Shown: positions 1 through 64,000, counted from the first letter of the stretch. The stretch: 64,000 nucleotides of DNA from Streptomyces sp. SM10 (GCF_002910915.1 NZ_NEUF01000186.1:4494-68493), one strand, 5' to 3'. The notes: generated from the letters alone by a model not told the origin. Numbers and translations are program-made.

Positions 1-30
1 CCCGTACGACACGGTGGCGGGATCCCGGGT

Positions 31-792
31 TCACCGCGCCAGGGACGCCGCGTCCCCCATCACGATCACCGGGTACTTCGCGGGGTCCAGGGTGAGCAGG
101 AGCTCCCGCATCCGTTCCTCGGTCAGCGAGACGCAGCCCTGGGTGGGGCCGCCGTGGTCCACATGGACCCAGATGCCGCCGCCCCTCTCGCCGCCGAGCG
201 GCCGGGTGCGGTCCAGCGGGCTGGTGCCCGGGGTGCGGTTGTAGTTGATCGCGACGACGTAGTCGAAGGAGCCTTCCAGGGGCTCCCCCAGGAAGCCCTC
301 CCCGCTCACCGCGAAGCGGGACTGTTCGTCGTACGGCAGCAGCGCGCCCGGGTCGGGGAGCCGGCCCCCCGCGTCGGTCAGCCCGAAGACCCCGACGGGT
401 GAGCGCAGGTCGTCGGCGACGTGGTGGTCCGTCCACCCCTCCATCCCGTTGTGAGCGGGCCAGGGGCCCGCCCCGGGTCTCCAGCCGCGAGCGGCGTCGT
501 CACGGCTGTAGAGCGCGACCGCGGAGCGGTTGGAGTCGGGCCCCTGTCCCGTCACCACGAGGGCCTGCCGTGCGGTGACCGGGATCTGTGCCCGGGTCTC
601 GGGTCCCAGGTCCGGGATCTCCGCGGGAGCGACGAAGGGCTCCACGACGCGGGGCGGCGCGGGTGAGGCCCCGGGACCGGCCGCGCCCCTGGGCGCCGAG
701 GGGTCGGAGGTCTGCACCGCACCGGCGGAACAGCCGATGACCAGGACGAAGAGGGTGACGAGAAGGACGTACGGGCGACGCGGGACGGACAC
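31..792 (-). CDS. L,D-transpeptidase (YkuD-fold) lipoprotein
   Basis: Probable cell-surface L,D-transpeptidase of about 253 residues. The N-terminus has a basic start, a hydrophobic run and a lipobox-like VIGC, so it looks like a lipoprotein. A Pro/Ala-rich linker follows, then a catalytic domain whose end carries the histidine of HVDHGG and the nucleophile cysteine of QGCVSL, as in YkuD/ErfK enzymes that crosslink peptidoglycan. I placed the start at the GTG just before the signal peptide. The frame stays open about 285 bases further upstream, but a long N-terminal extension would bury the signal sequence. It lies downstream of aspS on the same strand, separated by a strong hairpin. The family call is fairly sure; the physiological substrate is inferred. 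Confidence 0.82.
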   Translation of the reverse strand: MSVPRRPYVLLVTLFVLVIGCSAGAVQTSDPSAPRGAAGPGASPAPPRVVEPFVAPAEIPDLGPETRAQIPVTARQALVVTGQGPDSNRSAVALYSRDDAARGWRPGAGPWPAHNGMEGWTDHHVADDLRSPVGVFGLTDAGGRLPDPGALLPYDEQSRFAVSGEGFLGEPLEGSFDYVVAINYNRTPGTSPLDRTRPLGGERGGGIWVHVDHGGPTQGCVSLTEERMRELLLTLDPAKYPVIVMGDAASLAR

Positions 793-1226
793 GGTGCGGA
801 ACTCCTCGGTGGCGGGCGGGCGAGCACTTCCGGTGCCAGTCCTTGCCGGGCCGGGCGGCGCCGAACCCGAACCGGGGCCATCCGGATGTACCCGCTCCGC
901 GTACCCGCGTACGGCGAGTTCCGCACGTCTCACCCGTACGCAGGCAAAGGGCACGGACCCGTCGGCGGTTCCGGGCCCCTTCCCGCAGGATTCCAGCGGG
1001 CCCTGGAGGTCCGTGCCGTCGTGGGTCTCGTCGGGGTCGACGCCCATCGTGATCGAGCCGGTGCCGCCCCACGCCATCCTGCCCGTGCGGTACGAGAGCT
1101 TCAGCGACCTCCGGTCACCCCGCTCCGGTCGTGTCCTCGGTCAGGGTCGTGCGGGTGGTGGTGCTCGAACAGGTGACGGCTGTGTGTTCCTGTGCGAGCC
1201 CGGTGACCACGGGCTCCGCGATGCAG
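793..1226. other. Intergenic stretch upstream of the L,D-transpeptidase
   Basis: About 430 bases between the chosen L,D-transpeptidase start and the aspS terminator. The transpeptidase frame remains open to about 1077 with fairly high third-position G+C. A longer product or a small unrecognised upstream gene is therefore possible, but I see no domain or clear ribosome-binding site that supports one. Confidence 0.4.
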
Positions 1227-1258
1227 AACAGTCCCCGGCCGGTCGGCCGGGGACTGTT
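1227..1258 (-). terminator. aspS terminator hairpin
   Basis: A perfect 14-bp inverted repeat (1227-1240 with 1245-1258) around a 4-base loop, about 30 bases past the aspS stop codon. Its right arm runs into a parS-like site. Confidence 0.85.
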
Positions 1259-1269
1259 TCACGTGGAAC
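1256..1269. other. parS: parS-like ParB site (one mismatch)
   Basis: GTTTCACGTGGAAC differs by one base from the Streptomyces parS palindrome GTTTCACGTGAAAC. It overlaps the end of the aspS terminator arm. ParB bound to such sites organises the origin region. Confidence 0.7.
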
Positions 1270-1289
1270 CGAAGCGGAACCGCTGACGC

Positions 1290-3107
1290 CTACTTCGCGC
1301 CCGTGTCCCTGGCCACCGAGTCCTTGGCCTCCGCCTTCTCCTTGGCCGACGCGACGGGCTTGCGGAGCTGGATGTTCAGCTCGCGCAGACGGGTCTCGTC
1401 CAGCTCGCTCGGGGCGCCCATCATCAGGTCCTGGGCGTTGCCGTTGAGCGGGAAGGCGATCGTCTCCCGGATGTTGGGCTCGTCGGCCAGCAGCATGACG
1501 ATGCGGTCGACGCCCGGGGCGATGCCGCCGTGCGGCGGGGCGCCGAGGCGGAACGCGCGCAGCATGCCCGCGAACTCCCTCTCGACGGTCTCCGCCTCGT
1601 AGCCGGCGATCGCGAAGGCCTTCAGCATGACCTCGGGCTCGTGGTTACGGATGGCGCCGGAGGACAGCTCGATGCCGTTGCAGACGATGTCGTACTGCCA
1701 CGCCAGGATGTCGAGCGGGTCCTTCTCCTCCAGGTCCTTCATGCCGCCCTGGGGCATGGAGAAGGGGTTGTGCGAGAAGTCGATCTTCCCGGTGTCCTCG
1801 TCCTTCTCGTACATCGGGAAGTCGACGATCCAGCAGAAACGGAAGACGCCCTCCTCGAAGTGGCCGGCGCGCTTGGCGGCCTCGACGCGGACGACGGACA
1901 TGATCTTGGAAACCTCGTCGAACTCGCCCGCGCCGAAGAAGACGGCGTGGCCGGGAACGAGGGACAGACGCTCGGTGAGGGTCTTGATGTCCGACTCGGT
2001 GAGGAACTTGGCGATCGGGCCCGCCAGCGTGCCGTCCTCGCCGACGCGGACCCAGGCGAGGCCCTTGGCGCCGTGCTCGACCGCGTACGCGCCGAGGCCG
2101 TCGAAGAACTTCCGGGACTGCGCCGCGGTGTCCGGCACCGGAAGCGCACGGACGTGCTTGCCGGCGAAGGCCTTGAACTCCGAGTCCGCGAAGATGTCGG
2201 AGATGTCGACGAGTTCCAGCTGGGCGCGCAGGTCCGGCTTGTCGTTGCCGTACTTCAGCATCGACTCGCGGAACGGGATGCGCGGGAACGGCGAGGTGAC
2301 GTGGCGCCCGTTGCCGAACTCCTCGAAGAGCTCGGTCATGAGCTTCTCGATCGGCTGGAAGACGTCCTCCTGCTCGACGAACGACATCTCGACGTCGAGC
2401 TGGTAGAACTCGCCGGGCGAGCGGTCGGCCCGGGCGTCCTCGTCGCGGAAGCACGGCGCGATCTGGAAGTAGCGGTCGAAGCCGGAGATCATCAGCAGCT
2501 GCTTGAACTGCTGCGGCGCCTGGGGGAGGGCGTAGAACTTGCCCGGGTTCAGACGGGACGGGACCACGAAGTCGCGGGCGCCCTCGGGGGATGTCGCGGC
2601 GAGGATCGGGGTCGCCATCTCGTTGAAGCCGAGGGCCACCATCTTGGAGCGGATGGAGGCGATGACGGACGAGCGCAGCATGATGTTGCGGTGCATGCGC
2701 TCGCGGCGCAGGTCGAGGAAGCGGTACTCCAGGCGCCGCTCCTCGTTGACGCCGTCCTCGGCGTTGATCGTGAAGGGCAGCGGGGCCGCCTCGCCCAGCA
2801 CCTCGACCTCGGTGACCTCGATCTCGATGTCACCGGTCGGGAGCTCCGGGTTGACGTTGTCGGCCCCGCGCGCGGAGACCTTGCCGTCGATCCGGACGAC
2901 CGTCTCCTTGGTCAGCTTCGACAGGGCCTCGTTGCCGGGGGTGCCGGGGCGGGCGACGAGCTGCACCAGACCGTAGTGGTCGCGCAGATCGATGAAGAGG
3001 ATGCCACCCAGGTCTCGGCGATTGTGCAGCCAGCCGCTCAGCCGGACGTCGGTGCCGACGTCAGAGGCGCGGAGCTCGCCGCAGGTGTGGGACCTGTACC
3101 GATGCAT
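1290..3107 (-). CDS. aspS: Aspartyl-tRNA synthetase
   Basis: Class II aminoacyl-tRNA synthetase that charges tRNA-Asp in the cytoplasm, 605 residues, the normal bacterial length with the GAD insertion domain. The N-terminal OB-fold contains [19 protein letters not shown]. Motif 2 is [10 protein letters not shown] around residue 222, and motif 3 ([14 protein letters not shown]) lies near residue 535. The start is the ATG at the anticodon-binding fold with no in-frame alternative that adds family sequence. The C-terminus is a short charged tail. It is transcribed divergently from the SpoIIE phosphatase gene and ends at a strong hairpin. Whether the enzyme is discriminating or also charges tRNA-Asn cannot be decided here. 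Confidence 0.98.
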
Positions 3108-3271
3108 CGTCGTTCATCCAGTCTTCGCGGTCGGGGTGGATTGACACCCCAGGCTACCGCCCGTGGGCGCAGCGTTTCATTGGCATTGTCGCCGCACGGC
3201 CGTACGGGAGCCCGCGGCGTCCGGCCGTCCCTCGGTGGCGACCGAGAAGAACATCTTCCTAAAGTGGGGCA

Positions 3272-5395
3272 ATGCGCACCGAGGAGATCCTGGCTGCGAT
3301 CGGGACCGGCCTGTGGAGCTGGGACAGCTCATCGGGCACGGTCACGCTCGACGCCGAGGCGGCACGCCTGGTGGGACTGCCCGCCGAGCCCACGGCCCGC
3401 CCCGGCGACGAGGTGCGCCCCCGCTTCCACCCGGCCGACTGGAACGAGCTCGACGGCATCGTGAACTTCGCGATCGCCGAGGACACCGTGGCCGAGGCCA
3501 GGATGCGGATCGTGGACGAGCAGGGGGCGGTCGTACGCACGGTGCGCACCCGGTCCAAGCCGGTCCCCCTGGACACCCCGGGCCGCCACACGTACGTGTT
3601 GATGGGCATCCTCCAGGAGGTCGCCGAGCCCCCGGGGGCCACCGCGGCGCAGACCCCCCTCACGGGCGACTGGCGGCGCTCGCGCGAGGCGTTCCTGCTG
3701 GACGCGGGGCGGGCTCTGGCCGAGGCCGGGTCCACCGAGGAGGTGCTTCGGGTCGCCGGGTCGCTCTCCATGCCCGGCTTCTCGCCGGACGGACTCGCCG
3801 TCTTCGGGGTCTCGGGCGAGCGGCTGACGGTCATCGGGCACCACGGGCACAACGTCGACGACGAGAAGCCCTTCACCGACATGCCGCTGGAGACCGACTA
3901 TCCGGCGGCCGAGGTCGTCCGGACCGGTCAGGCGATCTACCTCGAGTCGCCCGAGGAGTACCGGCGGCGCTTCCCTGCCACCTGGCCCCTCGCCGAGGAG
4001 TTCGGGCGCCGGTCGTGGGCCTTCCTGCCGATGATCTCGTCCGGGCACACCATGGGCGCCTGGATGGCCGGGTTCCGGCACACCGTGGCCTTCACGCCGG
4101 ACGAGCGCTCCGTGCTGACGACGGTGGCCAGGATGCTGGCGCAGGCCCTGACGCGCGCGGGGGTCGCCGAGACCGAGCGGGAGCTGTCCCTGGGCCTCCA
4201 GCGGGCCATGAGGCCGTCCCTCGGCCCCGGCGTGCCGGGCATGGAGGTGGCCGCCCGCTACGTCCCGACAGGGGGCGGGCTCCAGGTCGGCGGCGACTGG
4301 TACGACATGATCCCGCTCCCCAACGGACGGATCGCCCTCGTCATCGGTGACGTCCAGGGCCACGACGTGCGGGCAGCCGGGCTGATGGGCCAGCTGAGGA
4401 TCGCCCTGCGCGCGTACGCCGCCGAGGGACACCGCCCCGACGCCGTGCTCTCCCGCGCCTCGCGCTTCCTCTCCGGCCTGACGGAGACCTACGACCTCTC
4501 CGACGGCGAGGACCGGTCCGACGCGACGCGCTTCGCGACCTGTCTGTACGCGGAGGCCGACCCCGAGAACGGCACCCTCGACATCGCCCGGGCCGGCCAC
4601 CCCGACCCGGTGGTGGTCAGTGTCGACGGCACCGCGGTGATCCGGCAGACCGCGGGAGGGCTGCCCCTGGGCGTCGAGAAGGACGCCGACTACCCGACGA
4701 CCCGCGTCGTCCTGGGCCCCGGGGAGACGATCATGCTCTGCACGGACGGCCTCATCGAGACCGGCGGACACGACATGGCCACCGGATGGACCAGGCTCAG
4801 GCCGGTCCTGGAGAAGCCCGTGGAGGATCTGGACGAGCTCGCGGACGCGCTCGTCCAGACCGTGCACGGCCCCGGCTCGCACTACACGACCGGCCCGCTC
4901 GTCGACCGGCGCGAGGACGACATCGCGGTCCTGGTCCTGCGCCGCGAGGGTGCGCGGACGCGCAGGACCCCGGGGCGGCGCTCGGCGATGACCATCGCCC
5001 AGGCGGAACCGGAGCGGGTCGCGGCGGCCCGGCAGCAGCTGCGGGAGCTGCTGCACGACTGGGCGGACACGGAACAGGTCGACGCGGCGGAGCTGATGGT
5101 CTCGGAGATGTCGACCAACGTGCTCGTCCACACGGACGGCGACGCGCTGCTCGTGGCGGAGGTGAAGGGGGAGCGGGGCGAGAGACGGCTGCGGGTCGAG
5201 GTGGCCGACGCCAGCGACGAGCTGCCGCACAAGCGCCGGCCCGGGGAGATGGCGTCCAGCGGCCGGGGTCTGGTGCTCATGGAGATGCTCGCCGACGCGT
5301 GGGGGGTGAGCCCCAGGGGCGAGGGCAAGTCGATCTGGTTCGAGCTGTACGAGTCGGCGGAGCCGGTGGAACTGGGCGCCCTCGCCGGATCATGA
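3272..5395 (+). CDS. PAS/GAF-SpoIIE serine phosphatase with C-terminal ATPase domain
   Basis: Cytosolic regulatory protein of 707 residues with four parts. It has a PAS-like sensor (about 1-110), a GAF-like domain (about 130-290), a SpoIIE-type PP2C phosphatase (about 310-530), and a RsbW-like HATPase domain (about 550-700). The phosphatase has the metal-binding GGDWYD and GDVQGHD motifs. The ATPase has the N-box ELMVSEMSTNVLVHT and a SGRGLVLM G-box. This layout is common in Streptomyces proteins that set the phosphorylation of anti-sigma antagonists by partner switching. No sigma factor or antagonist gene is nearby, so its partners are unknown. The 3' end overlaps the convergent permease gene by six bases. 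The carboxy tail after the ATPase is short. Confidence 0.92.
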   Translation: MRTEEILAAIGTGLWSWDSSSGTVTLDAEAARLVGLPAEPTARPGDEVRPRFHPADWNELDGIVNFAIAEDTVAEARMRIVDEQGAVVRTVRTRSKPVPLDTPGRHTYVLMGILQEVAEPPGATAAQTPLTGDWRRSREAFLLDAGRALAEAGSTEEVLRVAGSLSMPGFSPDGLAVFGVSGERLTVIGHHGHNVDDEKPFTDMPLETDYPAAEVVRTGQAIYLESPEEYRRRFPATWPLAEEFGRRSWAFLPMISSGHTMGAWMAGFRHTVAFTPDERSVLTTVARMLAQALTRAGVAETERELSLGLQRAMRPSLGPGVPGMEVAARYVPTGGGLQVGGDWYDMIPLPNGRIALVIGDVQGHDVRAAGLMGQLRIALRAYAAEGHRPDAVLSRASRFLSGLTETYDLSDGEDRSDATRFATCLYAEADPENGTLDIARAGHPDPVVVSVDGTAVIRQTAGGLPLGVEKDADYPTTRVVLGPGETIMLCTDGLIETGGHDMATGWTRLRPVLEKPVEDLDELADALVQTVHGPGSHYTTGPLVDRREDDIAVLVLRREGARTRRTPGRRSAMTIAQAEPERVAAARQQLRELLHDWADTEQVDAAELMVSEMSTNVLVHTDGDALLVAEVKGERGERRLRVEVADASDELPHKRRPGEMASSGRGLVLMEMLADAWGVSPRGEGKSIWFELYESAEPVELGALAGS

Positions 5396-6490
5396 GCCGC
5401 CGGGAGCCCCCTGCACCTCACCGCCGGACGGTCCTTCCTCCCCGCCGCCGGCCTCGTACCCCTTGCGCAGTTCGCCGATCACCCCGAACGCCGCGGCACA
5501 CAGCGGCACGGCCAGCAGCATGCCCAGGATGCCCGCCACGCTCGCTCCCGCGGTCAGCGCGATCATGATCATGGCGGGGTGCATCTGGACCGTGCGGCTC
5601 TGGATGGCGGGCTGCAGCACATGGCCCTCCAGCACCTGTACGGCGAGCACCACGCCCAGCGCCCAGAGCGCGATCACCAGGCCCCGGTCGGCGAGGGCGA
5701 CCAGCACGGCCACGGCGCCGGAGAGGAAGGCTCCCAGATACGGGATGTAGGCGCCCACGAAGACCAGCGCCCCCAGACCCACCGCGCCCGGCACCCGCAG
5801 GATCAGCAGGCCCACCGTGATGCAGAGCGCGTCGATCAGCGCGATGAAGGTCGTGCCCCGCATGAAGCCCTCGACGGCCTCGAAGGCCCTGCGCCCCATG
5901 GCCTCCACGAGGTCGCCCGTGCCGCGCGGGGCGATCGAGTGGGCGAGGTGGGCGGCACGGTCGGAGTCACGCAGGAAGAAGAAGGTCAGCAGCAGGGCGA
6001 GGACTCCCGTGGTGACGAGCGACCCGAGCAGGCTGATCCCGCTGAGCAGCCCGCCCGCCGCGCTCGCCCCGAACTTCTCCACGAGGCTCTTGGCGTTGTC
6101 CGCCAGGTCGTCCACGTCGGCGACCCCCTTGATATCGAAGTGGTCGATGACCCACTGCGCGGTGTCCTTCAGGGAGTCGACGATCTGGCCACCGGTGTCG
6201 ACGAGCGCGGTGACGACGATGTACCCGGCGCCCCCGCCCACCGCCACCAGGGCCACACAGGTGAGGCCGGCGGACACCGACCGGTTGACCCGGTGGGCCG
6301 TCAGCCAGCGGTGCACCGGCCCGAGCAGCGCCGTACCGAGCAGCGCGAGCAGGACCGGGGTGACGGCGGTCTTGAGCGTGACGCACAGCCAGACGGCCAC
6401 CGCGGCGACACCCGCGACCAGGAGCAGGACACCGCACCAGGCGGCCGTCCGCCGCGCGACAACGGGCAGGAGGGGCTTCCGGGTAGGCAC
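5390..6490 (-). CDS. AI-2E family (PerM-type) membrane permease
   Basis: Integral membrane protein of 366 residues in the AI-2E/PerM superfamily. Hydrophobic segments occur near residues 15-45 and 65-90, then a soluble loop of about 60 residues containing the IKGVADVDDLADNAKSLV stretch. A cluster of membrane helices follows from about 145 to 335, including the conserved GAYIPYLGAFLSG segment. The carboxy end is hydrophilic. The start is a GTG preceded at once by a GGGAGG-like run, so the exact start is slightly uncertain. Members export small molecules or ions, and the substrate here cannot be told from sequence. It converges with the SpoIIE phosphatase gene. Confidence 0.9.
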   Translation of the reverse strand: MPTRKPLLPVVARRTAAWCGVLLLVAGVAAVAVWLCVTLKTAVTPVLLALLGTALLGPVHRWLTAHRVNRSVSAGLTCVALVAVGGGAGYIVVTALVDTGGQIVDSLKDTAQWVIDHFDIKGVADVDDLADNAKSLVEKFGASAAGGLLSGISLLGSLVTTGVLALLLTFFFLRDSDRAAHLAHSIAPRGTGDLVEAMGRRAFEAVEGFMRGTTFIALIDALCITVGLLILRVPGAVGLGALVFVGAYIPYLGAFLSGAVAVLVALADRGLVIALWALGVVLAVQVLEGHVLQPAIQSRTVQMHPAMIMIALTAGASVAGILGMLLAVPLCAAAFGVIGELRKGYEAGGGEEGPSGGEVQGAPGGS

Positions 6491-6731
6491 CCTCCCACCC
6501 GATCACGGGCCCGGAGCGGTGTCCCTTCCTCGCGGGCGTACGGGTGACTGCGCCGGACGGCACGTCACATGCCGTGCGGCGCCGGGGAGGTGCCGCGAGG
6601 CGCGGGGCCGCGGGGAGGCGGACCAGAAGCCTCCGCCGCCGACGGTCGACACGCCACGCGTACGGCCGGGTTGAACAGGCGGTGCGCGTCCGCCCCTTGC
6701 CGCCGCCGGACGGGCCGGACGCGCCCCCCGC

Positions 6732-7688
6732 TTACATCCCGTGAACGGCGGGGACGGTGCCCAGCAGCCCCTTCTGGAAGTCCTCGAAGGCCTGCTTGAG
6801 CTCGTCCTGGGTGTTCATGACGAACGGCCCGTAGTGCGCCATCGGCTCACGGATCGGACGCCCGCCGAGCAGCACGACCTCCAGGTCCGGGGTGTTGCCG
6901 TCCTGCGTCTCGTCGGCGCGGACGGTCAGCGAGGACCCCTTGCCGAAGACCGCGGTCTGGCCCGTGCGGACGGGGCGGCGCTCCGCACCGACGCTCCCGC
7001 GGCCCGCGAGGACGTAGGCGAGGCCGTTGAACTCCTCGCGCCAGGGCAGCGTCACCTCGGCACCCGGCCGGACCGTCGCGTGGACCATGGTGATCGGGGT
7101 GTGCGTGATACCCGGGCCCTCGTGACCGTCGAGGTCACCGGCGATGACGCGGAGCAGCGCGCCGCCGTCCGGGGAGGCGAGGAGCTGGACCTGGCCACCG
7201 CGGATGTCCTGGTAGCGCGGGGCCATCATCTTGTCGGCCTTGGGCAGGTTCACCCAGAGCTGGAGGCCGTGGAAGAGGCCGCCGGACATGACGAGGGCCT
7301 CCGGCGGCGTCTCGATGTGCAGAAGGCCGCTGCCCGCGGTCATCCACTGGGTGTCGCCGTTCTCGATGGAACCACCGCCACCGTGGCTGTCCTGGTGGAT
7401 GAAGCTCCCGTCGATGATGTAGGTGACGGTCTCGAAGCCGCGGTGCGGGTGCCAGGGAGTCCCCTTCGGCTCTCCCGCCGCGTACTCCACCTCACCCATC
7501 TGGTCCATCATGATGAACGGGTCGAGGTGCCGGTAGTTGATCCCGGCGAAGGCGCGCCGCACCGGGAACCCCTCGCCCTCGAAACCGCTCGGCGCGGTCG
7601 TGACGGTCAGCACGGGGCGGGCCACGGCGTCGGTCTGCGCGGCGACCTTCGGCAGGGTCAGCGGGTTTTCGACGGTCACTGCGGGCAT
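6732..7688 (-). CDS. Pirin family protein (carries a phiC31-type attB)
   Basis: Bicupin pirin of 318 residues. The N-terminal cupin shows the metal-ligand pattern in WHPHRGFETVTY and, further on, GSGLLHIETP. I chose the ATG at 7688 because GGAGGTGG lies eight bases upstream; an in-frame GTG at 7697 overlaps that ribosome-binding site. Pirins are iron-binding cytosolic proteins, some with quercetinase activity and some acting as redox-linked regulators; the role here is unknown. The gene is the homologue of the S. coelicolor pirin gene that harbours the phiC31 integration site, and that site is recognisable here at 7444-7489. It has no operon partner: the nearest gene on the same strand ends about 240 bases downstream. 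Confidence 0.95.
   Translation of the reverse strand: MPAVTVENPLTLPKVAAQTDAVARPVLTVTTAPSGFEGEGFPVRRAFAGINYRHLDPFIMMDQMGEVEYAAGEPKGTPWHPHRGFETVTYIIDGSFIHQDSHGGGGSIENGDTQWMTAGSGLLHIETPPEALVMSGGLFHGLQLWVNLPKADKMMAPRYQDIRGGQVQLLASPDGGALLRVIAGDLDGHEGPGITHTPITMVHATVRPGAEVTLPWREEFNGLAYVLAGRGSVGAERRPVRTGQTAVFGKGSSLTVRADETQDGNTPDLEVVLLGGRPIREPMAHYGPFVMNTQDELKQAFEDFQKGLLGTVPAVHGM
7444..7489. other. attB: phiC31-type attB site, unoccupied
   Basis: Compared by memory with the 46-bp S. coelicolor phiC31 attB, this stretch matches at about 40 of 46 positions without gaps. That includes both flanks (TGCGGGTGCCAGGG and CGCGTACTCCA) and the central TT crossover dinucleotide at 7465-7466. The pirin reading frame runs through it uninterrupted, so no prophage or vector is inserted. 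Confidence 0.85.
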
Positions 7689-7782
7689 GGGAGCCACCTC
7701 CGGGAGTCTTCTGATCCCAATTTAGTTGAACAGTGAACATCCCGCAAGGCGGCATTCATTCCCGCCCCGCACCCGGACAGCC

Positions 7783-7841
7783 CCGAGGGCCCGCACCGTG
7801 CCGGACGCCGTTGGTGCGTCCGTGCCGGTGCGGGCCCTCGG
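7783..7841. terminator. Long hairpin between the pirin and SseB-like genes
   Basis: A 15-bp perfect inverted repeat (7783-7797 with 7827-7841) encloses a smaller 5-bp stem (7802-7806 with 7818-7822). It lies just past the stop of the SseB-like gene and is the likely terminator of that gene. Confidence 0.8.
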
Positions 7842-7865
7842 AGTGCGTGCTGCCGGGCGCCGCGC

Positions 7866-8306
7866 TCAGCCGTACATACGGCGCATCGCGAAGTCCACCA
7901 TCTGCTCCACCGCCTTGGCGTCGAAGACCATGCGGTGATCGCCCTCCATGTCCAGGACGAAGCCGTAGCCGGTCGGCAGCAGGTCGATCACCTCGGCCCC
8001 GGTGATCACGAAGTACTTGGACTCCTTGCCCGCATAGCTCCGGAGCTCCTTGAGCGTGGTGAACATGGGGATCACCGGCTGCTGGGTGTTGTGGAGGGCC
8101 AGGAAGCCGGGGTTGTCGCCCCGCGGGCAGTAGACCTTCGCCGTGGCGAAGATCTGCTGGAAGTCCTCCGCGGACAGCGAACCGGTCGTGAAGGCTCGTA
8201 CCGCGTCGGCCAGGGACGGCGGCGAGGGCTCGGGGTACAACGGCTGCTCGCCGTAGCCGCCGCCCATCTGCTGCTGCGCGCCCTGGTTCTGGTCGTAGCC
8301 ATACAT
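7866..8306 (-). CDS. SseB-domain protein
   Basis: Small cytosolic protein of about 146 residues with an SseB N-terminal domain (roughly residues 50-145, from FTTGSLSAEDFQQIF to VDFAMRRMYG). A Gly/Gln-rich leader of about 40 residues precedes it. The domain is named after a type III secretion chaperone but is widespread in Streptomyces, where its role is not established. The start MYGYDQ is preferred; an ATG eight codons upstream (8330) is possible, and neither has a clear ribosome-binding site. It ends at a strong hairpin. Sure of the family, not of the function. Confidence 0.8.
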   Translation of the reverse strand: MYGYDQNQGAQQQMGGGYGEQPLYPEPSPPSLADAVRAFTTGSLSAEDFQQIFATAKVYCPRGDNPGFLALHNTQQPVIPMFTTLKELRSYAGKESKYFVITGAEVIDLLPTGYGFVLDMEGDHRMVFDAKAVEQMVDFAMRRMYG

Positions 8307-8478
8307 GCCGCAAAGAGTAATCGGACACATCTGTGCCTCGGGGGGTTGCGTCTTATTACTGACGGGTAGCATCATCGTAGAGGTCAGGTGATATACCCAC
8401 GCCCGGCCGTCCGCCGCCCGATCCTCTGTTCCTCCACGGGGCGCTGCGCGCCACTGCTATTGATTACGGAGCCTTCCC

Positions 8479-10305
8479 ATGGGGCACTACAAGTCGAATC
8501 TCCGCGACATCGAGTTCAACCTCTTCGAGGTCCTCGGGCGCGACAAGCTGTACGGCACCGGTCCGTTCGCGGAGATGGACGTCGACACCGCGAAGAGCAT
8601 CCTCGACGAGGTCACCCGCCTCGCGGAGAACGAGCTCGCCGACTCGTACGCCGACGCCGACCGCAACCCGCCGGTCTTCGACCCCGAGACGAACACCGCT
8701 CCCGTCCCGGCCTCCTTCAAGAAGTCGTACCAGGCGTTCATGGACTCCGAGTACTGGCGCCTGGGCCTCCCCGAGGAGATCGGCGGCACGACCTCCCCGC
8801 GCTCCCTGATCTGGGGTTACGCGGAGCTCCTGCTCGGCTCCAACCCGGCGGTCTGGATGTACTCCTCCGGCCCCGCGTTCGCCGGCATCCTCTTCGACGA
8901 GGGCAACGAGGCGCAGAAGAAGGTCGCCGAGATCGCCGTCGAGAAGCAGTGGGGCTCGACGATGGTCCTGACCGAGCCGGACGCCGGTTCGGACGTCGGC
9001 GCCGGCCGCACCAAGGCGGTGGAGCAGGAGGACGGCTCCTGGCACATCGAGGGTGTGAAGCGCTTCATCACCTCGGGCGAGCACGACATGTCCGAGAACA
9101 TCCTCCACTACGTCCTGGCGCGTCCCGAGGGCGCGGGCCCGGGCACCAAGGGCCTCTCCCTCTTCCTGGTCCCGAAGTTCCACTTCGACTGGACCACCGG
9201 CGAGCTCGGTGCGCGCAACGGCGTGTACGCGACGAACGTCGAGCACAAGATGGGCCTCAAGGCGTCGAACACCTGCGAGATGACCTTCGGCGACCAGCAC
9301 CCCGCCAAGGGCTGGCTGATCGGTGACAAGCACGACGGCATCCGCCAGATGTTCCGCATCATCGAGTTCGCCCGCATGATGGTCGGCACGAAGGCCATCG
9401 CGGCCCTCTCGGCGGGCTACCTCAACGCGCTGGAGTACGCCAAGGAGCGCGTCCAGGGCACCGACCTGTCGCAGTTCATGGACAAGACGGCCCCCAAGGT
9501 CACCATCACGCACCACCCCGACGTGCGCCGCTCCCTCATGACGCAGAAGGCGTACGCCGAGGGCATGCGCTCCCTCGTCCTGTACACCGCCTCCGTCCAG
9601 GACGCGATCCAGGTGAAGGAGGCCGCGGGCGAGGACTCCAAGGCGCTCAACGGCCTCAACGACCTGCTGCTGCCGATCGTGAAGGGCTACGGCTCCGAGA
9701 AGTCCTACGAGCAGCTCGCGCAGTCGCTCCAGACCTTCGGCGGCTCCGGTTACCTCCAGGAGTACCCGGTCGAGCAGTACATCCGTGACGCCAAGATCGA
9801 CACCCTCTACGAGGGCACGACGGCGATCCAGGGCCAGGACTTCTTCTTCCGGAAGATCGTCCGCGACCAGGGCGCCTCGCTCAACGCCCTCTCCGAGGAG
9901 ATCAAGAAGTTCCTCGCCGGCGCCCAGGACGCCGAGGAGCTGTCCGGCTCGCTGGACAACCTCGCCAAGGCCGCGGTGGACCTGGAGGCGATCGTCGGCA
10001 CGATGATCACCGACCTCACCGCGACCGGCGAGGACGTCAAGAACATCTACAAGGTGGGCCTCAACACCACCCGCCTGCTGATGGCCTCCGGCGATGTCGT
10101 CGTCGGCTACCTGCTGCTCAAGGGCGCGGTCGTCGCCTCCGAGAAGCTGCGCAACGCCTCGCCCAGGGACGTCGCCTTCTACCAGGGCAAGATCGCCGCG
10201 GCGAAGTTCTTCGCCGCGAACGTCCTGCCCGGCGTCTCCGCCGAGCGTGCGCTCGCCGAGACCGTCGACAACGGGCTGATGGAGCTGGACGAGGCCGCCT
10301 TCTAG
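8479..10305 (+). CDS. Acyl-CoA dehydrogenase
   Basis: FAD-dependent acyl-CoA dehydrogenase of 608 residues, the long form with an extra C-terminal helical domain after the normal fold. It introduces the first double bond in fatty or branched acyl-CoA breakdown. The flavin and substrate region includes [17 protein letters not shown] (about residue 160). The likely catalytic glutamate lies in [12 protein letters not shown] (about residue 447). The ATG start follows a GGAG at suitable distance. It appears monocistronic with a terminator after it. Codon use is strongly biased to C-ending codons, as in highly expressed genes. The acyl chain preferred is not visible from sequence. Confidence 0.95.
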
Positions 10306-10328
10306 CCGCCCCGCCCCCTCCGACCACC

Positions 10329-10370
10329 GACAGCGCCGCCCCCGGAAACCGTCCGGGTGGCGGCGCTGTC
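10329..10370 (+). terminator. Acyl-CoA dehydrogenase terminator
   Basis: Inverted repeat of about 17 bp (10329-10345 with 10353-10370, one bulge) around a 7-base loop, starting 24 bases past the stop codon. Confidence 0.8.
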
Positions 10371-10438
10371 GTACGCCCCGGGTGCACCGGGCAGTGGCCG
10401 GGTGGCGGGCGCTGTCCTACGCCCCGGGCGCCCCGGGC
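10354..10438. repeat. Imperfect 45-bp tandem duplication after the terminator
   Basis: The right arm of the preceding terminator and its flank (from about 10354) recur with several differences from about 10399 to 10438. This looks like a local duplication that copied half the hairpin. Confidence 0.5.
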
Positions 10439-10526
10439 GCATGGCCGGATTCCGTCCGGGAGACGTCCGGACAGCGAACTCCTCCTGCCGGATTCCGGAC
10501 GCGCCGGCCTCGTTACAGTGAAGAGC

Positions 10527-11825
10527 ATGAGCTCTCCCCTCCGCTTCGACCGCGGCCACACCGACGATCTGATGGCCTTCCTGATGGCCGCACCCTCCCC
10601 GTACCACGCCGTGGCCGCTGCGGCGGCGCGGCTGGAGAAGGCCGGATTCCGGAAGGTCGAGGAGACGGACGCCTGGGACTCCACCACGGGCGGGAAGTAC
10701 GTCCTGCGGGGCGGCGCGATCGTGGCCTGGTACGTGCCGGAGGGCGCCGGCGCGCACACCTCGTTCCGGATCGTGGGCGCGCACACCGACTCCCCCAACC
10801 TGCGGGTCAAGCCGCTGCCCGACACGGGCGCGTACGGCTGGCGCCAGATCGCGGTCGAGATCTACGGCGGGACGCTCCTGAACACCTGGCTGGACCGGGA
10901 CCTCGGTCTGGCCGGCCGGATCTCGCTGCGCGACGGCACGCACCGACTGGTGAACATCGACCGGCCGCTGCTCCGGGTTCCCCAGCTGGCCGTGCACCTG
11001 GACCGGTCCGCCAACCCCGACGGCCTCAAGCTCGACCGCCAGAAGCACATGCAGCCGATCTGGGGACTGGGTGAGGTCGAGGAGGGCGACCTCATCCGCT
11101 TCGTCGCCGAGGAGGCGGGCGTCGAACCCGACGAGATCACCGGCTGGGACCTCATGCCGCACCCCGTCGAGCCGCCCGCCTACCTGGGCCGGGACCGCGA
11201 GCTCGTCGCCGGTCCGCGCATGGACAACCTGCTCTCGGTGCACGCCGCGACCGCCGCGCTCGCCGCCGTGGCCGCGCTGCCGGACGACGAACTGCCGTAC
11301 ATCCCCGTGCTGGCCGCCTTCGACCACGAGGAGAACGGCTCCCAGTCCGACACGGGCGCGGACGGCCCGCTCCTCGGCACGGTCCTGGAGCGCTCCGTCT
11401 TCGCCCGCGGCGGTTCGTACGAGGACCGGGCCCGGGCCTTCGCCGGCGCCGTCTGCCTCTCCTCGGACACCGGCCACGCCGTCCACCCCAACTACGCCGA
11501 GCGGCACGACCCGACGCACCACCCGGTGGTCAACGGCGGTCCGATCCTCAAGACCAACGTCAACATGCGGTACGCGACCGACGGCGGCGGCCGCGCCGTG
11601 TTCGCGGCGGCCTGCGAGAAGGCGGGCGTGCCCTGGCAGACGTTCGTCTCCAACAACTCGATGCCCTGCGGCACGACGATCGGCCCCATCACCGCGGCCC
11701 GGCACGGCATCCGGACCGTCGACATCGGTGTGGCGATCCTGTCGATGCACAGCGCGCGCGAACTGTGCGGCGCCGACGACCCCTACCTCCTGGCCAACTC
11801 GCTCACGGCGTTCCTCACCGACTGA
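10527..11825 (+). CDS. apeB: M18 family aminopeptidase
   Basis: Cytosolic di-zinc aminopeptidase of 432 residues that trims N-terminal, typically acidic, residues from peptides. Metal and catalytic motifs are in place: GAHTDSPNLRVKP near residue 86, AGPRMDNLLS near 229, FDHEENGSQSDTGA near 268, and an MHSARELCG histidine region near the C-terminus. The ATG at 10527 is preferred over an in-frame GTG three codons upstream. Length and order are typical of the M18 family. It stands alone, with the next gene about 100 bases downstream and behind its own ribosome-binding site. Confidence 0.93.
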   Translation: MSSPLRFDRGHTDDLMAFLMAAPSPYHAVAAAAARLEKAGFRKVEETDAWDSTTGGKYVLRGGAIVAWYVPEGAGAHTSFRIVGAHTDSPNLRVKPLPDTGAYGWRQIAVEIYGGTLLNTWLDRDLGLAGRISLRDGTHRLVNIDRPLLRVPQLAVHLDRSANPDGLKLDRQKHMQPIWGLGEVEEGDLIRFVAEEAGVEPDEITGWDLMPHPVEPPAYLGRDRELVAGPRMDNLLSVHAATAALAAVAALPDDELPYIPVLAAFDHEENGSQSDTGADGPLLGTVLERSVFARGGSYEDRARAFAGAVCLSSDTGHAVHPNYAERHDPTHHPVVNGGPILKTNVNMRYATDGGGRAVFAAACEKAGVPWQTFVSNNSMPCGTTIGPITAARHGIRTVDIGVAILSMHSARELCGADDPYLLANSLTAFLTD

Positions 11826-11928
11826 CTCCCGCCACCCCAACCGCCCTCACGGACATGGTTGTTGCCGGGCCGGGTACGCGACCCGTACACCGGCCCGGAC
11901 TCACCGGGCCGTCGAGGAGGCGGAAATC

Positions 11929-12150
11929 ATGGGACTCGGAGGATGCATTCTCCTGATCGGTGCCGGGGCGATTCTGGCGTTCGCCACCGACTGGGAAATG
12001 GATACCGTCAATGTCGACCTGGTCGGCTGGATCATGATGCTCGTCGGCCTCGTCGGGGTCTTCGTCTACGCGAGCATCGCGCGCCGCCGCCGCATGGTCG
12101 TGCCGCCCACCACCACGGTGGTCACGGAGGACGAACGCCGCTACCCGTAA
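11929..12150 (+). CDS. Small two-helix membrane protein (DUF6458-like)
   Basis: A 73-residue protein with two membrane segments (about 4-22 and 31-51), a basic cluster RRRR and a short polar C-terminal tail. A strong GAGGAGG ribosome-binding site precedes the ATG. The pattern MGLGGCILLIGAGAILAFA and the following VDLVGWIMMLVG resemble the DUF6458 family of actinobacterial small membrane proteins, whose function is unknown. A perfect hairpin follows it, shared with the convergent NHL protein gene. Confidence 0.82.
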   Translation: MGLGGCILLIGAGAILAFATDWEMDTVNVDLVGWIMMLVGLVGVFVYASIARRRRMVVPPTTTVVTEDERRYP

Positions 12151-12160
12151 CGGCACGTGA

Positions 12161-12202
12161 AAGCCCCGCCCGCCCGACACCTCCGTCGGGCGGGCGGGGC
12201 TT
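12161..12202. terminator. Bidirectional terminator
   Basis: A perfect 18-bp stem (12161-12178 with 12185-12202) with a 6-base loop sits between the convergent small membrane protein and NHL protein genes. Confidence 0.92.
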
Positions 12203-12215
12203 CGCGCACGGGCCG

Positions 12216-14066
12216 TCAGCCCTGCTCGTCCATCCCGGCCAGCACCAGCGGGAGCCTGGACGCCCCCGCCGCGGTGACGGTGACGGGAACGCCCCAGTCC
12301 TGCTGGTGCACATGGCAGGCCGGGTACTCGTTCGCCGGGTCGTCGTCGCAGGACGCCGCCATCGCGGACACGTGCAGCACGCCCTCGGTGTGCCCGTCCG
12401 CGAGGACCAGGCCGCGGCTCAGGTCCGTACCCGGGCCGGCCCCCTCGGCCAGCAGCTCCGGCGGGGTCGAGGAGACGAGCAGCCGGGTCGAGGGGCCGTA
12501 GCGCGTGTCCAGCTTCTGGCCGGCGGGCGCCTGGAAGACCACGTCCAGGCGCAGCGTCCCGGGGGCCACCTCGGTGGCCGCCCGCCGGGTGCGGTGGGCC
12601 CGGTCCGCGACGCGCACGGCCTCCTCGGGAAGCCGCAGCCGGGTCAGCCGGTGCCGTGCGGACTCGACGACCACCAGATCGCCGTCCACCAGCACCGCGT
12701 CGCTCGGCTCCCTCAGATCGGTGGCCAGCGTCGTGACCTCGCCGCTCTCCGGGTCGAAGCGCCGCAGGGCGTGGTTGTAGGTGTCGCTGACGGCGACGGA
12801 GCCGTCCGGGAGGGCGGTGACGCCCAGCGGGTGCTGGAGCAGCGCCTGGCCGGCCGGGCCGTCACGGTGACCGAAGTCGAAGAGGCCGGTACCGACGGCG
12901 GTGTGGACGGCGCCTTCCGGATCCACCCAGCGCAGCGCGGAGGTCTCCGAGTCGGCGACCCAGAGGCGGTCGCCGGCCGCGGCCAGGCCGGAGGGCTGCG
13001 CGAACCATGCCTCGCCGCCGGGCCCGTCGACCAGGCCCTCGTTGGTCGTCCCCGCGGCCACCCCCACCATGTCCTGCCCGGGGTCGTACGTCCACAGCTG
13101 GTGCACGCCGGCCATCGCGATCCACAGCCGGTCGCCGAACCAGGCGATGTCCCACGGCGACGACAGGTCCACCTCCGTGGCGGGACCGCTCGTGGCGGAG
13201 CCCTGCCACCACTGGCGGCCGGTCCCGGCGAGCGTGGTCGTCACCCCCGTCGCGGGGTCGAGCGCCCTGATCGCGTGATTGACCGTGTCGGCGACGGCGA
13301 TCCGGCCGTCGGGCAGGAAGGCAAGGCCCTGCGGCTCGCTGAACCGGGCCTCGTCGGGGCCGCCGTCCGCGAATCCGCGCTCACCGGCACCGAAGTGACC
13401 CCGCACGGTCTCGCCGTCGGCGTCGAGCTCGACCAGGCGGTGGCGGGTGGTGTCCGAGACCAGGAAGCCGCCGTCGGGCAGGACGAGCGCCTTGCCGGGG
13501 AAACGCAGATGCGTGGCGACCGGCTCCGGGGCGACGTACGGACCGTCGCCACGGCGCAGGGTGCCCTTCGCGGCGTGCTCGGTCTCCAGCTCCTCGACCA
13601 GCTTCCCGATCGCGTGGGCGTGCCCCTCGCCGGCGTGCTGGGCGACGACGTACCCCTCGGGGTCCACGACGACGAGCGTGGGCCAGGCCCGGACGGCGTA
13701 CTGCTTCCAGGTGGCGAGCTCGGGATCGTCGAGAACCGGGTGGTGCACCTCGTACCGCTCGACGGCGTCGACCACGGCCTGGTGCTCCGCCTCGTGCACG
13801 AACTTCGGCGAGTGGACACCGATGATCACCACGGTGTCGCGGTGCTTTTCCTCCAGCTCACGCAGCTCATCGAGCACATGCAGACAGTTCACACAGCAGA
13901 ACGTCCAGAAATCCACAACAACGCACTTACCCCGCAGGTCAGCGAGGGTGAGATCTTTCCCGCCGGTGTTCAGCCAACCACCCTTGCCGATCAGCTCGGG
14001 GGCACGGACACGGGCACGCTTGCGGGGTGCGGGCGCGGGGGTGGGCGCCGGGGCAGCATCGTTCAT
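12216..14066 (-). CDS. Thioredoxin-fold / NHL-repeat protein with substituted 5' end
   Basis: Protein of 616 residues. An N-terminal thioredoxin/TlpA-like domain (about 25-165) has the redox motif CCVNC near residue 55. An NHL beta-propeller (about 180-490) and a C-terminal domain of about 110 residues follow. No export signal is visible, so it is probably cytosolic; the role is unknown, perhaps thiol-disulfide chemistry. The first 50 or so codons were apparently brought in by an integrative element. The likely original start (15926-16037) is stranded beyond the element and joins this body in frame at the shared bases 13906-13915. The junction keeps the CxxC motif intact, so the gene probably still works. 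Confidence 0.92.
   Translation of the reverse strand: MNDAAPAPTPAPAPRKRARVRAPELIGKGGWLNTGGKDLTLADLRGKCVVVDFWTFCCVNCLHVLDELRELEEKHRDTVVIIGVHSPKFVHEAEHQAVVDAVERYEVHHPVLDDPELATWKQYAVRAWPTLVVVDPEGYVVAQHAGEGHAHAIGKLVEELETEHAAKGTLRRGDGPYVAPEPVATHLRFPGKALVLPDGGFLVSDTTRHRLVELDADGETVRGHFGAGERGFADGGPDEARFSEPQGLAFLPDGRIAVADTVNHAIRALDPATGVTTTLAGTGRQWWQGSATSGPATEVDLSSPWDIAWFGDRLWIAMAGVHQLWTYDPGQDMVGVAAGTTNEGLVDGPGGEAWFAQPSGLAAAGDRLWVADSETSALRWVDPEGAVHTAVGTGLFDFGHRDGPAGQALLQHPLGVTALPDGSVAVSDTYNHALRRFDPESGEVTTLATDLREPSDAVLVDGDLVVVESARHRLTRLRLPEEAVRVADRAHRTRRAATEVAPGTLRLDVVFQAPAGQKLDTRYGPSTRLLVSSTPPELLAEGAGPGTDLSRGLVLADGHTEGVLHVSAMAASCDDDPANEYPACHVHQQDWGVPVTVTAAGASRLPLVLAGMDEQG
13906..13915. repeat. attL: Left attachment-site core of the decayed element
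   Basis: The 10 bases CAGAAATCCA recur exactly at 15916-15925. They mark where the body of the NHL gene meets element-borne sequence. The two copies head a pair of ungapped 113-base repeats (13906-14018 and 15916-16028), about 73 percent identical by eye. Confidence 0.75.
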
Positions 14067-14140
14067 CCTTCAAGCTTGCCATCCTGGTATGAACGTCGGA
14101 TCACACGCGTTCGGCAGGACCTACGACAGGGGAGCGAAGG

Positions 14141-14374
14141 TTGGCTACGGACGAGGGCGAGACGACTGCCGGCGAGACGGCGCGGACGGTGCAGGGGCTC
14201 ATGGCGCTGCCGGGGCGGGTGGAGGGCCGTAGGGAGGTGTTCGCCGGATGCGTGGCGGAGGTCGTCCGGGTCCTCGGGCTCGATGTCGTTCACAAGGACG
14301 CGGCCGTGGCGATAGCCCGGTCCCATCCGGACGAGTACATCCGCCACCGCGTGGAACACCAGGTCGGTGACTGA
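14141..14374 (+). CDS. Small protein of the decayed element, function unknown
   Basis: Possible 77-residue acidic protein starting at a TTG with an AGGGGAGCGAAGG-like ribosome-binding stretch just upstream. Third-position G+C is high, supporting coding. I recognise no domain. It lies inside the element, reads away from the NHL gene, and its stop is five bases from the convergent DUF7848-like frame. It may be a truncated remnant, since the element around it has lost sequence. Confidence 0.45.
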   Translation: MATDEGETTAGETARTVQGLMALPGRVEGRREVFAGCVAEVVRVLGLDVVHKDAAVAIARSHPDEYIRHRVEHQVGD

Positions 14375-14379
14375 CACCC

Positions 14380-14565
14380 TCACTGGGCGCGCTCGACCAC
14401 GGCGACTTCCGAGAACTCGCGCAGGAAGGTCATGTGCCCGGTCCGGCCCGTGTGCCCGATGCACATGTCCGTGCACACGTCCGCGTCCCCGGTCGGTGCG
14501 GCAGTCCACTGGCAGTCCGGGTTCAACGTCGGCAGTCCAAAAACGGAGCCGCACCCAGGGCGCAT
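14380..14565 (-). CDS. DUF7848-like small Cys/His protein
   Basis: Frame of 61 residues with spaced cysteines (DCQW, CTDMC) and the run GHTGRTGHMTFLREF followed by a short VAVVER tail. This resembles the DUF7848 small proteins common in Streptomyces mobile elements and next to whi/bld-type regulators. The N-terminus is poorly defined, without a clear ribosome-binding site, and may be truncated. The Cys/His spacing suggests metal binding, but no function is established. Confidence 0.5.
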   Translation of the reverse strand: MRPGCGSVFGLPTLNPDCQWTAAPTGDADVCTDMCIGHTGRTGHMTFLREFSEVAVVERAQ

Positions 14566-14623
14566 TTTCCGAGCTGGGGCCGGGGTCGCGGTGAGGGCTG
14601 CGCCTGAACTTTGGACTTCCCGG

Positions 14624-14727
14624 GTGACGAAGTGACGGAATGACGATTAGTTCTGATCCACTCATGGAAACAACAACACTTCTATGAGGGGTAACCGGGG
14701 GAGAGCGTCATTTCGTCACTTCGTCAC
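14624..14727. repeat. 22-bp inverted repeat with 8-bp iterations
   Basis: Arms at 14624-14645 and 14706-14727 match at 21 of 22 positions across a 60-base spacer. The right arm contains three head-to-tail copies of an 8-base CGTCAYTT-like unit. A second 9-bp inverted pair (ggggtaacc at 14688-14696, ggttacccc at 14754-14762) interleaves with it. It lies past the 3' end of the integrase gene and may be an operator, an origin or transfer relic, or a terminator. Confidence 0.7.
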
Positions 14728-14767
14728 GCGTGTCCGCTGCCGACAGCTGGAAGGGTTACCCCGGTGC

Positions 14768-15872
14768 TCAGGCGGCGCTGTCGGTTCCCAGCTTCGCCCA
14801 ATGAATCTGGATGCGTTGCTCAGGGATGATCCGCTGTCCGCGCACTCCCTTGGTCACTTCAACCCTGTCTATGGCGAGTGACAACCGGCCGCGCCGATCT
14901 TCGTTCGTCGCCTCGGTCCACGCCTCACGCAGGATGAGGCCGTCAAGCATCGGTGACACGTCCACGGACGGCATGGGGAGCGGCCGCCGCTTTCCTGCGT
15001 GTACGAACGTCCTGGATTCCAAGGTGCGGATGATCTGTTCACGCTCTCCGACGGTGATGATCCCCTCGCCGATCTCGACGGTGTCCAGAGTCTCGGGATC
15101 GCGGTACGGGAAGACCCTGCCCGTGTACTTCCGCTCGCCGTCGTCCGTCTCGACGGTCTCGGTCTCCGGCATCAGGCCGGCGAGCGCAGGAGAGCGCAGG
15201 AGCTGCACGATGCTGGCCGCGTTCCACTGCCCGCCCCTGGGCGAAAGGACCTCGTACTCGTTGAGAAGTCGGGCGATCTTGACCAGCGAAGTCCCGGCGA
15301 GCGCTTCATCCGCGATGAGACGGGCGTAGACGGCGTGCTCCGGGTCATGGACGAGCTTCTTGGTCTGCGGGTCGATGAGCAGCCCGTACGGAGGCTGCCC
15401 GCCGATCCACTGGCCCTTGCTGCGTAGGTAGCGCTTGGCATGGCCGACGCGTGTGCCGAGATTCTTCGACTCGGATCGGGCGAGTTCGGCGAGCATAGCC
15501 ACGACCATGCGCGCCGAGTCGTTCGAAGTGTCGAGACCGTCAACCACCGAGACGAGACGGCCGCCGGCCTTCTCGATGTCGTCCAGCACTTTGCCGACCT
15601 GGCCGATGCCCTTGCGGGACAGGCGGTCCAGTTTCCAGACGATCAGCGTGCCCACGACGCCCGCCGTGACGGCCGCCAGCGCGGCGTCGAAGCCTTTGCG
15701 CTCAACGGTCTTGTAGCCGGAGCGCCCTCTGTCTATGTGGACCTTGCGGACGGTCAGTCCGTTGCGTTCGGCCCAGGCACGGCAGTCGGCTTCCTGCCGT
15801 TCGATTGCGGTCTTGTCCGTCCCGGTCAAGAGACAGGCGGAGGTATAGGTCACAGATCGCGTCTTGGTACAC
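14768..15872 (-). pseudogene. int: Serine integrase, frameshifted and internally deleted
   Basis: Site-specific serine recombinase remnant. From the GTG at 15872 one frame encodes a good resolvase N-terminus (LYLRLSLDRDG) with the catalytic arginine and serine. An extra base at about 15815-15818 then shifts the sequence, and the rest of the domain continues in another frame (DKTAIERQ, IVWKLDRLSR, RMVVAMLAELARSES). In the longer open frame the catalytic serine reads as cysteine in YTSAC, which is best explained by the shift. Further on, the recombinase domain passes almost directly from MLDGLI to LREAWTEA. The zinc ribbon and coiled coil normal for large serine integrases are therefore missing. 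The enzyme should be inactive. Confidence 0.85.
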
Positions 15873-15914
15873 ACACTGAGTTTGACGAAGAGTTCGGTGG
15901 TTCGTTGTCGATTT

Positions 15915-16037
15915 TCAGAAATCCAGGATGACAATGCGTCCCGGCAGGTCAGCAACGGTGTACTGCCGGTCGCCTGTATTGAGCCAGCCGCCCTTGCCGA
16001 TCAGTTCGGGGGCGCGGACACGTGCACGTGCTGTCAT
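15915..16037 (-). pseudogene. Stranded original 5' end of the NHL/thioredoxin gene
   Basis: A 40-codon fragment starting ATG at 16037. Its RARVRAPELIGKGGWLNTG is identical to the start of the intact protein, and the following stretch then diverges (TVADLPGRIVILDF). At the att core it runs into a stop within element sequence. Joined at the shared 10 bases to the gene body, it would read on in frame into WTFCCVNC. I therefore take it as the pre-insertion start. Confidence 0.85.
15916..15925. repeat. attR: Right attachment-site core of the decayed element
   Basis: Exact second copy of the 10-base CAGAAATCCA found at 13906-13915, at the junction of element sequence with the stranded 5' fragment of the NHL gene. 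Confidence 0.75.
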
Positions 16038-16101
16038 GCCACAAGTCAACAGCACCGTGGCGTGCGCGCATTCCGGTGAAGGGTCGGGGAACCTGTGATC
16101 C

Positions 16102-16596
16102 ATGAGACTTCTCGTACGTGAGCGGCTGCTCGGCATCGGCGACGACTACTGGATCGAGGACGCGGACGGGCACAAGCTCTTCCTCGTCGACGGCAAGGCC
16201 ATGCGCGTCCGCGACACCTTCGAGTTGAAGGACACGGACGGCCGGGTGCTGGTGGAGATCCGCCAGAAGCTGATCAGCCTGCGCGACACCATGCTGATCG
16301 AGCGGAACGGCGAGGAGCTCGCCAAGGTCAAGAAGAAGCGGCTCTCGCTCCTGCGCAACCACTACCGGGTGACCCTGGTGGACGGCACCGAGCTGGACGT
16401 CAGCGGCAAGATCCTGGACCGCGAATTCGCCATCGACTACGACGGCGAGCTCCTGGCACAGATCTCCCGGCGCTGGCTGAGCGTCCGCGACACCTACGGC
16501 GTCGACATCGTCAGGGAGGACGCCGACGTACCCCTGCTCATCGCGGTGGCCGTGGGCGTGATCGCCCTGGGGGACAAGGAGCACGGGGACGACTGA
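16102..16596 (+). CDS. LURP-one-related (tubby/scramblase-fold) protein
   Basis: Cytosolic protein of 164 residues made almost wholly of repeated beta-hairpin units (DADGHKLFLVDGKAMRV, DTDGRVLVEIRQKLI, NGEELAKVKKKRL). This is typical of the LURP-one-related family, whose fold resembles tubby C-terminal and phospholipid scramblase domains. The C-terminus has a short hydrophobic segment (PLLIAVAVGVIAL). Function in bacteria is not known; membrane or lipid association is an inference from the fold. It begins about 65 bases beyond the displaced NHL gene start, so the element has separated this gene from its former divergent neighbour only slightly. It converges on the nitrilase gene across a parS-bearing palindrome. 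Confidence 0.87.
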   Translation: MRLLVRERLLGIGDDYWIEDADGHKLFLVDGKAMRVRDTFELKDTDGRVLVEIRQKLISLRDTMLIERNGEELAKVKKKRLSLLRNHYRVTLVDGTELDVSGKILDREFAIDYDGELLAQISRRWLSVRDTYGVDIVREDADVPLLIAVAVGVIALGDKEHGDD

Positions 16597-16620
16597 CCGT
16601 CCCCGCACCCCCGGAGACAC

Positions 16621-16654
16621 CGGTGGCCCGGTTTCACGTGAAACCGGGCCACCG
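16621..16654. terminator. 34-bp perfect palindrome with a parS at its centre
   Basis: Every base from 16621 to 16654 pairs symmetrically about the parS centre. It lies between two convergent genes and so probably terminates both, besides binding ParB. Confidence 0.85.
16631..16644. other. parS: parS ParB-binding site (perfect)
   Basis: Exact GTTTCACGTGAAAC, the Streptomyces parS consensus, at the centre of a convergent-gene palindrome. Confidence 0.9.
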
Positions 16655-16667
16655 TGGTGCGTGGGGC

Positions 16668-17465
16668 TCAGGCGAGGCGCCGCGGGGCGATGCCCAGGCG
16701 ACGGTCCTTGAGGGCCGGGAACCGCTCCCGGGTGGTGACGGTGGTCGCCGGGTCGAACTCCACGGTGAGCACCTCCTCACCCGCTCCGGCCTCGGCGAGC
16801 ACCTCGCCCCAGGGGTCGACGACGATGCTGTGAGCCGCCTGCTCGACCCCCGCGTGGGTACCCGCGCACCCGACGGCGAGGACGTACGCCTGGTTCTCCA
16901 CCGCGCGGGCCTGCGCCAGCAGGGTCCAGTGCGCGCGGCGGCGCTCCGGCCACCCGGCCGCGACGATCATGGTCTCCGCCCCCGCGTCGACGAGTCCGCG
17001 GAACTGCTCCGGGAAGCGCAGGTCGTAGCAGGTGGCAAGGCCGAGCGTGGTCTGCGGCAGGGCGACGGTGACGAGCTCCTCACCGGCGCCCATCATCACC
17101 GCCTCACCCTCGTCGAAGCCGAAGCGGTGGATCTTCCGGTACGAGGCGGCCCGCTCCCCCTCCGGCGAGAACACCAGCGAGGTGTTGTAGAGCGTGCCGT
17201 CCTCGGCACGCTCCACGAAGGATCCGGCGTGCAGCCAGACCCCCGCCTCGGCCGCCGCCTTCGCCATGGCCTCGTGCGTCGGTCCGTGCAGCGGTTCGGC
17301 CTCGTCGGCGAAAGCGGTATAGGCGAAGGCGCCGACCGGCCAGAGCTCGGGGAGAACCACCAGGTCCGCTCCCCGCTGCGCCACGACCAGCGAAGCCGCG
17401 CGCTCTCTCCGGGAATTGACCGATTCATCCTCGTTTACTGCGATCTGGATGAGGGAGGCGTGCAC
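16668..17465 (-). CDS. Carbon-nitrogen hydrolase (nitrilase superfamily)
   Basis: Cytosolic amidase-type enzyme of 265 residues with the Glu-Lys-Cys triad of the nitrilase superfamily. The glutamate is in VVLPELWPV (about residue 40), the lysine in SYRKIHRFGFDEG (about 117), and the cysteine in GLATCYDLRFPEQF (about 150). Length fits the omega-amidase/Nit2-like branch, which clears deaminated glutamate and glutamine analogues, but the exact amide is not shown. The start is a GTG with no strong ribosome-binding site. It seems monocistronic. Confidence 0.93.
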   Translation of the reverse strand: MHASLIQIAVNEDESVNSRRERAASLVVAQRGADLVVLPELWPVGAFAYTAFADEAEPLHGPTHEAMAKAAAEAGVWLHAGSFVERAEDGTLYNTSLVFSPEGERAASYRKIHRFGFDEGEAVMMGAGEELVTVALPQTTLGLATCYDLRFPEQFRGLVDAGAETMIVAAGWPERRRAHWTLLAQARAVENQAYVLAVGCAGTHAGVEQAAHSIVVDPWGEVLAEAGAGEEVLTVEFDPATTVTTRERFPALKDRRLGIAPRRLA

Positions 17466-17665
17466 ACTACCACCGTCCTGGCATGAGAGCCGTCAACGCG
17501 GGCCTACGATCGTCACACGAAAGCACTGCCGGGGTGCCTTCTCGCAGCGTAACTTAGCGAGCGAACCTCCCACGCAGCCCGCAGACAGCACCGTCGGTGC
17601 CGGCCAGCCTGTCCGGCACTCCCTGCTCTCCAGCCCATGCACCGCAGAACCGCACGAGGGGTCAC

Positions 17666-18490
17666 GTGACCGTCCATCCCAGCCTCCAGACCTACGCCGA
17701 TGCCTGGACCCACTCCATCGAGTCGATAGCCGAGCTGGTCAAGCCGCTCGCCGAGGGGGAGTGGAACCGCCGGACGCCCTGCCCGGGATGGTCGATACGC
17801 GACATCGTCTCGCACGTCATCGGCATGGAGTGCGAACAGCTCGGCGACCCCCGCCCGATCCACACGCTGCCGCGCGACCTCTACCACGTGCAGAACGACC
17901 ACCAGCGCTACATGGAGATGCAGGTCGACGTACGGCGCCACCACACGGCGCCGGAGATGACCTCGGAGCTCGAGTACACGCTCATCCGGCGCATGCGCCA
18001 GCTGCGCAACGAGTCGCGCCCCCCCGAGACCATGGTGCGGGCGCCCCTCGGTGCCGAGCAGACCCTGGAACTGGCCCTGCGCATGCGCGCCTTCGACGTC
18101 TGGGTGCACGAGCAGGATCTGCGGACGACGCTGGGACAGCCCGGCGGTCTGGACTCCCCCGGCGCACTGATCGTCCGGGACACCCTGCTGATCGGCCTGG
18201 CGAAGGTGGTCGCCAAGGACGCGGGAGCGCCGCCCAACTCGGCCGTGGTCTTCGATGTGCACGGCCCGCTGGAGTTCCTGCGCACGGTCAGGGTCGACGG
18301 CGAGGGACACGGTTCGGTCGACGGTGCGCCGTCCCTGGGACCTGTGGCGACCCTGTCGATGGACTGGGAGACGTACTACCGGCTCGCCTGCGGCAGGATC
18401 AGGGCAGGGGCCGTGGAGGACCGGATCAAGATCGACGGCGACCAGGACCTGGCGGCCGAGATCCTGCGCAACTTCGCCGTGACCCCGTAG
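17666..18490 (+). CDS. Maleylpyruvate isomerase / mycothiol-transferase-like (DinB-fold) protein
   Basis: Protein of 274 residues with the N-terminal four-helix domain of the actinobacterial maleylpyruvate isomerase family. The motif WNRRTPCPGWSIRDIVSHVIGME (about 35-57) has the conserved Pro-Gly-Trp and a histidine that binds metal in relatives. A C-terminal domain of mixed strands follows from about 180. Family members use mycothiol or bind metal for transferase or isomerase reactions; the substrate is unknown. The GTG at 17666 is chosen because GAGGGG lies shortly upstream; the frame is open further 5'. It converges with the MFS gene. Confidence 0.85.
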   Translation: MTVHPSLQTYADAWTHSIESIAELVKPLAEGEWNRRTPCPGWSIRDIVSHVIGMECEQLGDPRPIHTLPRDLYHVQNDHQRYMEMQVDVRRHHTAPEMTSELEYTLIRRMRQLRNESRPPETMVRAPLGAEQTLELALRMRAFDVWVHEQDLRTTLGQPGGLDSPGALIVRDTLLIGLAKVVAKDAGAPPNSAVVFDVHGPLEFLRTVRVDGEGHGSVDGAPSLGPVATLSMDWETYYRLACGRIRAGAVEDRIKIDGDQDLAAEILRNFAVTP

Positions 18491-18551
18491 CCCGGCACCC
18501 GGCGGCGCCCGTCCGCCGGCGGACCCGGTCGGGCTCGCCGGCGGGGCACGG

Positions 18552-19859
18552 TCAGGCGGGCACGTGTACGGCTTCGACCCGGCTGACGACGTGGTGGTCG
18601 CGTTCCCTGTGGGTGGCACTGGCGTACAGCCGCAGGATCTGCACGACACCGAACGCCTCCAGGACGAAGACCGAGGCGAACGCGATGCGGTAGTTGTCCC
18701 CGGTCACGTCCAGCAGGACGCCCACCGCGAACAGGGTCGTCATCGAGGCGACGAACCCGCCCATGTTGACGATCCCGGAGGCCGTGCCCTGGCGTTCCGG
18801 CGGATTGGCGGGGCGGCCGAAGTCGAAGCCGATCATCGATGCCGGGCCGCAGGAGCCGAGGACCACGCACAGGGTGATCAGCAGCCACATCGGCGCGTGG
18901 CCGCCGGGGTAGAAGATCGTGGTCGCCCAGAGCAGCGCCGTCATCGCGACCGTGCCGAGCGCCAGGGGGGCCCGCGCCGCGTGATGGCGGGCGATGACCT
19001 GGCCGTAGACCAGCCCCACCACCATGTTCGAGAGCACCACCAGGGTGAGCAGCTCACCGGCGGTACCCCTGCTGAGCCCCTGCGCCTCGACCAGGAACGG
19101 CATCCCCCACAGCAGCAGGAAGACCATGGCGGGGAACTGCGTCGTGAAGTGCACCCACATGCCCAGGCGGGTGCCGGGCTCCCTCCAGGAGGCGGCGATC
19201 TGCTTCCGTACGTACGCCGCTCCGGCGTGCTCGACGGGCGGCGGCTCGTGGCCCTCGGGGTGGTCCTTGAGGAAGAGGAGCAGCAGCACCAGCACCACCA
19301 CGCCCGCCAGGGAACTGCCGACGAAGGTCGCGGTCCAGCCGAACCCGTGCAGCGCACGGGCGATGAGGAGCGTCGAGACGAGGTTGCCCGCCATCCCGAA
19401 GAGCGCGGCGACCTGCCCGATCAGCGGCCCGCGCCGGGCCGGGAACCACCGGGCGCCGAGCCGCAGCACGCTGATGAACGTCATCGCGTCGCCGCAGCCG
19501 AGCAGCGCGCGGGAGGCGAGCGCCATGCCGTACGAGGGCGAGAGTGCGAAGCCCAGCTGCCCCAGCGTGAAGAGCACGACCCCGAGGGTGAGAACCCTCT
19601 TGGTGCCGAGCCGGTCGACCATGAGGCCCACCGGTATCTGCATCCCGGCGTAGACGAGCAGCTGGAGGATGGAGAACGTCGACAGGGCCGAGGCGTTGAC
19701 GTCGAACCGGTCGGCCGCGTCGAGACCCGCGACCCCGAGGCTCGTACGGAAGATGATGGCGACGAAGTAGACCGCGACGCCGATGCCCCAGACCCAGGCG
19801 GCGCGCCGGCCGCCGGGCGGGTCTCCGGGCAGGGTGAGCGTGGGAGCGGCGGAGGTCAT
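18552..19859 (-). CDS. MFS transporter
   Basis: Major facilitator superfamily permease of 435 residues with about twelve hydrophobic helices. The helix 2-3 loop carries GLMVDRLGTKRVL, the family signature. It resembles the organic anion / sugar-acid branch (similar to glucarate and hexuronate porters). The substrate is not certain. Its ATG overlaps the stop of the upstream GntR gene by four bases (ATGA), so the two are translationally coupled and the regulator probably controls the transporter. Confidence 0.93.
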   Translation of the reverse strand: MTSAAPTLTLPGDPPGGRRAAWVWGIGVAVYFVAIIFRTSLGVAGLDAADRFDVNASALSTFSILQLLVYAGMQIPVGLMVDRLGTKRVLTLGVVLFTLGQLGFALSPSYGMALASRALLGCGDAMTFISVLRLGARWFPARRGPLIGQVAALFGMAGNLVSTLLIARALHGFGWTATFVGSSLAGVVVLVLLLLFLKDHPEGHEPPPVEHAGAAYVRKQIAASWREPGTRLGMWVHFTTQFPAMVFLLLWGMPFLVEAQGLSRGTAGELLTLVVLSNMVVGLVYGQVIARHHAARAPLALGTVAMTALLWATTIFYPGGHAPMWLLITLCVVLGSCGPASMIGFDFGRPANPPERQGTASGIVNMGGFVASMTTLFAVGVLLDVTGDNYRIAFASVFVLEAFGVVQILRLYASATHRERDHHVVSRVEAVHVPA

Positions 19860-20539
19860 CGGTCATCCCCCCTGACCAGCACCTTGACCCGGCTGACATG
19901 GCGCCGCACGACCTGGGCTGCGCCTTCGGCGTCGCCCGCCCTGATGGCGTCCAGCAGCTCACCGTGCTCGGTGATGTTCGCGGCGATCCTGCCCGGGTGC
20001 GCCTCCATCACGGCGACGCCCATCCGGAGCTGCCGGTCGCGGAGCTGGTCGTAGAGGCGCGAGAGGATCTCGTTGCCCGCGTTCTTCACGATCTCGGCGT
20101 GGAAGCAGCGGTCCTTGACGGACACGGCGGCCAGGTCGCCCGCCTCGGCGAGCTCCCGCTGCTCCTCCAGGAGCTGTGCGAGGCGGGCGATCAGCTGGGC
20201 CGGTGCGGGGACCGCCTTGCGCGCGGCGAACTCCTCGACGAGCAGGCGGGTCTCCACCACGTCGGAGATCTCCTGGGCGGAGACCGCGAGGACCAGGGCG
20301 CCCTTCTTCGGGTAGAGCTTGATCAGCCCTTCGACCTCCAGCCGGAGCAGCGCCTCGCGCACCGGGGTCCGGGAGACGCCGACCGCCTCGGCGAGGTCGC
20401 CCTCGGTGAGGAGCGTGCCGCCCTCGTAGCGGCGGTCGAGGACCGCTTCCTTGATGTGCGCGTAGACGCGCTCGGCTGCGGGCAGGGGCTTGGGATCCGC
20501 CTTGCGGGCGAGGGCGGAGGCTGACGGTGCGGCAGGCAT
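19856..20539 (-). CDS. GntR/FCD family transcriptional regulator
   Basis: DNA-binding repressor of about 227 residues. It has a winged helix (about 20-90; GDLAEAVGVSRTPVREALLRLEVEGLI is the recognition region) and an all-helical FCD ligand domain (about 100-220). I set the start at the ATG at 20539, since the longer frame adds only unrelated sequence. It is the first gene of a two-gene operon with the MFS permease. The AT-richer bases just upstream (about 20540-20575) include an imperfect dyad around GATACAAGAT, a candidate for autoregulation. The effector is likely the transporter's substrate, an organic acid by family analogy. Confidence 0.9.
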   Translation of the reverse strand: MPAAPSASALARKADPKPLPAAERVYAHIKEAVLDRRYEGGTLLTEGDLAEAVGVSRTPVREALLRLEVEGLIKLYPKKGALVLAVSAQEISDVVETRLLVEEFAARKAVPAPAQLIARLAQLLEEQRELAEAGDLAAVSVKDRCFHAEIVKNAGNEILSRLYDQLRDRQLRMGVAVMEAHPGRIAANITEHGELLDAIRAGDAEGAAQVVRRHVSRVKVLVRGDDR

Positions 20540-20797
20540 GCACACAGCATAGATACAAGATGCACGCATGACGGATCCGGTCCACGATGCGGGACACCGA
20601 TGCCTCACGCGACAGGGGTGGGACCACCGGGGCACCGGCCGCAGATCTCCAGGCCTCCAGGGCCCAGAGGCACTCGATCCGGGCACCTGATCCGAATTCA
20701 CCCCTTCGGGGACGCATCCATCCGGCCGCCTCAGGCGTCTCATCACCAAGCGGCACCCTCATGTGGCCGCACTGCAGGCGTGTTTGGAGCGTTCGAC

Positions 20798-21697
20798 TTG
20801 AAAATCGGTCTCAAGGGCATAAACCGCGCGCGTGTCGGCGTCACCGTGGCTCTCACCGCAGGTGCCGTCCTCGCGGGCAGCGGCTTCGCCTCCACGGCTC
20901 AGGCAGCGACCCCGCCGACTCCCTCGATCACCGCCAAGGGCGGTTTCGTGATGGACAACGGCACCGCGAAGACGCTCTACGGCAAGGCGGCGGACACCCG
21001 TCGCTCCACCGGCTCGACGACCAAGATAATGACCGCCAAGGTGGTGCTGGCCCAGAAGAACCTGAACCTGGACACCAAGGTCACGGTCCAGAAGGCGTAC
21101 AGCGACTACATCGTCTCGAAGACCGCCTCGTCGGCCCGGCTCATCGTGGGCGACAAGGTCACGGTCCGTCAGCTCCTGTACGGCCTGATGCTGCCGTCGG
21201 GCTGCGACGCCGCGTACGCACTCGCCGACACGTTCGGATCCGGCTCCACACGCGCCGCCCGGGTGAAGTCGTTCATCGGCAAGATGAACGCCGACGCGAA
21301 GGGCCTGGGTCTGAAGAACACCCACTTCGACTCCTTCGACGGCATCGGCAGCGGCTCGAACTACTCGACGCCGCGCGACCTGACGAAGATCGCCTCCGCC
21401 GCGATGAAGAACTCCACGTTCCGCGGGATCGTGAAGACGAAGTCGACGAAGCAGAAGGTCACGACCAAGAGCGGCGGCTACCGCTACATGTCGTGGTCCA
21501 ACACCAACGCCATGCTGGGCAGCTACACCGGCATGATCGGCGTGAAGACCGGCTCGGGCCCGACAGCCAAGTACTGCCTGGTCTTCGCCGCGACCCGCAA
21601 CGGCAAGACGGTCATCGGGACCGTGCTCACCTCGACGTCGGCGACCACCCGGACCGCCGACGCCAAGAAGCTCCTGGACTACGGCTTCAAGAAGTAG
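20798..21697 (+). CDS. D-alanyl-D-alanine carboxypeptidase (PBP5-like, exported)
   Basis: Exported serine peptidase of about 299 residues that trims peptidoglycan pentapeptides. An N-terminal signal peptide ends near ASTAQA. The catalytic set is present: STTK (serine nucleophile, about residue 67), the SGC triad in LPSGCDAAYAL (the usual SxN with Cys), and KTG in IGVKTGSGP. I take the TTG at 20798, eight bases after GGAG; a GTG at 20780 is an alternative, and the frame is open to 20600. No C-terminal membrane anchor is visible, so it is probably secreted. A perfect 23-bp hairpin follows. Confidence 0.9.
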   Translation: MKIGLKGINRARVGVTVALTAGAVLAGSGFASTAQAATPPTPSITAKGGFVMDNGTAKTLYGKAADTRRSTGSTTKIMTAKVVLAQKNLNLDTKVTVQKAYSDYIVSKTASSARLIVGDKVTVRQLLYGLMLPSGCDAAYALADTFGSGSTRAARVKSFIGKMNADAKGLGLKNTHFDSFDGIGSGSNYSTPRDLTKIASAAMKNSTFRGIVKTKSTKQKVTTKSGGYRYMSWSNTNAMLGSYTGMIGVKTGSGPTAKYCLVFAATRNGKTVIGTVLTSTSATTRTADAKKLLDYGFKK

Positions 21698-21705
21698 CCC
21701 TGAGC

Positions 21706-21756
21706 CGACGGAGGGGTCCTACCCGCACGGACTGTGCGGGTAGGACCCCTCCGTCG
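21706..21756. terminator. Bidirectional terminator, 23-bp perfect stem
   Basis: Arms 21706-21728 and 21734-21756 pair without mismatch around a 5-base loop. It sits between the convergent carboxypeptidase and DUF397 genes. Confidence 0.95.
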
Positions 21757-21759
21757 TCG

Positions 21760-21945
21760 CTACGCGTGCCGCCGGCGCAGGTCGGACGTGAAGGCGTCCC
21801 ACGCGGTGGGGGTGACGGTGAGGACGGGACCGTCCAGGCGCTTGGAGTCACGGACGGCGACGGCCAGGGGGATGTTGCGGGCCACTTCTACGCACTCGCC
21901 GTTCCCGCTGCTATAGCTGGACTTGACGAACTCGAAGTGCGTCAC
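21760..21945 (-). CDS. DUF397 protein (WhiJ-partner type)
   Basis: A 61-residue protein with the family signature FVKSSYSSGNGECVEVA, RDSK and a C-terminal WDAFTSDLR. DUF397 proteins in Streptomyces sit beside WhiJ-like XRE regulators and act as their small partners, thought to antagonise or tune them. The GTG at 21945 is chosen because it begins the domain. Its start lies two bases after the stop of the XRE gene, so the two are co-transcribed. Confidence 0.9.
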   Translation of the reverse strand: MTHFEFVKSSYSSGNGECVEVARNIPLAVAVRDSKRLDGPVLTVTPTAWDAFTSDLRRRHA

Positions 21946-21947
21946 GG

Positions 21948-22808
21948 CTACAACTCCTTGCGAATACGCCCGATCAGAGCGAGGGAATCGCGGGGAGCGA
22001 GTCCACTTCTGGCGATACGGCCGAACGTGACGTTGTGTCGTTCGGCGTCCGTCTCGCTCTCCAACCACAGCGTAGACGACGTCGTGTCCATGTAGACCAC
22101 GTCCATCGCGCCAGGTTCAGCGAACGACACGACACTGAAAGCGCTGGTCATGCCGGGATGCGAACCAGCGAGGAAGGGGACAATCTGCACCGTGACATTT
22201 TCCTCGCAGGCAGCGCGTTCCAGACGCTCCAACTGGGCACGCATCACGTCACGTCCGCCCACCAACTGCCGTAGTGCACCCTCCGCCACGATCGCCCACA
22301 GAGCGAGCGGCTTGGTATCCGTCAGCCTTGCCTGGCGAGCGATCTTCGCTTCGACAAATCGCTCGATCTCGTCCGGATCGTCCCAGTCCGCGTTTCCGAT
22401 CGCGAGCGCCCTGGCGTAGTCCGGGGTCTGGAGCAGTCCTGGCACGAAGGCTCCCTGCCAGGTCCTGACACCGGTGGCGATGTCTTCGAGCGCCACGTAC
22501 TCAACCAAGGAGCGCAACTCCGGGTACTGATTCCACCAGCCCTTCGCCTTGCGGCGCTCCCGGTCCACCCGGGCCACTTCCAGCAACCGGCCGACGACGT
22601 TCACGTCGTCATGACCATAGAAATCGCAGAGAGCCCGGATGTCCGGGTCCCGCATAGGGACCCAGCCGCGCTCCATCTTCACGATCTTCGAGTTGGTCGC
22701 GCTGATGACCTGGGCGGCCTGCTGTTGCGTCTTCCCGGAAGCGTCCCGGAGGCGTAGCAACTCGCTACCGAGCCTGCGCCCCAGAACAGTTGACGTCCGG
22801 TTACCCAT
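21948..22808 (-). CDS. XRE family regulator with DUF5753 (WhiJ-like)
   Basis: DNA-binding regulator of about 286 residues. The helix-turn-helix (about 10-70; KTQQQAAQVISATNSKIVKMERG) is followed by the DUF5753 domain (about 95-270). The second domain includes the WQGAFVPGLLQTPDYARAL motif. Proteins like this belong to the large WhiJ group that tunes Streptomyces development. The ATG at 22808 begins the conserved stretch; a GTG six codons upstream (22826) is possible. A downstream DUF397 gene and a divergent HATPase gene complete the usual triad. Confidence 0.92.
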   Translation of the reverse strand: MGNRTSTVLGRRLGSELLRLRDASGKTQQQAAQVISATNSKIVKMERGWVPMRDPDIRALCDFYGHDDVNVVGRLLEVARVDRERRKAKGWWNQYPELRSLVEYVALEDIATGVRTWQGAFVPGLLQTPDYARALAIGNADWDDPDEIERFVEAKIARQARLTDTKPLALWAIVAEGALRQLVGGRDVMRAQLERLERAACEENVTVQIVPFLAGSHPGMTSAFSVVSFAEPGAMDVVYMDTTSSTLWLESETDAERHNVTFGRIARSGLAPRDSLALIGRIRKEL

Positions 22809-23068
22809 CTGCGTCGCTCGATTCACCCGGCCAGTCTCGCGGTTCTGGGTGGCGCCCGTCGACTCCCGCGACTTTTCGAGACAAGTGTCTCCGTTTCACT
22901 TGCGCAGATCGCGCGAGGATCGCTACGTTCAGCACACAGCCGCTCACACAGTGGAGCCATCAGGCGGAAGTGCACCGCCCTGCCCTGCGCCGGAACCGAC
23001 GACCGGATCCGGCTCGCCGCAGACGCGACATCGCCACCGCCGTCCACGCACACCGGAGGCAGACACCC

Positions 23069-23578
23069 ATGGCCGCAGTCCAGGAGATCTCCGTACCCGA
23101 GCCCCCGCTCCGTGAGGACCGGCTCGACTACACCCCCACCGCGCGGAGCATCTCCCTCAGTCGGCACCGCACCGCGCGGCTCGTCATCCAGTGGGGGCAC
23201 GCGGAGCTGGCCGATGACGCGGCGCTGCTGGTCAGCGAGTTGGCGACCAACGCCCTGCTGCACGGAGGCGTCCGGGGCAGGCTGATCAGAGTGGAGCTCA
23301 CGCTCACCCGGACGGCGCTTCGCGTCGCGGTCAGTGACCCGCGCGGTGAGCGGCTGCCCGGCCTGCGGGTCGCCGCCACCGACGACTGCTACGGGCGCGG
23401 CCTTCTGATCGTGGCGCGGCTGGCCGACCACTGGGGCGTCGAGCCGCGCACCGTCGGCAAGACCGTGTACGCCGAACTCTCCCTGCGGCGGAGGGCTCCG
23501 GACACGCCGGTGGGCCCGCGCTCACATCGCGCGGGCCCACCGGAATCACGTACAGCAGGGGTGGCTACCCCCAGGTGA
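23069..23578 (+). CDS. HATPase-domain (anti-sigma-factor-like) protein of the WhiJ triad
   Basis: Protein of 169 residues with a RsbW/SpoIIAB-type ATPase fold. The N-box is DDAALLVSELATNALLHGG (about 55-73), and a YGRGLLIVARLADHWGV segment forms the G2 region. A GGAGG lies before the ATG. In triads of this kind the ATPase is divergent from the XRE gene, as here, and probably acts by binding partner proteins; direct sigma-factor binding is not shown. The last 30 residues are basic and low in structure. The 3' end overlaps the convergent bkdC1 gene by 14 bases. Confidence 0.87.
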   Translation: MAAVQEISVPEPPLREDRLDYTPTARSISLSRHRTARLVIQWGHAELADDAALLVSELATNALLHGGVRGRLIRVELTLTRTALRVAVSDPRGERLPGLRVAATDDCYGRGLLIVARLADHWGVEPRTVGKTVYAELSLRRRAPDTPVGPRSHRAGPPESRTAGVATPR

Positions 23579-24968
23579 TCAGGCGCTTCGGCTGCTCCAG
23601 GATCGCCGCGACATCCGCGAGCACCTTGGAGCCCAGTTCCCCGTCGACCAGCCGGTGATCGAAGGAGAGGGCCAGCGTGGTCACCTGACGGGGCTTCACC
23701 TTGCCCTTGTGGACCCAGGGCTGGAGCTTGATCGCCCCGACCGCGAGGATCGCGGACTCGCCCTGGTTCAGGATCGGCGTACCCGTGTCGACCCCGAAGA
23801 CACCGACGTTGGTGATGGTCACCGTGCCACCCGCCATCGCGGCCGGGGAGGTCTTGCCGTCGCGAGCCGTGGTGACCAGGTCGCTCAGGGCCTGCCCCAG
23901 CTCGGGCAGGGTCTTGTCGTGCGCGTCCTTGATGTTCGGCACGATCAGGCCCCGCGGGGTGGCGGCGGCGATGCCCAGGTTGACGTAGTGCTTCTGGACG
24001 ATCTCCTGGTTGGCCTCGTCCCAGGTTGCGTTGACCTCCGGGTGACGCTTGATCGCGACGAGGAGGGCCTTGGCGATGATGAGGAGCGGATTGACCCGCA
24101 CCCCCGCCATGTCCTTGTCCTCCTTGAGCTCCGCCACCAGCTTCATCGTGCGCGTCACGTCGAGTGTCACGAACTCGGTGACGTGCGGCGCGGTGAAGGC
24201 GCTGCCGACCATGGCCTGCGCGATGGCCTTGCGTACGCCCTTGACCGGGATGCGGGTCTCCCGGCCGGCCGCGTCGACGGACACGGCGGCCGGTGCGGGC
24301 GCCACGGCCGGGGCGACGGCCTGCGCCGGCGCCTCGGCGGGTGCCGGGGCGGCCGCCGCGTGGACGTCCTCGCGGGTGATGACGCCGCCCTCGCCGGTCG
24401 GGGTGACCGTCGCGAGGTCGATGCCCAGGTCCTTCGCGAGTTTGCGCACCGGCGGCTTGGCGAGCGGACGCGTCTCGGGAACCGTCGGGGCCACCGGCGC
24501 CGCGTGGCCGTTCATCTCGGCCTGGATCGCGGCGGCTGCCGGCCCCGGGATCTCGACACCCTTGCGGGCGCGCCGCTTGGTGGACGTCTCGGCCACGCCG
24601 TAGCCGACCAGGACCGGCTGCCGGCCTTTGGGCGCTTCGGGTTCCGGTTCCGCGACGGGTTCCTGGACGGGCTCCGGGGCCGAGGGGGCGTCACCGCTGC
24701 CCGGCGCCACGTCGACCGCGATGATCACCTCGCCGACGTCGACGGTCGTGCCCTCGGGGAAGCGCAGTTCGTGCACCACCCCGTCGAACGGGATCGGCAG
24801 CTCGACCGCGGCCTTGGCCGTCTCGACCTCGCACACGACCTGGCCGTCGGTGACGGTGTCACCGGGCTGGACGAACCACTTGAGGATCTCCGCCTCGGTC
24901 AGCCCTTCGCCCACATCGGGCATCTTGAACTCGCGGAAACGAGCAGACGTTTCGGTCATCGTCGTCAC
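23565..24968 (-). CDS. bkdC1: Branched-chain 2-oxoacid dehydrogenase E2 (acyltransferase), cluster 1
   Basis: Dihydrolipoamide acyltransferase of 467 residues that passes the acyl group to CoA. It has an N-terminal lipoyl domain with the modified lysine in CEVETAKAAVELP (about residue 52). A Pro/Ala/Glu linker and a peripheral subunit-binding domain (about 165-200) follow. The C-terminal catalytic domain ends in the SFDHRLVDGE active site. It is the last gene of the A1-B1-C1 operon, ten bases after the E1-beta stop. No E3 gene accompanies it, so a lipoamide dehydrogenase from elsewhere must serve it. Specificity for branched-chain rather than pyruvate substrates is from the S. coelicolor analogue. 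Confidence 0.93.
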   Translation of the reverse strand: MTTMTETSARFREFKMPDVGEGLTEAEILKWFVQPGDTVTDGQVVCEVETAKAAVELPIPFDGVVHELRFPEGTTVDVGEVIIAVDVAPGSGDAPSAPEPVQEPVAEPEPEAPKGRQPVLVGYGVAETSTKRRARKGVEIPGPAAAAIQAEMNGHAAPVAPTVPETRPLAKPPVRKLAKDLGIDLATVTPTGEGGVITREDVHAAAAPAPAEAPAQAVAPAVAPAPAAVSVDAAGRETRIPVKGVRKAIAQAMVGSAFTAPHVTEFVTLDVTRTMKLVAELKEDKDMAGVRVNPLLIIAKALLVAIKRHPEVNATWDEANQEIVQKHYVNLGIAAATPRGLIVPNIKDAHDKTLPELGQALSDLVTTARDGKTSPAAMAGGTVTITNVGVFGVDTGTPILNQGESAILAVGAIKLQPWVHKGKVKPRQVTTLALSFDHRLVDGELGSKVLADVAAILEQPKRLITWG

Positions 24969-24978
24969 GACCCTCTCC

Positions 24979-25959
24979 TCAGTACGCCAGCGAGCGGTCG
25001 ACGGCGTCGAGCACCCTGTCGAGACCCGGCAGGTACTCGTCCTCGAGCCTGGCCGGCGGGTACGGGGCGTGATAGCCGCCGACCCTCAGCACGGGCGCTT
25101 CGAGGTGGTAGAAGCAGCGCTCGGTGATCCGCGCCGCGATCTCGGCCCCGGAGCCGTAGAACACCGGCGCCTCGTGGACCACCACGAGCCGGCCGGTCTT
25201 CTCGACCGAGGTCTGCACGGTGTCGAAGTCGATCGGGGACATCGACCGCAGGTCCAGGACCTCGAGCGACTTGCCCTCCTCCTGAGCCGCGGCGGCCGCC
25301 TCCAGGCAGACCTTCACCATCGGGCCGTACGCGACGAGCGTGAGGTCGGAACCCTCACGGGCCACGGCGGCCTTGTGGAGCGGGCCCGGGATGGACTCGG
25401 TGTCGAGCTCCCCCTTGTCCCAGTAGCGGCGCTTGGGCTCGAAGAAGATGATCGGATCGTCGCTCTGGACGGCCTGCTGCATCATCCAGTAGGCGTCGCT
25501 CGCGTTGGAGGGCGAGACGACCTTCAGGCCCGCCACGTGCGCGAACAGGGCTTCCGGCGACTCGCTGTGGTGCTCGACGGCACCGATGCCGCCGCCGTAC
25601 GGGATGCGGATGACGACCGGCATCTTGATCTTGCCGAGCGCACGGGCGTGCATCTTGGCGAGCTGCGTGACGATCTGGTCGTACGCGGGGAAGACGAAGC
25701 CGTCGAACTGGATCTCGACGACCGGGCGGTAGCCGCGCAGGGCCAGACCGATCGCCGTACCGACGATGCCGGACTCGGCGAGCGGGGTGTCGATGACCCG
25801 GCCCTCGCCGAAGTCCTTCTGCAGCCCGTCCGTGATGCGGAAGACCCCGCCGAGCTTGCCGACGTCCTCACCCATGATGAGGACCTTGGGGTCGGTCTCG
25901 AGAGCCTTGCGCAGCGACTCGTTGAGCGCCTTCGCGATGGACATCTTCTCGGTGGCCAT
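24979..25959 (-). CDS. bkdB1: Branched-chain 2-oxoacid dehydrogenase E1 beta, cluster 1
   Basis: Beta subunit of the thiamine-diphosphate decarboxylase, 326 residues, the standard length. It contains [17 protein letters not shown] near residue 35 and [28 protein letters not shown], both typical of transketolase-like E1-beta chains. The frame is open much further upstream, but only from ATG 25959 does the family sequence begin. It starts three bases past the bkdA1 stop and is coupled to it. With bkdA1 it forms the alpha2beta2 enzyme that decarboxylates the keto acids of Val, Leu and Ile and feeds branched fatty acid and polyketide starters. Confidence 0.94.
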
Positions 25960-25961
25960 GG

Positions 25962-27122
25962 CTAGTTGCCCTCCTCGGCGAACGATGCCTGGTAGGCGGC
26001 GAACTGGGCGCGCTCCTCGTCGACGAGCGGGTTGCCGTCGGCGTAGGCGTGGTCGAACAGCGCGAGGGGCTCCGGGTCGGGCATGGACCGCACCACGTCG
26101 CGCACCCGCTTGCCGAGGGTCTCGCTCTCCTCGTCCAGCGCGGTGAAGTACGCCGCGTCGGCGAGCTCCTGCTTCTCCAGATACGTCCGCAGCCGCAGGA
26201 TCGGGTCCTTGGCCTCCCAGGCCACCCGCTCCTCGTCCGCCCGGTACTTGGTCGGGTCGTCGGAGGTGGTGTGGGCGCCCATCCGGTAGGTGAACGCCTC
26301 GACGAGGGTCGGACCCTCGCCGCGCCGCGCCCGCTCCAGCGCCGACCTGGTGACGGCCAGGCACGCCAGCACGTCGTTGCCGTCGACCCGGACACCGGGG
26401 AAGCCGAAGCCCTGCGCGCGCTGGTAGAGCGGCACGCGCGTCTGCTTCTCGGTCGGCTCGGAGATCGCCCACTGGTTGTTCTGGCAGAAGAACACGACCG
26501 GGGCGTTGTAGACGGCGGAGAAGGTGAACGCCTCCGCGACGTCGCCCTGGCTGGAGGCACCGTCACCGAAGTACGCGACGACCGCCGAGTCCGCGCCGTC
26601 CTTGGCGACGCCCATGGCGTAGCCGGTGGCGTGCAGGGTCTGCGAGCCGATGACGATCGTGTAGAGGTGGAAGTTGTTGGTGCTGGGGTCCCAGCCGCCG
26701 TGGTTCACACCGCGGAACATCCCGAGCAGATTGGTCGGGTCGACCCCGCGGCACCAGGCGACACCGTGCTCGCGGTAGGTCGGGAAGACGTAGTCGTCGT
26801 CGCGCAGCGCCCGGCCGGAACCGATCTGCGCGGCCTCCTGGCCGAGCAGCGAGGCCCACAGGCCCAGCTCGCCCTGACGCTGGAGCGCGGTGGCCTCGGC
26901 GTCGAAGCGGCGGGTGAGGACCATGTCCCGGTAGAGGCCCCGGAGCTCGTCCGCGCTCAGGTCGATCTCGAAGTCCGGGTGCTCGACGCGCTCACCCTCG
27001 GGCGTCAGCAGCTGTACCAGCTGGGGCTCGGAAGCCTCCGGCGTCTGCGCGGGCGTCTTCGCGGCGCTGGTCCGCTTGCTGCTGCGTCGCGGTTTGCGCG
27101 CGGCAGTGCTCTCCACGGTCAC
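25962..27122 (-). CDS. bkdA1: Branched-chain 2-oxoacid dehydrogenase E1 alpha, cluster 1
   Basis: Alpha subunit, 386 residues. The thiamine-diphosphate motif is present, starting at GDGASSQGD (about residue 188) and ending about 27 residues later in the pair of asparagines of [11 protein letters not shown]. The N-terminal 30 residues are basic and alanine-rich and lack homology. First gene of the A1-B1-C1 operon. A GTG start is used. Upstream lies an AT-rich region with a 15-bp dyad (27307-27339), a plausible regulator site. Confidence 0.94.
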
Positions 27123-27306
27123 GTGCGTGCTCCTCCGTCGGTCCGGCCCCCGGGATGGCCGGGAACCAGTGCGGCTCGCCTGTGTCCGGACCCGTGCACG
27201 GGGTGGGTGCCACTCGGCCGGAACAAGCGTGACAGGTGCCCCGGCGAGCGTCCTGTCATAAGCACGTTACCCAGTGCATCGCATAACTGCGAAACACCTT
27301 GTGACC

Positions 27307-27339
27307 TGCGATTTTGCTTGGATTTCCAAGTAAATCGCA
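27307..27339. promoter_or_regulatory. AT-rich dyad upstream of bkdA1 and the response regulator
   Basis: Imperfect inverted repeat (27307-27321 with 27326-27339, one extra base in the left arm) centred on TTTCC. It sits in an AT-rich island between two divergent genes, unusual in this high-GC DNA. It could be an Lrp-type or other operator for either gene; which one is not shown. Confidence 0.6.
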
Positions 27340-27467
27340 AAAATCGCGAACTCTCGCTGGTCACAGCACCGGTAGCGGCACGACAGGCGGCCGGAACAAC
27401 GGCACGTTATCCCGGGCGACAGCCCCAGGGAAGGGCGGACGGGAAAGGAGTGTGTGAGACTTCGAAT

Positions 27468-28127
27468 GTGCGCGAAGAAGGAAAAATCACGGTATTCCTG
27501 CTCGACGATCATGAAGTCGTCCGGCGTGGCGTTCACGAGCTGTTGTCCGCCGAGGAGGGCATCGAGGTCGTGGGCGAGGCGGGCACGGCGGCGGACGCGC
27601 TCGCACGCATCCCGGCGACCCGGCCCGACGTCGCCGTCCTGGACGTGCGGCTGCCGGACGGCAGCGGGGTGGAGGTCTGCCGTGAGGTCCGGTCGAGGGA
27701 CGAGGACATCAAGTGTCTGATGCTCACCTCGTACGCCGATGACGAGGCCCTCTTCGACGCGATCATGGCCGGCGCCTCGGGATACGTACTGAAGGCCATC
27801 CGGGGCAACGAGCTGCTCAGCGCCGTCCGAGACGTGGCGGCAGGCAAGTCCCTGCTGGACCCCGCGGCGACTGCGCGCGTGCTGGAGCGGCTGCGTGAGG
27901 GCAAGGACGGCAAGGGCGACGACCGGCTCGCGGGCCTGACGGACCAGGAGCGCAGGATCCTCGACCTGATCGGTGAGGGACTGACGAACCGGGTGATCGG
28001 CGAGCGGCTGCACCTCGCCGAGAAGACCATCAAGAACTACGTCTCCAGCCTGCTGTCCAAGCTGGGGATGGAGCGGCGGTCGCAGGCGGCGGCGTACGTG
28101 GCGAGGCTCCAGGCCGAGAAGCGCTGA
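27468..28127 (+). CDS. LuxR-type response regulator (orphan)
   Basis: NarL/FixJ-type response regulator of 219 residues. The receiver domain (about 6-120) has the acidic pair DD in FLLDDHE, the phospho-accepting Asp in [11 protein letters not shown] (about 56), and the Lys of VLKAI. A LuxR helix-turn-helix (about 150-210) contains [30 protein letters not shown]. No histidine kinase gene is adjacent. The GTG at 27468 is preferred, though the AAGGAG upstream is 18 bases away and a GTG at 27450 is open. It is divergent from bkdA1. The S. coelicolor counterpart is also an orphan regulator. Confidence 0.92.
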
Positions 28128-28212
28128 GACCGGGCGGGGCGGGGAGACGCCGGTCGGGCGAGGTGTGCGGGCGCCGACCACGGCGCCGCGACGGGCTGGG
28201 TGCGGGGGCGTC

Positions 28213-28294
28213 GGTCCCGGCGCCGCTCGGGACCCGGGGCAGGGACTTTGGTCCCGGCGCCGCTCGGGACCCGGGGCAGGGACTTTGGTCCCGG
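28213..28294 (+). repeat. 37-bp tandem duplication carrying DevR-like boxes
   Basis: Units at 28213-28249 and 28250-28286 are identical, and the first 8 bases of a third unit follow. Each junction creates GGGACTTTGGTCCC (28242-28255 and 28279-28292), a match to the DevR/DosR-type box GGGAC-N4-GTCCC. The boxes end about 60 bases before the next ATG. Confidence 0.85.
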
Positions 28295-28351
28295 TTCCTC
28301 GGGGGCGCCGGACCCTTACACGGCTCCTACCTGTGGCCCAGAGTGGAGCGC

Positions 28352-28828
28352 ATGCTTTCCTCCCGCCCCTCCGACACCGCAGGCGCCGGCCCCTCCGGCG
28401 GCTCCCCGGCCGCCTCCGATCGCGCGGAGAAGCTCCGCGCGATCGAACTGCTCGGCAGCGTCCGCTACGGCCGGCTGGCCATGAGCATGCGCGCCCTGCC
28501 CTTCCTGGCCGTGGCCCGGCACCTGGTGATCGAGGGCCGGGTGCTGCTGCGGATGCACCGGGGACTCGGCTTCCACGAGTCCTGCGACGGAAGCGTCATC
28601 GCGTACGGGGCGGACAACTTCAACTTCCCGGAGCCCGGCGGCAGGGAAGACCTCTGGTCGGTGCAGTTCACCGGCCCCGTGGAGATCGTGAATCCGGCCT
28701 CCTACCAGCGCGAACGCTTCGGAACCGGCCCGTCCGAGGTGAACGGCGAACACTTCGATCCGGTGTACCTCCGGCTCGATCCGCGTCTTGCGCACATGCA
28801 CACTCTGACCTTCGACGCAACCCCGTAA
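28352..28828 (+). CDS. Pyridoxamine 5'-phosphate oxidase-fold protein
   Basis: Cytosolic protein of 158 residues with a split-barrel flavin-binding fold: RYGRLAMSMRALPFLAVARHLVIEG near residue 35, and LWSVQFTGPVEIV near 108. The first 20 residues are polar and unstructured. Proteins of this fold bind FMN or F420, and some are induced by low oxygen. The duplicated DevR-like box just upstream suggests induction by a hypoxia or nitric oxide responsive regulator, an inference. A GTGGAG ribosome-binding site precedes the ATG. Confidence 0.85.
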   Translation: MLSSRPSDTAGAGPSGGSPAASDRAEKLRAIELLGSVRYGRLAMSMRALPFLAVARHLVIEGRVLLRMHRGLGFHESCDGSVIAYGADNFNFPEPGGREDLWSVQFTGPVEIVNPASYQRERFGTGPSEVNGEHFDPVYLRLDPRLAHMHTLTFDATP

Positions 28829-28853
28829 CCCCGGCCACGTAGCGTCACCTAAC

Positions 28854-29915
28854 ATGTGGCGGGTGCTGCGCTCATCTGTGCCCCTCCCGCCTGTCCCTCC
28901 GGTCGGCGAGGTCCTGCGCCGCTACCCCGACGCCGGGGAGCCCCTCGCCTGCGAGCCCCTCAGCAAGGGCCTGCTCAACCACGGTTACCGCGTGTCCACC
29001 ACGCGAGGCTCGTACTTCCTCAAGCACCATCTCGACAAGCACCACCTCGACGACGCCAGCGGCGACCACGCGACGATCGTCCGGCAGCACCGGGCGACCC
29101 AGCAGCTGCACTCCCTCGGCGTGCCGGTGGCCCCACCCCTCGCGGACACAGAGGGTGACACGGTGACCGTGATCGACGGGCGGCGCTACGCCCTGCACCG
29201 CTGGGTGGACGGCCTCCACCGGGACGGTGCCCAGCTGACGACGGCCCAGTCACGCAGGCTCGGGGCGCTCCTCGGCGCCGTGCACATGGGTCTGGAGCAG
29301 GTCATGGAGGCGGACCCGCAGTCTCCGGCACGGGCCCAGAGCCCCAGCCCCGACCCCACCGACACGTTCACGCTGATCGACGAGCTGCTGACGGCCGCGC
29401 GGCGGATGGGGCCCCGGGACGCCTTCGACGAGCTCGCCGTACACCGTCTCGTCGAACGCCGCGCCCTGCTGGAGCAGCACGCGCACCGGCGCCCGCCGAC
29501 GCCCGAGGGCTCCGCGAGGGGATGGGTGCACGGAGACTTCCACCCGCTGAACCTGCTCTACCGGGGGGCCGACCCCGTGGCGATCGTCGACTGGGACCGG
29601 CTCGCTGTGCAGCCGCGCGCGGAGGAGGCCGTACGCGCAGCGGCGATCTTCTTCGTCCGGCCGAACGGCGAGCTGGCACTGGAGAAGGTGCGGGCGTACG
29701 CCCGCGCGTACCGGCGGTCGGCGGGCGCGGGGGCGGCCGAGCTGGCGGCAGCCGTGCACCGGGTGTGGTGGGAGCGCCTCAACGACTTCTGGATACTCCG
29801 CTGGCGCTACCGCCTTCACGACCGCAGGGCCGACCCGCAGTTCCCTGCGGTGTCGGCCCTGGCGGTGTGGTGGACGCGCGAGTACGAGGCGGTCGGCGAG
29901 GCCTTCACGGGGTGA
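28854..29915 (+). CDS. Aminoglycoside phosphotransferase-fold kinase
   Basis: Cytosolic small-molecule kinase-like protein of 353 residues. It has the catalytic loop WVHGDFHPLNLLY (about residue 223) and the metal-binding DWDRL (about 243) of the APH/choline kinase family. A glycine-poor N-lobe carries KHHLDKHHLDDA, which could be an ATP loop variant. The natural substrate is unknown; some relatives phosphorylate homoserine, choline or antibiotics. It begins only 25 bases after the flavin-fold gene and may be co-transcribed with it. The stop is 11 bases from the convergent kinase gene. Confidence 0.85.
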   Translation: MWRVLRSSVPLPPVPPVGEVLRRYPDAGEPLACEPLSKGLLNHGYRVSTTRGSYFLKHHLDKHHLDDASGDHATIVRQHRATQQLHSLGVPVAPPLADTEGDTVTVIDGRRYALHRWVDGLHRDGAQLTTAQSRRLGALLGAVHMGLEQVMEADPQSPARAQSPSPDPTDTFTLIDELLTAARRMGPRDAFDELAVHRLVERRALLEQHAHRRPPTPEGSARGWVHGDFHPLNLLYRGADPVAIVDWDRLAVQPRAEEAVRAAAIFFVRPNGELALEKVRAYARAYRRSAGAGAAELAAAVHRVWWERLNDFWILRWRYRLHDRRADPQFPAVSALAVWWTREYEAVGEAFTG

Positions 29916-29925
29916 GGCCCCTCGG

Positions 29926-31533
29926 TCAGCCCTCCGTGGTGCCCGTCGAACCCGCGGCGGCACCCGCCGCCGCACCGCCGGCCGGGGTGCCCGCGGTGGT
30001 TCCGTCCGTCGTGCCCCCCGTGTCGTCACCGGTCCCGCCGCCCTCGGTGCCACCGTCCGACGTACCGCCGTCGTCCCCGGTCCCGCCGTCCGTCGTCGTG
30101 CCGCCGTCGGACGTTCCGCCCGTGCCCGGGTCCGTCGCCGTGGGCGTCTCGGTCGGCTCCTGGGTCGGCTCGGTCGGGTCCTGGGAGGGGGTGTACGACG
30201 GCTCGCGGGTCTCCCACGTCCGACCGCCCGAGGAACTGTCCGGTTCCTCGGTCTCCTCCGTCTCCTCGTCCGTCGGATCCGCCGAGGACGGAGTCTCCGA
30301 AGGAGAGGCGGAGGTGGAGGGCGTGGTCGGGGTCTTCTTGTTGCCGCCCAGGTCGGACGCCTGGAGGGCGAACGCGACACCCGCGCCGATCGCGATCAGC
30401 GCGAGCAGGACGAACAGCCACATCTTCCCGCGGCCGCCCCCGCCCTGGTGACCGCCCGCGTACGCGCCGTCGTCCGGGTTCATCGGCGGCAGGATCGGCC
30501 CCTGCGAGGTGTCCCCGTGCGTGGGGTACCCCATGGCCGCCGTACCGCCGCCCACGTTCATCGCCGCCGTGCGGCCGCTGTCGTGCGCGTCGACCGGGCC
30601 GGTGTTCCACGTGCCCGTGTGCCCGCCCTGGACCTGCAGCATCTGCAGGCTGTACTGGACGAGGCCGCGCATCTCCTCCGCGCTCTGGAACCGGTCGTCC
30701 GGGTCCTTCGCCAGGGACCGCATGACGAGTCCGTCCAGCTCCGGCGGGACGGCCCCCGCGGTCTGGGAGGGCGGCACCGGCATGTCCTGGACGTGCTGGT
30801 AGACCACCGAGAGCGGGGTCTCGCCCGTGAACGGGGGCCGCAGGGCGAGCAGCTCGTAGAGCAGGCATCCGGTGGCGTACAGGTCGGAGCGGTGGTCGAC
30901 CGCCTTGCCGAGGGCCTGCTCGGGGGAGAGGTACTGGGGCGTGCCCATGACCATGCCGGTCTGGGTCATCGTCGACTGGGCGCCGTGCAGCGCGCGGGCG
31001 ATGCCGAAGTCCATCACCTTGACCGCGCCGGAGTGCGTGATGATCACGTTCGCCGGCTTGATGTCCCGGTGCACGATGCCGTGCTGGTGGGAGTAGGCCA
31101 GGGCTTCGAGGACCCCCGAGACGATGATCAGCGCCTGCTCGGGCGGCGGCGCCTCCGCCTCGAGCAGCAGGTCGCGGATGGTGTTGCCCTCGACGAGCTC
31201 CATGACGATGTAGGGCACCGTCGACCCGCCCACGACGTCCTCACCGGAGTCGTACACGGCGACGATCGCGTGGTGGTTCAGCCCCGCCACGGACTGTGCC
31301 TCCCGCGTGAAGCGGGCCTTGGAGACCGGGTCCTCGGCCAGATCGGAACGGAGCAGTTTCACCGCTACCGTGCGTCCCAGACGGACGTCCTCCGCGGCGT
31401 AGACCTCGGCCATGCCGCCGCGGCCGAGCCGGTGTGTCATGCGGTAACGGCCGTCCCCGACCACACCGCCGACACCCCAGGAGTCGGTGCCATCCGAAAC
31501 TCCGCCGCCGTTTGCTTCGGATTCGGGTGCCAT
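29926..31533 (-). CDS. Membrane Ser/Thr protein kinase without PASTA domains
   Basis: Hanks-type kinase of 535 residues. The kinase domain (about 28-295) has GRGGMAEVY, VAVKLL, the HRD loop VHRDIKPANVI and DFGIAR, all intact. A linker of about 75 residues, one membrane helix (about 370-390, KMWLFVLLALIAIGAGVAFAL) and an extracellular tail follow. The tail is rich in Thr, Pro, Gly and Asp and ends in an Ala/Gly repeat; it has no PASTA repeat or other fold. It is likely a surface-linked sensor kinase with a disordered exterior. It is divergent from a second kinase, with a 295-bp shared upstream region. Confidence 0.94.
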   Translation of the reverse strand: MAPESEANGGGVSDGTDSWGVGGVVGDGRYRMTHRLGRGGMAEVYAAEDVRLGRTVAVKLLRSDLAEDPVSKARFTREAQSVAGLNHHAIVAVYDSGEDVVGGSTVPYIVMELVEGNTIRDLLLEAEAPPPEQALIIVSGVLEALAYSHQHGIVHRDIKPANVIITHSGAVKVMDFGIARALHGAQSTMTQTGMVMGTPQYLSPEQALGKAVDHRSDLYATGCLLYELLALRPPFTGETPLSVVYQHVQDMPVPPSQTAGAVPPELDGLVMRSLAKDPDDRFQSAEEMRGLVQYSLQMLQVQGGHTGTWNTGPVDAHDSGRTAAMNVGGGTAAMGYPTHGDTSQGPILPPMNPDDGAYAGGHQGGGGRGKMWLFVLLALIAIGAGVAFALQASDLGGNKKTPTTPSTSASPSETPSSADPTDEETEETEEPDSSSGGRTWETREPSYTPSQDPTEPTQEPTETPTATDPGTGGTSDGGTTTDGGTGDDGGTSDGGTEGGGTGDDTGGTTDGTTAGTPAGGAAAGAAAGSTGTTEG

Positions 31534-31828
31534 CAGTCCTCGCCGTCGTTTCTGTCCGCGCGTCCGCGGGTTCTCACGGTGCCTTGCTGCATTGCCACGT
31601 CACGCTACAGCCTCTGTCCGACACGCCGGATTCGAGAGTGACGGGCCATCCAATCGGCTCGCGCGCCGTCCGCGCAAATTCCATGCGCTTCCTGTAACGC
31701 TTCCGAGACGCTTCTTGTGCGTACGGTCACGGAACGGGCACCCGGCTTGACGTGTCGTACCCCTCGGGCAGACTTGGCCCGTCACAGGGATGATCGCGTC
31801 CGTCGGGCGCCGAGGGGGATGCAAGATC

Positions 31829-33451
31829 ATGAGCCACGACGGTGCACAGGGGCGCTACGCGGGCGGTTCCGTGGCCGGTGGCCGCTACCAGCTGCGTGAC
31901 CTGCTCGGCGAGGGGGGCATGGCGTCCGTCTACCTCGCGTACGACACCGCGCTCGACCGGCAGGTCGCCATCAAGACGCTCCACACGGAACTGGGGCGCG
32001 AACAGTCCTTCCGCGAGCGCTTCCGGCGTGAGGCGCAGGCCGTCGCCAAGCTGCAGCACACCAACATCGTCTCGGTCTTCGACACGGGCGAGGACGAGCT
32101 CGGCGGCGCGCTGATGCCGTACATCGTCATGGAGTACGTCGAGGGCCAGCCGCTCGGCTCCGTGCTCCAGTCGGACATCCAGCAGTACGGCGCGATGCCG
32201 GCCGACAAGGCGCTCAAGGTGACGGCGGACGTGCTCGCCGCCCTGGAGACCAGCCACGAGATGGGCCTGGTCCACCGCGACATCAAGCCCGGCAACGTGA
32301 TGATGACCAGGCGCGGCGTCGTGAAGGTCATGGACTTCGGCATCGCCCGGGCCATGCAGTCGGGGGTCACCTCGATGACCCAGACCGGCATGGTCGTCGG
32401 CACCCCCCAGTACCTCTCCCCCGAGCAGGCGCTCGGCCGCGGCGTCGACGCGCGCTCCGACCTCTACTCGGTCGGCATCATGCTCTTCCAGCTGCTCACG
32501 GGACGCATCCCGTTCGACGCGGACTCGCCCCTGGCCATCGCCTACGCGCATGTGCAGGAGGAGCCGGTCGCACCCTCCAGCGTCAACCGGTCGATCACGC
32601 CCGCGATGGACGCCCTCGTCGCCCGCGCACTGAAAAAGAACCCGAACGAGCGCTTCCCGAGCGCCGCGGCGATGCAGGACGAGATCGCGCGCGTGCTGAG
32701 CGCGAGCGGACCCGCGGGCGCTCCGGTGATCACGGGCGGCAGCGGTCCGGCCAACAGCGGATCGGGCGTCGGCTCGGCGGTCTTCCCGCCCGTCGACCAG
32801 GCCACCCCGGCACCGCAGGGCGTGCAGACGCCGTACCAGCCGCACCCCCACCAGCAGCAGCACCAGCCGGGGCCGTACGCCACCCCCGCCCCCACTCCGG
32901 GCTACGGCTACCCGCAGGCGCCCCAGCCGTACGGGACCCCGGCGCACCTGGGGCACCAGACCCCACCGCCGTACACGATGTCCCCGCAGACGACCGCGGG
33001 AGGCACGGGCGGCGGCTCCAGGCGGAACATGCCCGTCGTCGTCGGGGCGATCGTCGTGGCCCTCGTCGCGATCGGCGGGCTCGTCACCTTCCTGAGCATG
33101 CAGGACGACGACTCGGGCAAGGGCGGCGATCCGAGCACCAGCGAGTCCCCCGTGGCCGGGGAGCACAAGGCTCCGGAGCGGAACCGGACGATGGACGAGG
33201 ACGAGTGCACCGACCCCACCGAGGACTCGGACGACCCGGCCAAGGTCCAGGCGCCGAACTTCGTCTACAAGGACATCCTCTCGGCGAGGGCCTGTGCCGA
33301 CGCGGCGGGCTGGACGGTCAAGGTCATCGAGGTGGAGGGAAACACCTACGCCGAGGACCAGGTCATCGACCAGTTCCCGACGTCGGGAACGGCCGTGCCC
33401 GAGCGGGGCGCCCACTTCGAACTGCGGATCGCGACCGGCGACCCGGCCTGA
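31829..33451 (+). CDS. Membrane Ser/Thr protein kinase with one PASTA-like domain
   Basis: Hanks-type kinase of 540 residues. The kinase domain (about 17-280) has GEGGMASVY, VAIKTL, VHRDIKPGNVM and DFGIARAM. A Pro/Gln/Tyr-rich linker (about 310-390) precedes a membrane helix (about 405-430, PVVVGAIVVALVAIGGLVTFL). An acidic linker and a single PASTA-like module (about 465-540) follow. PASTA modules bind muropeptides or lipid II fragments, so it may sense the cell wall. Chosen ATG 31829 follows GAGGGG. A paralogue of the divergent neighbouring kinase. Confidence 0.94.
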   Translation: MSHDGAQGRYAGGSVAGGRYQLRDLLGEGGMASVYLAYDTALDRQVAIKTLHTELGREQSFRERFRREAQAVAKLQHTNIVSVFDTGEDELGGALMPYIVMEYVEGQPLGSVLQSDIQQYGAMPADKALKVTADVLAALETSHEMGLVHRDIKPGNVMMTRRGVVKVMDFGIARAMQSGVTSMTQTGMVVGTPQYLSPEQALGRGVDARSDLYSVGIMLFQLLTGRIPFDADSPLAIAYAHVQEEPVAPSSVNRSITPAMDALVARALKKNPNERFPSAAAMQDEIARVLSASGPAGAPVITGGSGPANSGSGVGSAVFPPVDQATPAPQGVQTPYQPHPHQQQHQPGPYATPAPTPGYGYPQAPQPYGTPAHLGHQTPPPYTMSPQTTAGGTGGGSRRNMPVVVGAIVVALVAIGGLVTFLSMQDDDSGKGGDPSTSESPVAGEHKAPERNRTMDEDECTDPTEDSDDPAKVQAPNFVYKDILSARACADAAGWTVKVIEVEGNTYAEDQVIDQFPTSGTAVPERGAHFELRIATGDPA

Positions 33452-33569
33452 CCGGCCTCTTCCCCTCACCCTCCGGCTGCGCCCGAGCTGACTCCCCTCG
33501 CCATCAGGGGATGCGGCTTCCGGACGCATTCGGGATGCCGGACATATCGGAGCATGTGACGCTGATCTC

Positions 33570-34076
33570 ATGCCTCCAGGACTCCCGGCTTCACGGTCGT
33601 CACGGTGCGTCGTCTGCCTGGTGATGGCGGTCGGGGTGGCACTCGGACCGCCGGCCTGGGCACAGACGGACGGTGGAGCCTCCGCCTCCTCGCCCCCTGG
33701 CCACCTGGCACCGGCGAAGCCCTCGGATTCCCCGTCCCCCTCCGTGAGCGCATCCGCCGAGCAGCCGCCCTTCGCCGGGCGGCAGGCAGGGGAGGGGCGG
33801 GCTCGGCCGGGGCGGTCGCTCTCCCCTCAGGACATCGCGGACTCCGAGGCCGCGGCGGACGAGGTGCCGCCGGATCAGGATCCCGTGGACCGGCCCGCTT
33901 TCACACCGCCGCCCGGGGCGTTCCCCGAGCCCGGTGAGACCGAGCGCCAGCGGCAGCGACAGGCGCTGGACGAACCCGCTCTGCGTCAGGTACGGGACGT
34001 CTCGCTGGGGTCGGGAATCGCCCTGGTGGGGCTGGGCCTGGCGTTCCTGGCGCTGCGTATGCGCCGCACGGACTGA
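33570..34076 (+). CDS. Exported Pro/Ala-rich protein with C-terminal membrane anchor
   Basis: Protein of 168 residues: a signal peptide (about 1-31, ending AWAQ), a disordered Ser/Pro/Glu-rich middle, and a hydrophobic helix (SLGSGIALVGLGLAFLALR) followed by RRTD. It would be tethered to the membrane with an extracellular loop of about 115 residues. I recognise no domain. It lies about 120 bases after the PASTA kinase in the same direction, possibly in one operon, but a functional link is not shown. Confidence 0.75.
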   Translation: MPPGLPASRSSRCVVCLVMAVGVALGPPAWAQTDGGASASSPPGHLAPAKPSDSPSPSVSASAEQPPFAGRQAGEGRARPGRSLSPQDIADSEAAADEVPPDQDPVDRPAFTPPPGAFPEPGETERQRQRQALDEPALRQVRDVSLGSGIALVGLGLAFLALRMRRTD

Positions 34077-34259
34077 CGCGGCCACCCTCTGACCAGGGAC
34101 GCTGTCCACCGGCCGTGACCAGGTCCGGCTCCGGTCGCAGTGCACACGGCCACCTGCCGAGACGCACATTCCGTGATTCCTGTGCGTCCGGGAGCGAGTG
34201 GTCATCCCGTTCCGGGGGCACCACCATGTGGTGAGGCCTGCGTGCGAGACAATGGCGTC

Positions 34260-34808
34260 ATGGAGATGCCGAGGAATGAACGGTCGCAGGAGCACCCCCA
34301 AGTCCTCGTGGTGGGGCAGGACGGAATGGCTATCGGCGGCGGTGGCGGTGACGATGAATCACGTGAGATCCCGGTGACGGAGATGGTCGAGCAGCCCGCG
34401 AAGGTCATGCGCATCGGCAGCATGATCAAGCAGCTTCTCGAGGAGGTCAGGGTGGCTCCTCTCGACGAGGCGAGCCGGGTCAGGCTGAAGGAGATCCATG
34501 CGAGCTCGGTGAAGGAGCTCGAGGACGGTCTGGCGCCGGAGCTCGTGGAGGAGCTGGAACGGCTCTCGCTGCCGTTCACCGAGGAGTCCGTGCCCTCCGA
34601 GGCGGAGCTGCGGATCGCGCAGGCCCAGCTGGTCGGCTGGCTGGAGGGCCTCTTCCACGGCATCCAGACGGCGCTCTTCGCCCAGCAGATGGCGGCCCGT
34701 GCTCAGCTGGAGTCCATGCGCCGCGCCCTTCCTCCGGGCGTCGGCCATGAGGACGAGGAAGGCGGCGTCGACCCGCACGGACCGGCGCGCTCCGGCCCGT
34801 ACCTGTAA
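34260..34808 (+). CDS. bpa: Bacterial proteasome activator (Bpa/PafE)
   Basis: Helical ring-forming protein of 182 residues in the DUF2587 family. It docks on the 20S core and opens the gate without ATP, so that unfolded proteins can be degraded. The long helices fall at about 45-150 (EMVEQPAKVMRIGSM, EELERLSLPF, AQLVGWLEGLFHGIQTALFAQQMAARAQLESMRR). The C-terminus ends in GPYL, matching the GQYL gate-opening motif of M. tuberculosis PafE except for Pro in place of Gln. An ATG two codons downstream (34266) is possible. The proteasome genes are not in this window. A hairpin follows. Confidence 0.93.
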   Translation: MEMPRNERSQEHPQVLVVGQDGMAIGGGGGDDESREIPVTEMVEQPAKVMRIGSMIKQLLEEVRVAPLDEASRVRLKEIHASSVKELEDGLAPELVEELERLSLPFTEESVPSEAELRIAQAQLVGWLEGLFHGIQTALFAQQMAARAQLESMRRALPPGVGHEDEEGGVDPHGPARSGPYL

Positions 34809-34835
34809 CCGACGAATCACCGGGCGCGTTACGCA

Positions 34836-34870
34836 CGGGGCCCCGCACACGCCGTGTGTGCCGGGCCCCG
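34836..34870 (+). terminator. Proteasome activator terminator
   Basis: Arms 34836-34850 and 34856-34870 pair over 15 bp with one mismatch around a 5-base loop, 28 bases past the stop. Confidence 0.8.
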
Positions 34871-35139
34871 GCGTCTTCCCGTGGCACACGGCCGCGGTCG
34901 GGCCGCGCACCACGAAAGACACCGGGGTACGCGAACACGGTCAGCTCGCGCGTCGGGCCTCCCACCGCCGTAGCTGCCCGTGTGCCGGGGTCTGCCCGCT
35001 CCCGGGCGTGGGACGTGCCCTGCAGCCGCCTGTCGGGACCCCTGGGCCCCGCACGTACCGGGACCTGCCGCGCCCTGGGACGTACCCGTACGGGGCCTGC
35101 GTACGCGGACCTGCCCGCGCCTCCTGCGATCTGTTCGGC
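34871..35139. other. Intergenic stretch without recognised genes
   Basis: About 270 bases of irregular GC-rich sequence with several short TACC/GTAC and GGGACCTGCC-like repeats. I see no coding frame with good codon use, no RNA gene and no second strong hairpin. Confidence 0.5.
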
Positions 35140-36126
35140 TCAGGCCTCCGGGGCGGCCAGGATGATCTTGCCGATGTGGCTGCTGGACTCCATCAGCCGG
35201 TGGGCCTCCGCCGCGTCCGCCATCGGCATCGTGCGGTCCACGACCGGCCGGACGACGCCGTCGGCAAGCAGCGGCCACACGTGTTCGCGTACCGCCGCGA
35301 TGATCGCGGCCTTCTCGGCGAGCGGCCGCGCACGGAGCGACGTCGCCGTGACAGCGGCCCGCTTGCTCAGCAGGGCGCCCAGATTCAGCTCGCCCTTGAC
35401 ACCGCCCTGGAGGCCGATGATGGCAAGGCGGCCGTTGACCGCCAGCGCCCGCACGTTCCGGTCCAGGTACTTCGCCCCGACGATGTCGAGGATGACGTCC
35501 GCCCCGGCACCGTCCGTCGCCTTGCGCAGTTCCTCGACGAAGTCCTGCTCGCGGTAGTCGATGAGGATGTCGGCGCCGAGTTCCTTGCAGCGCGCCAGCT
35601 TCTCGGGACCGCCCGCCGTCACCGCGACGCGTGCACCGACGGCCTTCGCGAGCTGGATCGCCATCGTGCCGATGCCGCTGGATCCGCCGTGGACCAGAAG
35701 GGTCTCACCGGGGCGCAGGTGGGCCACCATGAAGACGTTGGACCAGACCGTCGCCGCCACCTCGGGCAGCGCGGCGGCCTGCGCGAGGTCCACGCCGTCG
35801 GGCACGGGCAGCAGCTGGCCGACCGGGACGGCCACCTTCTCCGCGTAACCGCCACCGGCGAGAAGTCCGCAGACCTCGTCGCCCACGGCCCATCCGGTCA
35901 CCCCGGGGCCGAGCGCCACGATGCGGCCCGCGCACTCCAGGCCCGGGTAGGGAGAGGCACCGGGCGGGGGGTTGTAGAAACCCTGCCGCTGCAGGACGTC
36001 CGCCCGGTTGACCGCGCTGGACACGACCTCGACGAGGACCTCGCCCTCGCTCGGCTCGGGATCGGGGACCTCGGCCCATACGAGCGCTTCGGGACCGCCG
36101 GGTTCGGGGATCGTGATCGCATACAT
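35140..36126 (-). CDS. qor: NAD(P)H:quinone oxidoreductase (zinc-less MDR family)
   Basis: Cytosolic medium-chain reductase of 328 residues, close to the PIG3/QOR type. It has a GroES-like N-domain (NRADVLQRQGFYNPPPGASPYPGLECAGRI) and a Rossmann domain with VHGGSSGIGTMAIQLAKAVGARV (about 145-168). Zinc ligands of alcohol dehydrogenases are absent. It likely reduces quinones with NADPH in redox defence; the true substrate is unknown. The gene seems monocistronic. Confidence 0.94.
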   Translation of the reverse strand: MYAITIPEPGGPEALVWAEVPDPEPSEGEVLVEVVSSAVNRADVLQRQGFYNPPPGASPYPGLECAGRIVALGPGVTGWAVGDEVCGLLAGGGYAEKVAVPVGQLLPVPDGVDLAQAAALPEVAATVWSNVFMVAHLRPGETLLVHGGSSGIGTMAIQLAKAVGARVAVTAGGPEKLARCKELGADILIDYREQDFVEELRKATDGAGADVILDIVGAKYLDRNVRALAVNGRLAIIGLQGGVKGELNLGALLSKRAAVTATSLRARPLAEKAAIIAAVREHVWPLLADGVVRPVVDRTMPMADAAEAHRLMESSSHIGKIILAAPEA

Positions 36127-36197
36127 GGCCGCGAGGCTACTCCGTGCGGGCCCCCGGGCGGGGCGGACCTGCCCTGCGTCGCCGCCCGGGTCCTGTC

Positions 36198-37310
36198 CTA
36201 CGGCCGCTGGTTGGGCTGCTGCGGATGATTCAACAGCGACGGGTGGATCGGTGAGGCCCGCACGATCGTGATCACCCGGTCCGTCAACTGCAGGGGGCTG
36301 GCTGCGGGATCGTCGTATCCGATCAGCCGATGCCCGCGCAGGACACTGACCACCAGGTCGTCGGTCTCCCGGACGTTCTTGCCCACCTCTGCCTTTATCA
36401 CCGGCCGTTCGACGAGATCGAGACCGCTGCCCTGCTGGATGAGGTCCTCCATCACCGTGCCCGCGCTGGGGCTCAGGACGGAGAGACCCAGCAGACGCCC
36501 GGCCGCACTCGCGCTGGTGATCACGGCATCGGCGCCCGACTGCCGCAGCAGCGGTGCGTTCTCCTCCTCCCGCACGGCAGCGACGATCTTCGCGCCCCGG
36601 TTGAGCTGACGCGCGGTCAGTGCGACCAGTACGGCGGTGTCGTCGCGCTGCGTGGCGATGATGATCTGACGGGCCTTCTGCACCTCGGCCCGCAGCAGCA
36701 CATCGCTGCGCGTCGCATCACCCAGCACACCTACGAAACCCTCGGCGTTGGCTGCCTCGATCACCTTGCCGGCCGGGTCGACGACGACGATCTGGTCCTT
36801 CTTCAGACCGGTGGCACAGAGCGTCTGGATCGCCGAGCGGCCCTTCGTGCCGAAGCCGACGACCACGGTGTGTTCACGCAAGTTGGTTCTCCAACGGTTC
36901 AGCCGGAAGTCCTCCCGGGTCCGCTCCGTCAGGACCTCGAGGGTGGTGCCGACCAGGATGATGAGGAAGAGCACGCGCAGCGGCGTCACCAGGATGACGT
37001 TCACCAGCCGGGCCGAGTCGCTGTAAGGGACGATGTCGCCGTACCCGGTCGTCGACAGGGTCACCGTCGCGTAGTAGACGGCGTCGAGGAAGTCGACCTT
37101 GCCGTCCGCGTTGTCGTGGTACCCGCCCCGGTCGGCCCAGACGATGAAGACCGTGAGGGCCAGCACCGTGAGCGCCATCGCCAGCCGCTTGGCCACCTGC
37201 CGCAGAGGCCGGTCGACCACCCGCCGGGGTAGAAGCACCCGCGTCGGCACGACGTGTTCGTCCGCGCGCCTGGCCATCGCGTCGTGGCCGGGAAGTTTCA
37301 CGTGAAACAC
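36198..37310 (-). CDS. Potassium channel with RCK (TrkA-N) domain
   Basis: Membrane channel subunit of about 370 residues. Two membrane helices flank the selectivity filter TTGYGD (about residue 85). A cytosolic RCK domain (about 130-250; VVGFGTKGRSAIQTL binds nucleotide) and a second RCK-C-like half follow. It passes K+ and is likely gated by a cytosolic ligand. The GTG at 37310 gives MFHVKLPGHDAMARRADEHV; the frame extends to 37340. The first codons are a parS sequence, so the protein begins FHVKL because of the site. It overlaps the moeA stop. Confidence 0.92.
   Translation of the reverse strand: MFHVKLPGHDAMARRADEHVVPTRVLLPRRVVDRPLRQVAKRLAMALTVLALTVFIVWADRGGYHDNADGKVDFLDAVYYATVTLSTTGYGDIVPYSDSARLVNVILVTPLRVLFLIILVGTTLEVLTERTREDFRLNRWRTNLREHTVVVGFGTKGRSAIQTLCATGLKKDQIVVVDPAGKVIEAANAEGFVGVLGDATRSDVLLRAEVQKARQIIIATQRDDTAVLVALTARQLNRGAKIVAAVREEENAPLLRQSGADAVITSASAAGRLLGLSVLSPSAGTVMEDLIQQGSGLDLVERPVIKAEVGKNVRETDDLVVSVLRGHRLIGYDDPAASPLQLTDRVITIVRASPIHPSLLNHPQQPNQRP
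37295..37308. other. parS: parS ParB-binding site (perfect), at a gene start
   Basis: Exact GTTTCACGTGAAAC. It encodes the first residues of the channel gene on the minus strand and also spans the moeA stop codon. Confidence 0.9.
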
Positions 37311-38902
37311 CCTTCCGTCCACGGCGATGCCGAGGCCCACGGTAGATCGAGGATCTCCACCTCGGTGCCGGACCGTACCCCGTCGGGCGGCACCACGGCC
37401 AGCCCGTCCGCGGCGGCGATCCCCCGGAGCATGGCGGGGCCGTTGTAATGCAGGGGAACGACGCCCTCGTCGCGGTGGACCACGGGGATCAGCCGGGTGT
37501 CATGCGGGTGTCCGTGCACCTCTTCGTGGACGGGGGCGCGATAGCGCTCCGGGGCGGGCCTGCCGGCGATTCCCCGGAGCAGGGGTTCGGCCAGCGTGAG
37601 AAGCCCGGACACCGCCGCGAGAGGGTTACCGGGCAGCCCCACCAGGCAGGGGCCGCCTTCGGGAAGCCGCGCCAGCAGCATGGGATGGCCGGGACGCACG
37701 GCCACGCCGTCGACCAGCAGCTCGGCCCCGATCTCGGCGAGTACCGGATGGACGTGGTCCACCGGCCCGGCGGCCGTTCCTCCCGTGGTGAGGATCAGAT
37801 CGGCATCGGAGGAGACGAGCGCCTGACGGAGGGCCCCGGCATCGTCACCCAGCCGCCGGGGATCCGCGACCTCCGCACCCAGAGCGCGGAGCCAGGGGGC
37901 CAGCATGGGGCCGAGTGCGTCCCGGATCAGGCCCTCACGCGGAAGCCCCGCCGTGAGCAGCTCGTCACCGAGCACGAAGACGTCGACACGAGGCCGGGGT
38001 ACGGCGACGAGGGCGTCGTACCCGGCGGCAGCGGCCAGCCCGAGCACGGGCGGGGTCACTACCGTCCCGACGGGCAGGAGCTCGTCGCCGGACCGGCACT
38101 CCTGGCCCCGGGGCCGGATGTCCTGGCCCGTGACGACCTCGCGTGTGGCGTGCAACAGCCCCTTGGCCTCGTCGCAGTGGGCGTGCTCGCTGCGGATCAC
38201 GGCGGTGGCGTCTGCGGGGAGGCGCGCACCGGTGGCGATCCGCAGGGCGTGCCCGTCGGGGAGGCGCTCCGATGAGCCCCGTCCGGCGAGCAGCCCTTCC
38301 CCCTCTCGCACAGTCCAGGGCCCGGGCCCCGCCACGACCCAGCCGTCCATGGCCGAGGTGTCGAACGACGGCAGATCGGTGAGGGCGACGACGGCCTCGG
38401 CCAGGACGTGCCCGAGGGCGCGGTCCAGGGGGAGACGGTGGGCGGCCAGGGGAGCGGACCGTCCGAGGCGCTCGGCCAGGGCGCGTGCCCGGGACCAGGG
38501 AGTGGCCCTGGCTCGGTGGGCATGCGGAGAGGCCGGGGAGCCAGAGGACCGGGAACCGTGGGTCGGAGCTCCGTGAAGGGTGGACGGGCCGCTGGACGGG
38601 CCGGATCCCGGCACGCCCTGTGCCGGGGAACCCGGTGCGGGGGGGCTGCCCTGTCTGCGGGAGCTGCCGGGGGCCGGGGAGCCGCCCGGTCCGGGGGAGC
38701 CACCCGGTGTCGCGTTGGTGCGCTCGCCCGGCTGCACCGGCGTCGGCGGGGAGGCAGGTGCCGCCCCGCCCGACCCGTCCGACGGGGAGTGGGTGGCCCC
38801 CGGCTGATGTCCGACGATCGCGAGGGCCTGCTCGACGGCCCGTTCCTCCTCGGCCGCCCGTTCCTCCTCGGCCGCCCGCGCTTCGCGCCCCTGGGCGGTC
38901 AT
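37298..38902 (-). CDS. moeA: Molybdopterin molybdotransferase MoeA
   Basis: Cytosolic enzyme of 534 residues that inserts molybdate into adenylated molybdopterin. The MoeA core begins near residue 145, with DLPSFDTSAMDGWVV at about 180. It includes the MoCF-binding GGTAAGPVDHVHPVL region (about 400) and GLPGNPLAAV near 440. The first 140 residues are an unusual low-complexity Pro/Gly/Ser-rich, Glu-containing extension with no match to the core. The ATG start overlaps the upstream mobA-like stop by four bases. The stop overlaps the channel gene start. The operon order mobA-moeA-channel looks coupled. Confidence 0.9.
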   Translation of the reverse strand: MTAQGREARAAEEERAAEEERAVEQALAIVGHQPGATHSPSDGSGGAAPASPPTPVQPGERTNATPGGSPGPGGSPAPGSSRRQGSPPAPGSPAQGVPGSGPSSGPSTLHGAPTHGSRSSGSPASPHAHRARATPWSRARALAERLGRSAPLAAHRLPLDRALGHVLAEAVVALTDLPSFDTSAMDGWVVAGPGPWTVREGEGLLAGRGSSERLPDGHALRIATGARLPADATAVIRSEHAHCDEAKGLLHATREVVTGQDIRPRGQECRSGDELLPVGTVVTPPVLGLAAAAGYDALVAVPRPRVDVFVLGDELLTAGLPREGLIRDALGPMLAPWLRALGAEVADPRRLGDDAGALRQALVSSDADLILTTGGTAAGPVDHVHPVLAEIGAELLVDGVAVRPGHPMLLARLPEGGPCLVGLPGNPLAAVSGLLTLAEPLLRGIAGRPAPERYRAPVHEEVHGHPHDTRLIPVVHRDEGVVPLHYNGPAMLRGIAAADGLAVVPPDGVRSGTEVEILDLPWASASPWTEGCFT

Positions 38903-39774
38903 GGCGCTCCGGGCCCGCTGCCCTCCTCCGTCTCCTCCTCCCATCGGAGCGCGAGGGCGGTGGCCTTACGGGAGGCTTCGGCGACTGCTTCGGCAGCAGC
39001 CTCCGGGCTCTTTCCGCTGCTCGCCACCGCCGCCGCGTATCCCACGAGGAAGGTGGTCAGCGGGGCGGCGGGCCGGGCGACGCCGTGCGCGGCATCGCGG
39101 GCGAGATCGAGCAGGACGCCGGTGTCGACGTCGAGTTCGATGCCCAGTTCGTTCTTGACTGCGGTGATCCATTCGTCCAGCACGGTCCCATGCTCCCTGA
39201 TCCGCGCCCTGGCGGCAGCAATGTCTTCCCAGGTGTCGCAGTCGAACGACGAGAGAGAGCCGGCCTGGACCCGGGCCAGATCCAGCTCGGCCGTCAGCAA
39301 CCGCAGCGGGAGACCTGCGAGACCGCCGTGTTCCGCGGCGAGAAGGGCCAGTTCACGGCGGAGCGGCTCGCCCCGGTAGACGGCGACCAACGGCTGGTCC
39401 CGGCCGTCCCCGTCGGTGCACAAGGCCCCTTCGTGCTCCCCCGTCCGCGCCGCGGCCAGCAGCGAGCGGACCGTCTCCTCCCCCAGGAACGGCAGATCGG
39501 CGGAGAGCACCAGGACGCTCTCCGCGTCCGTCTGCCGCACGCCCGCACCGAGCGCGGCCAACGGTCCGCCGCCCTCGGGCACTTCACGTGTCCAGGCGAC
39601 CGGGCGCACGGTGGGCCGGCGCCCACCCACCACCACGGTGGACCCGGCGTCGGCACATGCGGCGAGAACCCGGTCGAGCAGCGCACGGCCGCCCACGCGG
39701 AGCCCTGGCTTGTCGGCTCCCCCGAGGCGTTTCGCGGCCCCGCCGGCCAGAACGATGGCGTCATACGCGGTCAT
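38899..39774 (-). CDS. mobA: MobA-type NTP transferase fused to a DUF6457 domain
   Basis: Protein of 291 residues. The N-terminal half (about 1-190) is a nucleotidyltransferase fold (VLAGGAAKRLGGADKPGLRVGG; LSADLPFL) like MobA, which attaches GMP to molybdenum cofactor. The C-terminal 90 residues (DEWITAVKNELGIE to REVEEE-like tail) match the DUF6457 domain found beside molybdenum genes in actinobacteria. The fusion supports a cofactor role. It starts about 120 bases after the second bkd operon ends on the same strand and is coupled to moeA by a four-base overlap. Confidence 0.88.
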   Translation of the reverse strand: MTAYDAIVLAGGAAKRLGGADKPGLRVGGRALLDRVLAACADAGSTVVVGGRRPTVRPVAWTREVPEGGGPLAALGAGVRQTDAESVLVLSADLPFLGEETVRSLLAAARTGEHEGALCTDGDGRDQPLVAVYRGEPLRRELALLAAEHGGLAGLPLRLLTAELDLARVQAGSLSSFDCDTWEDIAAARARIREHGTVLDEWITAVKNELGIELDVDTGVLLDLARDAAHGVARPAAPLTTFLVGYAAAVASSGKSPEAAAEAVAEASRKATALALRWEEETEEGSGPGAP

Positions 39775-39898
39775 GCCCCGAGTATGCGGGCCGCCCGCCC
39801 AGGACGGTCTCCCCAGGGACCGAAATCACCACGGGAGCCGGACGGAACCGTCCACGGCGGACACCGCCGCAGGCCGGAACCGCCCGGGGCCGCCCCCG

Positions 39899-41266
39899 CT
39901 ACAGCGTGCGCAGGAGCACCGCCGGCTGCTCCACGCAGTCGGCGACGTACCGCAGGAACCCGCCCGCCGTGCCGCCGTCGCAGACCCGGTGGTCGAAGGT
40001 GAGGGAGAGCTGCACGACCTGGCGGACCGCCAGCTCGCCTCCGTGCACCCAGGGTTTGGCCATGATGCGGCCGACGCCGAGCATGGCCGCCTCGGGGTGG
40101 TTGATGATGGGCGTCGACCCGTCGACGCCGAACACCCCGTAGTTGTTGAGCGTGAACGTCCCTCCGGTGAGCTGCGCCGGGGTCAGCTTCCCGTCCCGGG
40201 CCGCCTCGGTCAGCCGGGTGATCTCGGCACCGATCGACTCCGTGTTCCGGGTGTGCGCGTCCCGCACGACCGGAACGACCAGGCCGCGCTCCGTCTGGGC
40301 GGCGAACCCCAGATGGATCCCGGGCAGCCGCACGATCTCCCGGGCTTCGGTGTCCACCGTCGAGTTGAGCTCGGGGAACCGGGCCAGCGCCGCCGTGCAG
40401 ATGCGGGCCAGCAGCGCGAGCACCGACACCTTGGGCCCCGTGGCGTTCATGGCGGCCCGTGCAGCCATCAGCTCGGTGGCATCGGCATCGACCCAGCAGG
40501 TGGCGTCGGGGATCTCCCGCCGGCTCCTCGACAGCTTCTCGGCGACCGCGCCCCGGACCCCGCGCAGAGCGATCCGCTCGGCCTCCGCCTCCGCCTCCGG
40601 CCCTGGACCGGCCACCGGGGCCGCGCCGACCGCACGTTCCTCGTCCGCGGTCCGGATGGCGGACTCCACGTCGGTCCGCAGAATCAGCCCGTCACGTCCC
40701 GTGCCGGCGACCAGCCGGAGATCGAGGCCGTGCTGACGCGCCAGCTTCCGGACGAGAGGGGAGATGACGGCGACGGGACCCTGCGGATCCACCGGGGCCG
40801 TGATCGTCGCGGGTGCCGGTGCCACGGGCGCCGGTGGCGGTGCCGGTGCGGGTGCCGGTGCCACGGGCGCCGGTGCGACGGGGACCGGTGCGGGCCTGAT
40901 CCTGCGTCTCCGCGCGGCCGGTGCCCCCGTTCCGTAGCCGACCAGCACGTTGCCCGACACACCGCTCTCGGCATCCGCGCCGGCGGGCTCGGACGCCTCG
41001 TCGCCGGGCGCCGGCTCCATCGATCCGACCGCCACCGTGAGCAGTGGCGCGCCGACCGGGAGCTCCGCCCCCTCCGCGCCGAATCGTGCGGTCACCACAC
41101 CCCCGTAGGGGCAGGGAACCTCCACCATCGCCTTGGCCGTCTCGACCTCGACGACCGGCTGGTCGACGGTCACGACGTCGCCGACCTCCACCAGCCAGCG
41201 AACGATCTCGGCCTCGGTCAGCCCTTCGCCCAGGTCCGGCAGCTTGAATTCGAGCACCCGCGCCAT
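39899..41266 (-). CDS. bkdC2: Branched-chain 2-oxoacid dehydrogenase E2, cluster 2
   Basis: Acyltransferase of 455 residues. The lipoyl lysine is in VEVETAKAMVEVP. An Ala/Pro/Val linker of about 80 residues, a subunit-binding domain and the catalytic domain with TFDHRVCDGG at the end follow. The stop and start overlap by one base with the E1-beta gene (TGATG). It resembles the cluster 1 E2 but with a longer linker. Last gene of the second bkd operon. Confidence 0.93.
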   Translation of the reverse strand: MARVLEFKLPDLGEGLTEAEIVRWLVEVGDVVTVDQPVVEVETAKAMVEVPCPYGGVVTARFGAEGAELPVGAPLLTVAVGSMEPAPGDEASEPAGADAESGVSGNVLVGYGTGAPAARRRRIRPAPVPVAPAPVAPAPAPAPPPAPVAPAPATITAPVDPQGPVAVISPLVRKLARQHGLDLRLVAGTGRDGLILRTDVESAIRTADEERAVGAAPVAGPGPEAEAEAERIALRGVRGAVAEKLSRSRREIPDATCWVDADATELMAARAAMNATGPKVSVLALLARICTAALARFPELNSTVDTEAREIVRLPGIHLGFAAQTERGLVVPVVRDAHTRNTESIGAEITRLTEAARDGKLTPAQLTGGTFTLNNYGVFGVDGSTPIINHPEAAMLGVGRIMAKPWVHGGELAVRQVVQLSLTFDHRVCDGGTAGGFLRYVADCVEQPAVLLRTL

Positions 41267-42297
41267 CAGCTCTCGGCCTCCCACTGAAGTCGGGCGACCG
41301 CGTCGAGCACCCGGTCCACGCCCGGCAGATGGTGCCGCTCCTGCATCGGCGGCGGATAAGGAATGTCGAACCCGGCGACGCGCAGGACCGGCGCCTCCAG
41401 GTGGTGGAAGCACCGCTCGGTGACCCGCGCCGCGATCTCACCGCCCGGACCGCCGAATCCGGACGACTCGTGGACGACCACCGCCCGCCCCGTACGCCTG
41501 ACCGACGCGGCGACGGTCTCGTCGTCGAAGGGCACCAGCGAGCGCAGGTCGACCACCTCGAGGTCCCAGCCCTCGGCCGTGGCCGCCTCGGCGGCCTCCA
41601 GGCACACCGGGAGGGACGGGCCGTAGGTGATCAGGGTCGCGCTGCGCCCGGGGCGCCGCACGACGGCCCTCCCGATCGGCTCGACCGCCGCCGGTGCGTC
41701 GGGCGACCAGTCGGCCTTGGACCAGTAGAGCCTCTTAGGCTCCAGGAAGACCACCGGATCGTCGGAGGCGATCGACTCCCGCAGCAGCCCGTACGCGTCC
41801 TCGACCGTGGCCGGCATGACGACGTGCAGGCCCGGGGTCGCCATGTAGTACGCCTCCGAGGAGTCGCTGTGGTGCTCGACGCCCCCGATCCCCCCGCCGT
41901 ACGGCACCCGCACCGTGATCGGCAGGGGCATGGCACCCGCCGTCCGGTTCCGCATCTTGGCGACATGGCTGATCAGCTGCTCGAAGGCCGGATAGGCGAA
42001 GGCGTCGAACTGCATCTCCACCACGGGCCTCAGCCCGTACATCGCCATGCCCACGGCCGCTCCGAGGATTCCCGCCTCGGCCAGCGGAGTGTCCGTGCAG
42101 CGGGCGTCGCCGAACTCCTTCGCCAGACCGTCGGTGACGCGGAAGACTCCGCCGAGCGTGCCCACGTCCTCCCCGAGGACGTGCACCGTCGGATCCTCGG
42201 CCATCGAGTCGCGCAGCGCCCTGCCGAGAGCCTGCGCCATCGTGGCCGGCTTCGCCCTGCCGGTCCGCACGTCTGCCGTCACCGCAGCGGTGCTCAT
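41266..42297 (-). CDS. bkdB2: Branched-chain 2-oxoacid dehydrogenase E1 beta, cluster 2
   Basis: Beta subunit, 343 residues, 17 longer than its cluster 1 counterpart because of an N-terminal extension. Contains GEDVGTLGGVFRVTDGL and AEAGILGAAVGMAMYGLRPVVEMQFDAF. The ATG overlaps the bkdA2 stop by four bases, so it is coupled. The open frame continues upstream, but only this start gives a family-like N-terminus. Confidence 0.93.
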   Translation of the reverse strand: MSTAAVTADVRTGRAKPATMAQALGRALRDSMAEDPTVHVLGEDVGTLGGVFRVTDGLAKEFGDARCTDTPLAEAGILGAAVGMAMYGLRPVVEMQFDAFAYPAFEQLISHVAKMRNRTAGAMPLPITVRVPYGGGIGGVEHHSDSSEAYYMATPGLHVVMPATVEDAYGLLRESIASDDPVVFLEPKRLYWSKADWSPDAPAAVEPIGRAVVRRPGRSATLITYGPSLPVCLEAAEAATAEGWDLEVVDLRSLVPFDDETVAASVRRTGRAVVVHESSGFGGPGGEIAARVTERCFHHLEAPVLRVAGFDIPYPPPMQERHHLPGVDRVLDAVARLQWEAES

Positions 42298-43457
42298 CGG
42301 CCGCCCTCCGCGCCGCTCTCGTCGTGCGGGCCGTGTTCGGCGTCCAGCTCGCCCCGCAGAAGAGCCGCCTGTTCCCGCAGCTGGCCGGTCTGTTCCTCGT
42401 AGACGTGGCTGAACAGATCCATCGGGTCGAGCACCGGATCGGCGTTCATCTGCTCCCGCAGCGTCGCGGCCATGCGCTCCGCCGCCTCCCTCACGGTCCC
42501 GATGGTGTCCTCGTCCAGCAGCCCGCGCCCCGTCAGCTCGCGTTCCAGCAGCCGGACCGGGTCGTGGGCGCGCCACGCCTCCACCTCGCTGTCGCCGCGG
42601 TAACGGGTGGCGTCGTCCGCATTCGTGTGGGCTTCCATGCGGTACGTGACGGCCTCCACCAGCGTCGGTCCCTCTCCGCTCCTGGCCCGTGCCACCGCCT
42701 CGCTCAGCACCTGGTGCATCGCGGCCGCGTCGTTGCCGTCGACCAGACGTCCCGGCATCCCGTAACCCACGGCCTTGTGGGCGAGGGACGGCGCCGCGGT
42801 CTGCTTGGCCAGCGGCACGGAGATCGCGAAGCCGTTGTTCTGTACGAGGAAGACGACCGGGGCGCGCCAGACGGCCGCGAAATTCAGCGCCTCGTGGAAA
42901 TCGCCCTCGCTCGTCCCTCCGTCGCCGACCATCGCGAGCGCCACCACGTCGTCGCCCTTGAGGCGCGCCGCGTGCGCCAGGCCCACAGCATGCGGCAGCT
43001 GGGTGGCCAGCGGGGTGCACAGCGGGGCGATGCGGTGCTCACGCGGGTCGTACCCGGTGTGCCGGTCCCCTCGCAGCAGCGTCAGCGCCTCGACGGGGTC
43101 CAGGCCGCGCGCCACCGCGGCAAGGGTGTCGCGATAGCTGGGAAAGAGCCAGTCACGGTCCTCCAGCACCAGTGCGGCCGCGATCTCGCAGGCCTCCTGA
43201 CCGGTGCTAGACGGGTACACCGCGAGCCTGCCCTGCTTGGTCAGCGCGGTTGCCTGCGCGTTGTACCGGCGACCGCGCACCAGCTCGGCGTAGAGCCTCA
43301 GCAGCAGCTCGGGATCGGCGCCGTCAGCGGCATCCGTACCGAGCACGCGGAACGGCTCGGGGTCCGGGAGCAGCGGCGCGGGATCGGTGAGCGGCTTCCA
43401 GGCCGGGGGCGGCGTGGGCCGGTAGGCGGCTGCGCCGGGCAGCTCCTGGACCGTCAT
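42294..43457 (-). CDS. bkdA2: Branched-chain 2-oxoacid dehydrogenase E1 alpha, cluster 2
   Basis: Alpha subunit, 387 residues. The thiamine-diphosphate motif runs from GDGGTSEGD to the NN of FLVQNNGFAIS. The ATG at 43457 follows GGAGGTG at good spacing. First gene of the operon, divergent from the Lrp regulator gene. The 210-bp gap between them holds three 10-bp-phased TCGA elements, an operator resembling those of the paa genes, and DnaA-box-like sequences. Confidence 0.94.
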   Translation of the reverse strand: MTVQELPGAAAYRPTPPPAWKPLTDPAPLLPDPEPFRVLGTDAADGADPELLLRLYAELVRGRRYNAQATALTKQGRLAVYPSSTGQEACEIAAALVLEDRDWLFPSYRDTLAAVARGLDPVEALTLLRGDRHTGYDPREHRIAPLCTPLATQLPHAVGLAHAARLKGDDVVALAMVGDGGTSEGDFHEALNFAAVWRAPVVFLVQNNGFAISVPLAKQTAAPSLAHKAVGYGMPGRLVDGNDAAAMHQVLSEAVARARSGEGPTLVEAVTYRMEAHTNADDATRYRGDSEVEAWRAHDPVRLLERELTGRGLLDEDTIGTVREAAERMAATLREQMNADPVLDPMDLFSHVYEEQTGQLREQAALLRGELDAEHGPHDESGAEGGR

Positions 43458-43475
43458 GACAAGCACCTCCTGGCA

Positions 43476-43499
43476 TCGAGATGTATCGAGGGGTGTCGA
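43476..43499. promoter_or_regulatory. Phased TCGA triplet upstream of bkdA2
   Basis: TCGA occurs at 43476, 43486 and 43496, exactly one helical turn apart, within near-repeats ATCGAGATGT, ATCGAGGGGT, GTCGAAATCT. It lies 20-40 bases upstream of the bkdA2 start codon, a likely site for the adjacent Lrp regulator. Confidence 0.5.
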
Positions 43500-43551
43500 A
43501 ATCTGCAGCATTCGGGGCGTGGGCGAGGCACCGGTGTGGTGCGCCTCACCT

Positions 43552-43565
43552 ACCGATTGTTCGGT
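43552..43565. promoter_or_regulatory. PaaR-type operator (one deviation)
   Basis: ACCGATTGTTCGGT matches ACCG-NN-CG-NN-CGGT except for one base in the centre. The same core lies before paaN and paaA. Confidence 0.55.
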
Positions 43566-43599
43566 CGCGGGCGCAATTTGGCTACAGGCGGCTCCAGCC

Positions 43600-43648
43600 T
43601 GTGGACAAACGGTTCTCCACAGCCTGGGATAGGGGCAGGTCGTCCACA
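43600..43648. other. Three DnaA-box-like nonamers
   Basis: TGTGGACAA (43600-43608), TTCTCCACA (43613-43621) and TCGTCCACA (43640-43648) each fit the loose Streptomyces DnaA-box pattern YYVTCCACA. The first two form an inverted pair. The role, if any, is unknown. Confidence 0.5.
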
Positions 43649-43666
43649 ACAGGGAGGCGCGGGCAG

Positions 43667-44206
43667 ATGCCAGCTGAACAAATGGCCGACGGGGCCGGGA
43701 ACAGCGGCCGCACACCGCCCGCGCGGCCGCTGGACTCCGTCGACCGGGCCATCCTGCGCATCCTCCAGACGGACGGTCGCGCCTCGATACGCGCCGTCGC
43801 CGAACGCGTCCACGTCTCGCGGGCCAATGCGTACGCCCGCATCAACAGGCTCGTCGAGGACGGCGTGATCCGGGGTTTCAGCGCACGCGTCAATCACGAG
43901 CGGGCCGGGGAGGCAGCCTCCGCCTACATCACGCTCAAGATCGTCCAGAACTCCTGGCGCACCGTGCGGGAACAGCTCCAAGCCCTTCCGGGAGCCACCC
44001 ACATCGCCCTGGTCAGCGGAGACTTCGACGTCCTGCTCCTGGTGCACACCCCGGACAACCAGGCGCTGCGCGAGCTGGTCCTGACCAGGATCCAGGCGAT
44101 ACCCGAGGTGCTGTCGACCCGCACCCTGCTGGTGTTCGAGGAGACCGACCTGGGACCGCGCCAGGACCGCCCGGCCGATCTCGACCAGGACGCCACTCCC
44201 TGGTGA
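43667..44206 (+). CDS. bkdR: Lrp/AsnC family regulator (BkdR-like)
   Basis: Transcription factor of 179 residues. The N-terminal helix-turn-helix (about 25-80; ASIRAVAERVHVSRANAYARINRLVEDGVI) and the C-terminal RAM ligand domain (about 90-165; SGDFDVLLLVHTPDNQALRELVL) are both complete. The ATG at 43667 follows GGGAGG. It is divergent from bkdA2. In S. coelicolor the gene at this place regulates the bkd operon and responds to branched-chain amino acids; here the same role is inferred. Confidence 0.92.
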   Translation: MPAEQMADGAGNSGRTPPARPLDSVDRAILRILQTDGRASIRAVAERVHVSRANAYARINRLVEDGVIRGFSARVNHERAGEAASAYITLKIVQNSWRTVREQLQALPGATHIALVSGDFDVLLLVHTPDNQALRELVLTRIQAIPEVLSTRTLLVFEETDLGPRQDRPADLDQDATPW

Positions 44207-44262
44207 CGCGGCCCCCTGGGCCGCCGTGCAGAGGGCCAGGGGGTCGACGCCCCCGCCCCGGA

Positions 44263-44853
44263 TCAGCCGGCCCGCATCCCCTCGAAGGCGAGCTGGACGA
44301 CCGTGTCGGCGAGCTGGTCCGCCTCCGAGGAAGGCCCCGGCTGCGGCCGGTACCACTCGACCAGCGAGTTCACCATGCCGAAGAGCAGCCGGGTCGCCAG
44401 ACGTATGTCCACGTCGGCCCTCAGGTCGCCCTCCGCCACCGCGGCCTTGAGCAGCTCGGACACCCGCTGGTCGAACTCACGCCGCCGCTCCAGCGCCCAG
44501 CGCTCCGTCTTCGTGTTGCCGCGCACCCGCAGCAGCAGCGTGACGTACGGCAGCTCCGCCAGGAGCACCTCGACCGTGCGGCGCGTGACGTACTCGACCC
44601 GGGCGACCGCGCGCCCCTGCACCGCCCCCGTCTCGTCGAGGATGCCGAAGAGCCCGTCGAGCGCCCGGCTCACCGCCCGCCGCAGGAGTTCCTCCTTGCC
44701 CGCCACATGGTGGTAGATGGACGACTTGGAGATCCCTGCCGCCCTGGAGAGGTGCTCCATCGACGTGCCGTCGTAGCCGCGCTCGTTGAAGACACGGACC
44801 GCAACGGTGAGGAGTGTCTCCGGGGTGTACGTGTCCCGCTTGGCCGTGGTCAT
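44263..44853 (-). CDS. paaR: TetR family regulator (PaaR-like)
   Basis: Repressor of 196 residues. The N-terminal HTH (about 14-60; TSMEHLSRAAGISKSSIYHHVAGKEELL) is clear, and the rest is the helical ligand domain. It lies divergently next to paaN. Operators matching the reported Corynebacterium PaaR motif core occur in the shared promoter region, before paaA and near bkdA2. The likely inducer is phenylacetyl-CoA, as for PaaR proteins elsewhere; that is inference. Placing the start at 44853 gives MTTAKRDTYTPETL. Confidence 0.9.
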   Translation of the reverse strand: MTTAKRDTYTPETLLTVAVRVFNERGYDGTSMEHLSRAAGISKSSIYHHVAGKEELLRRAVSRALDGLFGILDETGAVQGRAVARVEYVTRRTVEVLLAELPYVTLLLRVRGNTKTERWALERRREFDQRVSELLKAAVAEGDLRADVDIRLATRLLFGMVNSLVEWYRPQPGPSSEADQLADTVVQLAFEGMRAG

Positions 44854-44875
44854 GACCGCGATCCTCCCCCATGAG

Positions 44876-44884
44876 TTGTCCACA
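44876..44884. other. DnaA-box-like nonamer (TTGTCCACA)
   Basis: Exact match to the preferred Streptomyces DnaA box TTGTCCACA, in the divergent paaR-paaN intergenic region. Confidence 0.55.
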
Positions 44885-44900
44885 GGTTCCTTGGGGCCCC

Positions 44901-44928
44901 TTGTCCCGACCGATCGTTCGGTTACTCT
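44901..44928 (+). promoter_or_regulatory. Probable paaN promoter with embedded operator
   Basis: A -35-like TTGTCC (44901-44906) and a -10-like TACTCT (44923-44928) are 16 bases apart. The palindromic operator ACCGATCGTTCGGT at 44909-44922 fills the spacer, so a bound repressor would block polymerase. Confidence 0.65.
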
Positions 44929-44976
44929 AACTCCGTCCGCACATCCCTGCCCGGCTCGACGAGGAGTTGGTCCGTC

Positions 44977-46677
44977 ATGGCCGCCGAGCTTTCCCCCGAG
45001 AAGCTGTCCGAGATCCACCGACCGACGCTCGACCAGGCCCTCGACGCGATCCGCACGCGCGCCTACTGGTCCCCGCACCCCGAGCACCCGAAGGCGTACG
45101 GCGAGGGAGGTCTCCCCGGCAGCCTCGGCGCGGCCGAGGGCAAGGCCGCGTTCGACGCCGTGCTCGGCACCCGGCTGGATCTCGGCCAGCCCGGTACCGA
45201 CGGCTGGACCGGCGGGGAGGTCTCGCCCTACGGTCCGGAGCTCGGCGTCGAGTATCCGCACGCCGACATGGACGTCCTGCTCCCCGCCATGAGCGCCGCG
45301 ATGGGCTCCTGGCGAGCGGCGGGGCCCGAGACGAGGGCCCTGGTCTGCCTGGAGATCCTCGCCCGGATCAGCGCCCGTACGCACGAACTGGCGCACGCGG
45401 TGATGCACACCAGCGGGCAGGCCTTCGTCATGGCCTTCCAGGCCGGCGGCCCGCATGCCCAGGACCGCGGCCTCGAAGCCGTGGCGTACGCCTACGAGGA
45501 ACAGACACGTACGCCCCGCAGCACCGACTGGTCGAAGCCCCAGGGCAAGCGCGACCCGCTGCGGCTCCACAAGACGTACACGGCGGCCGGGCGCGGAATC
45601 TCCCTGCTGATCGGCTGCAACACCTTCCCCACGTGGAACGGCTACCCGGGTCTCTTCGCCTCACTGGCCACCGGCAACCCCGTCCTGGTCAAGCCGCACC
45701 CGCGGGCCGTCCTACCGCTGGCGCTCACCGTCCAGCTGGCCCGCGAGGCTCTGTCCGAGGCGGGTTTCGACCCGAACCTCGTCGCGCTGGCGGCCGAGCA
45801 GCCCGGCGAAGGCATCGCCAAGACTCTGGCGGTGCGCCCCGAAATCAAGATCATCGACTACACGGGGTCCACCGCCTTCGGCGACTGGCTGGAGACCAAC
45901 GCCCGGCAGGCCCAGGTCTACACCGAGAAGGCCGGCGTCAACACGATCGTCCTCGACTCCACCGACAACTACCGGGGCATGCTCTCCAACCTGGCCTTCT
46001 CGCTCTCCCTCTACAGCGGCCAGATGTGCACCACCCCGCAGAATCTGCTCATCCCCCGCGACGGCATCGCGACCGACGCGGGTGCGAAGTCCTACGAGGA
46101 GGTGGTGGCGGACATCGCCGAGGCGGTGGACGGACTCCTCGGCGACGACGCCCGGGCCAACGGACTGCTCGGCGCGCTGGTGAACGCCGACGTGAAGGCC
46201 AGGCTGGAGGGCGCGGCAGCGCTGGGCGAGGTGGCACTCGCCTCGCGTCCGGTGGCCAACCCCGACTTCCCCGACGCCGTGGTCCGTACGCCGGTCCTGG
46301 TGAAACTCGACGGCTCCAAGCCCGACGACGGGGCGGCCTACCTCTCGGAGTGCTTCGGCCCGGTCTCGTTCGCGGTGGCCGTCGACTCGACCGGTGACGC
46401 CTTGGACCTCCTGCGCCGCACGGTCCGCGAGAAGGGTGCGATGACGGTCGGCGCGTACACCACCTCTCCGGAGGTGGAGAGCGCGGTGGAGGACGTCTGC
46501 TTCGACGAATCGGCTCAGCTCTCGCTGAACCTCACCGGCGGCGTGTTCGTCAACCAGACGGCGGCCTTCTCCGACTTCCACGGTTCGGGAGGCAATCCGG
46601 CGGCCAACGCGGCACTCTGCGACGGAGCCTTCGTGTCCAACCGCTTCCGGGTGGTGGAGGTCCGCCGCCAGGCCTGA
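44977..46677 (+). CDS. paaN: Phenylacetate degradation protein PaaN (aldehyde dehydrogenase fold)
   Basis: Enzyme of 566 residues with the aldehyde-dehydrogenase fold. The NAD-binding part has LIGCNTFPTWNGYPGLFASLATGNPVLVKPHP (about 210), and the catalytic cysteine is in SGQMCTTPQNLLIP (about 350). It is thought to oxidise the ring-opened aldehyde intermediate after the epoxidase step. It has no hydratase domain, so it is the actinobacterial single-domain form rather than the fused PaaZ. The ATG follows GAGGAG. It stands alone behind an operator-bearing promoter, about 3 kb from paaABCDE. Confidence 0.92.
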   Translation: MAAELSPEKLSEIHRPTLDQALDAIRTRAYWSPHPEHPKAYGEGGLPGSLGAAEGKAAFDAVLGTRLDLGQPGTDGWTGGEVSPYGPELGVEYPHADMDVLLPAMSAAMGSWRAAGPETRALVCLEILARISARTHELAHAVMHTSGQAFVMAFQAGGPHAQDRGLEAVAYAYEEQTRTPRSTDWSKPQGKRDPLRLHKTYTAAGRGISLLIGCNTFPTWNGYPGLFASLATGNPVLVKPHPRAVLPLALTVQLAREALSEAGFDPNLVALAAEQPGEGIAKTLAVRPEIKIIDYTGSTAFGDWLETNARQAQVYTEKAGVNTIVLDSTDNYRGMLSNLAFSLSLYSGQMCTTPQNLLIPRDGIATDAGAKSYEEVVADIAEAVDGLLGDDARANGLLGALVNADVKARLEGAAALGEVALASRPVANPDFPDAVVRTPVLVKLDGSKPDDGAAYLSECFGPVSFAVAVDSTGDALDLLRRTVREKGAMTVGAYTTSPEVESAVEDVCFDESAQLSLNLTGGVFVNQTAAFSDFHGSGGNPAANAALCDGAFVSNRFRVVEVRRQA

Positions 46678-46707
46678 GCGAGCACCCGGCCGGCGGGCCG
46701 TGGGCAT

Positions 46708-46735
46708 CCGGTGGAGCGGGCATCCGCTCCACCGG
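46708..46735. terminator. Bidirectional terminator between paaN and the SpoU methylase
   Basis: A perfect 12-bp stem (46708-46719 with 46724-46735) with a 4-base loop lies between two convergent genes. Confidence 0.88.
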
Positions 46736-46750
46736 TCACCCGGTCACCGC

Positions 46751-47458
46751 TCATTCGCCGAGCGGCTCCGGGATGTCGGCATGCCTCTGTACCCATGCGT
46801 GCATGGCGATGGCGGCTGCCGCACCGGCGTTGATCGACCGCGTCGAACCGAATTGCGCGATCGAGCACACCATCGATGCGTGCTTGCGCGCCTCCTCCGT
46901 CAGACCCGGGCCCTCCTGCCCGAACAGCAGCACACACCGGCGCGGCAGCTCCGTCCGCTCCAGCGCCACGGCGCCGGGAAGATTGTCGATCCCGATGATC
47001 GGCAGTCCCTCGGCCTCCGCCCAGGCGGTCAGGTCCGCCGTGTCCGGGTGGTGCCGCACATGCTGGTAGCGGTCGGTGACCATCGCGCCCCGCCGGTTCC
47101 ACCGCCGCCGCCCCACGATGTGGATCTCCTTCGCGAGGAAGGCGTTGGCGGTGCGCACCACCGAGCCGATGTTGAAGTCGTGGCCCCAGTTCTCCACCGC
47201 CACGTGGAAGTCGTGGCGCCGCAGATCGAGATCCGCGACGATCGCCTCCCTCGTCCAGTACCGGTAGGCGTCGCCCACGTTGCGCCGGTCCCCCTGGGCG
47301 AGGAGCTCGGGGTCGTAGCGCTCCCCCTGGGGCCAGGGCAGCGGATGCGGCCCGACGCCGATCACGGCGCCGTAGCCGTCGTCGTACTGGATCGGTTCCG
47401 CGGACGGATCGGGCTCCGCCGCCGGGGGCTCTTCTGTACTGCCGGTCTCGCTGGTCAC
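46751..47458 (-). CDS. TrmH/SpoU family RNA methyltransferase
   Basis: SPOUT-class enzyme of about 235 residues that methylates ribose 2'-OH in tRNA or rRNA. The knot region has LLFGQEGPGLTEEA, and SIAQFGSTRSINAGAAAAIAMHAW is the third SPOUT motif. A Pro/Ser-rich 20-residue leader precedes the fold. The GTG at 47458 overlaps the stop of the upstream HTTM gene by four bases. The exact RNA target is not visible. Confidence 0.93.
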   Translation of the reverse strand: MTSETGSTEEPPAAEPDPSAEPIQYDDGYGAVIGVGPHPLPWPQGERYDPELLAQGDRRNVGDAYRYWTREAIVADLDLRRHDFHVAVENWGHDFNIGSVVRTANAFLAKEIHIVGRRRWNRRGAMVTDRYQHVRHHPDTADLTAWAEAEGLPIIGIDNLPGAVALERTELPRRCVLLFGQEGPGLTEEARKHASMVCSIAQFGSTRSINAGAAAAIAMHAWVQRHADIPEPLGE

Positions 47459-48726
47459 CCGACGAGCGTATGGCCACGGCCGCCGTCGCCGCGCGGGACC
47501 TCCTCGCCCTCCGGCTCCGCCCGGCGCTGACGGGGCAGTCTGAGCCGGCCGGTGGTGCGGGAGAAGAACCGCCGCCTGCCGAGCTTCACCGCGTTGCCCA
47601 GCCACAGGAGGAAGACCGTCGGCAGGAAGACGGCGTCCGCGGCGATCATCGCCATGGAGAAGAAGGGCAGCCCCAGCAGGACGGAGATCCCGGCGTGCTC
47701 ACCGATCATGAGGACCAGCAGGACGTTCTTGACCCGGCGGTTGAACAGGGTGAAGGGGAAGGCGACCTGCGCGACGACCGTGACGTACGTGACCACCATG
47801 ACGACCAGCGCACTGGACGCGACGAACCCGGACAGCTCGGGCCACGGGGCGAAGTAGTCCAGTTTGAGCGGGTAGTAGATCGCGGTACCGTCCTGCCAGC
47901 GGGAGCCCTGGATCTTGTACCAGCCGGCCGTTGCGTAGATCAGGCAGACCTCGGCCATGATCACGGCGAGCGCCGCGTTGTGGGCGAGGTTGGCGAGGAC
48001 GTCGAAGAGGGCGCGCAGCTCATGGTCCGGCGCGTACCGGTTCACGGCCCACCAGGCGCCGTTGCCCAGCCACAGCACCCACAGGAGGGCCGGCAGCCAC
48101 CAGGTGCCGCCGAGCCCGCCCATGAGGCCGGCAGTCAGGAGGAAGCAGCCGAGGACCGCCCACAGGGCGGGCCCTGCGAGGTCACGAGCGGGTCGCCCCC
48201 CCTCCGCATGGCGTACGGCGTCCCGGGCCGCACGACGCGCGTCGAGGGACCAGACCCGCGAGCAGCGCGTCAGCACCAGGTAGACCGCCATCAGATGGAT
48301 GACGTTGTCGCCGCCGTCGCCCATGAAGATGCTGCGGTTCTGCAGGGAGAGCACGCCGGCCATGAACAGCACGGACGTCGCCCGGGTGCGCCAGCCGGCC
48401 ATCAGCAGCGCCGCCGACACCAGCGTGAGCGCGTACACGATCTCGAACCAGAACGCGCTGTCCGACCACATCAGGACGGTGAACGAGTCGTTGTTGGTGA
48501 TGAGCCGGCGCGCCATGTCCCAGCCCCACGGGCCGTCGGGGCCGTACAACTCGTGGCGGTGCGGCAACTCGCGCAGCAGGAACAGCAGAGAGGTGGCGGA
48601 GACACCGATCCGCACGACAGCGCTCTGATAGGCCCCCAGTGGCGACGCGGTGACGCGCTGGACGGCACGGGCGAGCGACTGGCCGGAGGTCGCCACGCCC
48701 CTGCGAACGGGAGCAGGGGTGGTCAT
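47455..48726 (-). CDS. HTTM-domain membrane protein (gamma-carboxylase-like)
   Basis: Polytopic membrane protein of 423 residues with about nine hydrophobic segments, in the HTTM family of vitamin K-dependent gamma-carboxylase-like proteins. Marker stretches are RELPHRHELYGPDGPWGWD, LSLQNRSIFMGDGGDNVIHLM and ATAGWYKIQGSRWQDGTA. The C-terminus is basic and cytosolic. Function in bacteria is unknown; the vertebrate enzyme carboxylates glutamate in secreted proteins. The ATG overlaps the DUF5819 stop by four bases. Confidence 0.9.
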   Translation of the reverse strand: MTTPAPVRRGVATSGQSLARAVQRVTASPLGAYQSAVVRIGVSATSLLFLLRELPHRHELYGPDGPWGWDMARRLITNNDSFTVLMWSDSAFWFEIVYALTLVSAALLMAGWRTRATSVLFMAGVLSLQNRSIFMGDGGDNVIHLMAVYLVLTRCSRVWSLDARRAARDAVRHAEGGRPARDLAGPALWAVLGCFLLTAGLMGGLGGTWWLPALLWVLWLGNGAWWAVNRYAPDHELRALFDVLANLAHNAALAVIMAEVCLIYATAGWYKIQGSRWQDGTAIYYPLKLDYFAPWPELSGFVASSALVVMVVTYVTVVAQVAFPFTLFNRRVKNVLLVLMIGEHAGISVLLGLPFFSMAMIAADAVFLPTVFLLWLGNAVKLGRRRFFSRTTGRLRLPRQRRAEPEGEEVPRGDGGRGHTLVG

Positions 48727-49670
48727 CGGTCCGCCCTCCGGGCCTGAGGCTCCTGATCCGCGGGATCCGTCCCGGGGAGGTCGGACGGGGTGACGGTCCA
48801 CCACGGGAGCTCCCGGTACTTCGGCTCGGTGCTGATCTTCTCGTCGCTCCACGGCGGCGCACCGACGGCGCGGACGACCGACCTCACCTGGATGCGCTCG
48901 ACCTTTCCGCCGTATCCGTGCTCGTCCAGGCGCAGCATGACGATGCGGCGGATGTAGCGCTCGGACAGCTCACCGCGCAGGCCGTTGGGGCGGTTCTCGT
49001 CGTCGTGGGACCCGGTGAAGAAGTCCCAGGCACGGCGCAGCTCGTTCTGGTCGACGTGGCTGGGGAGGGGGTTGCCGCGTATCGCCTCGCCGTCGTCACG
49101 CGAGAGGTTCATCCAGTGCGTGATGCTGCTGCCGTCGGCACCGTTGTCGGCCAGCTCCGCCCGGACGTGCACCGAGATGTTCTGCTGGAGCGGATTGGGG
49201 GCGAACAGCTTCCAGTTCTGCTCGAACTCGGGATAGACCCAGCGGTCGACCACGTCACCGTGCTGCTTCGTCAAGGTGTTGGACGGCGCCACATGCAGAA
49301 AGATCATGGATATGTGCGCGCACGCCAGCAGCCCCAGGACGGACAGCGCGAGCGCCGCGACGACCTGGTACGGAAACGGGAGCGCGGCCATACCGCCGGC
49401 CGGACGAGGCGCGAAGGCCCCGGACGCGGTGTCAGGCGTCGGCGGCGCGGCGTCCGGCGTCGCGGCGTCCGGGCTCGCGGCGTCCGGGCTCGCGGCGTCC
49501 GGGCGGACGGGGTGGTCCGCACCGGTCCTCGGTATCGCCGCGGGTGCGTCCTCCGCGTCGTGATCCGCGACCGGGCCGTTCGTCACGCCGGACCAGGAAA
49601 GCTTCTTCTCGTTTCCGGTGCGCCCACCGCGGTCCGCGTCCATCCCGCCCCGATCACCGTCGATCACCAC
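48723..49670 (-). CDS. DUF5819 membrane-anchored protein
   Basis: Protein of about 315 residues: a disordered N-terminus, one membrane helix (about 97-118, YQVVAALALSVLGLLACAHISMIFLHV) and a C-terminal extracytoplasmic domain rich in charged residues (from WVYPEFEQNWKLFAPNPLQ). That matches DUF5819, a family normally found next to HTTM genes. The N-terminal part includes a Pro-Asp-Ala-Ala repeat encoded by three or more 15-bp units (about 49446-49505). The start at 49670 is uncertain; an ATG at 49643 is an alternative. Function unknown, probably a partner of the HTTM protein. Confidence 0.87.
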   Translation of the reverse strand: MVIDGDRGGMDADRGGRTGNEKKLSWSGVTNGPVADHDAEDAPAAIPRTGADHPVRPDAASPDAASPDAATPDAAPPTPDTASGAFAPRPAGGMAALPFPYQVVAALALSVLGLLACAHISMIFLHVAPSNTLTKQHGDVVDRWVYPEFEQNWKLFAPNPLQQNISVHVRAELADNGADGSSITHWMNLSRDDGEAIRGNPLPSHVDQNELRRAWDFFTGSHDDENRPNGLRGELSERYIRRIVMLRLDEHGYGGKVERIQVRSVVRAVGAPPWSDEKISTEPKYRELPWWTVTPSDLPGTDPADQEPQARRADR

Positions 49671-49674
49671 TCAG

Positions 49675-49683
49675 TTATCCACA
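49675..49683. other. DnaA-box-like nonamer (TTATCCACA)
   Basis: Matches the E. coli consensus DnaA box, upstream of paaA and only four bases before a TTGACA -35-like element (49687-49692). Confidence 0.5.
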
Positions 49684-49686
49684 GGG

Positions 49687-49742
49687 TTGACACCCTACGG
49701 GCCTCCGACCCACCATTGAAGTCAATGAACCGAACGATCGGT
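49687..49742 (+). promoter_or_regulatory. paaABCDE promoter region with operator
   Basis: TTGACA (49687-49692) is a good -35; the matching -10 is weak (around 49711-49716). The operator ACCGAACGATCGGT at 49729-49742 is the exact reverse complement of the paaN operator. It lies 17 bases before the paaA ATG, where a repressor would block transcript start or elongation. Confidence 0.7.
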
Positions 49743-49758
49743 CGGTAGGGAGCCCGGG

Positions 49759-50787
49759 ATGGCGGCAGTGACTGCGGACCAGACGACGCAGAGGACGGCA
49801 GGCGCGGCGGACGAAGCGGACGCGGAGCGCCAGGCGGCGTTCGACGCCGCGGTGGCCGCGGACGACCGGATCGAGCCGCGCGACTGGATGCCCGAGGCCT
49901 ACCGGGCCTCGCTGGTCCGCCAGATGGCCCAGCACGCTCATTCCGAGATCATCGGCATGCAGCCGGAGGCCAACTGGATCTCACGGGCACCCTCGCTGCG
50001 CCGCAAGGCGATCCTGATGGCGAAGGTGCAGGACGAGGCGGGACACGGCCTCTACCTGTACAGCGCGGCGGAGACGCTGGGGACCAGCCGCGAGGAGCTG
50101 CTCGACAAGCTGCACGCGGGCCGCCAGCGCTATTCCTCGATCTTCAACTACCCCACGCTGACCTGGGCGGACGTCGGCGCGATCGGCTGGCTCGTGGACG
50201 GCGCCGCGATCACCAACCAGGTGCCGCTCTGCCGCTGCTCCTACGGGCCGTACGCGCGGGCGATGGTCCGGATCTGCAAGGAGGAGTCCTTCCACCAGCG
50301 CCAGGGATACGAGCTGCTGCTCGCGCTCAGCCGGGGCACCTCCGCGCAGCACGAGATGGCGCAGGACGCGGTGAACCGCTGGTGGTGGCCGTCCCTGATG
50401 ATGTTCGGTCCGCCTGACGACTCCTCGGCGCACTCGACCCAGTCGATGGCCTGGAAGATCAAGCGGCACTCCAACGACGAGCTGCGTCGCAGGTTCGTCG
50501 ACATCTGTGTCCCGCAGGCAGAAGCACTGGGGCTCACGCTCCCGGACCCCGACATCCGGTGGAACGAGGAGCTCGGCCAGCACGACTACGGGGCGATCGA
50601 CTGGACGGAGTTCCAGGAGGTCCTCAAGGGCAACGGCCCCTGCAACGAAGAGCGGCTCACCCAGCGGCGCACGGCCCACGAAGAAGGCGCCTGGGTCCGC
50701 GACGCGGCGGCGGCCTACGCAGACAAGCACGCGGTGCGACCCGGCACAGCCGAGGCGGCCGCCCAGCCCATGGAGGCGACCGCATGA
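49759..50787 (+). CDS. paaA: Phenylacetyl-CoA 1,2-epoxidase catalytic subunit PaaA
   Basis: Di-iron oxygenase subunit of 342 residues. Ferritin-like helices carry metal-binding glutamates and histidines, for example [16 protein letters not shown] (about residue 92) and [13 protein letters not shown] (about 178). It epoxidises phenylacetyl-CoA with O2 in the PaaABCE complex. First gene of the five-gene paa operon, followed by paaB with a four-base overlap. Confidence 0.97.
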
Positions 50788-51074
50788 GCAGCTCGACCGA
50801 CTGGCCGTTGTGGGAGGTGTTCGTGCGCTCCCGGCGCGGACTGTCCCACACCCACGCGGGCAGCCTGCACGCACCGGACGCCGAGATGGCCCTGCGCAAC
50901 GCCCGCGATCTGTACACACGCCGCTCGGAGGGCGTCTCCCTCTGGGTGGTTCCCTCGACAGCGGTCACGGCCTCCTCGCCGGACGAGAAGGACTCGTTCT
51001 TCGAGCCTGCCGGGGACAAGCCCTACCGCCACCCCACGTTCTACGAGATCCCGGACGGGGTGAAGCACCTGTGA
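50784..51074 (+). CDS. paaB: Phenylacetyl-CoA epoxidase subunit PaaB
   Basis: Small bridging subunit of 96 residues with the family stretch [31 protein letters not shown]. It links PaaA-PaaC dimers to each other. ATG overlaps the paaA stop, and its own stop overlaps the paaC GTG, so expression is tightly coupled. Confidence 0.96.
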
Positions 51075-51772
51075 CCGCGGCCCTCGCCCTCGGCGACGAC
51101 GCGCTGGTGCTCTCGCACCGGCTGGGGGAGTGGGCGGGCCACGCCCCGGTCCTGGAGGAGGAGGTCGCCCTCGCCAACATCGCGCTGGACCTGCTGGGAC
51201 AGGCCAGGATGCTGCTCTCGTTCGTCGGGGACGAGGACCAGCTGGCCTACCTCCGCGAGGAGCGGGCCTTCCGCAACGTCCAGCTCGTGGAGCAGCCCAA
51301 CGGCGACTTCGCCCAGACCATCGCCCGGCAGCTCTACTTCTCCGTCTACCAGCACCTGCTGTACGACGCGCTGGCCGCCGGTGAGGGCGAGTTCGCGGAT
51401 CTCGCGGCCAAGGCCGTCAAGGAGGTCGCCTACCACCGCGACCACGCGGAGCAGTGGGTCCTGCGACTCGGGGACGGCACCGCGGAGAGCCATGAGCGCA
51501 TGCAGCGTGCGCTGGACGCGCTGTGGCGCTTCACAGGCGAGCTGTTCGAGCCCGTCGAGGGGGTCGACGTAGACCGGGACGCCCTGCGCGACGGCTGGCT
51601 GGCCGCCGTCGCCTCCGTGGTGGAGAGGGCCACCCTGACTCTCCCTTCAGGGCCGCAGTCCGGGGCATGGGCGGCCGGCGCGGGCCGGCAGGGCCTGCAC
51701 ACGGAGCCGTTCGGGCGGATGCTCGCCGAGATGCAGCACCTGCACCGCAGTCACCCGGGGGCGTCATGGTGA
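51071..51772 (+). CDS. paaC: Phenylacetyl-CoA epoxidase structural subunit PaaC
   Basis: Subunit of 233 residues with a ferritin-like fold (LGEWAGHAPVLEEEVALANIALDLLGQARMLL; VAYHRDHAEQWVLRLGDGT). It supports PaaA but lacks a full di-iron centre in studied enzymes. It is slightly shorter than the usual 245-250 residues. Starts at a GTG and overlaps paaB by four bases and paaD by seven. Confidence 0.96.
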   Translation: MTAALALGDDALVLSHRLGEWAGHAPVLEEEVALANIALDLLGQARMLLSFVGDEDQLAYLREERAFRNVQLVEQPNGDFAQTIARQLYFSVYQHLLYDALAAGEGEFADLAAKAVKEVAYHRDHAEQWVLRLGDGTAESHERMQRALDALWRFTGELFEPVEGVDVDRDALRDGWLAAVASVVERATLTLPSGPQSGAWAAGAGRQGLHTEPFGRMLAEMQHLHRSHPGASW

Positions 51773-52266
51773 CCACCGAGACCCCGCTGGAGGCGGAGCT
51801 CCACCGGCTGGCGGGCTCCGTGCCCGACCCCGAGCTCCCGGTCCTGACCCTGGACGAACTCGGAGTTCTCCGAGGCGTGCGGGCGGACGGCCCGAACAAG
51901 GTCACCGTGCAGCTCACTCCGACGTACACCGGCTGCCCGGCCATCGAGGCCATGTCCCACGACATCGAGCGTGTGCTGCACGACCACGGCGTCGCCGAGG
52001 TGTCCGTGGTCACGGTCCTCGCCCCGGCCTGGTCGACGGACGACATCAGCACCGAAGGCCGCCGCAAGCTCGAGGAGTTCGGCATAGCACCGCCCCGCCC
52101 GGGAAGCGGGCCGGAAGGGCCGGTGCCCCTGACCCTCTCCGTTCGCTGTCCGCACTGCGGTTCCACGGACACGGAGCTGCTCAGCCGCTTCTCCTCCACG
52201 GCGTGCAAGGCGCTGCGCCGCTGTGTGGCATGCCGCGAACCGTTCGACCACTTCAAGGAGTTGTAG
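51766..52266 (+). CDS. paaD: Phenylacetate degradation protein PaaD (FeS maturation)
   Basis: Protein of 166 residues: an N-terminal DUF59/MIP18-like domain (about 15-110, LPVLTLDELGVLRGV) and a C-terminal cysteine cluster (CPHCGSTDT, CKALRRCVACREPF). It is required for the epoxidase, probably for metal or Fe-S maturation of PaaE. The stop abuts the paaE ATG with no gap. Confidence 0.94.
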   Translation: MVTTETPLEAELHRLAGSVPDPELPVLTLDELGVLRGVRADGPNKVTVQLTPTYTGCPAIEAMSHDIERVLHDHGVAEVSVVTVLAPAWSTDDISTEGRRKLEEFGIAPPRPGSGPEGPVPLTLSVRCPHCGSTDTELLSRFSSTACKALRRCVACREPFDHFKEL

Positions 52267-53328
52267 ATGTTCCATCCACTCCGGGTCAGCGCGATCGAAC
52301 GGATCACGGACGACGCGGTGGCCGTCACCTTCGCCGTGCCACCGGAACTCCGCGAGACCTTCCGCCACACTCCCGGTCAACATCTGAACGTGCGCTACCG
52401 GATCGGCGGCGAGGAGATCCGGAGGTCCTACTCGATCTGCGCGCCCGCCACCGAGCGGCCGGGCGACCCGCTGCTGCGTGTGGGCATCCGCATGGTCGAC
52501 GGGGGCGCGTTCTCGACGTACGCCATCAAGGAGCTGGCGGTAGGGGACCAGGTGGAGGCGATGGCTCCGATGGGCCGCTTCCTTCTCGATCCGCGCCCGG
52601 GCCACTTCGCCGCGATCGTCGGCGGCAGTGGCATCACACCAGTGCTGTCGATGGCGTCGACGCTGCTGGCGCGGGAACCGCTCGCGCGCTTCTGCCTGAT
52701 CCGCAGCGACCGCACGGCCGCCTCGACGATGTTCCTGGACGAGGTGGCGGACCTCAAAGACCGTTACCCGGAACGCTTCCAGCTGGTGACCGCGCTGTCC
52801 CGGGAGGAACAGGCCGCGGGGCTGCCCTCGGGCCGGCTGGACCGCGAGCGGCTCACCGCTCTGCTGCCGGCCTTGCTCTCGGTACCGGACGTGGACGGCT
52901 GGTTCCTGTGCGGACCGCTCGGCCTGGTCCGAGGAGCCGAAGGCGCGCTGCGCGCACTCGGCGCCGACCGTTCACGCATCCACCAGGAGATCTTCCACGT
53001 CGCCGACGAAGGGACGACCCTGACGAGCGCCGCCCGGGTGACCGCACCGTCGGAAAGTACCCTCACGGCGACACTCGACGGCCGTTCCGGCAGTTGGCCG
53101 GTCCAGGGCGGTGAGTCGCTGCTGGACACCGTGCTGCGGAGCCGCTCGGACGCCCCGTACGCCTGCAAGGGGGGCGTGTGCGGGACCTGCCGGGCCTTCC
53201 TCGTCTCGGGCGAGGTGCGGATGGACCGCAACTTCGCACTGGAACCGGAGGAGACCGAAGCCGGCTTCGTGCTGGCCTGCCAGTCGCACCCCCTCACCGC
53301 GGAAGTCGCCCTCGACTTCGACCGCTGA
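52267..53328 (+). CDS. paaE: Phenylacetyl-CoA epoxidase reductase PaaE
   Basis: Electron-transfer subunit of 353 residues: an FAD-binding domain (RRSYSICAP), a NAD-binding domain (GSGITPVLSMAST; FLCGPLGLV) and a C-terminal plant-type 2Fe-2S domain with cysteines in YACKGGVCGTCRAF and LACQSHP. It moves electrons from NADPH to the PaaA di-iron site. It ends the paa operon. No paaK, paaG, paaF, paaH or paaJ gene lies in this window. Confidence 0.97.
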   Translation: MFHPLRVSAIERITDDAVAVTFAVPPELRETFRHTPGQHLNVRYRIGGEEIRRSYSICAPATERPGDPLLRVGIRMVDGGAFSTYAIKELAVGDQVEAMAPMGRFLLDPRPGHFAAIVGGSGITPVLSMASTLLAREPLARFCLIRSDRTAASTMFLDEVADLKDRYPERFQLVTALSREEQAAGLPSGRLDRERLTALLPALLSVPDVDGWFLCGPLGLVRGAEGALRALGADRSRIHQEIFHVADEGTTLTSAARVTAPSESTLTATLDGRSGSWPVQGGESLLDTVLRSRSDAPYACKGGVCGTCRAFLVSGEVRMDRNFALEPEETEAGFVLACQSHPLTAEVALDFDR

Positions 53329-53432
53329 CCCCCGCCGCACAGAGACCCACGCGGACCGCCGGCCTGCCCGGGCAACCGCCGGGCAGGCCATTGACCAGGC
53401 AGCAGCCTTGTCCGGGCAGTCACCGGCACGGT

Positions 53433-53590
53433 GGTCGCTTGTCCGGCAGTGACTCGACCGGGCAGCCGCCCGTTGCACCTCGGTCAAGGGGCGGTGCCGG
53501 TGCCGATGGAAGTGCCCGGTGCCGATGGAAGTGCCCGGTGCCGATGGAAGTGCCGGGTGCCGGTGCCGGTTGCGTCCGGGACAAGCGACC
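53433..53590. repeat. Intergenic repeats between paaE and the rhodanese gene
   Basis: Three 19-bp head-to-tail copies (53499-53517, 53518-53536 and 53537-53555, the last with one change), with GGTGCC remnants on both sides. An inverted pair (53433-53446 and 53576-53590) that differs by one inserted base encloses them. No coding evidence. Confidence 0.7.
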
Positions 53591-53600
53591 GGGGAGGCCC

Positions 53601-53945
53601 TCAGAGGACGAAGGCCGAGTTCCCGTTGTCCGAGACCATCGGGCGCCCGGCACCGTCCCAGGCCAGCATGCCGCCGTCGATGTTCACCGCGTCGACCCCC
53701 TGCTGCACCAGGTACTGCGTGACCTGGGCGGAGCGGCCGCCGACCCGGCACATCACGTGCACACGCCGACCGCCGTCGGCCGCCTCGGTCAGCTCGCCGA
53801 AGCGGCCCACGAAGTCACTCATCGGGATGTGCAAGGCGCCGTCGACGTGCCCTGCCGCCCACTCGTCGTCCTCCCGGACGTCCAGCACGAAGCCGTCCGA
53901 CGGAACCGCCGCGACGTCCACCGAGGGCAGCGGAGCGAAATTCAT
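53601..53945 (-). CDS. Rhodanese-like sulfurtransferase
   Basis: Single-domain rhodanese of 114 residues with the active-site loop CRVGGRSAQ (about residues 65-73) and VFVLDVRE-like N-terminal strand. It probably moves sulfane sulfur or handles persulfides. GAGAAGG lies upstream of its ATG. Unlinked to the paa operon, which runs on the opposite strand. Confidence 0.92.
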   Translation of the reverse strand: MNFAPLPSVDVAAVPSDGFVLDVREDDEWAAGHVDGALHIPMSDFVGRFGELTEAADGGRRVHVMCRVGGRSAQVTQYLVQQGVDAVNIDGGMLAWDGAGRPMVSDNGNSAFVL

Positions 53946-53990
53946 GGGAAAGCCTTCTCTCGTACGTACGCGCCAGAGTCATCGGGAACG

Positions 53991-55004
53991 CTACTGCACC
54001 AGCCCTGCCAGCTCTTCCTCACGCTGGGACACGTCGGCCAGAAGCTTCTCGCCGATGTCGTCCAGCAGCCGGTCCGGGTCGTCCGGGGCCATCCGCAGCA
54101 TCGAACCGATCGCGCTCTCCTCCAGCTCCTGGGCCAGGACGGTCAGGAGCTCCTTACGCCGGCTGAGCCACTCCAGCCGCGCGTAGAGCTCCTCGCTCTC
54201 GCTCAGACGCAGCTCCGGCGTCACGGGCCCGGCCGCCCACTCGGCCGCCAGCTCCTTGAGCAGCGCCACGTCGCCGCGTCCGTAGGCCGCGTTCACACGG
54301 GCGATGAACTCGTCCCGCCGTGTCCGCTCCGTCTCGTCCGGCGCCAGATCCGGGTGGGCCTGACGGGCCAGCTCGCGGTAGAGCTTGCGCGCCTCCTCGC
54401 CCGGCCTGACCCGCTTGGGCGGCCTGACGGGCTGCTCGGTGAGCATCGCCGATGCCTCCGGCGACAGACCGTCCGAGTCCATCCAGTCGTGGAAGAGCTC
54501 GTCGACTCCAGGCATCGGCATGACGATCGCCCGTGCCTCCTGCGCCTTGCGCAGATCCTCCGGGTCGCCGGTCCTCGCAGCCCGCGCCTCCGCGATCTGC
54601 GCATCGAGCTCGTCCAGCCGGGCGTACATAGGACCGAGCTTCTGATGATGCAGCCGGGAGAAGTTCTCCACCTCGACCCGGAAGGTCTCCACCGCGATCT
54701 CGAACTCGATCAGCGCCTGCTCGGCCACCCGGACGGCCTTCGCGAGACGCTCCTCGGGCCGGGGAGCACCGGTCTCACCTCCCGCGGCGCCGCCCGCCTC
54801 ACCTTCCGCGGATCCGGCTGGATCGCCATCCGCGTCACCGGTGGCCGCGGCACGACCCGCCTGCGGCGCATCGTCAGGATGTTGTTCCGCCCGCAGATCG
54901 CTCGCCGGCGCGTCCTGCACGCGCTGCGGCTCGTCCTGCCGGTGCTGGTCCTGCCGGTCTTCGTCGTTCCGGGTGGTCGGCACCCCGGCGGCTTCGTGGG
55001 TCAC
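53991..55004 (-). CDS. DnaJ-domain-like protein with long coiled region
   Basis: Protein of about 337 residues. The first 80 residues are disordered (rich in Asp, Gln, Ala, Gly). Helical coiled-coil segments run from about 85 to 145. A J-domain-like stretch follows (about 195-245: ARKLYRELARQAHPDLAPDETERTRRDEFIARVNAAYG), but the catalytic HPD is changed from its usual setting only by its flanks (AHPDLAP). A C-terminal helical tail completes it. The start is a GTG. A role in chaperone recruitment is inferred from the J-like domain. Confidence 0.8.
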   Translation of the reverse strand: MTHEAAGVPTTRNDEDRQDQHRQDEPQRVQDAPASDLRAEQHPDDAPQAGRAAATGDADGDPAGSAEGEAGGAAGGETGAPRPEERLAKAVRVAEQALIEFEIAVETFRVEVENFSRLHHQKLGPMYARLDELDAQIAEARAARTGDPEDLRKAQEARAIVMPMPGVDELFHDWMDSDGLSPEASAMLTEQPVRPPKRVRPGEEARKLYRELARQAHPDLAPDETERTRRDEFIARVNAAYGRGDVALLKELAAEWAAGPVTPELRLSESEELYARLEWLSRRKELLTVLAQELEESAIGSMLRMAPDDPDRLLDDIGEKLLADVSQREEELAGLVQ

Positions 55005-55063
55005 CCGTCCAGCGTATGGCCACCGCCCGGGCCGCGGACACACACGGTGGCCGCGCGGCCCGC

Positions 55064-56521
55064 TCAGACGCCGAGCTCGGCGGCTATTCGCCCGGATCGG
55101 ACCGCCCGGAGGAGCTCGGCATGGTCCGCCTCCGTGCGGTTCGCGTAGGTCACGGCGAAATCGGCCACCGCCGTGTCCAGCTCCGCGTTCTTCCCGCAGT
55201 AGCCCGCCAGCAGCCGGGGGTCGGCGCTGTGCGCATGGGCCCGGGCCAGCAGCGCACCGGTCATCCGCCCGTAGTCGTCCACCAGGTCCGCCGCCAGAGC
55301 GGCCGGGTCCACGCTTCCCTTGCGATTCCTGAACTGACGTACCTGATAGGGCCTGCCCTCCACCTCGGCCCAGCCGAGCAGGATGTCGCTGACGACCTGC
55401 ATCCGCTTCTGGCCGAGCACCACCCGGCGCCCCTCGTGCACCACGTCCGGCACCTCGAAGCCCGCCTGCGGGAGATAGGGGGTGAGAGCAGAGGGACGGG
55501 CCTCCTTCACCTGCAGCACCAACGGCTCGCCACGGTGATCGAGGAGCAGCACCACGTACGACCGCGTGCCCACACTTCCCGTGCCGACCACCCGGAACGC
55601 CACATCGTGGATCGCATAGCGGGCCAGCAGCGGAACCCTGTCCTCCGAGACCGTCCCGAGGTAGCCCTCGAGACCCGCCGCGACGGCTGCGGCCTCCACG
55701 TCCGGCACCCGGCGCAGCACAGGCGGTGCGTCGACGAAGCGGCGCCCGCCGTCCTCGCAGTCCTCCGTGGACCTGGCGGCGAAGCGCGCACTCGTGTTGT
55801 TGCGCGCCTTGGCGGAGACCCGCTCCAGGGTCCCCAGCAGGTCCCGTGCGTCCGTGTGGGACACGAGCTCCTCGTCCGCGATGGCGTTCCACGCGTCGAG
55901 CGCGGGCAATCCGGCCAGCAGACGCATCGTGCGCCGGTACGCGCCCACCGTGGCGTACGCGCCCTGGCGGCAGGTGTCCTCGTCCGCCCCCGCCTCCCGG
56001 CCCGCGAGCACCAGAGAGGTGGCGAGCCGCTTGAGATCCCACTCCCACGGCCCGAACACGGTCTCGTCGAAGTCGTTGAGATCGATGACCAGGTTGCCGC
56101 GCGCGTCGCCGTACAGACCGAAGTTGGCCGCGTGGGCGTCGCCGCAGAGCTGGGCGCCCACCCCCGTGACCGGTGTGCCCATCAGGTCATGGGCCATCAG
56201 GCCGGCCGAGCCCCGCAGGAACGCGAACGGCGTTGCCGCCATTCGCCCCACCCGTATGGGAGTCAGCCCGGGAACCCTGCCCCGGTTCGACTCCTCGACC
56301 GCCTGCAGCGCATCCGGCCTTCCGGCGGGCAGGACCAGGGAACTGTGCGCGGAGCGGGGCACCTTGAGCCTCAGTGCCTTGCCTGCCGCCTTCGGGGACA
56401 CCGCACCGGCACCGGCCGGCCCCACTCCCCCCGCCACGCGCCGCGCAAAACCGGGAACGACGGGAATGCGCCCGCCCCCCGCCGCCCGCCGCGCCGGCAC
56501 CGTCGCCTCGACTTCGCCCAT
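55064..56521 (-). CDS. DUF2252 protein
   Basis: Protein of 485 residues of the DUF2252 family. Typical stretches are CGDAHAANFGLYGDARGNLVIDLNDFDETVFGPWEWDLKRL (about 145-190), in which the His-Asn and Asp-Phe-Asp pairs resemble the catalytic loop of aminoglycoside-phosphotransferase-like kinases. The first 40 residues are poorly conserved. Function unknown. It appears monocistronic; the nearest upstream gene on this strand ends about 270 bases away. Confidence 0.9.
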   Translation of the reverse strand: MGEVEATVPARRAAGGGRIPVVPGFARRVAGGVGPAGAGAVSPKAAGKALRLKVPRSAHSSLVLPAGRPDALQAVEESNRGRVPGLTPIRVGRMAATPFAFLRGSAGLMAHDLMGTPVTGVGAQLCGDAHAANFGLYGDARGNLVIDLNDFDETVFGPWEWDLKRLATSLVLAGREAGADEDTCRQGAYATVGAYRRTMRLLAGLPALDAWNAIADEELVSHTDARDLLGTLERVSAKARNNTSARFAARSTEDCEDGGRRFVDAPPVLRRVPDVEAAAVAAGLEGYLGTVSEDRVPLLARYAIHDVAFRVVGTGSVGTRSYVVLLLDHRGEPLVLQVKEARPSALTPYLPQAGFEVPDVVHEGRRVVLGQKRMQVVSDILLGWAEVEGRPYQVRQFRNRKGSVDPAALAADLVDDYGRMTGALLARAHAHSADPRLLAGYCGKNAELDTAVADFAVTYANRTEADHAELLRAVRSGRIAAELGV

Positions 56522-56616
56522 GGAGCGCCGCCTCCCCCGTCCTCGGTCAGCCGTTCCGGCCGGTCAACATCAACTGCGGACGACGGTACAACCGGTGCGC
56601 GACAACCGTCCTGCCC

Positions 56617-56648
56617 TGTGGACAACTTGAGAGCAGACCTGTGGACAA
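56617..56648. other. Pair of DnaA-box-like nonamers
   Basis: TGTGGACAA at 56617-56625 and 56640-56648, in the same orientation and 23 bases apart, are the complement of the preferred Streptomyces box TTGTCCACA. Confidence 0.55.
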
Positions 56649-56792
56649 CCGCCGCGGCGCACAGGGGTACCCCCTTCGACGGACGGGGACGCCTCCGTCG
56701 AAGGGCAAGGACCCGCGAGGACAGAACCGAGGACACGAGCGGGACATCCCCGAGAGCCCGTACAGGCGCAGGCCACCGATCTGGCCGGCCGG

Positions 56793-57947
56793 TCACACCC
56801 CGACGGCCTCCTCCATCTCCTCCTCGGCGCCGGCCGAGGCCCGCACGGCGGCTGCCCCAGGGACCGGCTCCACCGCGCCACGCGCCGACCCCACCGCGCC
56901 GTGGCCCTGCTCCGCCGCCTCGCGCGCCTTCTCCACCTCGCGCACCTTCTCCGCCGCCTCGCGGCGCCGCCGTGCCTCGGCCGCACCCGCCACACCCACG
57001 AGAACCAGGCCGGCCGCGAACCACAGAACCAGCACCAGCAGGTGGCCGCCCAGCGCGTGACCGCCGAAGTACACATGGCTGCGCACCCCTTCGACGAAGC
57101 CGGCACCGTTCCAGAAGGAGTGCAGGGATCCGAAGAAGCCGGGCTGGAGCTCAGGCCGGAAGATGCCGCCGGAACTCGTGAAGTTGAGCATGACGAAGAG
57201 CAGCATCACGCCGAACGTCGTCCACCGCTTGAGGAAGGTGTGCAGCCCGACCCCGATCAGCAGGATGCCCGCCGAATAGAGCCACGCCATCGCCCAGAGT
57301 CCGCCGAGCCCCTGGTCCACCAGGCCGAACACCGGCCCCGCGAAGGCTGCGCCGATCAGACTCACCACGAAGGAGGTGCCGATGGCCAGCACGGCCCTGA
57401 TCCGCAGTGCCAGCGCCGCTCCCGCGCCACCGATCACCGCGACCGACGCGTACGACCCGATGCTGACCGCCACCAGGAGGAAGAAGATCCCCTGCCCGGT
57501 CGGATCCCCGTCCGCCGTGGGTGCCACATCCGTCACCTGGAGGGGTGCGCCCTGCCCGGCGGCGACCTCGGTGAAGATCTTCTGCACCACCGTCGCGCTG
57601 GTGTCCGAGGATGCGCCGGCCACCATCAGCTCGGGACTGCCGCCCGGCACGTAGGCCCCGAAGCTCTGCTGCGTCCTCAGGTGGTTCACCGCCATGTCGC
57701 GGTCGGCTACGGTACGCACACTCAATGCGCCGTCGCCCTTGTCCTGCAAGGTCTGTGCAAGCACCTGCGCGCTTGCCCCCGAGCCGACGACGTCCACCCT
57801 CAGGTCGTGCGGCTCCGGGGCGTGAAAGGCCCCCAGATAGGCAAGCCCCATGCCGATACACATCAGCAGCGGCGTAGCGAGATGACTGAGTACATGACGC
57901 AGCGCACCGGCGGTTGAGCCGGAGGCGGAGCCCGGACCTGCGGACAT
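56793..57947 (-). CDS. YhgE/Pip-like or ABC-2-type multispanning membrane protein
   Basis: Membrane protein of 384 residues. One helix at the N-terminus (about 18-45, HVLSHLATPLLMCIGMGLAYLGAFHA) is followed by an extracytoplasmic domain of about 120 residues. A bundle of five or six helices (about 165-335) and an Ala/Glu-rich cytosolic tail complete it. The layout matches ABC-2-like permeases of the YhgE/Pip group. It is divergent from a MarR gene that probably controls it, so an efflux or surface role is likely; the substrate is unknown. The ATG at 57947 follows GGAGG. Confidence 0.82.
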   Translation of the reverse strand: MSAGPGSASGSTAGALRHVLSHLATPLLMCIGMGLAYLGAFHAPEPHDLRVDVVGSGASAQVLAQTLQDKGDGALSVRTVADRDMAVNHLRTQQSFGAYVPGGSPELMVAGASSDTSATVVQKIFTEVAAGQGAPLQVTDVAPTADGDPTGQGIFFLLVAVSIGSYASVAVIGGAGAALALRIRAVLAIGTSFVVSLIGAAFAGPVFGLVDQGLGGLWAMAWLYSAGILLIGVGLHTFLKRWTTFGVMLLFVMLNFTSSGGIFRPELQPGFFGSLHSFWNGAGFVEGVRSHVYFGGHALGGHLLVLVLWFAAGLVLVGVAGAAEARRRREAAEKVREVEKAREAAEQGHGAVGSARGAVEPVPGAAAVRASAGAEEEMEEAVGV

Positions 57948-57974
57948 TCGACCATTCCTCCAATGGTTGGCTTT

Positions 57975-58005
57975 TACAACTCCTACACTCGTTGTAGCAT
58001 ACAAC
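57975..58005. promoter_or_regulatory. MarR operator between the divergent membrane protein and MarR genes
   Basis: GTTGTA-GCA-TACAAC at 57991-58005 is a perfect dyad. An extra TACAAC at 57975-57980 pairs with the same GTTGTA, making overlapping dyads in an AT-rich gap of about 80 bases. Confidence 0.75.
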
Positions 58006-58029
58006 TAAAATCTTGAGAAGGTGATTCAC

Positions 58030-58482
58030 GTGGCGGACAACCCAGGGGACCGCGAGGAGTCGCTGGATGTCATCCAGCGCGAGCTGACCGCTTTCGCACG
58101 CCGCGCACGCTCGGCCGCCGCGCGGCTCCACCCGGACCTGCCGCTGGTCTCGTACACACTGCTCGCCCACATCGAATACCGGCACGGCTGCCGCGCCACC
58201 GATCTGGCGGCCCACTACATGCTGGACAAGTCGACGGTCAGCCGACAGGTCGCCGCACTGGAGAAGCTGGGCCTGATCGAGCGCCATCCGGACCCCGACG
58301 ACCAGCGCATCCAGGTACTGCACCCCACCGCCGCAGGAACCCAGGCCCTCGCCTCGACCCAGGCCAGCCGCCGCGCCGCGTACCGGGAAAGGCTCGGCGC
58401 CTGGACGTCGGACGACCTCGGCCGGTTCGCGGAGTACCTCCTGCGCTACAACGCAGCGGGCGAAGACCCACCGCCCCGCTGA
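58030..58482 (+). CDS. MarR family transcriptional regulator
   Basis: Winged-helix regulator of about 150 residues with the recognition helix in DLAAHYMLDKSTVSRQVAALEKLGLI and the wing RHPDPDDQRIQVL. The GTG at 58030, preceded by GAGAAGG, is preferred over one at 58021. It is divergent from the membrane protein and probably represses both genes through the dyads between them. Confidence 0.92.
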   Translation: MADNPGDREESLDVIQRELTAFARRARSAAARLHPDLPLVSYTLLAHIEYRHGCRATDLAAHYMLDKSTVSRQVAALEKLGLIERHPDPDDQRIQVLHPTAAGTQALASTQASRRAAYRERLGAWTSDDLGRFAEYLLRYNAAGEDPPPR

Positions 58483-58575
58483 GCGCCCACGCCGGGCGCC
58501 TCCACTCCTCCCCGTCGCACGGATGCGAAACGGCCCCCGGTTCGCACGACGGCCGCCGGCACACCAAGCGGTCGG

Positions 58576-58805
58576 TCAGCAGCCGCCGGGGGCCGCCGGA
58601 CAGGTGTCCGCCCACTGCCCGAGCTCCTTGAGCGCGGGCTCCATGGCGGCACCCGCGTCCGTCGACCGGTACGCGCCCCCCAGCGGGGGCCCCTCATCGA
58701 CCTCACGCACCACGAGACCGGCCGCCCCGCCAACTCGGAAAGCCGGTCCGACAGCATGCGCTCGCCGATGCCCGGAATCGCTCGGCGCAGATCCCCGCCA
58801 CCCGC
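58576..58805 (-). pseudogene. HxlR family regulator remnant
   Basis: Pieces of an HxlR winged-helix regulator survive in two frames. LRRAIPGIGERMLSDRLSELAG lies at about 58731-58800. The C-terminal wing (GLVVREVDEGPPLGGAYRSTDAGAAMEPALKELGQWAD) reads in another frame to the stop at 58576. The first 30-40 residues are absent. It is divergent from the broken azoreductase, which is the usual partner of such regulators. Confidence 0.8.
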
Positions 58806-58847
58806 GATCGCGCACCGAGCCGGCCTCTCGATCCCACGGAGATCTCC

Positions 58848-59388
58848 ATGGCTACGCTCCTCCACCTCGACTCCGCCGTTCCCCCCCCCAGGGGCCCACC
58901 TGCCGCGAGGTCACAGCCGCCTTCGTCACGGCCTGGCGAGAGCAGCACCCTGACGGAAACGTCGTGTACCGCGACCTCGCCGCCGACCTCCTGCCCCACC
59001 TGGACGCCTCGGCTGTGGCCGCCGGCGCCGGCGACACCCTGCGCGCCGAGCTCTCCGAAGAGTTGACCGGGCCCGGAGGGCCCAGTCGCCGGTACACCTG
59101 TCACCTGCCACCTGTCACCTGTCACCTGTCACGGTGGTGGCCAGCTGTGACGGCTCGTGCGCCGTCGGCACCCCGCGTGAGGACTTCGAGTTCGTCCAGA
59201 ACTACCTGGAGAAGGTGCTGACAGGCACGCTCGGGGCCGAAGTCGACTTCATCGTTCCGGAGCTGACACCGGCCCACTCGAAGTCCGAGATGGCCGAACT
59301 CATTCCGCTCGCCGAAGCGTCCCGCTCCCAGGAGTTCACGGACGCCGCAGAGAAGGTCAAGGCCCTCGCTGCACGCCTGGCCGCCTGA
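58848..59388 (+). pseudogene. azoR: FMN-dependent NADH-azoreductase remnant
   Basis: The start MATLLHLDSAV of a flavodoxin-like azoreductase is followed by a frameshift near 58885, then REVTAAFVTAWREQHPDGNVVYRDLAADLLPHLDASAVAAGAG in another frame. A gap of roughly 70 residues of the normal protein comes next, and finally GTPREDFEFVQNYLEKVLTGTLGAEVDFI to the end. The gap is filled with a 7-bp tandem repeat. The enzyme reduced quinones or azo dyes; it cannot function now. Confidence 0.85.
59096..59130. repeat. 7-bp tandem repeat at the azoreductase deletion
   Basis: Five head-to-tail ACCTGTC units, the second with one change, in the place where the middle of the azoreductase gene is missing. 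Confidence 0.9.
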
Positions 59389-59458
59389 CGCGGTTCGCCT
59401 CTACGGAGAGCCGAGCAGGGCCGAGGAGGCCCCAGGAGGGCCCAGCGAGCCGCCCCTT

Positions 59459-59521
59459 TGATGCGAATGATGCGAATGCTGCGGACGCTGCGGACGCTGC
59501 GGACGCTGCGGACGCTGCGAA
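59459..59521. repeat. 9-bp tandem repeat, seven units
   Basis: Seven 9-base units of the form NGMTGCGRA, of which units 4-6 are identical. The array ends six bases before the parS. Confidence 0.85.
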
Positions 59522-59527
59522 TTCGAC

Positions 59528-59541
59528 GTTTCACGTGAAAC
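59528..59541. other. parS: parS ParB-binding site (perfect), intergenic
   Basis: Exact GTTTCACGTGAAAC, next to a 9-bp tandem array. Confidence 0.9.
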
Positions 59542-59773
59542 AGCCCCCCCAGTCGGCCGCACCTCCGCCTGGGGTGCGTGCTTCATCACAGCCGCAGTTC
59601 TCCGCCGAGACGTGATCCGGCAGAGCTCTCCCCTCATGCCGCGACCTCATCCTCAGAGCAGGACGCGCCAGGCCGACAACCGACACCGGCGCCCCATCGG
59701 GCACGGCCGCCCGGCGCCGTCAGGCCGAGACCCACGGAGAGTAGAGATCCGAACGAGGAGATCCGGACAACGA

Positions 59774-59811
59774 AGAGCCCCCGCACCGAATCTCTTCGGT
59801 GCGGGGGCTCT
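59774..59811 (-). terminator. tRNA-Leu terminator
   Basis: A perfect 17-bp stem (59774-59790 with 59795-59811) with a TCTC loop, 40 bases past the end of the tRNA on its strand. Confidence 0.9.
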
Positions 59812-59850
59812 GTCGAACCAACCCGGCAATCGCAAGCGACTGCCCTGTTG

Positions 59851-59933
59851 TGCGCGAGGGGGGATTTGAACCCCCACGTCCCTAAGGACACTGGCACCTG
59901 AAGCCAGCGCGTCTGCCGTTCCGCCACTCGCGC
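59851..59933 (-). tRNA. tRNA-Leu (anticodon CAG)
   Basis: A class II tRNA of 83 bases. Acceptor arms GCGCGAG and CTCGCGC pair, and the anticodon loop TTCAGGT sits on a 5-bp CTGGC/GCCAG stem. A long variable arm (GTGTCCTTAGGGAC) is present, and the T arm has GGTTCAAATCC. The discriminator base is A. CCA is not encoded. Reads CUG leucine codons, the most used in high-GC genes. Confidence 0.95.
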
Positions 59934-60245
59934 ATGAGTGGTGTTTTCAGACTCTCACTGTGTGGTGCGAGCGCCTGGCGACAACGGAAGATTAGCACGC
60001 TGGACAGGGTGGATTCACATCCGTTGTTTCGCCCGACCCACGGAGGGAAGCGGGAACCCGGGAAGCTCGGCCCCACTCCTCCTGAGTGCACCCGGAGTGC
60101 GGGACACTGTCAGGAGGTCACCTCTACCATCCGTGTGAGGGGTGACACTCATCCACTGTGCAGACAAGGGGAACCAGCCGATTTCCCGACGCGTGGATAC
60201 GATCAGTAAGCAGCACAGGCACGACGACACCGGAGGAGGTGCCCC
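59934..60245. other. Shared upstream region of tRNA-Leu and fhaA
   Basis: About 310 bases holding the tRNA promoter on one strand and the fhaA promoter on the other. A -10-like TACGAT lies at about 60197 (in GTGGATACGATCAG). GGAGGAGG precedes fhaA. No gene is seen in it. Confidence 0.5.
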
Positions 60246-61106
60246 ATGGGAGTCATGAAGCGTTTCGAGCAGCGTCTCGAAGGTCTGGTCAATGGCACCT
60301 TCGCCAAGGTCTTCAAGTCCGAGGTGCAGCCGGTCGAGATCGCGGGAGCCCTCCAGCGCGAGTGCGACAACAACGCGACGATCTGGAACCGCGAGCGAAC
60401 CGTCGTACCGAACGACTTCATCGTCGAGCTCAGTACCCCGGACTACGAGCGGCTCAGCCCGTACTCGGGCCAGCTCGGCGACGAGCTGTCCGGCCTCGTG
60501 CGTGACTACGCCAAGCAACAGCGGTACACCTTCATGGGACCGATCAAGGTCCACCTGGAGAAAGCGGACGACCTCGACACCGGTCTCTACCGCGTACGCA
60601 GCCGGACCTTGGCGTCGAGTTCCTCACAGCAGGGCCCGCAGAGCGGCCCTGCCCCCCATGCCGCGCCGAACCGCCCCTCCGCCCCCCAGGGGCAGCAGGG
60701 CGGCTACGGCTACCCGCCGGCCTCCGCCCCGCCCATGCCCCCGGCCCCGCCGGGCGGTGGGCGCTCCGGAGGTCCTTCCAGCGACTGGCGCCCGCCGGCC
60801 GCGTCCGGTTCCACGCCGGACGCCCAGGTTCGGCGCTGGATCGAGATCAACGGCACCCGCCATCAGATCTCCCGCCCGACGTTGGTGATGGGACGAAGCA
60901 CCGACGCCGACGTGCGGATCGACGACCCCGGCGTATCCCGCCGGCACTGTGAGATCCGGACCGGAACGCCCTCGACGATCCAGGATCTCGGGTCCACCAA
61001 CGGCATCGTGGTGGACGGGCAGCACACCACCCGCGCTACGCTCCGCGACGGCTCGCGGATCGTCGTGGGCAGCACCACCATCGTTTACCGGCAAGCCGAA
61101 GGGTGA
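60246..61106 (+). CDS. fhaA: FHA-domain protein FhaA (DUF3662 + FHA)
   Basis: Cytosolic scaffold of 286 residues. The N-terminal DUF3662 domain (about 1-125; MKRFEQRLEGLVNGTFAKVFKSEVQPVEIAGAL) is followed by a Pro/Gly/Gln-rich linker and a C-terminal FHA domain (about 195-285) with the phosphothreonine-binding GRS, SRRHCEI and GSTNG motifs. In mycobacteria FhaA binds the phosphorylated pseudokinase MviN and regulates lipid II flow. First gene of the run fhaA-fhaB-pstP-ftsW, and fhaB follows ten bases later. GGAGGAGG lies just before its ATG. Confidence 0.96.
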   Translation: MGVMKRFEQRLEGLVNGTFAKVFKSEVQPVEIAGALQRECDNNATIWNRERTVVPNDFIVELSTPDYERLSPYSGQLGDELSGLVRDYAKQQRYTFMGPIKVHLEKADDLDTGLYRVRSRTLASSSSQQGPQSGPAPHAAPNRPSAPQGQQGGYGYPPASAPPMPPAPPGGGRSGGPSSDWRPPAASGSTPDAQVRRWIEINGTRHQISRPTLVMGRSTDADVRIDDPGVSRRHCEIRTGTPSTIQDLGSTNGIVVDGQHTTRATLRDGSRIVVGSTTIVYRQAEG

Positions 61107-61116
61107 AGCGGGGGCA

Positions 61117-61632
61117 ATGTCAGAGCTGACCCTGACGGTCATGCGGCTAGGTTTCCTGGCTGTTCTGTGGCTATTCGTAATCGTGGCCGTCCAGGTCATT
61201 CGCAGCGACCTGTTCGGTACGCGTGTCACGCAGCGCGGCTCACGCCGCACTGCTGGTGACACCCGTCCGCAACAAGGACGCCAACAGCAGGCAGCGCCGC
61301 CTCAGCAGCGCCAGCAGTCCGGGCGCCAGCGCCGCGGGGCACCCACCAAGCTGGTCGTCTCCGAAGGCACACTCACCGGCACCACGGTCGCGCTCCAGGG
61401 CCAGACCATCACCCTGGGCCGGGCGCACGATTCAACGATCGTGCTGGACGACGACTACGCGTCCAGCAGGCATGCCAGGATCTACCCGGACCGTGACGGC
61501 CAGTGGATCGTCGAGGACCTCGGGTCCACCAACGGCACCTATCTCGACCGGACCCGGCTCACCACCCCGACACCTGTTCCGCTGGGCGCGCCGATCCGTA
61601 TCGGCAAGACCGTCATCGAGCTGCGGAAGTAG
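61117..61632 (+). CDS. fhaB: FHA-domain protein FhaB (FipA-type)
   Basis: Protein of 171 residues with one N-terminal membrane helix (about 5-27, LTVMRLGFLAVLWLFVIVAVQVI). A Gln/Arg-rich linker is followed by an FHA domain (about 80-170; LGRAHDSTIVLDDDYASSRHARI, DLGSTNGTYLD). It reads phosphothreonine marks at the membrane and is linked to division in mycobacteria. Confidence 0.96.
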   Translation: MSELTLTVMRLGFLAVLWLFVIVAVQVIRSDLFGTRVTQRGSRRTAGDTRPQQGRQQQAAPPQQRQQSGRQRRGAPTKLVVSEGTLTGTTVALQGQTITLGRAHDSTIVLDDDYASSRHARIYPDRDGQWIVEDLGSTNGTYLDRTRLTTPTPVPLGAPIRIGKTVIELRK

Positions 61633-61761
61633 TACGACAATGAGCGAGCGGAGCGAGCGAGCCGCGGCGGTCCTTACGACGGACCCGGCCCGGCTCCCGA
61701 CCGGAGGGTGGGCAGTGTGGCTCGAGACCGGCTGTACCCCGAGCCGACGGGCGAGGTGCGC

Positions 61762-63234
61762 ATGAGCTTGTCCCTGCGCTTCGCCGCCGGATCGCACAAG
61801 GGCATGATCCGGGAAGGGAACGAGGACTCCGGCTACGCCGGTCCCCGCCTTCTCGCCATCGCCGACGGCATGGGCGGCCAGGCGGCCGGAGAGGTCGCCA
61901 GCTCCGAGGTGATCTCCACGCTCGTCCAGCTCGACGACGACGTGCCGGGCTCCGACATCCTCACCGCGCTCGGTACGGCGGTCCAGCGTGCCAACGACCA
62001 ACTGCGCGTCATGGTCGAGGAGGACCCCCAACTGGAGGGCATGGGCACGACGCTCACCGCCCTGCTCTGGACCGGTCAGCGCCTCGGCCTCGTCCACGTC
62101 GGCGACTCCCGCGCCTACCTCCTGCGCGACGGCGTACTGACGCAGATCACCCAGGACCACACCTGGGTGCAGCGTCTCGTCGACGAGGGCAGGATCACCG
62201 AAGAGGAAGCCACCACCCACCCGCAGCGCTCCCTGCTGATGCGGGCCCTGGGAAGCGGCGACCACGTGGAGCCCGATCTCTCCGTCCGGGAGGTCCGCGC
62301 CGGTGACCGCTATCTGATCTGCTCGGACGGACTCTCCGGCGTCGTCTCCCACCAGACGATGGAAGAGACCCTGGCCAGCTACCAGGGCCCGCAGGAGACC
62401 ATCCAGGACCTCATCCAGCTCGCCCTGCGCGGCGGAGGCCCCGACAACATCACCTGCATCGTCGCCGACGTCCTGGACGTCGACAGCAACGACACCCTGG
62501 CCGGGCGGCTCAACGACACCCCGGTCATCGTCGGGGCCGTCGCCGAGAACCAGGCAGCCCAGGCGAACGACGGCCGGGCCATGGAGACACCGGCCGGCCG
62601 CGCGGCCGGCCTCGGCCGCCCCGTGCCACCGCAGTCCGGAGGCTTCGGCCCGCCCGGCAGCGGGGACGACATGGGCTACGGCTCCGGTCCGGACGGCGCC
62701 TTCGACGCGTACACCGACGAGGACTTCGTCAAGCCCCGGGGCCGCCGCAGGTGGCTGAAGCGCTCGTTCTACATCGTGCTGGCACTGGCGGTCGTCGGCG
62801 GTGGCGTCTACGGCGGCTACCGCTGGACCCAGACGCAGTTCTACGTGGGCGCGAAGGACGACAACGTCGCGCTGTACCGCGGAATCAGCCAGGACCTCGC
62901 CTGGGTGTCCCTCTCGAAGGTCGAGGAGGACACCAACATCGAACTCAAGTACCTCCCGCCCTACTGGCGCAAGAAGGTCGAAGCGACGATCTCCCAGGGC
63001 AACCTCACCGGTGCCCACAAGAAGCTCAGCGAGCTCGAAGCACAGGCCTCCGCCTGCAAGAAGGACGCGCAGCGCCGTGCGGCCGAGGCGGATGCCGCCA
63101 AGAGCCAGGACGAAGCCGCCGACAGCACTTCCGCCACGTCTCCCACCAAGGGGACCAAGACCGCGACTCCCACTCCCGGCCCCAGCCTCTCGGAGGAAGA
63201 GAAGAAGCTGGCCCTGCAGTGCGGTAAGCAGTAA
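61762..63234 (+). CDS. pstP: Membrane PP2C Ser/Thr phosphatase PstP
   Basis: Phosphatase of about 490 residues with a PP2C domain (about 1-240): REGNEDSGYAGP, IADGMGGQAAGEVAS, VHVGDSRAYLLRDG, SDGLSGV and DNITCIVADV, carrying the metal-binding aspartates. A linker, one membrane helix (about 333-355, SFYIVLALAVVGGGVYGGYRW) and an extracellular domain ending in a Ser/Thr/Pro-rich tail follow. It opposes the Ser/Thr kinases. The ATG at 61762 begins the family sequence; a GTG at 61717 behind GGAGGG is possible. Confidence 0.95.
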   Translation: MSLSLRFAAGSHKGMIREGNEDSGYAGPRLLAIADGMGGQAAGEVASSEVISTLVQLDDDVPGSDILTALGTAVQRANDQLRVMVEEDPQLEGMGTTLTALLWTGQRLGLVHVGDSRAYLLRDGVLTQITQDHTWVQRLVDEGRITEEEATTHPQRSLLMRALGSGDHVEPDLSVREVRAGDRYLICSDGLSGVVSHQTMEETLASYQGPQETIQDLIQLALRGGGPDNITCIVADVLDVDSNDTLAGRLNDTPVIVGAVAENQAAQANDGRAMETPAGRAAGLGRPVPPQSGGFGPPGSGDDMGYGSGPDGAFDAYTDEDFVKPRGRRRWLKRSFYIVLALAVVGGGVYGGYRWTQTQFYVGAKDDNVALYRGISQDLAWVSLSKVEEDTNIELKYLPPYWRKKVEATISQGNLTGAHKKLSELEAQASACKKDAQRRAAEADAAKSQDEAADSTSATSPTKGTKTATPTPGPSLSEEEKKLALQCGKQ

Positions 63235-63255
63235 GCCGTAGGGGGCCTCCAGCAC

Positions 63256-64000
63256 ATGAGCGTTGTCACCAACACCACCACGATCGGCGCGATCGACGCG
63301 CCGAGCCGCCGTAACACCGAACTGGTGCTCGTCGTCTTCGCCGTCCTGATCTCGGTGTTCGCGTACGCCAACGTGGGCCTCGCCCTCAACGGCGAACTGC
63401 CCGCGGGCATGCTCGGCTACGGCCTGGGCCTCGCGCTGCTCGGCGGGGTGGCGCATCTCGCCGTACGGAGATTCGCTCCGTACTCGGACCCGCTGCTGCT
63501 GCCGCTGGCGACGCTGCTGAACGGGCTGGGGCTCGCCATCATCTGGCGCCTGGACCAGTCGGAACGGCTGCAGGCGCTGCCGCAGTACGTCCCCGCTGCC
63601 TCGAAGCAGCTGATGTTCTCCGCAGTAGGTGTGGCCCTGCTGGTCGGCGTCCTGATCGCCCTCAAGGACCACCGGATCCTGCAGCGCTACACCTACATCT
63701 CCATGCTGGTGGCGCTGTTCCTGCTGATCCTTCCGATGTTCTTTCCCGCGGTGAACGGCGCCAAGATCTGGATCAAGATCCCCGGTGTCGGCACGATCCA
63801 GCCGGGAGAGTTCGCCAAGATCATCATCGCGGTGTTCTTCGCCGGCTACCTCATGGTCAAGCGCGACGCCCTGGCTCTGGCCAGTCGACGCTTCATGGGG
63901 CTCTACCTGCCCCGTGGCCGTGACCTGGGACCGATCCTCATGGTCTGGGCCTTCTCGATCCTGATCCTCGTCTTCGAGACCGACCTCGGCTCCTCGCTCC
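63256..64000 (+). CDS. ftsW: FtsW/RodA/SpoVE family glycosyltransferase (partial)
   Basis: The first 248 codons of a SEDS-family peptidoglycan polymerase; it is cut by the window edge. Several membrane helices are visible. The conserved region ends with VNGAKIWIKIPGVGTIQPGEFAKI and, near the edge, LILVFETDLGSS. It polymerises lipid II with a partner class B penicillin-binding protein, likely the next gene outside the window. The ATG comes 21 bases after pstP. Whether it acts in division or in elongation cannot be told. Confidence 0.93.
   Translation, partial: MSVVTNTTTIGAIDAPSRRNTELVLVVFAVLISVFAYANVGLALNGELPAGMLGYGLGLALLGGVAHLAVRRFAPYSDPLLLPLATLLNGLGLAIIWRLDQSERLQALPQYVPAASKQLMFSAVGVALLVGVLIALKDHRILQRYTYISMLVALFLLILPMFFPAVNGAKIWIKIPGVGTIQPGEFAKIIIAVFFAGYLMVKRDALALASRRFMGLYLPRGRDLGPILMVWAFSILILVFETDLGSSL

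Follow-up and report, generated by a model that had tools for sequence, protein, structure and literature searches.

The thioredoxin-like/NHL-repeat gene at 12216-14066 (minus strand) of this Streptomyces sp. SM10 DNA has an intact reading frame, and a second, diverged copy of its 5' end lies stranded upstream, beyond intervening DNA. How did one gene come to have two 5' ends, and which of them is native? The window analysed here, the whole stretch of 64,000 nucleotides, was compared with 100 relatives and then with 296 genomes of the genus. The reading favoured by these comparisons, with a probability of about 0.94, is that an element carrying a serine integrase integrated in the gene and swapped its 5' end for a homologous one borne by the element.

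The core CAGAAATCCA is present twice in the window (Table 1), at both of the coordinates that had been given in an earlier, sequence-only reading. The copies of 113 bases that start at the cores had been matched by eye at about 82 positions; exactly 82/113 were found to be identical without gaps, against 53/113 for the runner-up among ungapped matches to the 113-mer over the whole 64 kb, both strands included. At the protein level the stranded and attached N-termini matched with E = 1e-14. The stranded copy reads MTARARVRAPELIGKGGWLNTGDRQYTVADLPGRIVILDF, followed by a TGA stop codon that the junction creates. Joined at the core, it runs in frame into the WTFCC of the gene body, as the sequence-only reading had also stated, and the same join is seen in relatives.

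Table 1 Features of the thioredoxin/NHL locus, in window coordinates.
Feature	Position	Strand	Basis or remark
Native gene body, from the WTFCCVNC active-site motif to the stop	12216..13907	-	Pfam Thioredoxin_8/AhpC-TSA and NHL
Core copy at the gene body	13906..13915	-	Predicted crossover dinucleotide TG at 13906-13907
Attached 5' coding end, read as element-supplied, MNDAAPAP...KDLTLADLRGKCVVVDF	13908..14066	-	Pattern of DNA identity to G262, G290, G012 and G052
Upstream region, read as element-supplied, with a conserved TGGCAAGCTTGAAG motif before the ATG	14067..14110	-	Conserved with other carriers of this N-terminus
Divergent cargo-gene remnant, TTG start, most of the middle deleted	14142..14377	+	Both ends match the G262 ORF (~276 aa, no Pfam match)
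Decayed large serine integrase	14768..15872	-	PF00239 and PF07508; alignment with intact relatives of 505-513 aa
Core copy on the stranded side	15916..15925	-	Predicted crossover TG at 15916-15917
Native 5' end of the gene, stranded	15918..16037	-	96.6% DNA identity to the attached N-terminus of empty-site G052 and G111
Flanking LURP-one-related (LOR) gene, marking the empty-site arrangement	16102..16596	+	PF04525

The gene is uninterrupted in 27 related species, where an N-terminus of the stranded type is joined to WTFCC, the arrangement that had been proposed as a check on the exchange. In these species 185 bp separate the end of the divergent LOR gene from the core. The same interval measures 2,195 bp in the window, longer by 2,010 bp, which is also the distance from one core to the other. 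The insert is put at 2,010 bp because the crossover most likely fell at the TG of the Trp codon on either side (numbered on the + strand in Table 1). Besides the two closest matches listed in the table, the stranded copy is 95.7% and 94.9% identical to the attached N-termini of the empty-site relatives G271 and G029, and the N-terminus now attached in the window is about 70% identical to those of the nearest empty-site relatives (70% for G052). The gene body is 94-95% identical at the amino acid level to empty-site relatives G052, G029 and G053, and the differences between the window gene and that of G052 fall mainly at third codon positions (13, 15 and 86 at positions 1, 2 and 3). No close element-free relative carries the current N-terminus.

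Over the attached 117 bp, identity is 98.3% to G262, 90.6% to G012 and G290, and 88.0% to G212, four genomes whose gene bodies are 78-82% identical to that of the window. When identity was followed in 30-bp steps, it ranged from about 0.2 to 0.8 upstream of the core and from 0.9 to 1.0 downstream of it for G052; for G262 it was 0.9-1.0 upstream and 0.80-0.83 just downstream. Two homologous 5' ends in the same orientation would also result if the native 5' end had been duplicated in tandem, the copies had diverged and unrelated DNA had later entered between them, but this is hardly credible here: it is contradicted by an attached copy that is 98% identical to G262 and 68% identical to the stranded copy, and that is far less similar to the close relatives as well.

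Homologous recombination or gene conversion from another Streptomyces might instead have replaced the 5' end, the integrase lying nearby by coincidence. The two ends are homologous, some carriers of the current N-terminus have no detected integrase, and 16 of 63 sampled genes, about a quarter, have an N-terminus that does not resemble that of the gene with the nearest body, so other routes of exchange may operate as well. However, this explanation is very unlikely. Gene conversion would not place exactly 2,010 bp of DNA with an integrase between the body and a stranded native end, the switch in sequence is abrupt and falls at the centre of a symmetric att site common to dozens of elements, and similarity of the N-terminus tracks the integrase. 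The new 5' end occurs in other genomes with and without an integrase. G290 has a 4,455-bp insert with an intact integrase and both 5' ends; in G262 and others the new 5' end is kept and the integrase is undetectable. A 27-base signature, consisting of the attP arm joined to TGG, was found in 13 of the 296 genus genomes, six of which gave no match to the family integrase. Carriers of the new end with no detectable integrase are likely to be fossils of past integration. The proposal that an inserted element had brought a substitute 5' end is thus supported by the empty-site spacing, the identities of the N-termini and the decayed serine integrase, and the N-terminus that had been described as different yet compatible proves to be a homologous end travelling with the element family.

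The insert between the copies encodes a large serine integrase in which the Resolvase (PF00239) and Recombinase (PF07508) domains are recognised. A Resolvase catalytic domain with a YxRxS nucleophile motif, a Recombinase domain and a zinc-ribbon/coiled-coil C-terminus, which define large serine integrases, are found in the family and in its intact members of 505-513 aa, where the motif reads YLRLS. The window copy is classified as a pseudogene of this family because it is frameshifted after YLRLSLDRDG and has lost roughly 120 aa: a +1 frameshift near 15815 splits the catalytic motif from the remainder, and an in-frame deletion near 14983 removes part of the zinc-ribbon/coiled-coil region. Since the genome is a draft, the single-base frameshift, though not the deletions, could reflect an error in sequencing. 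The expected start of the integrase frame is the GTG at 15872; the start of the listed ORF 14768-15955, which falls inside the stranded stub, is artefactual. A reading with cysteine replacing the catalytic serine (YTSACLLTG), which would make the enzyme a variant recombinase, was also considered and dropped, as the adjacent frame encodes a normal YLRLSLDRDG. The window insert has no RDF, Rep or Tra gene left; with these gone, and with the integrase frame and an internal part of the protein lost, excision is unlikely and the 5'-end exchange in the window is probably fixed. Downstream of the integrase, and still inside the insert, lies a 25-bp inverted repeat (14621-14645 and 14706-14730, 92% complementary, 60 bp apart).

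The cargo-gene remnant has a longer counterpart in G262 (L094), a divergent ORF of ~276 aa, without a Pfam match, at -950 to -120 from the core. This ORF, or DNA resembling its ends, also adjoins the substituted 5' end in G030, G034, G168, G257 and G298, and some of the species that have it, or its ends, have no integrase left. Beside a substituted 5' end it is perhaps domesticated cargo.

For analysis of the attachment sites, attP was formed in silico by joining the element ends and attB by joining the host ends, with the stranded ends picked by similarity. Symmetry of attP was maximal at the TG of the TGG codon, at 11.0 of 18 pairs against about 4.8 elsewhere (13/18 in the window). Symmetry of attB also peaked at this TG, its value of 6.85 barely exceeding a second peak of 6.78 at offset -8. 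This symmetry puts the predicted crossover, most likely, at the TG of a Trp codon next to the thioredoxin active site. Recombination at this point keeps the reading frame and the conserved motif, because the codon pair Phe-Trp (TTC-TGG) directly precedes the active-site cysteines (WTFCCVNC).

In the proposed mechanism, the element, one of an actinomycete family that carries a large serine integrase, would have integrated at these TTC-TGG codons. Its attP would sit at the 3' end of the element's own homologous gene front, comprising about 160 bp of coding sequence and upstream DNA, and integration would join this substitute end in frame to the host body. The native end would be left on the other side, meeting an immediate stop, with int following about 45 bp on in the same strand.

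Integrases of this family were identified at 41 named loci (L154-L194) in Streptomyces, Kitasatospora, Streptacidiphilus, Streptantibioticus, Actinacidiphila, Actinospica and Micromonospora. All 41 lie at the thioredoxin/NHL gene; the body was present in the fetched flank at 35 loci and further along the same contig at three, and at three a contig break leaves an N-terminal stub just upstream of int. Most named loci have a second N-terminus 39-62 bp upstream of int. Nearly the same element, at about 96% DNA identity, occurs in the different hosts G044, G264 and G188. Across the 27 elements with both ends, integrase distance correlated with distance between attached N-termini after body distance was removed (r = 0.55, p = 0.0007), and r was 0.60 and 0.80 in narrower sets, the latter a 17-member subset. 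The correlation with distance between stranded N-termini was about 0. Integrase distance also correlated with body distance (r about 0.5-0.6), as is expected if transfer occurs mostly between related hosts. The integrase tracks the attached and not the stranded N-terminus, indicating that the 5' end travels with the element. Judged by these distances, the start of the gene is inherited with the element and not with the host, and exchange of the front is recurrent and family-wide. Comparison of sequences thus establishes insertion, exchange, recurrence and decay.

Several loci carry further recombination features. The elements at L031, L051, L174 and L164 encode an extra small serine recombinase of about 190 aa, resolvase/invertase-like by eye. 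At L159 (Streptomyces sp. H27-S2) the stranded stub upstream of int terminates with GGTAAGTGCGGTGTTGTAGATTTC. This is the attP arm belonging to the other integrase clade and suggests that a second element inserted in a gene that had already been exchanged.

The frame of the stranded end is closed by a stop codon within 7 codons in 26 of the 27 elements; where the int start is complete, it follows the core by 39-62 bp, and int has the same orientation. From this arrangement we infer that host and element swap start regions, int being expressed from the stranded host promoter. The 44 nucleotides upstream of the window gene listed in Table 1 are presumed to be the promoter/start region of a hybrid gene expressed from element DNA, and the window protein is likely to be expressed from this element-supplied upstream DNA. 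No match to a sigma-70-type promoter consensus was found in the element-carried 5' region of the window gene; Streptomyces promoters often have no such consensus. A broader proposal is that the gene 5' end is a mobile, exchangeable cassette across actinomycetes, each round of exchange swapping promoters, with the carried start passing to the gene and the stranded start to int, and rounds stacking as at L159; this is about as likely as not. In an excised circle, the carried start region would take the same position upstream of int. If this is correct, the start region of the gene evolves as part of the element's own regulation.

The largest relative, L240 of Streptacidiphilus melanogenes, has 17.1 kb between the same two cores. 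It encodes an integrase, a Gp3-like RDF (PF18897), RepSA (PF20199) and an FtsK/SpoIIIE translocase, as well as a DUF2637 protein, a GntR regulator and a NUDIX protein, and so combines integrase, Rep and FtsK-type Tra, the AICE gene set, in one att-bounded unit. In the window insert only the integrase and a cargo fragment remain, and many other copies are likewise reduced to integrase and cargo fragments. Because rep and tra are absent, the window insert is named a decayed member of an integrase family used by AICEs, and not an AICE. The element family is inferred to have had conjugative mobility ancestrally. L240 also carries, at 2470-4508 and 9131-10315, a strong match to the candidate defence protein RmrA (E 1e-106) and a weak match to RmrT, together with a methyltransferase-like protein.

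None of the genes left in the window insert can tell a conjugative from a prophage origin, and the second was weighed on evidence from relatives. Streptomyces and Arthrobacter phages encode distant relatives of the integrase, with only about 30% identity in the phage collection, too far removed for these phages to be accepted as the source of the integrase. The closest on the phage side is 48% identical and is encoded on a 40-kb viral contig (L196; IMG/VR, 39,992 bp), which has no copy of the N-terminus of the thioredoxin/NHL gene; the attachment gene of L196 is not visible, because the integrase lies at the very end of the contig. A search of the plasmid collection with the integrase gave no match. 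Against a decayed prophage, the largest complete same-site relative has the AICE set described above, and the proteins examined included none that could be recognised as a phage structural protein. A prophage is therefore considered improbable, and a decayed conjugative element is preferred.

Exchange of this kind explains why the front of the gene and the remainder have different histories, which would mislead both phylogenies and start-site annotation. Sets of intact integrase, RDF and att sites with a predicted crossover are also potential integration tools for Streptomyces.

Systems of the phiC31/phiBT1 type combine a large serine integrase, a Gp3-like RDF and att sites symmetric around a 2-bp crossover, and phage integration systems usually disrupt the target gene rather than rebuild it. 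The element family resembles these phages in the RDF family PF18897, present in L240, and in its symmetric att sites; the phage integrases found are only about 30% identical to its own. L240 matches the make-up of AICEs as given in PMC3218068; an AICE combines a site-specific integrase, a Rep (RepSA, RepAM or Prim-Pol) and an FtsK-type Tra. Of 144 AICEs a minority, 19, use a serine integrase, the Frankia example treated in that paper disrupts its target, and its text makes no mention of a thioredoxin or NHL target (PMC3218068). L240 shares with AICEs a serine integrase, RepSA, an FtsK-type translocase, a GntR regulator and a site in a protein-coding gene, whereas the window insert differs from them in having neither rep nor tra.

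Replacement of a gene 5' end is known from elements of another kind: the integrases of the dusA-specific elements and of the ICE SXT are tyrosine recombinases. The dusA elements, for example IMEVchUSA3, provide the host gene with a new 5' end and a promoter, the latter demonstrated by lacZ fusion (PMC8409611). Like the window insert, they lie within the 5' end of a housekeeping gene, supply new upstream DNA together with an N-terminus that has diverged yet remains compatible, and keep the frame; unlike it, they belong to gammaproteobacteria, and no serine recombinase is mentioned in that paper (PMC8409611). SXT, according to the papers that cite its original description, inserts at the 5' end of prfC and provides a new promoter and N-terminus (Hochhut and Waldor 1999, cited in PMC8409611 and PMC3715440). 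SXT shares with the window insert a 5'-end insertion with a new N-terminus, but is a large T4SS-type ICE in a different gene and phylum.

The sequence-only reading had suggested that gene-end exchange by a serine-integrase element is seldom described. A literature search, with most subscription journals outside it, returned no description of this target gene or of 5'-end replacement by a serine integrase, and the recurrent, serine-integrase form appears to be undescribed in the literature searched. The suggestion holds for that form and not for the general idea of an element-supplied 5' end, which is known because it has been described for the tyrosine-integrase elements at dusA and prfC. With such elements the window insert shares insertion in the 5' part of a gene and an element-supplied, in-frame N-terminus. 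Its family provides dozens of natural replicates in which serine-integrase elements rebuild, and do not break, a coding target by means of a homologous 5' end. In SCCmec at rlmH, large serine recombinases also integrate in a coding gene that stays readable; SCCmec exchanges the 3' end and leaves the native promoter in place, whereas in the window the 5' end is replaced and the start region changes with it.
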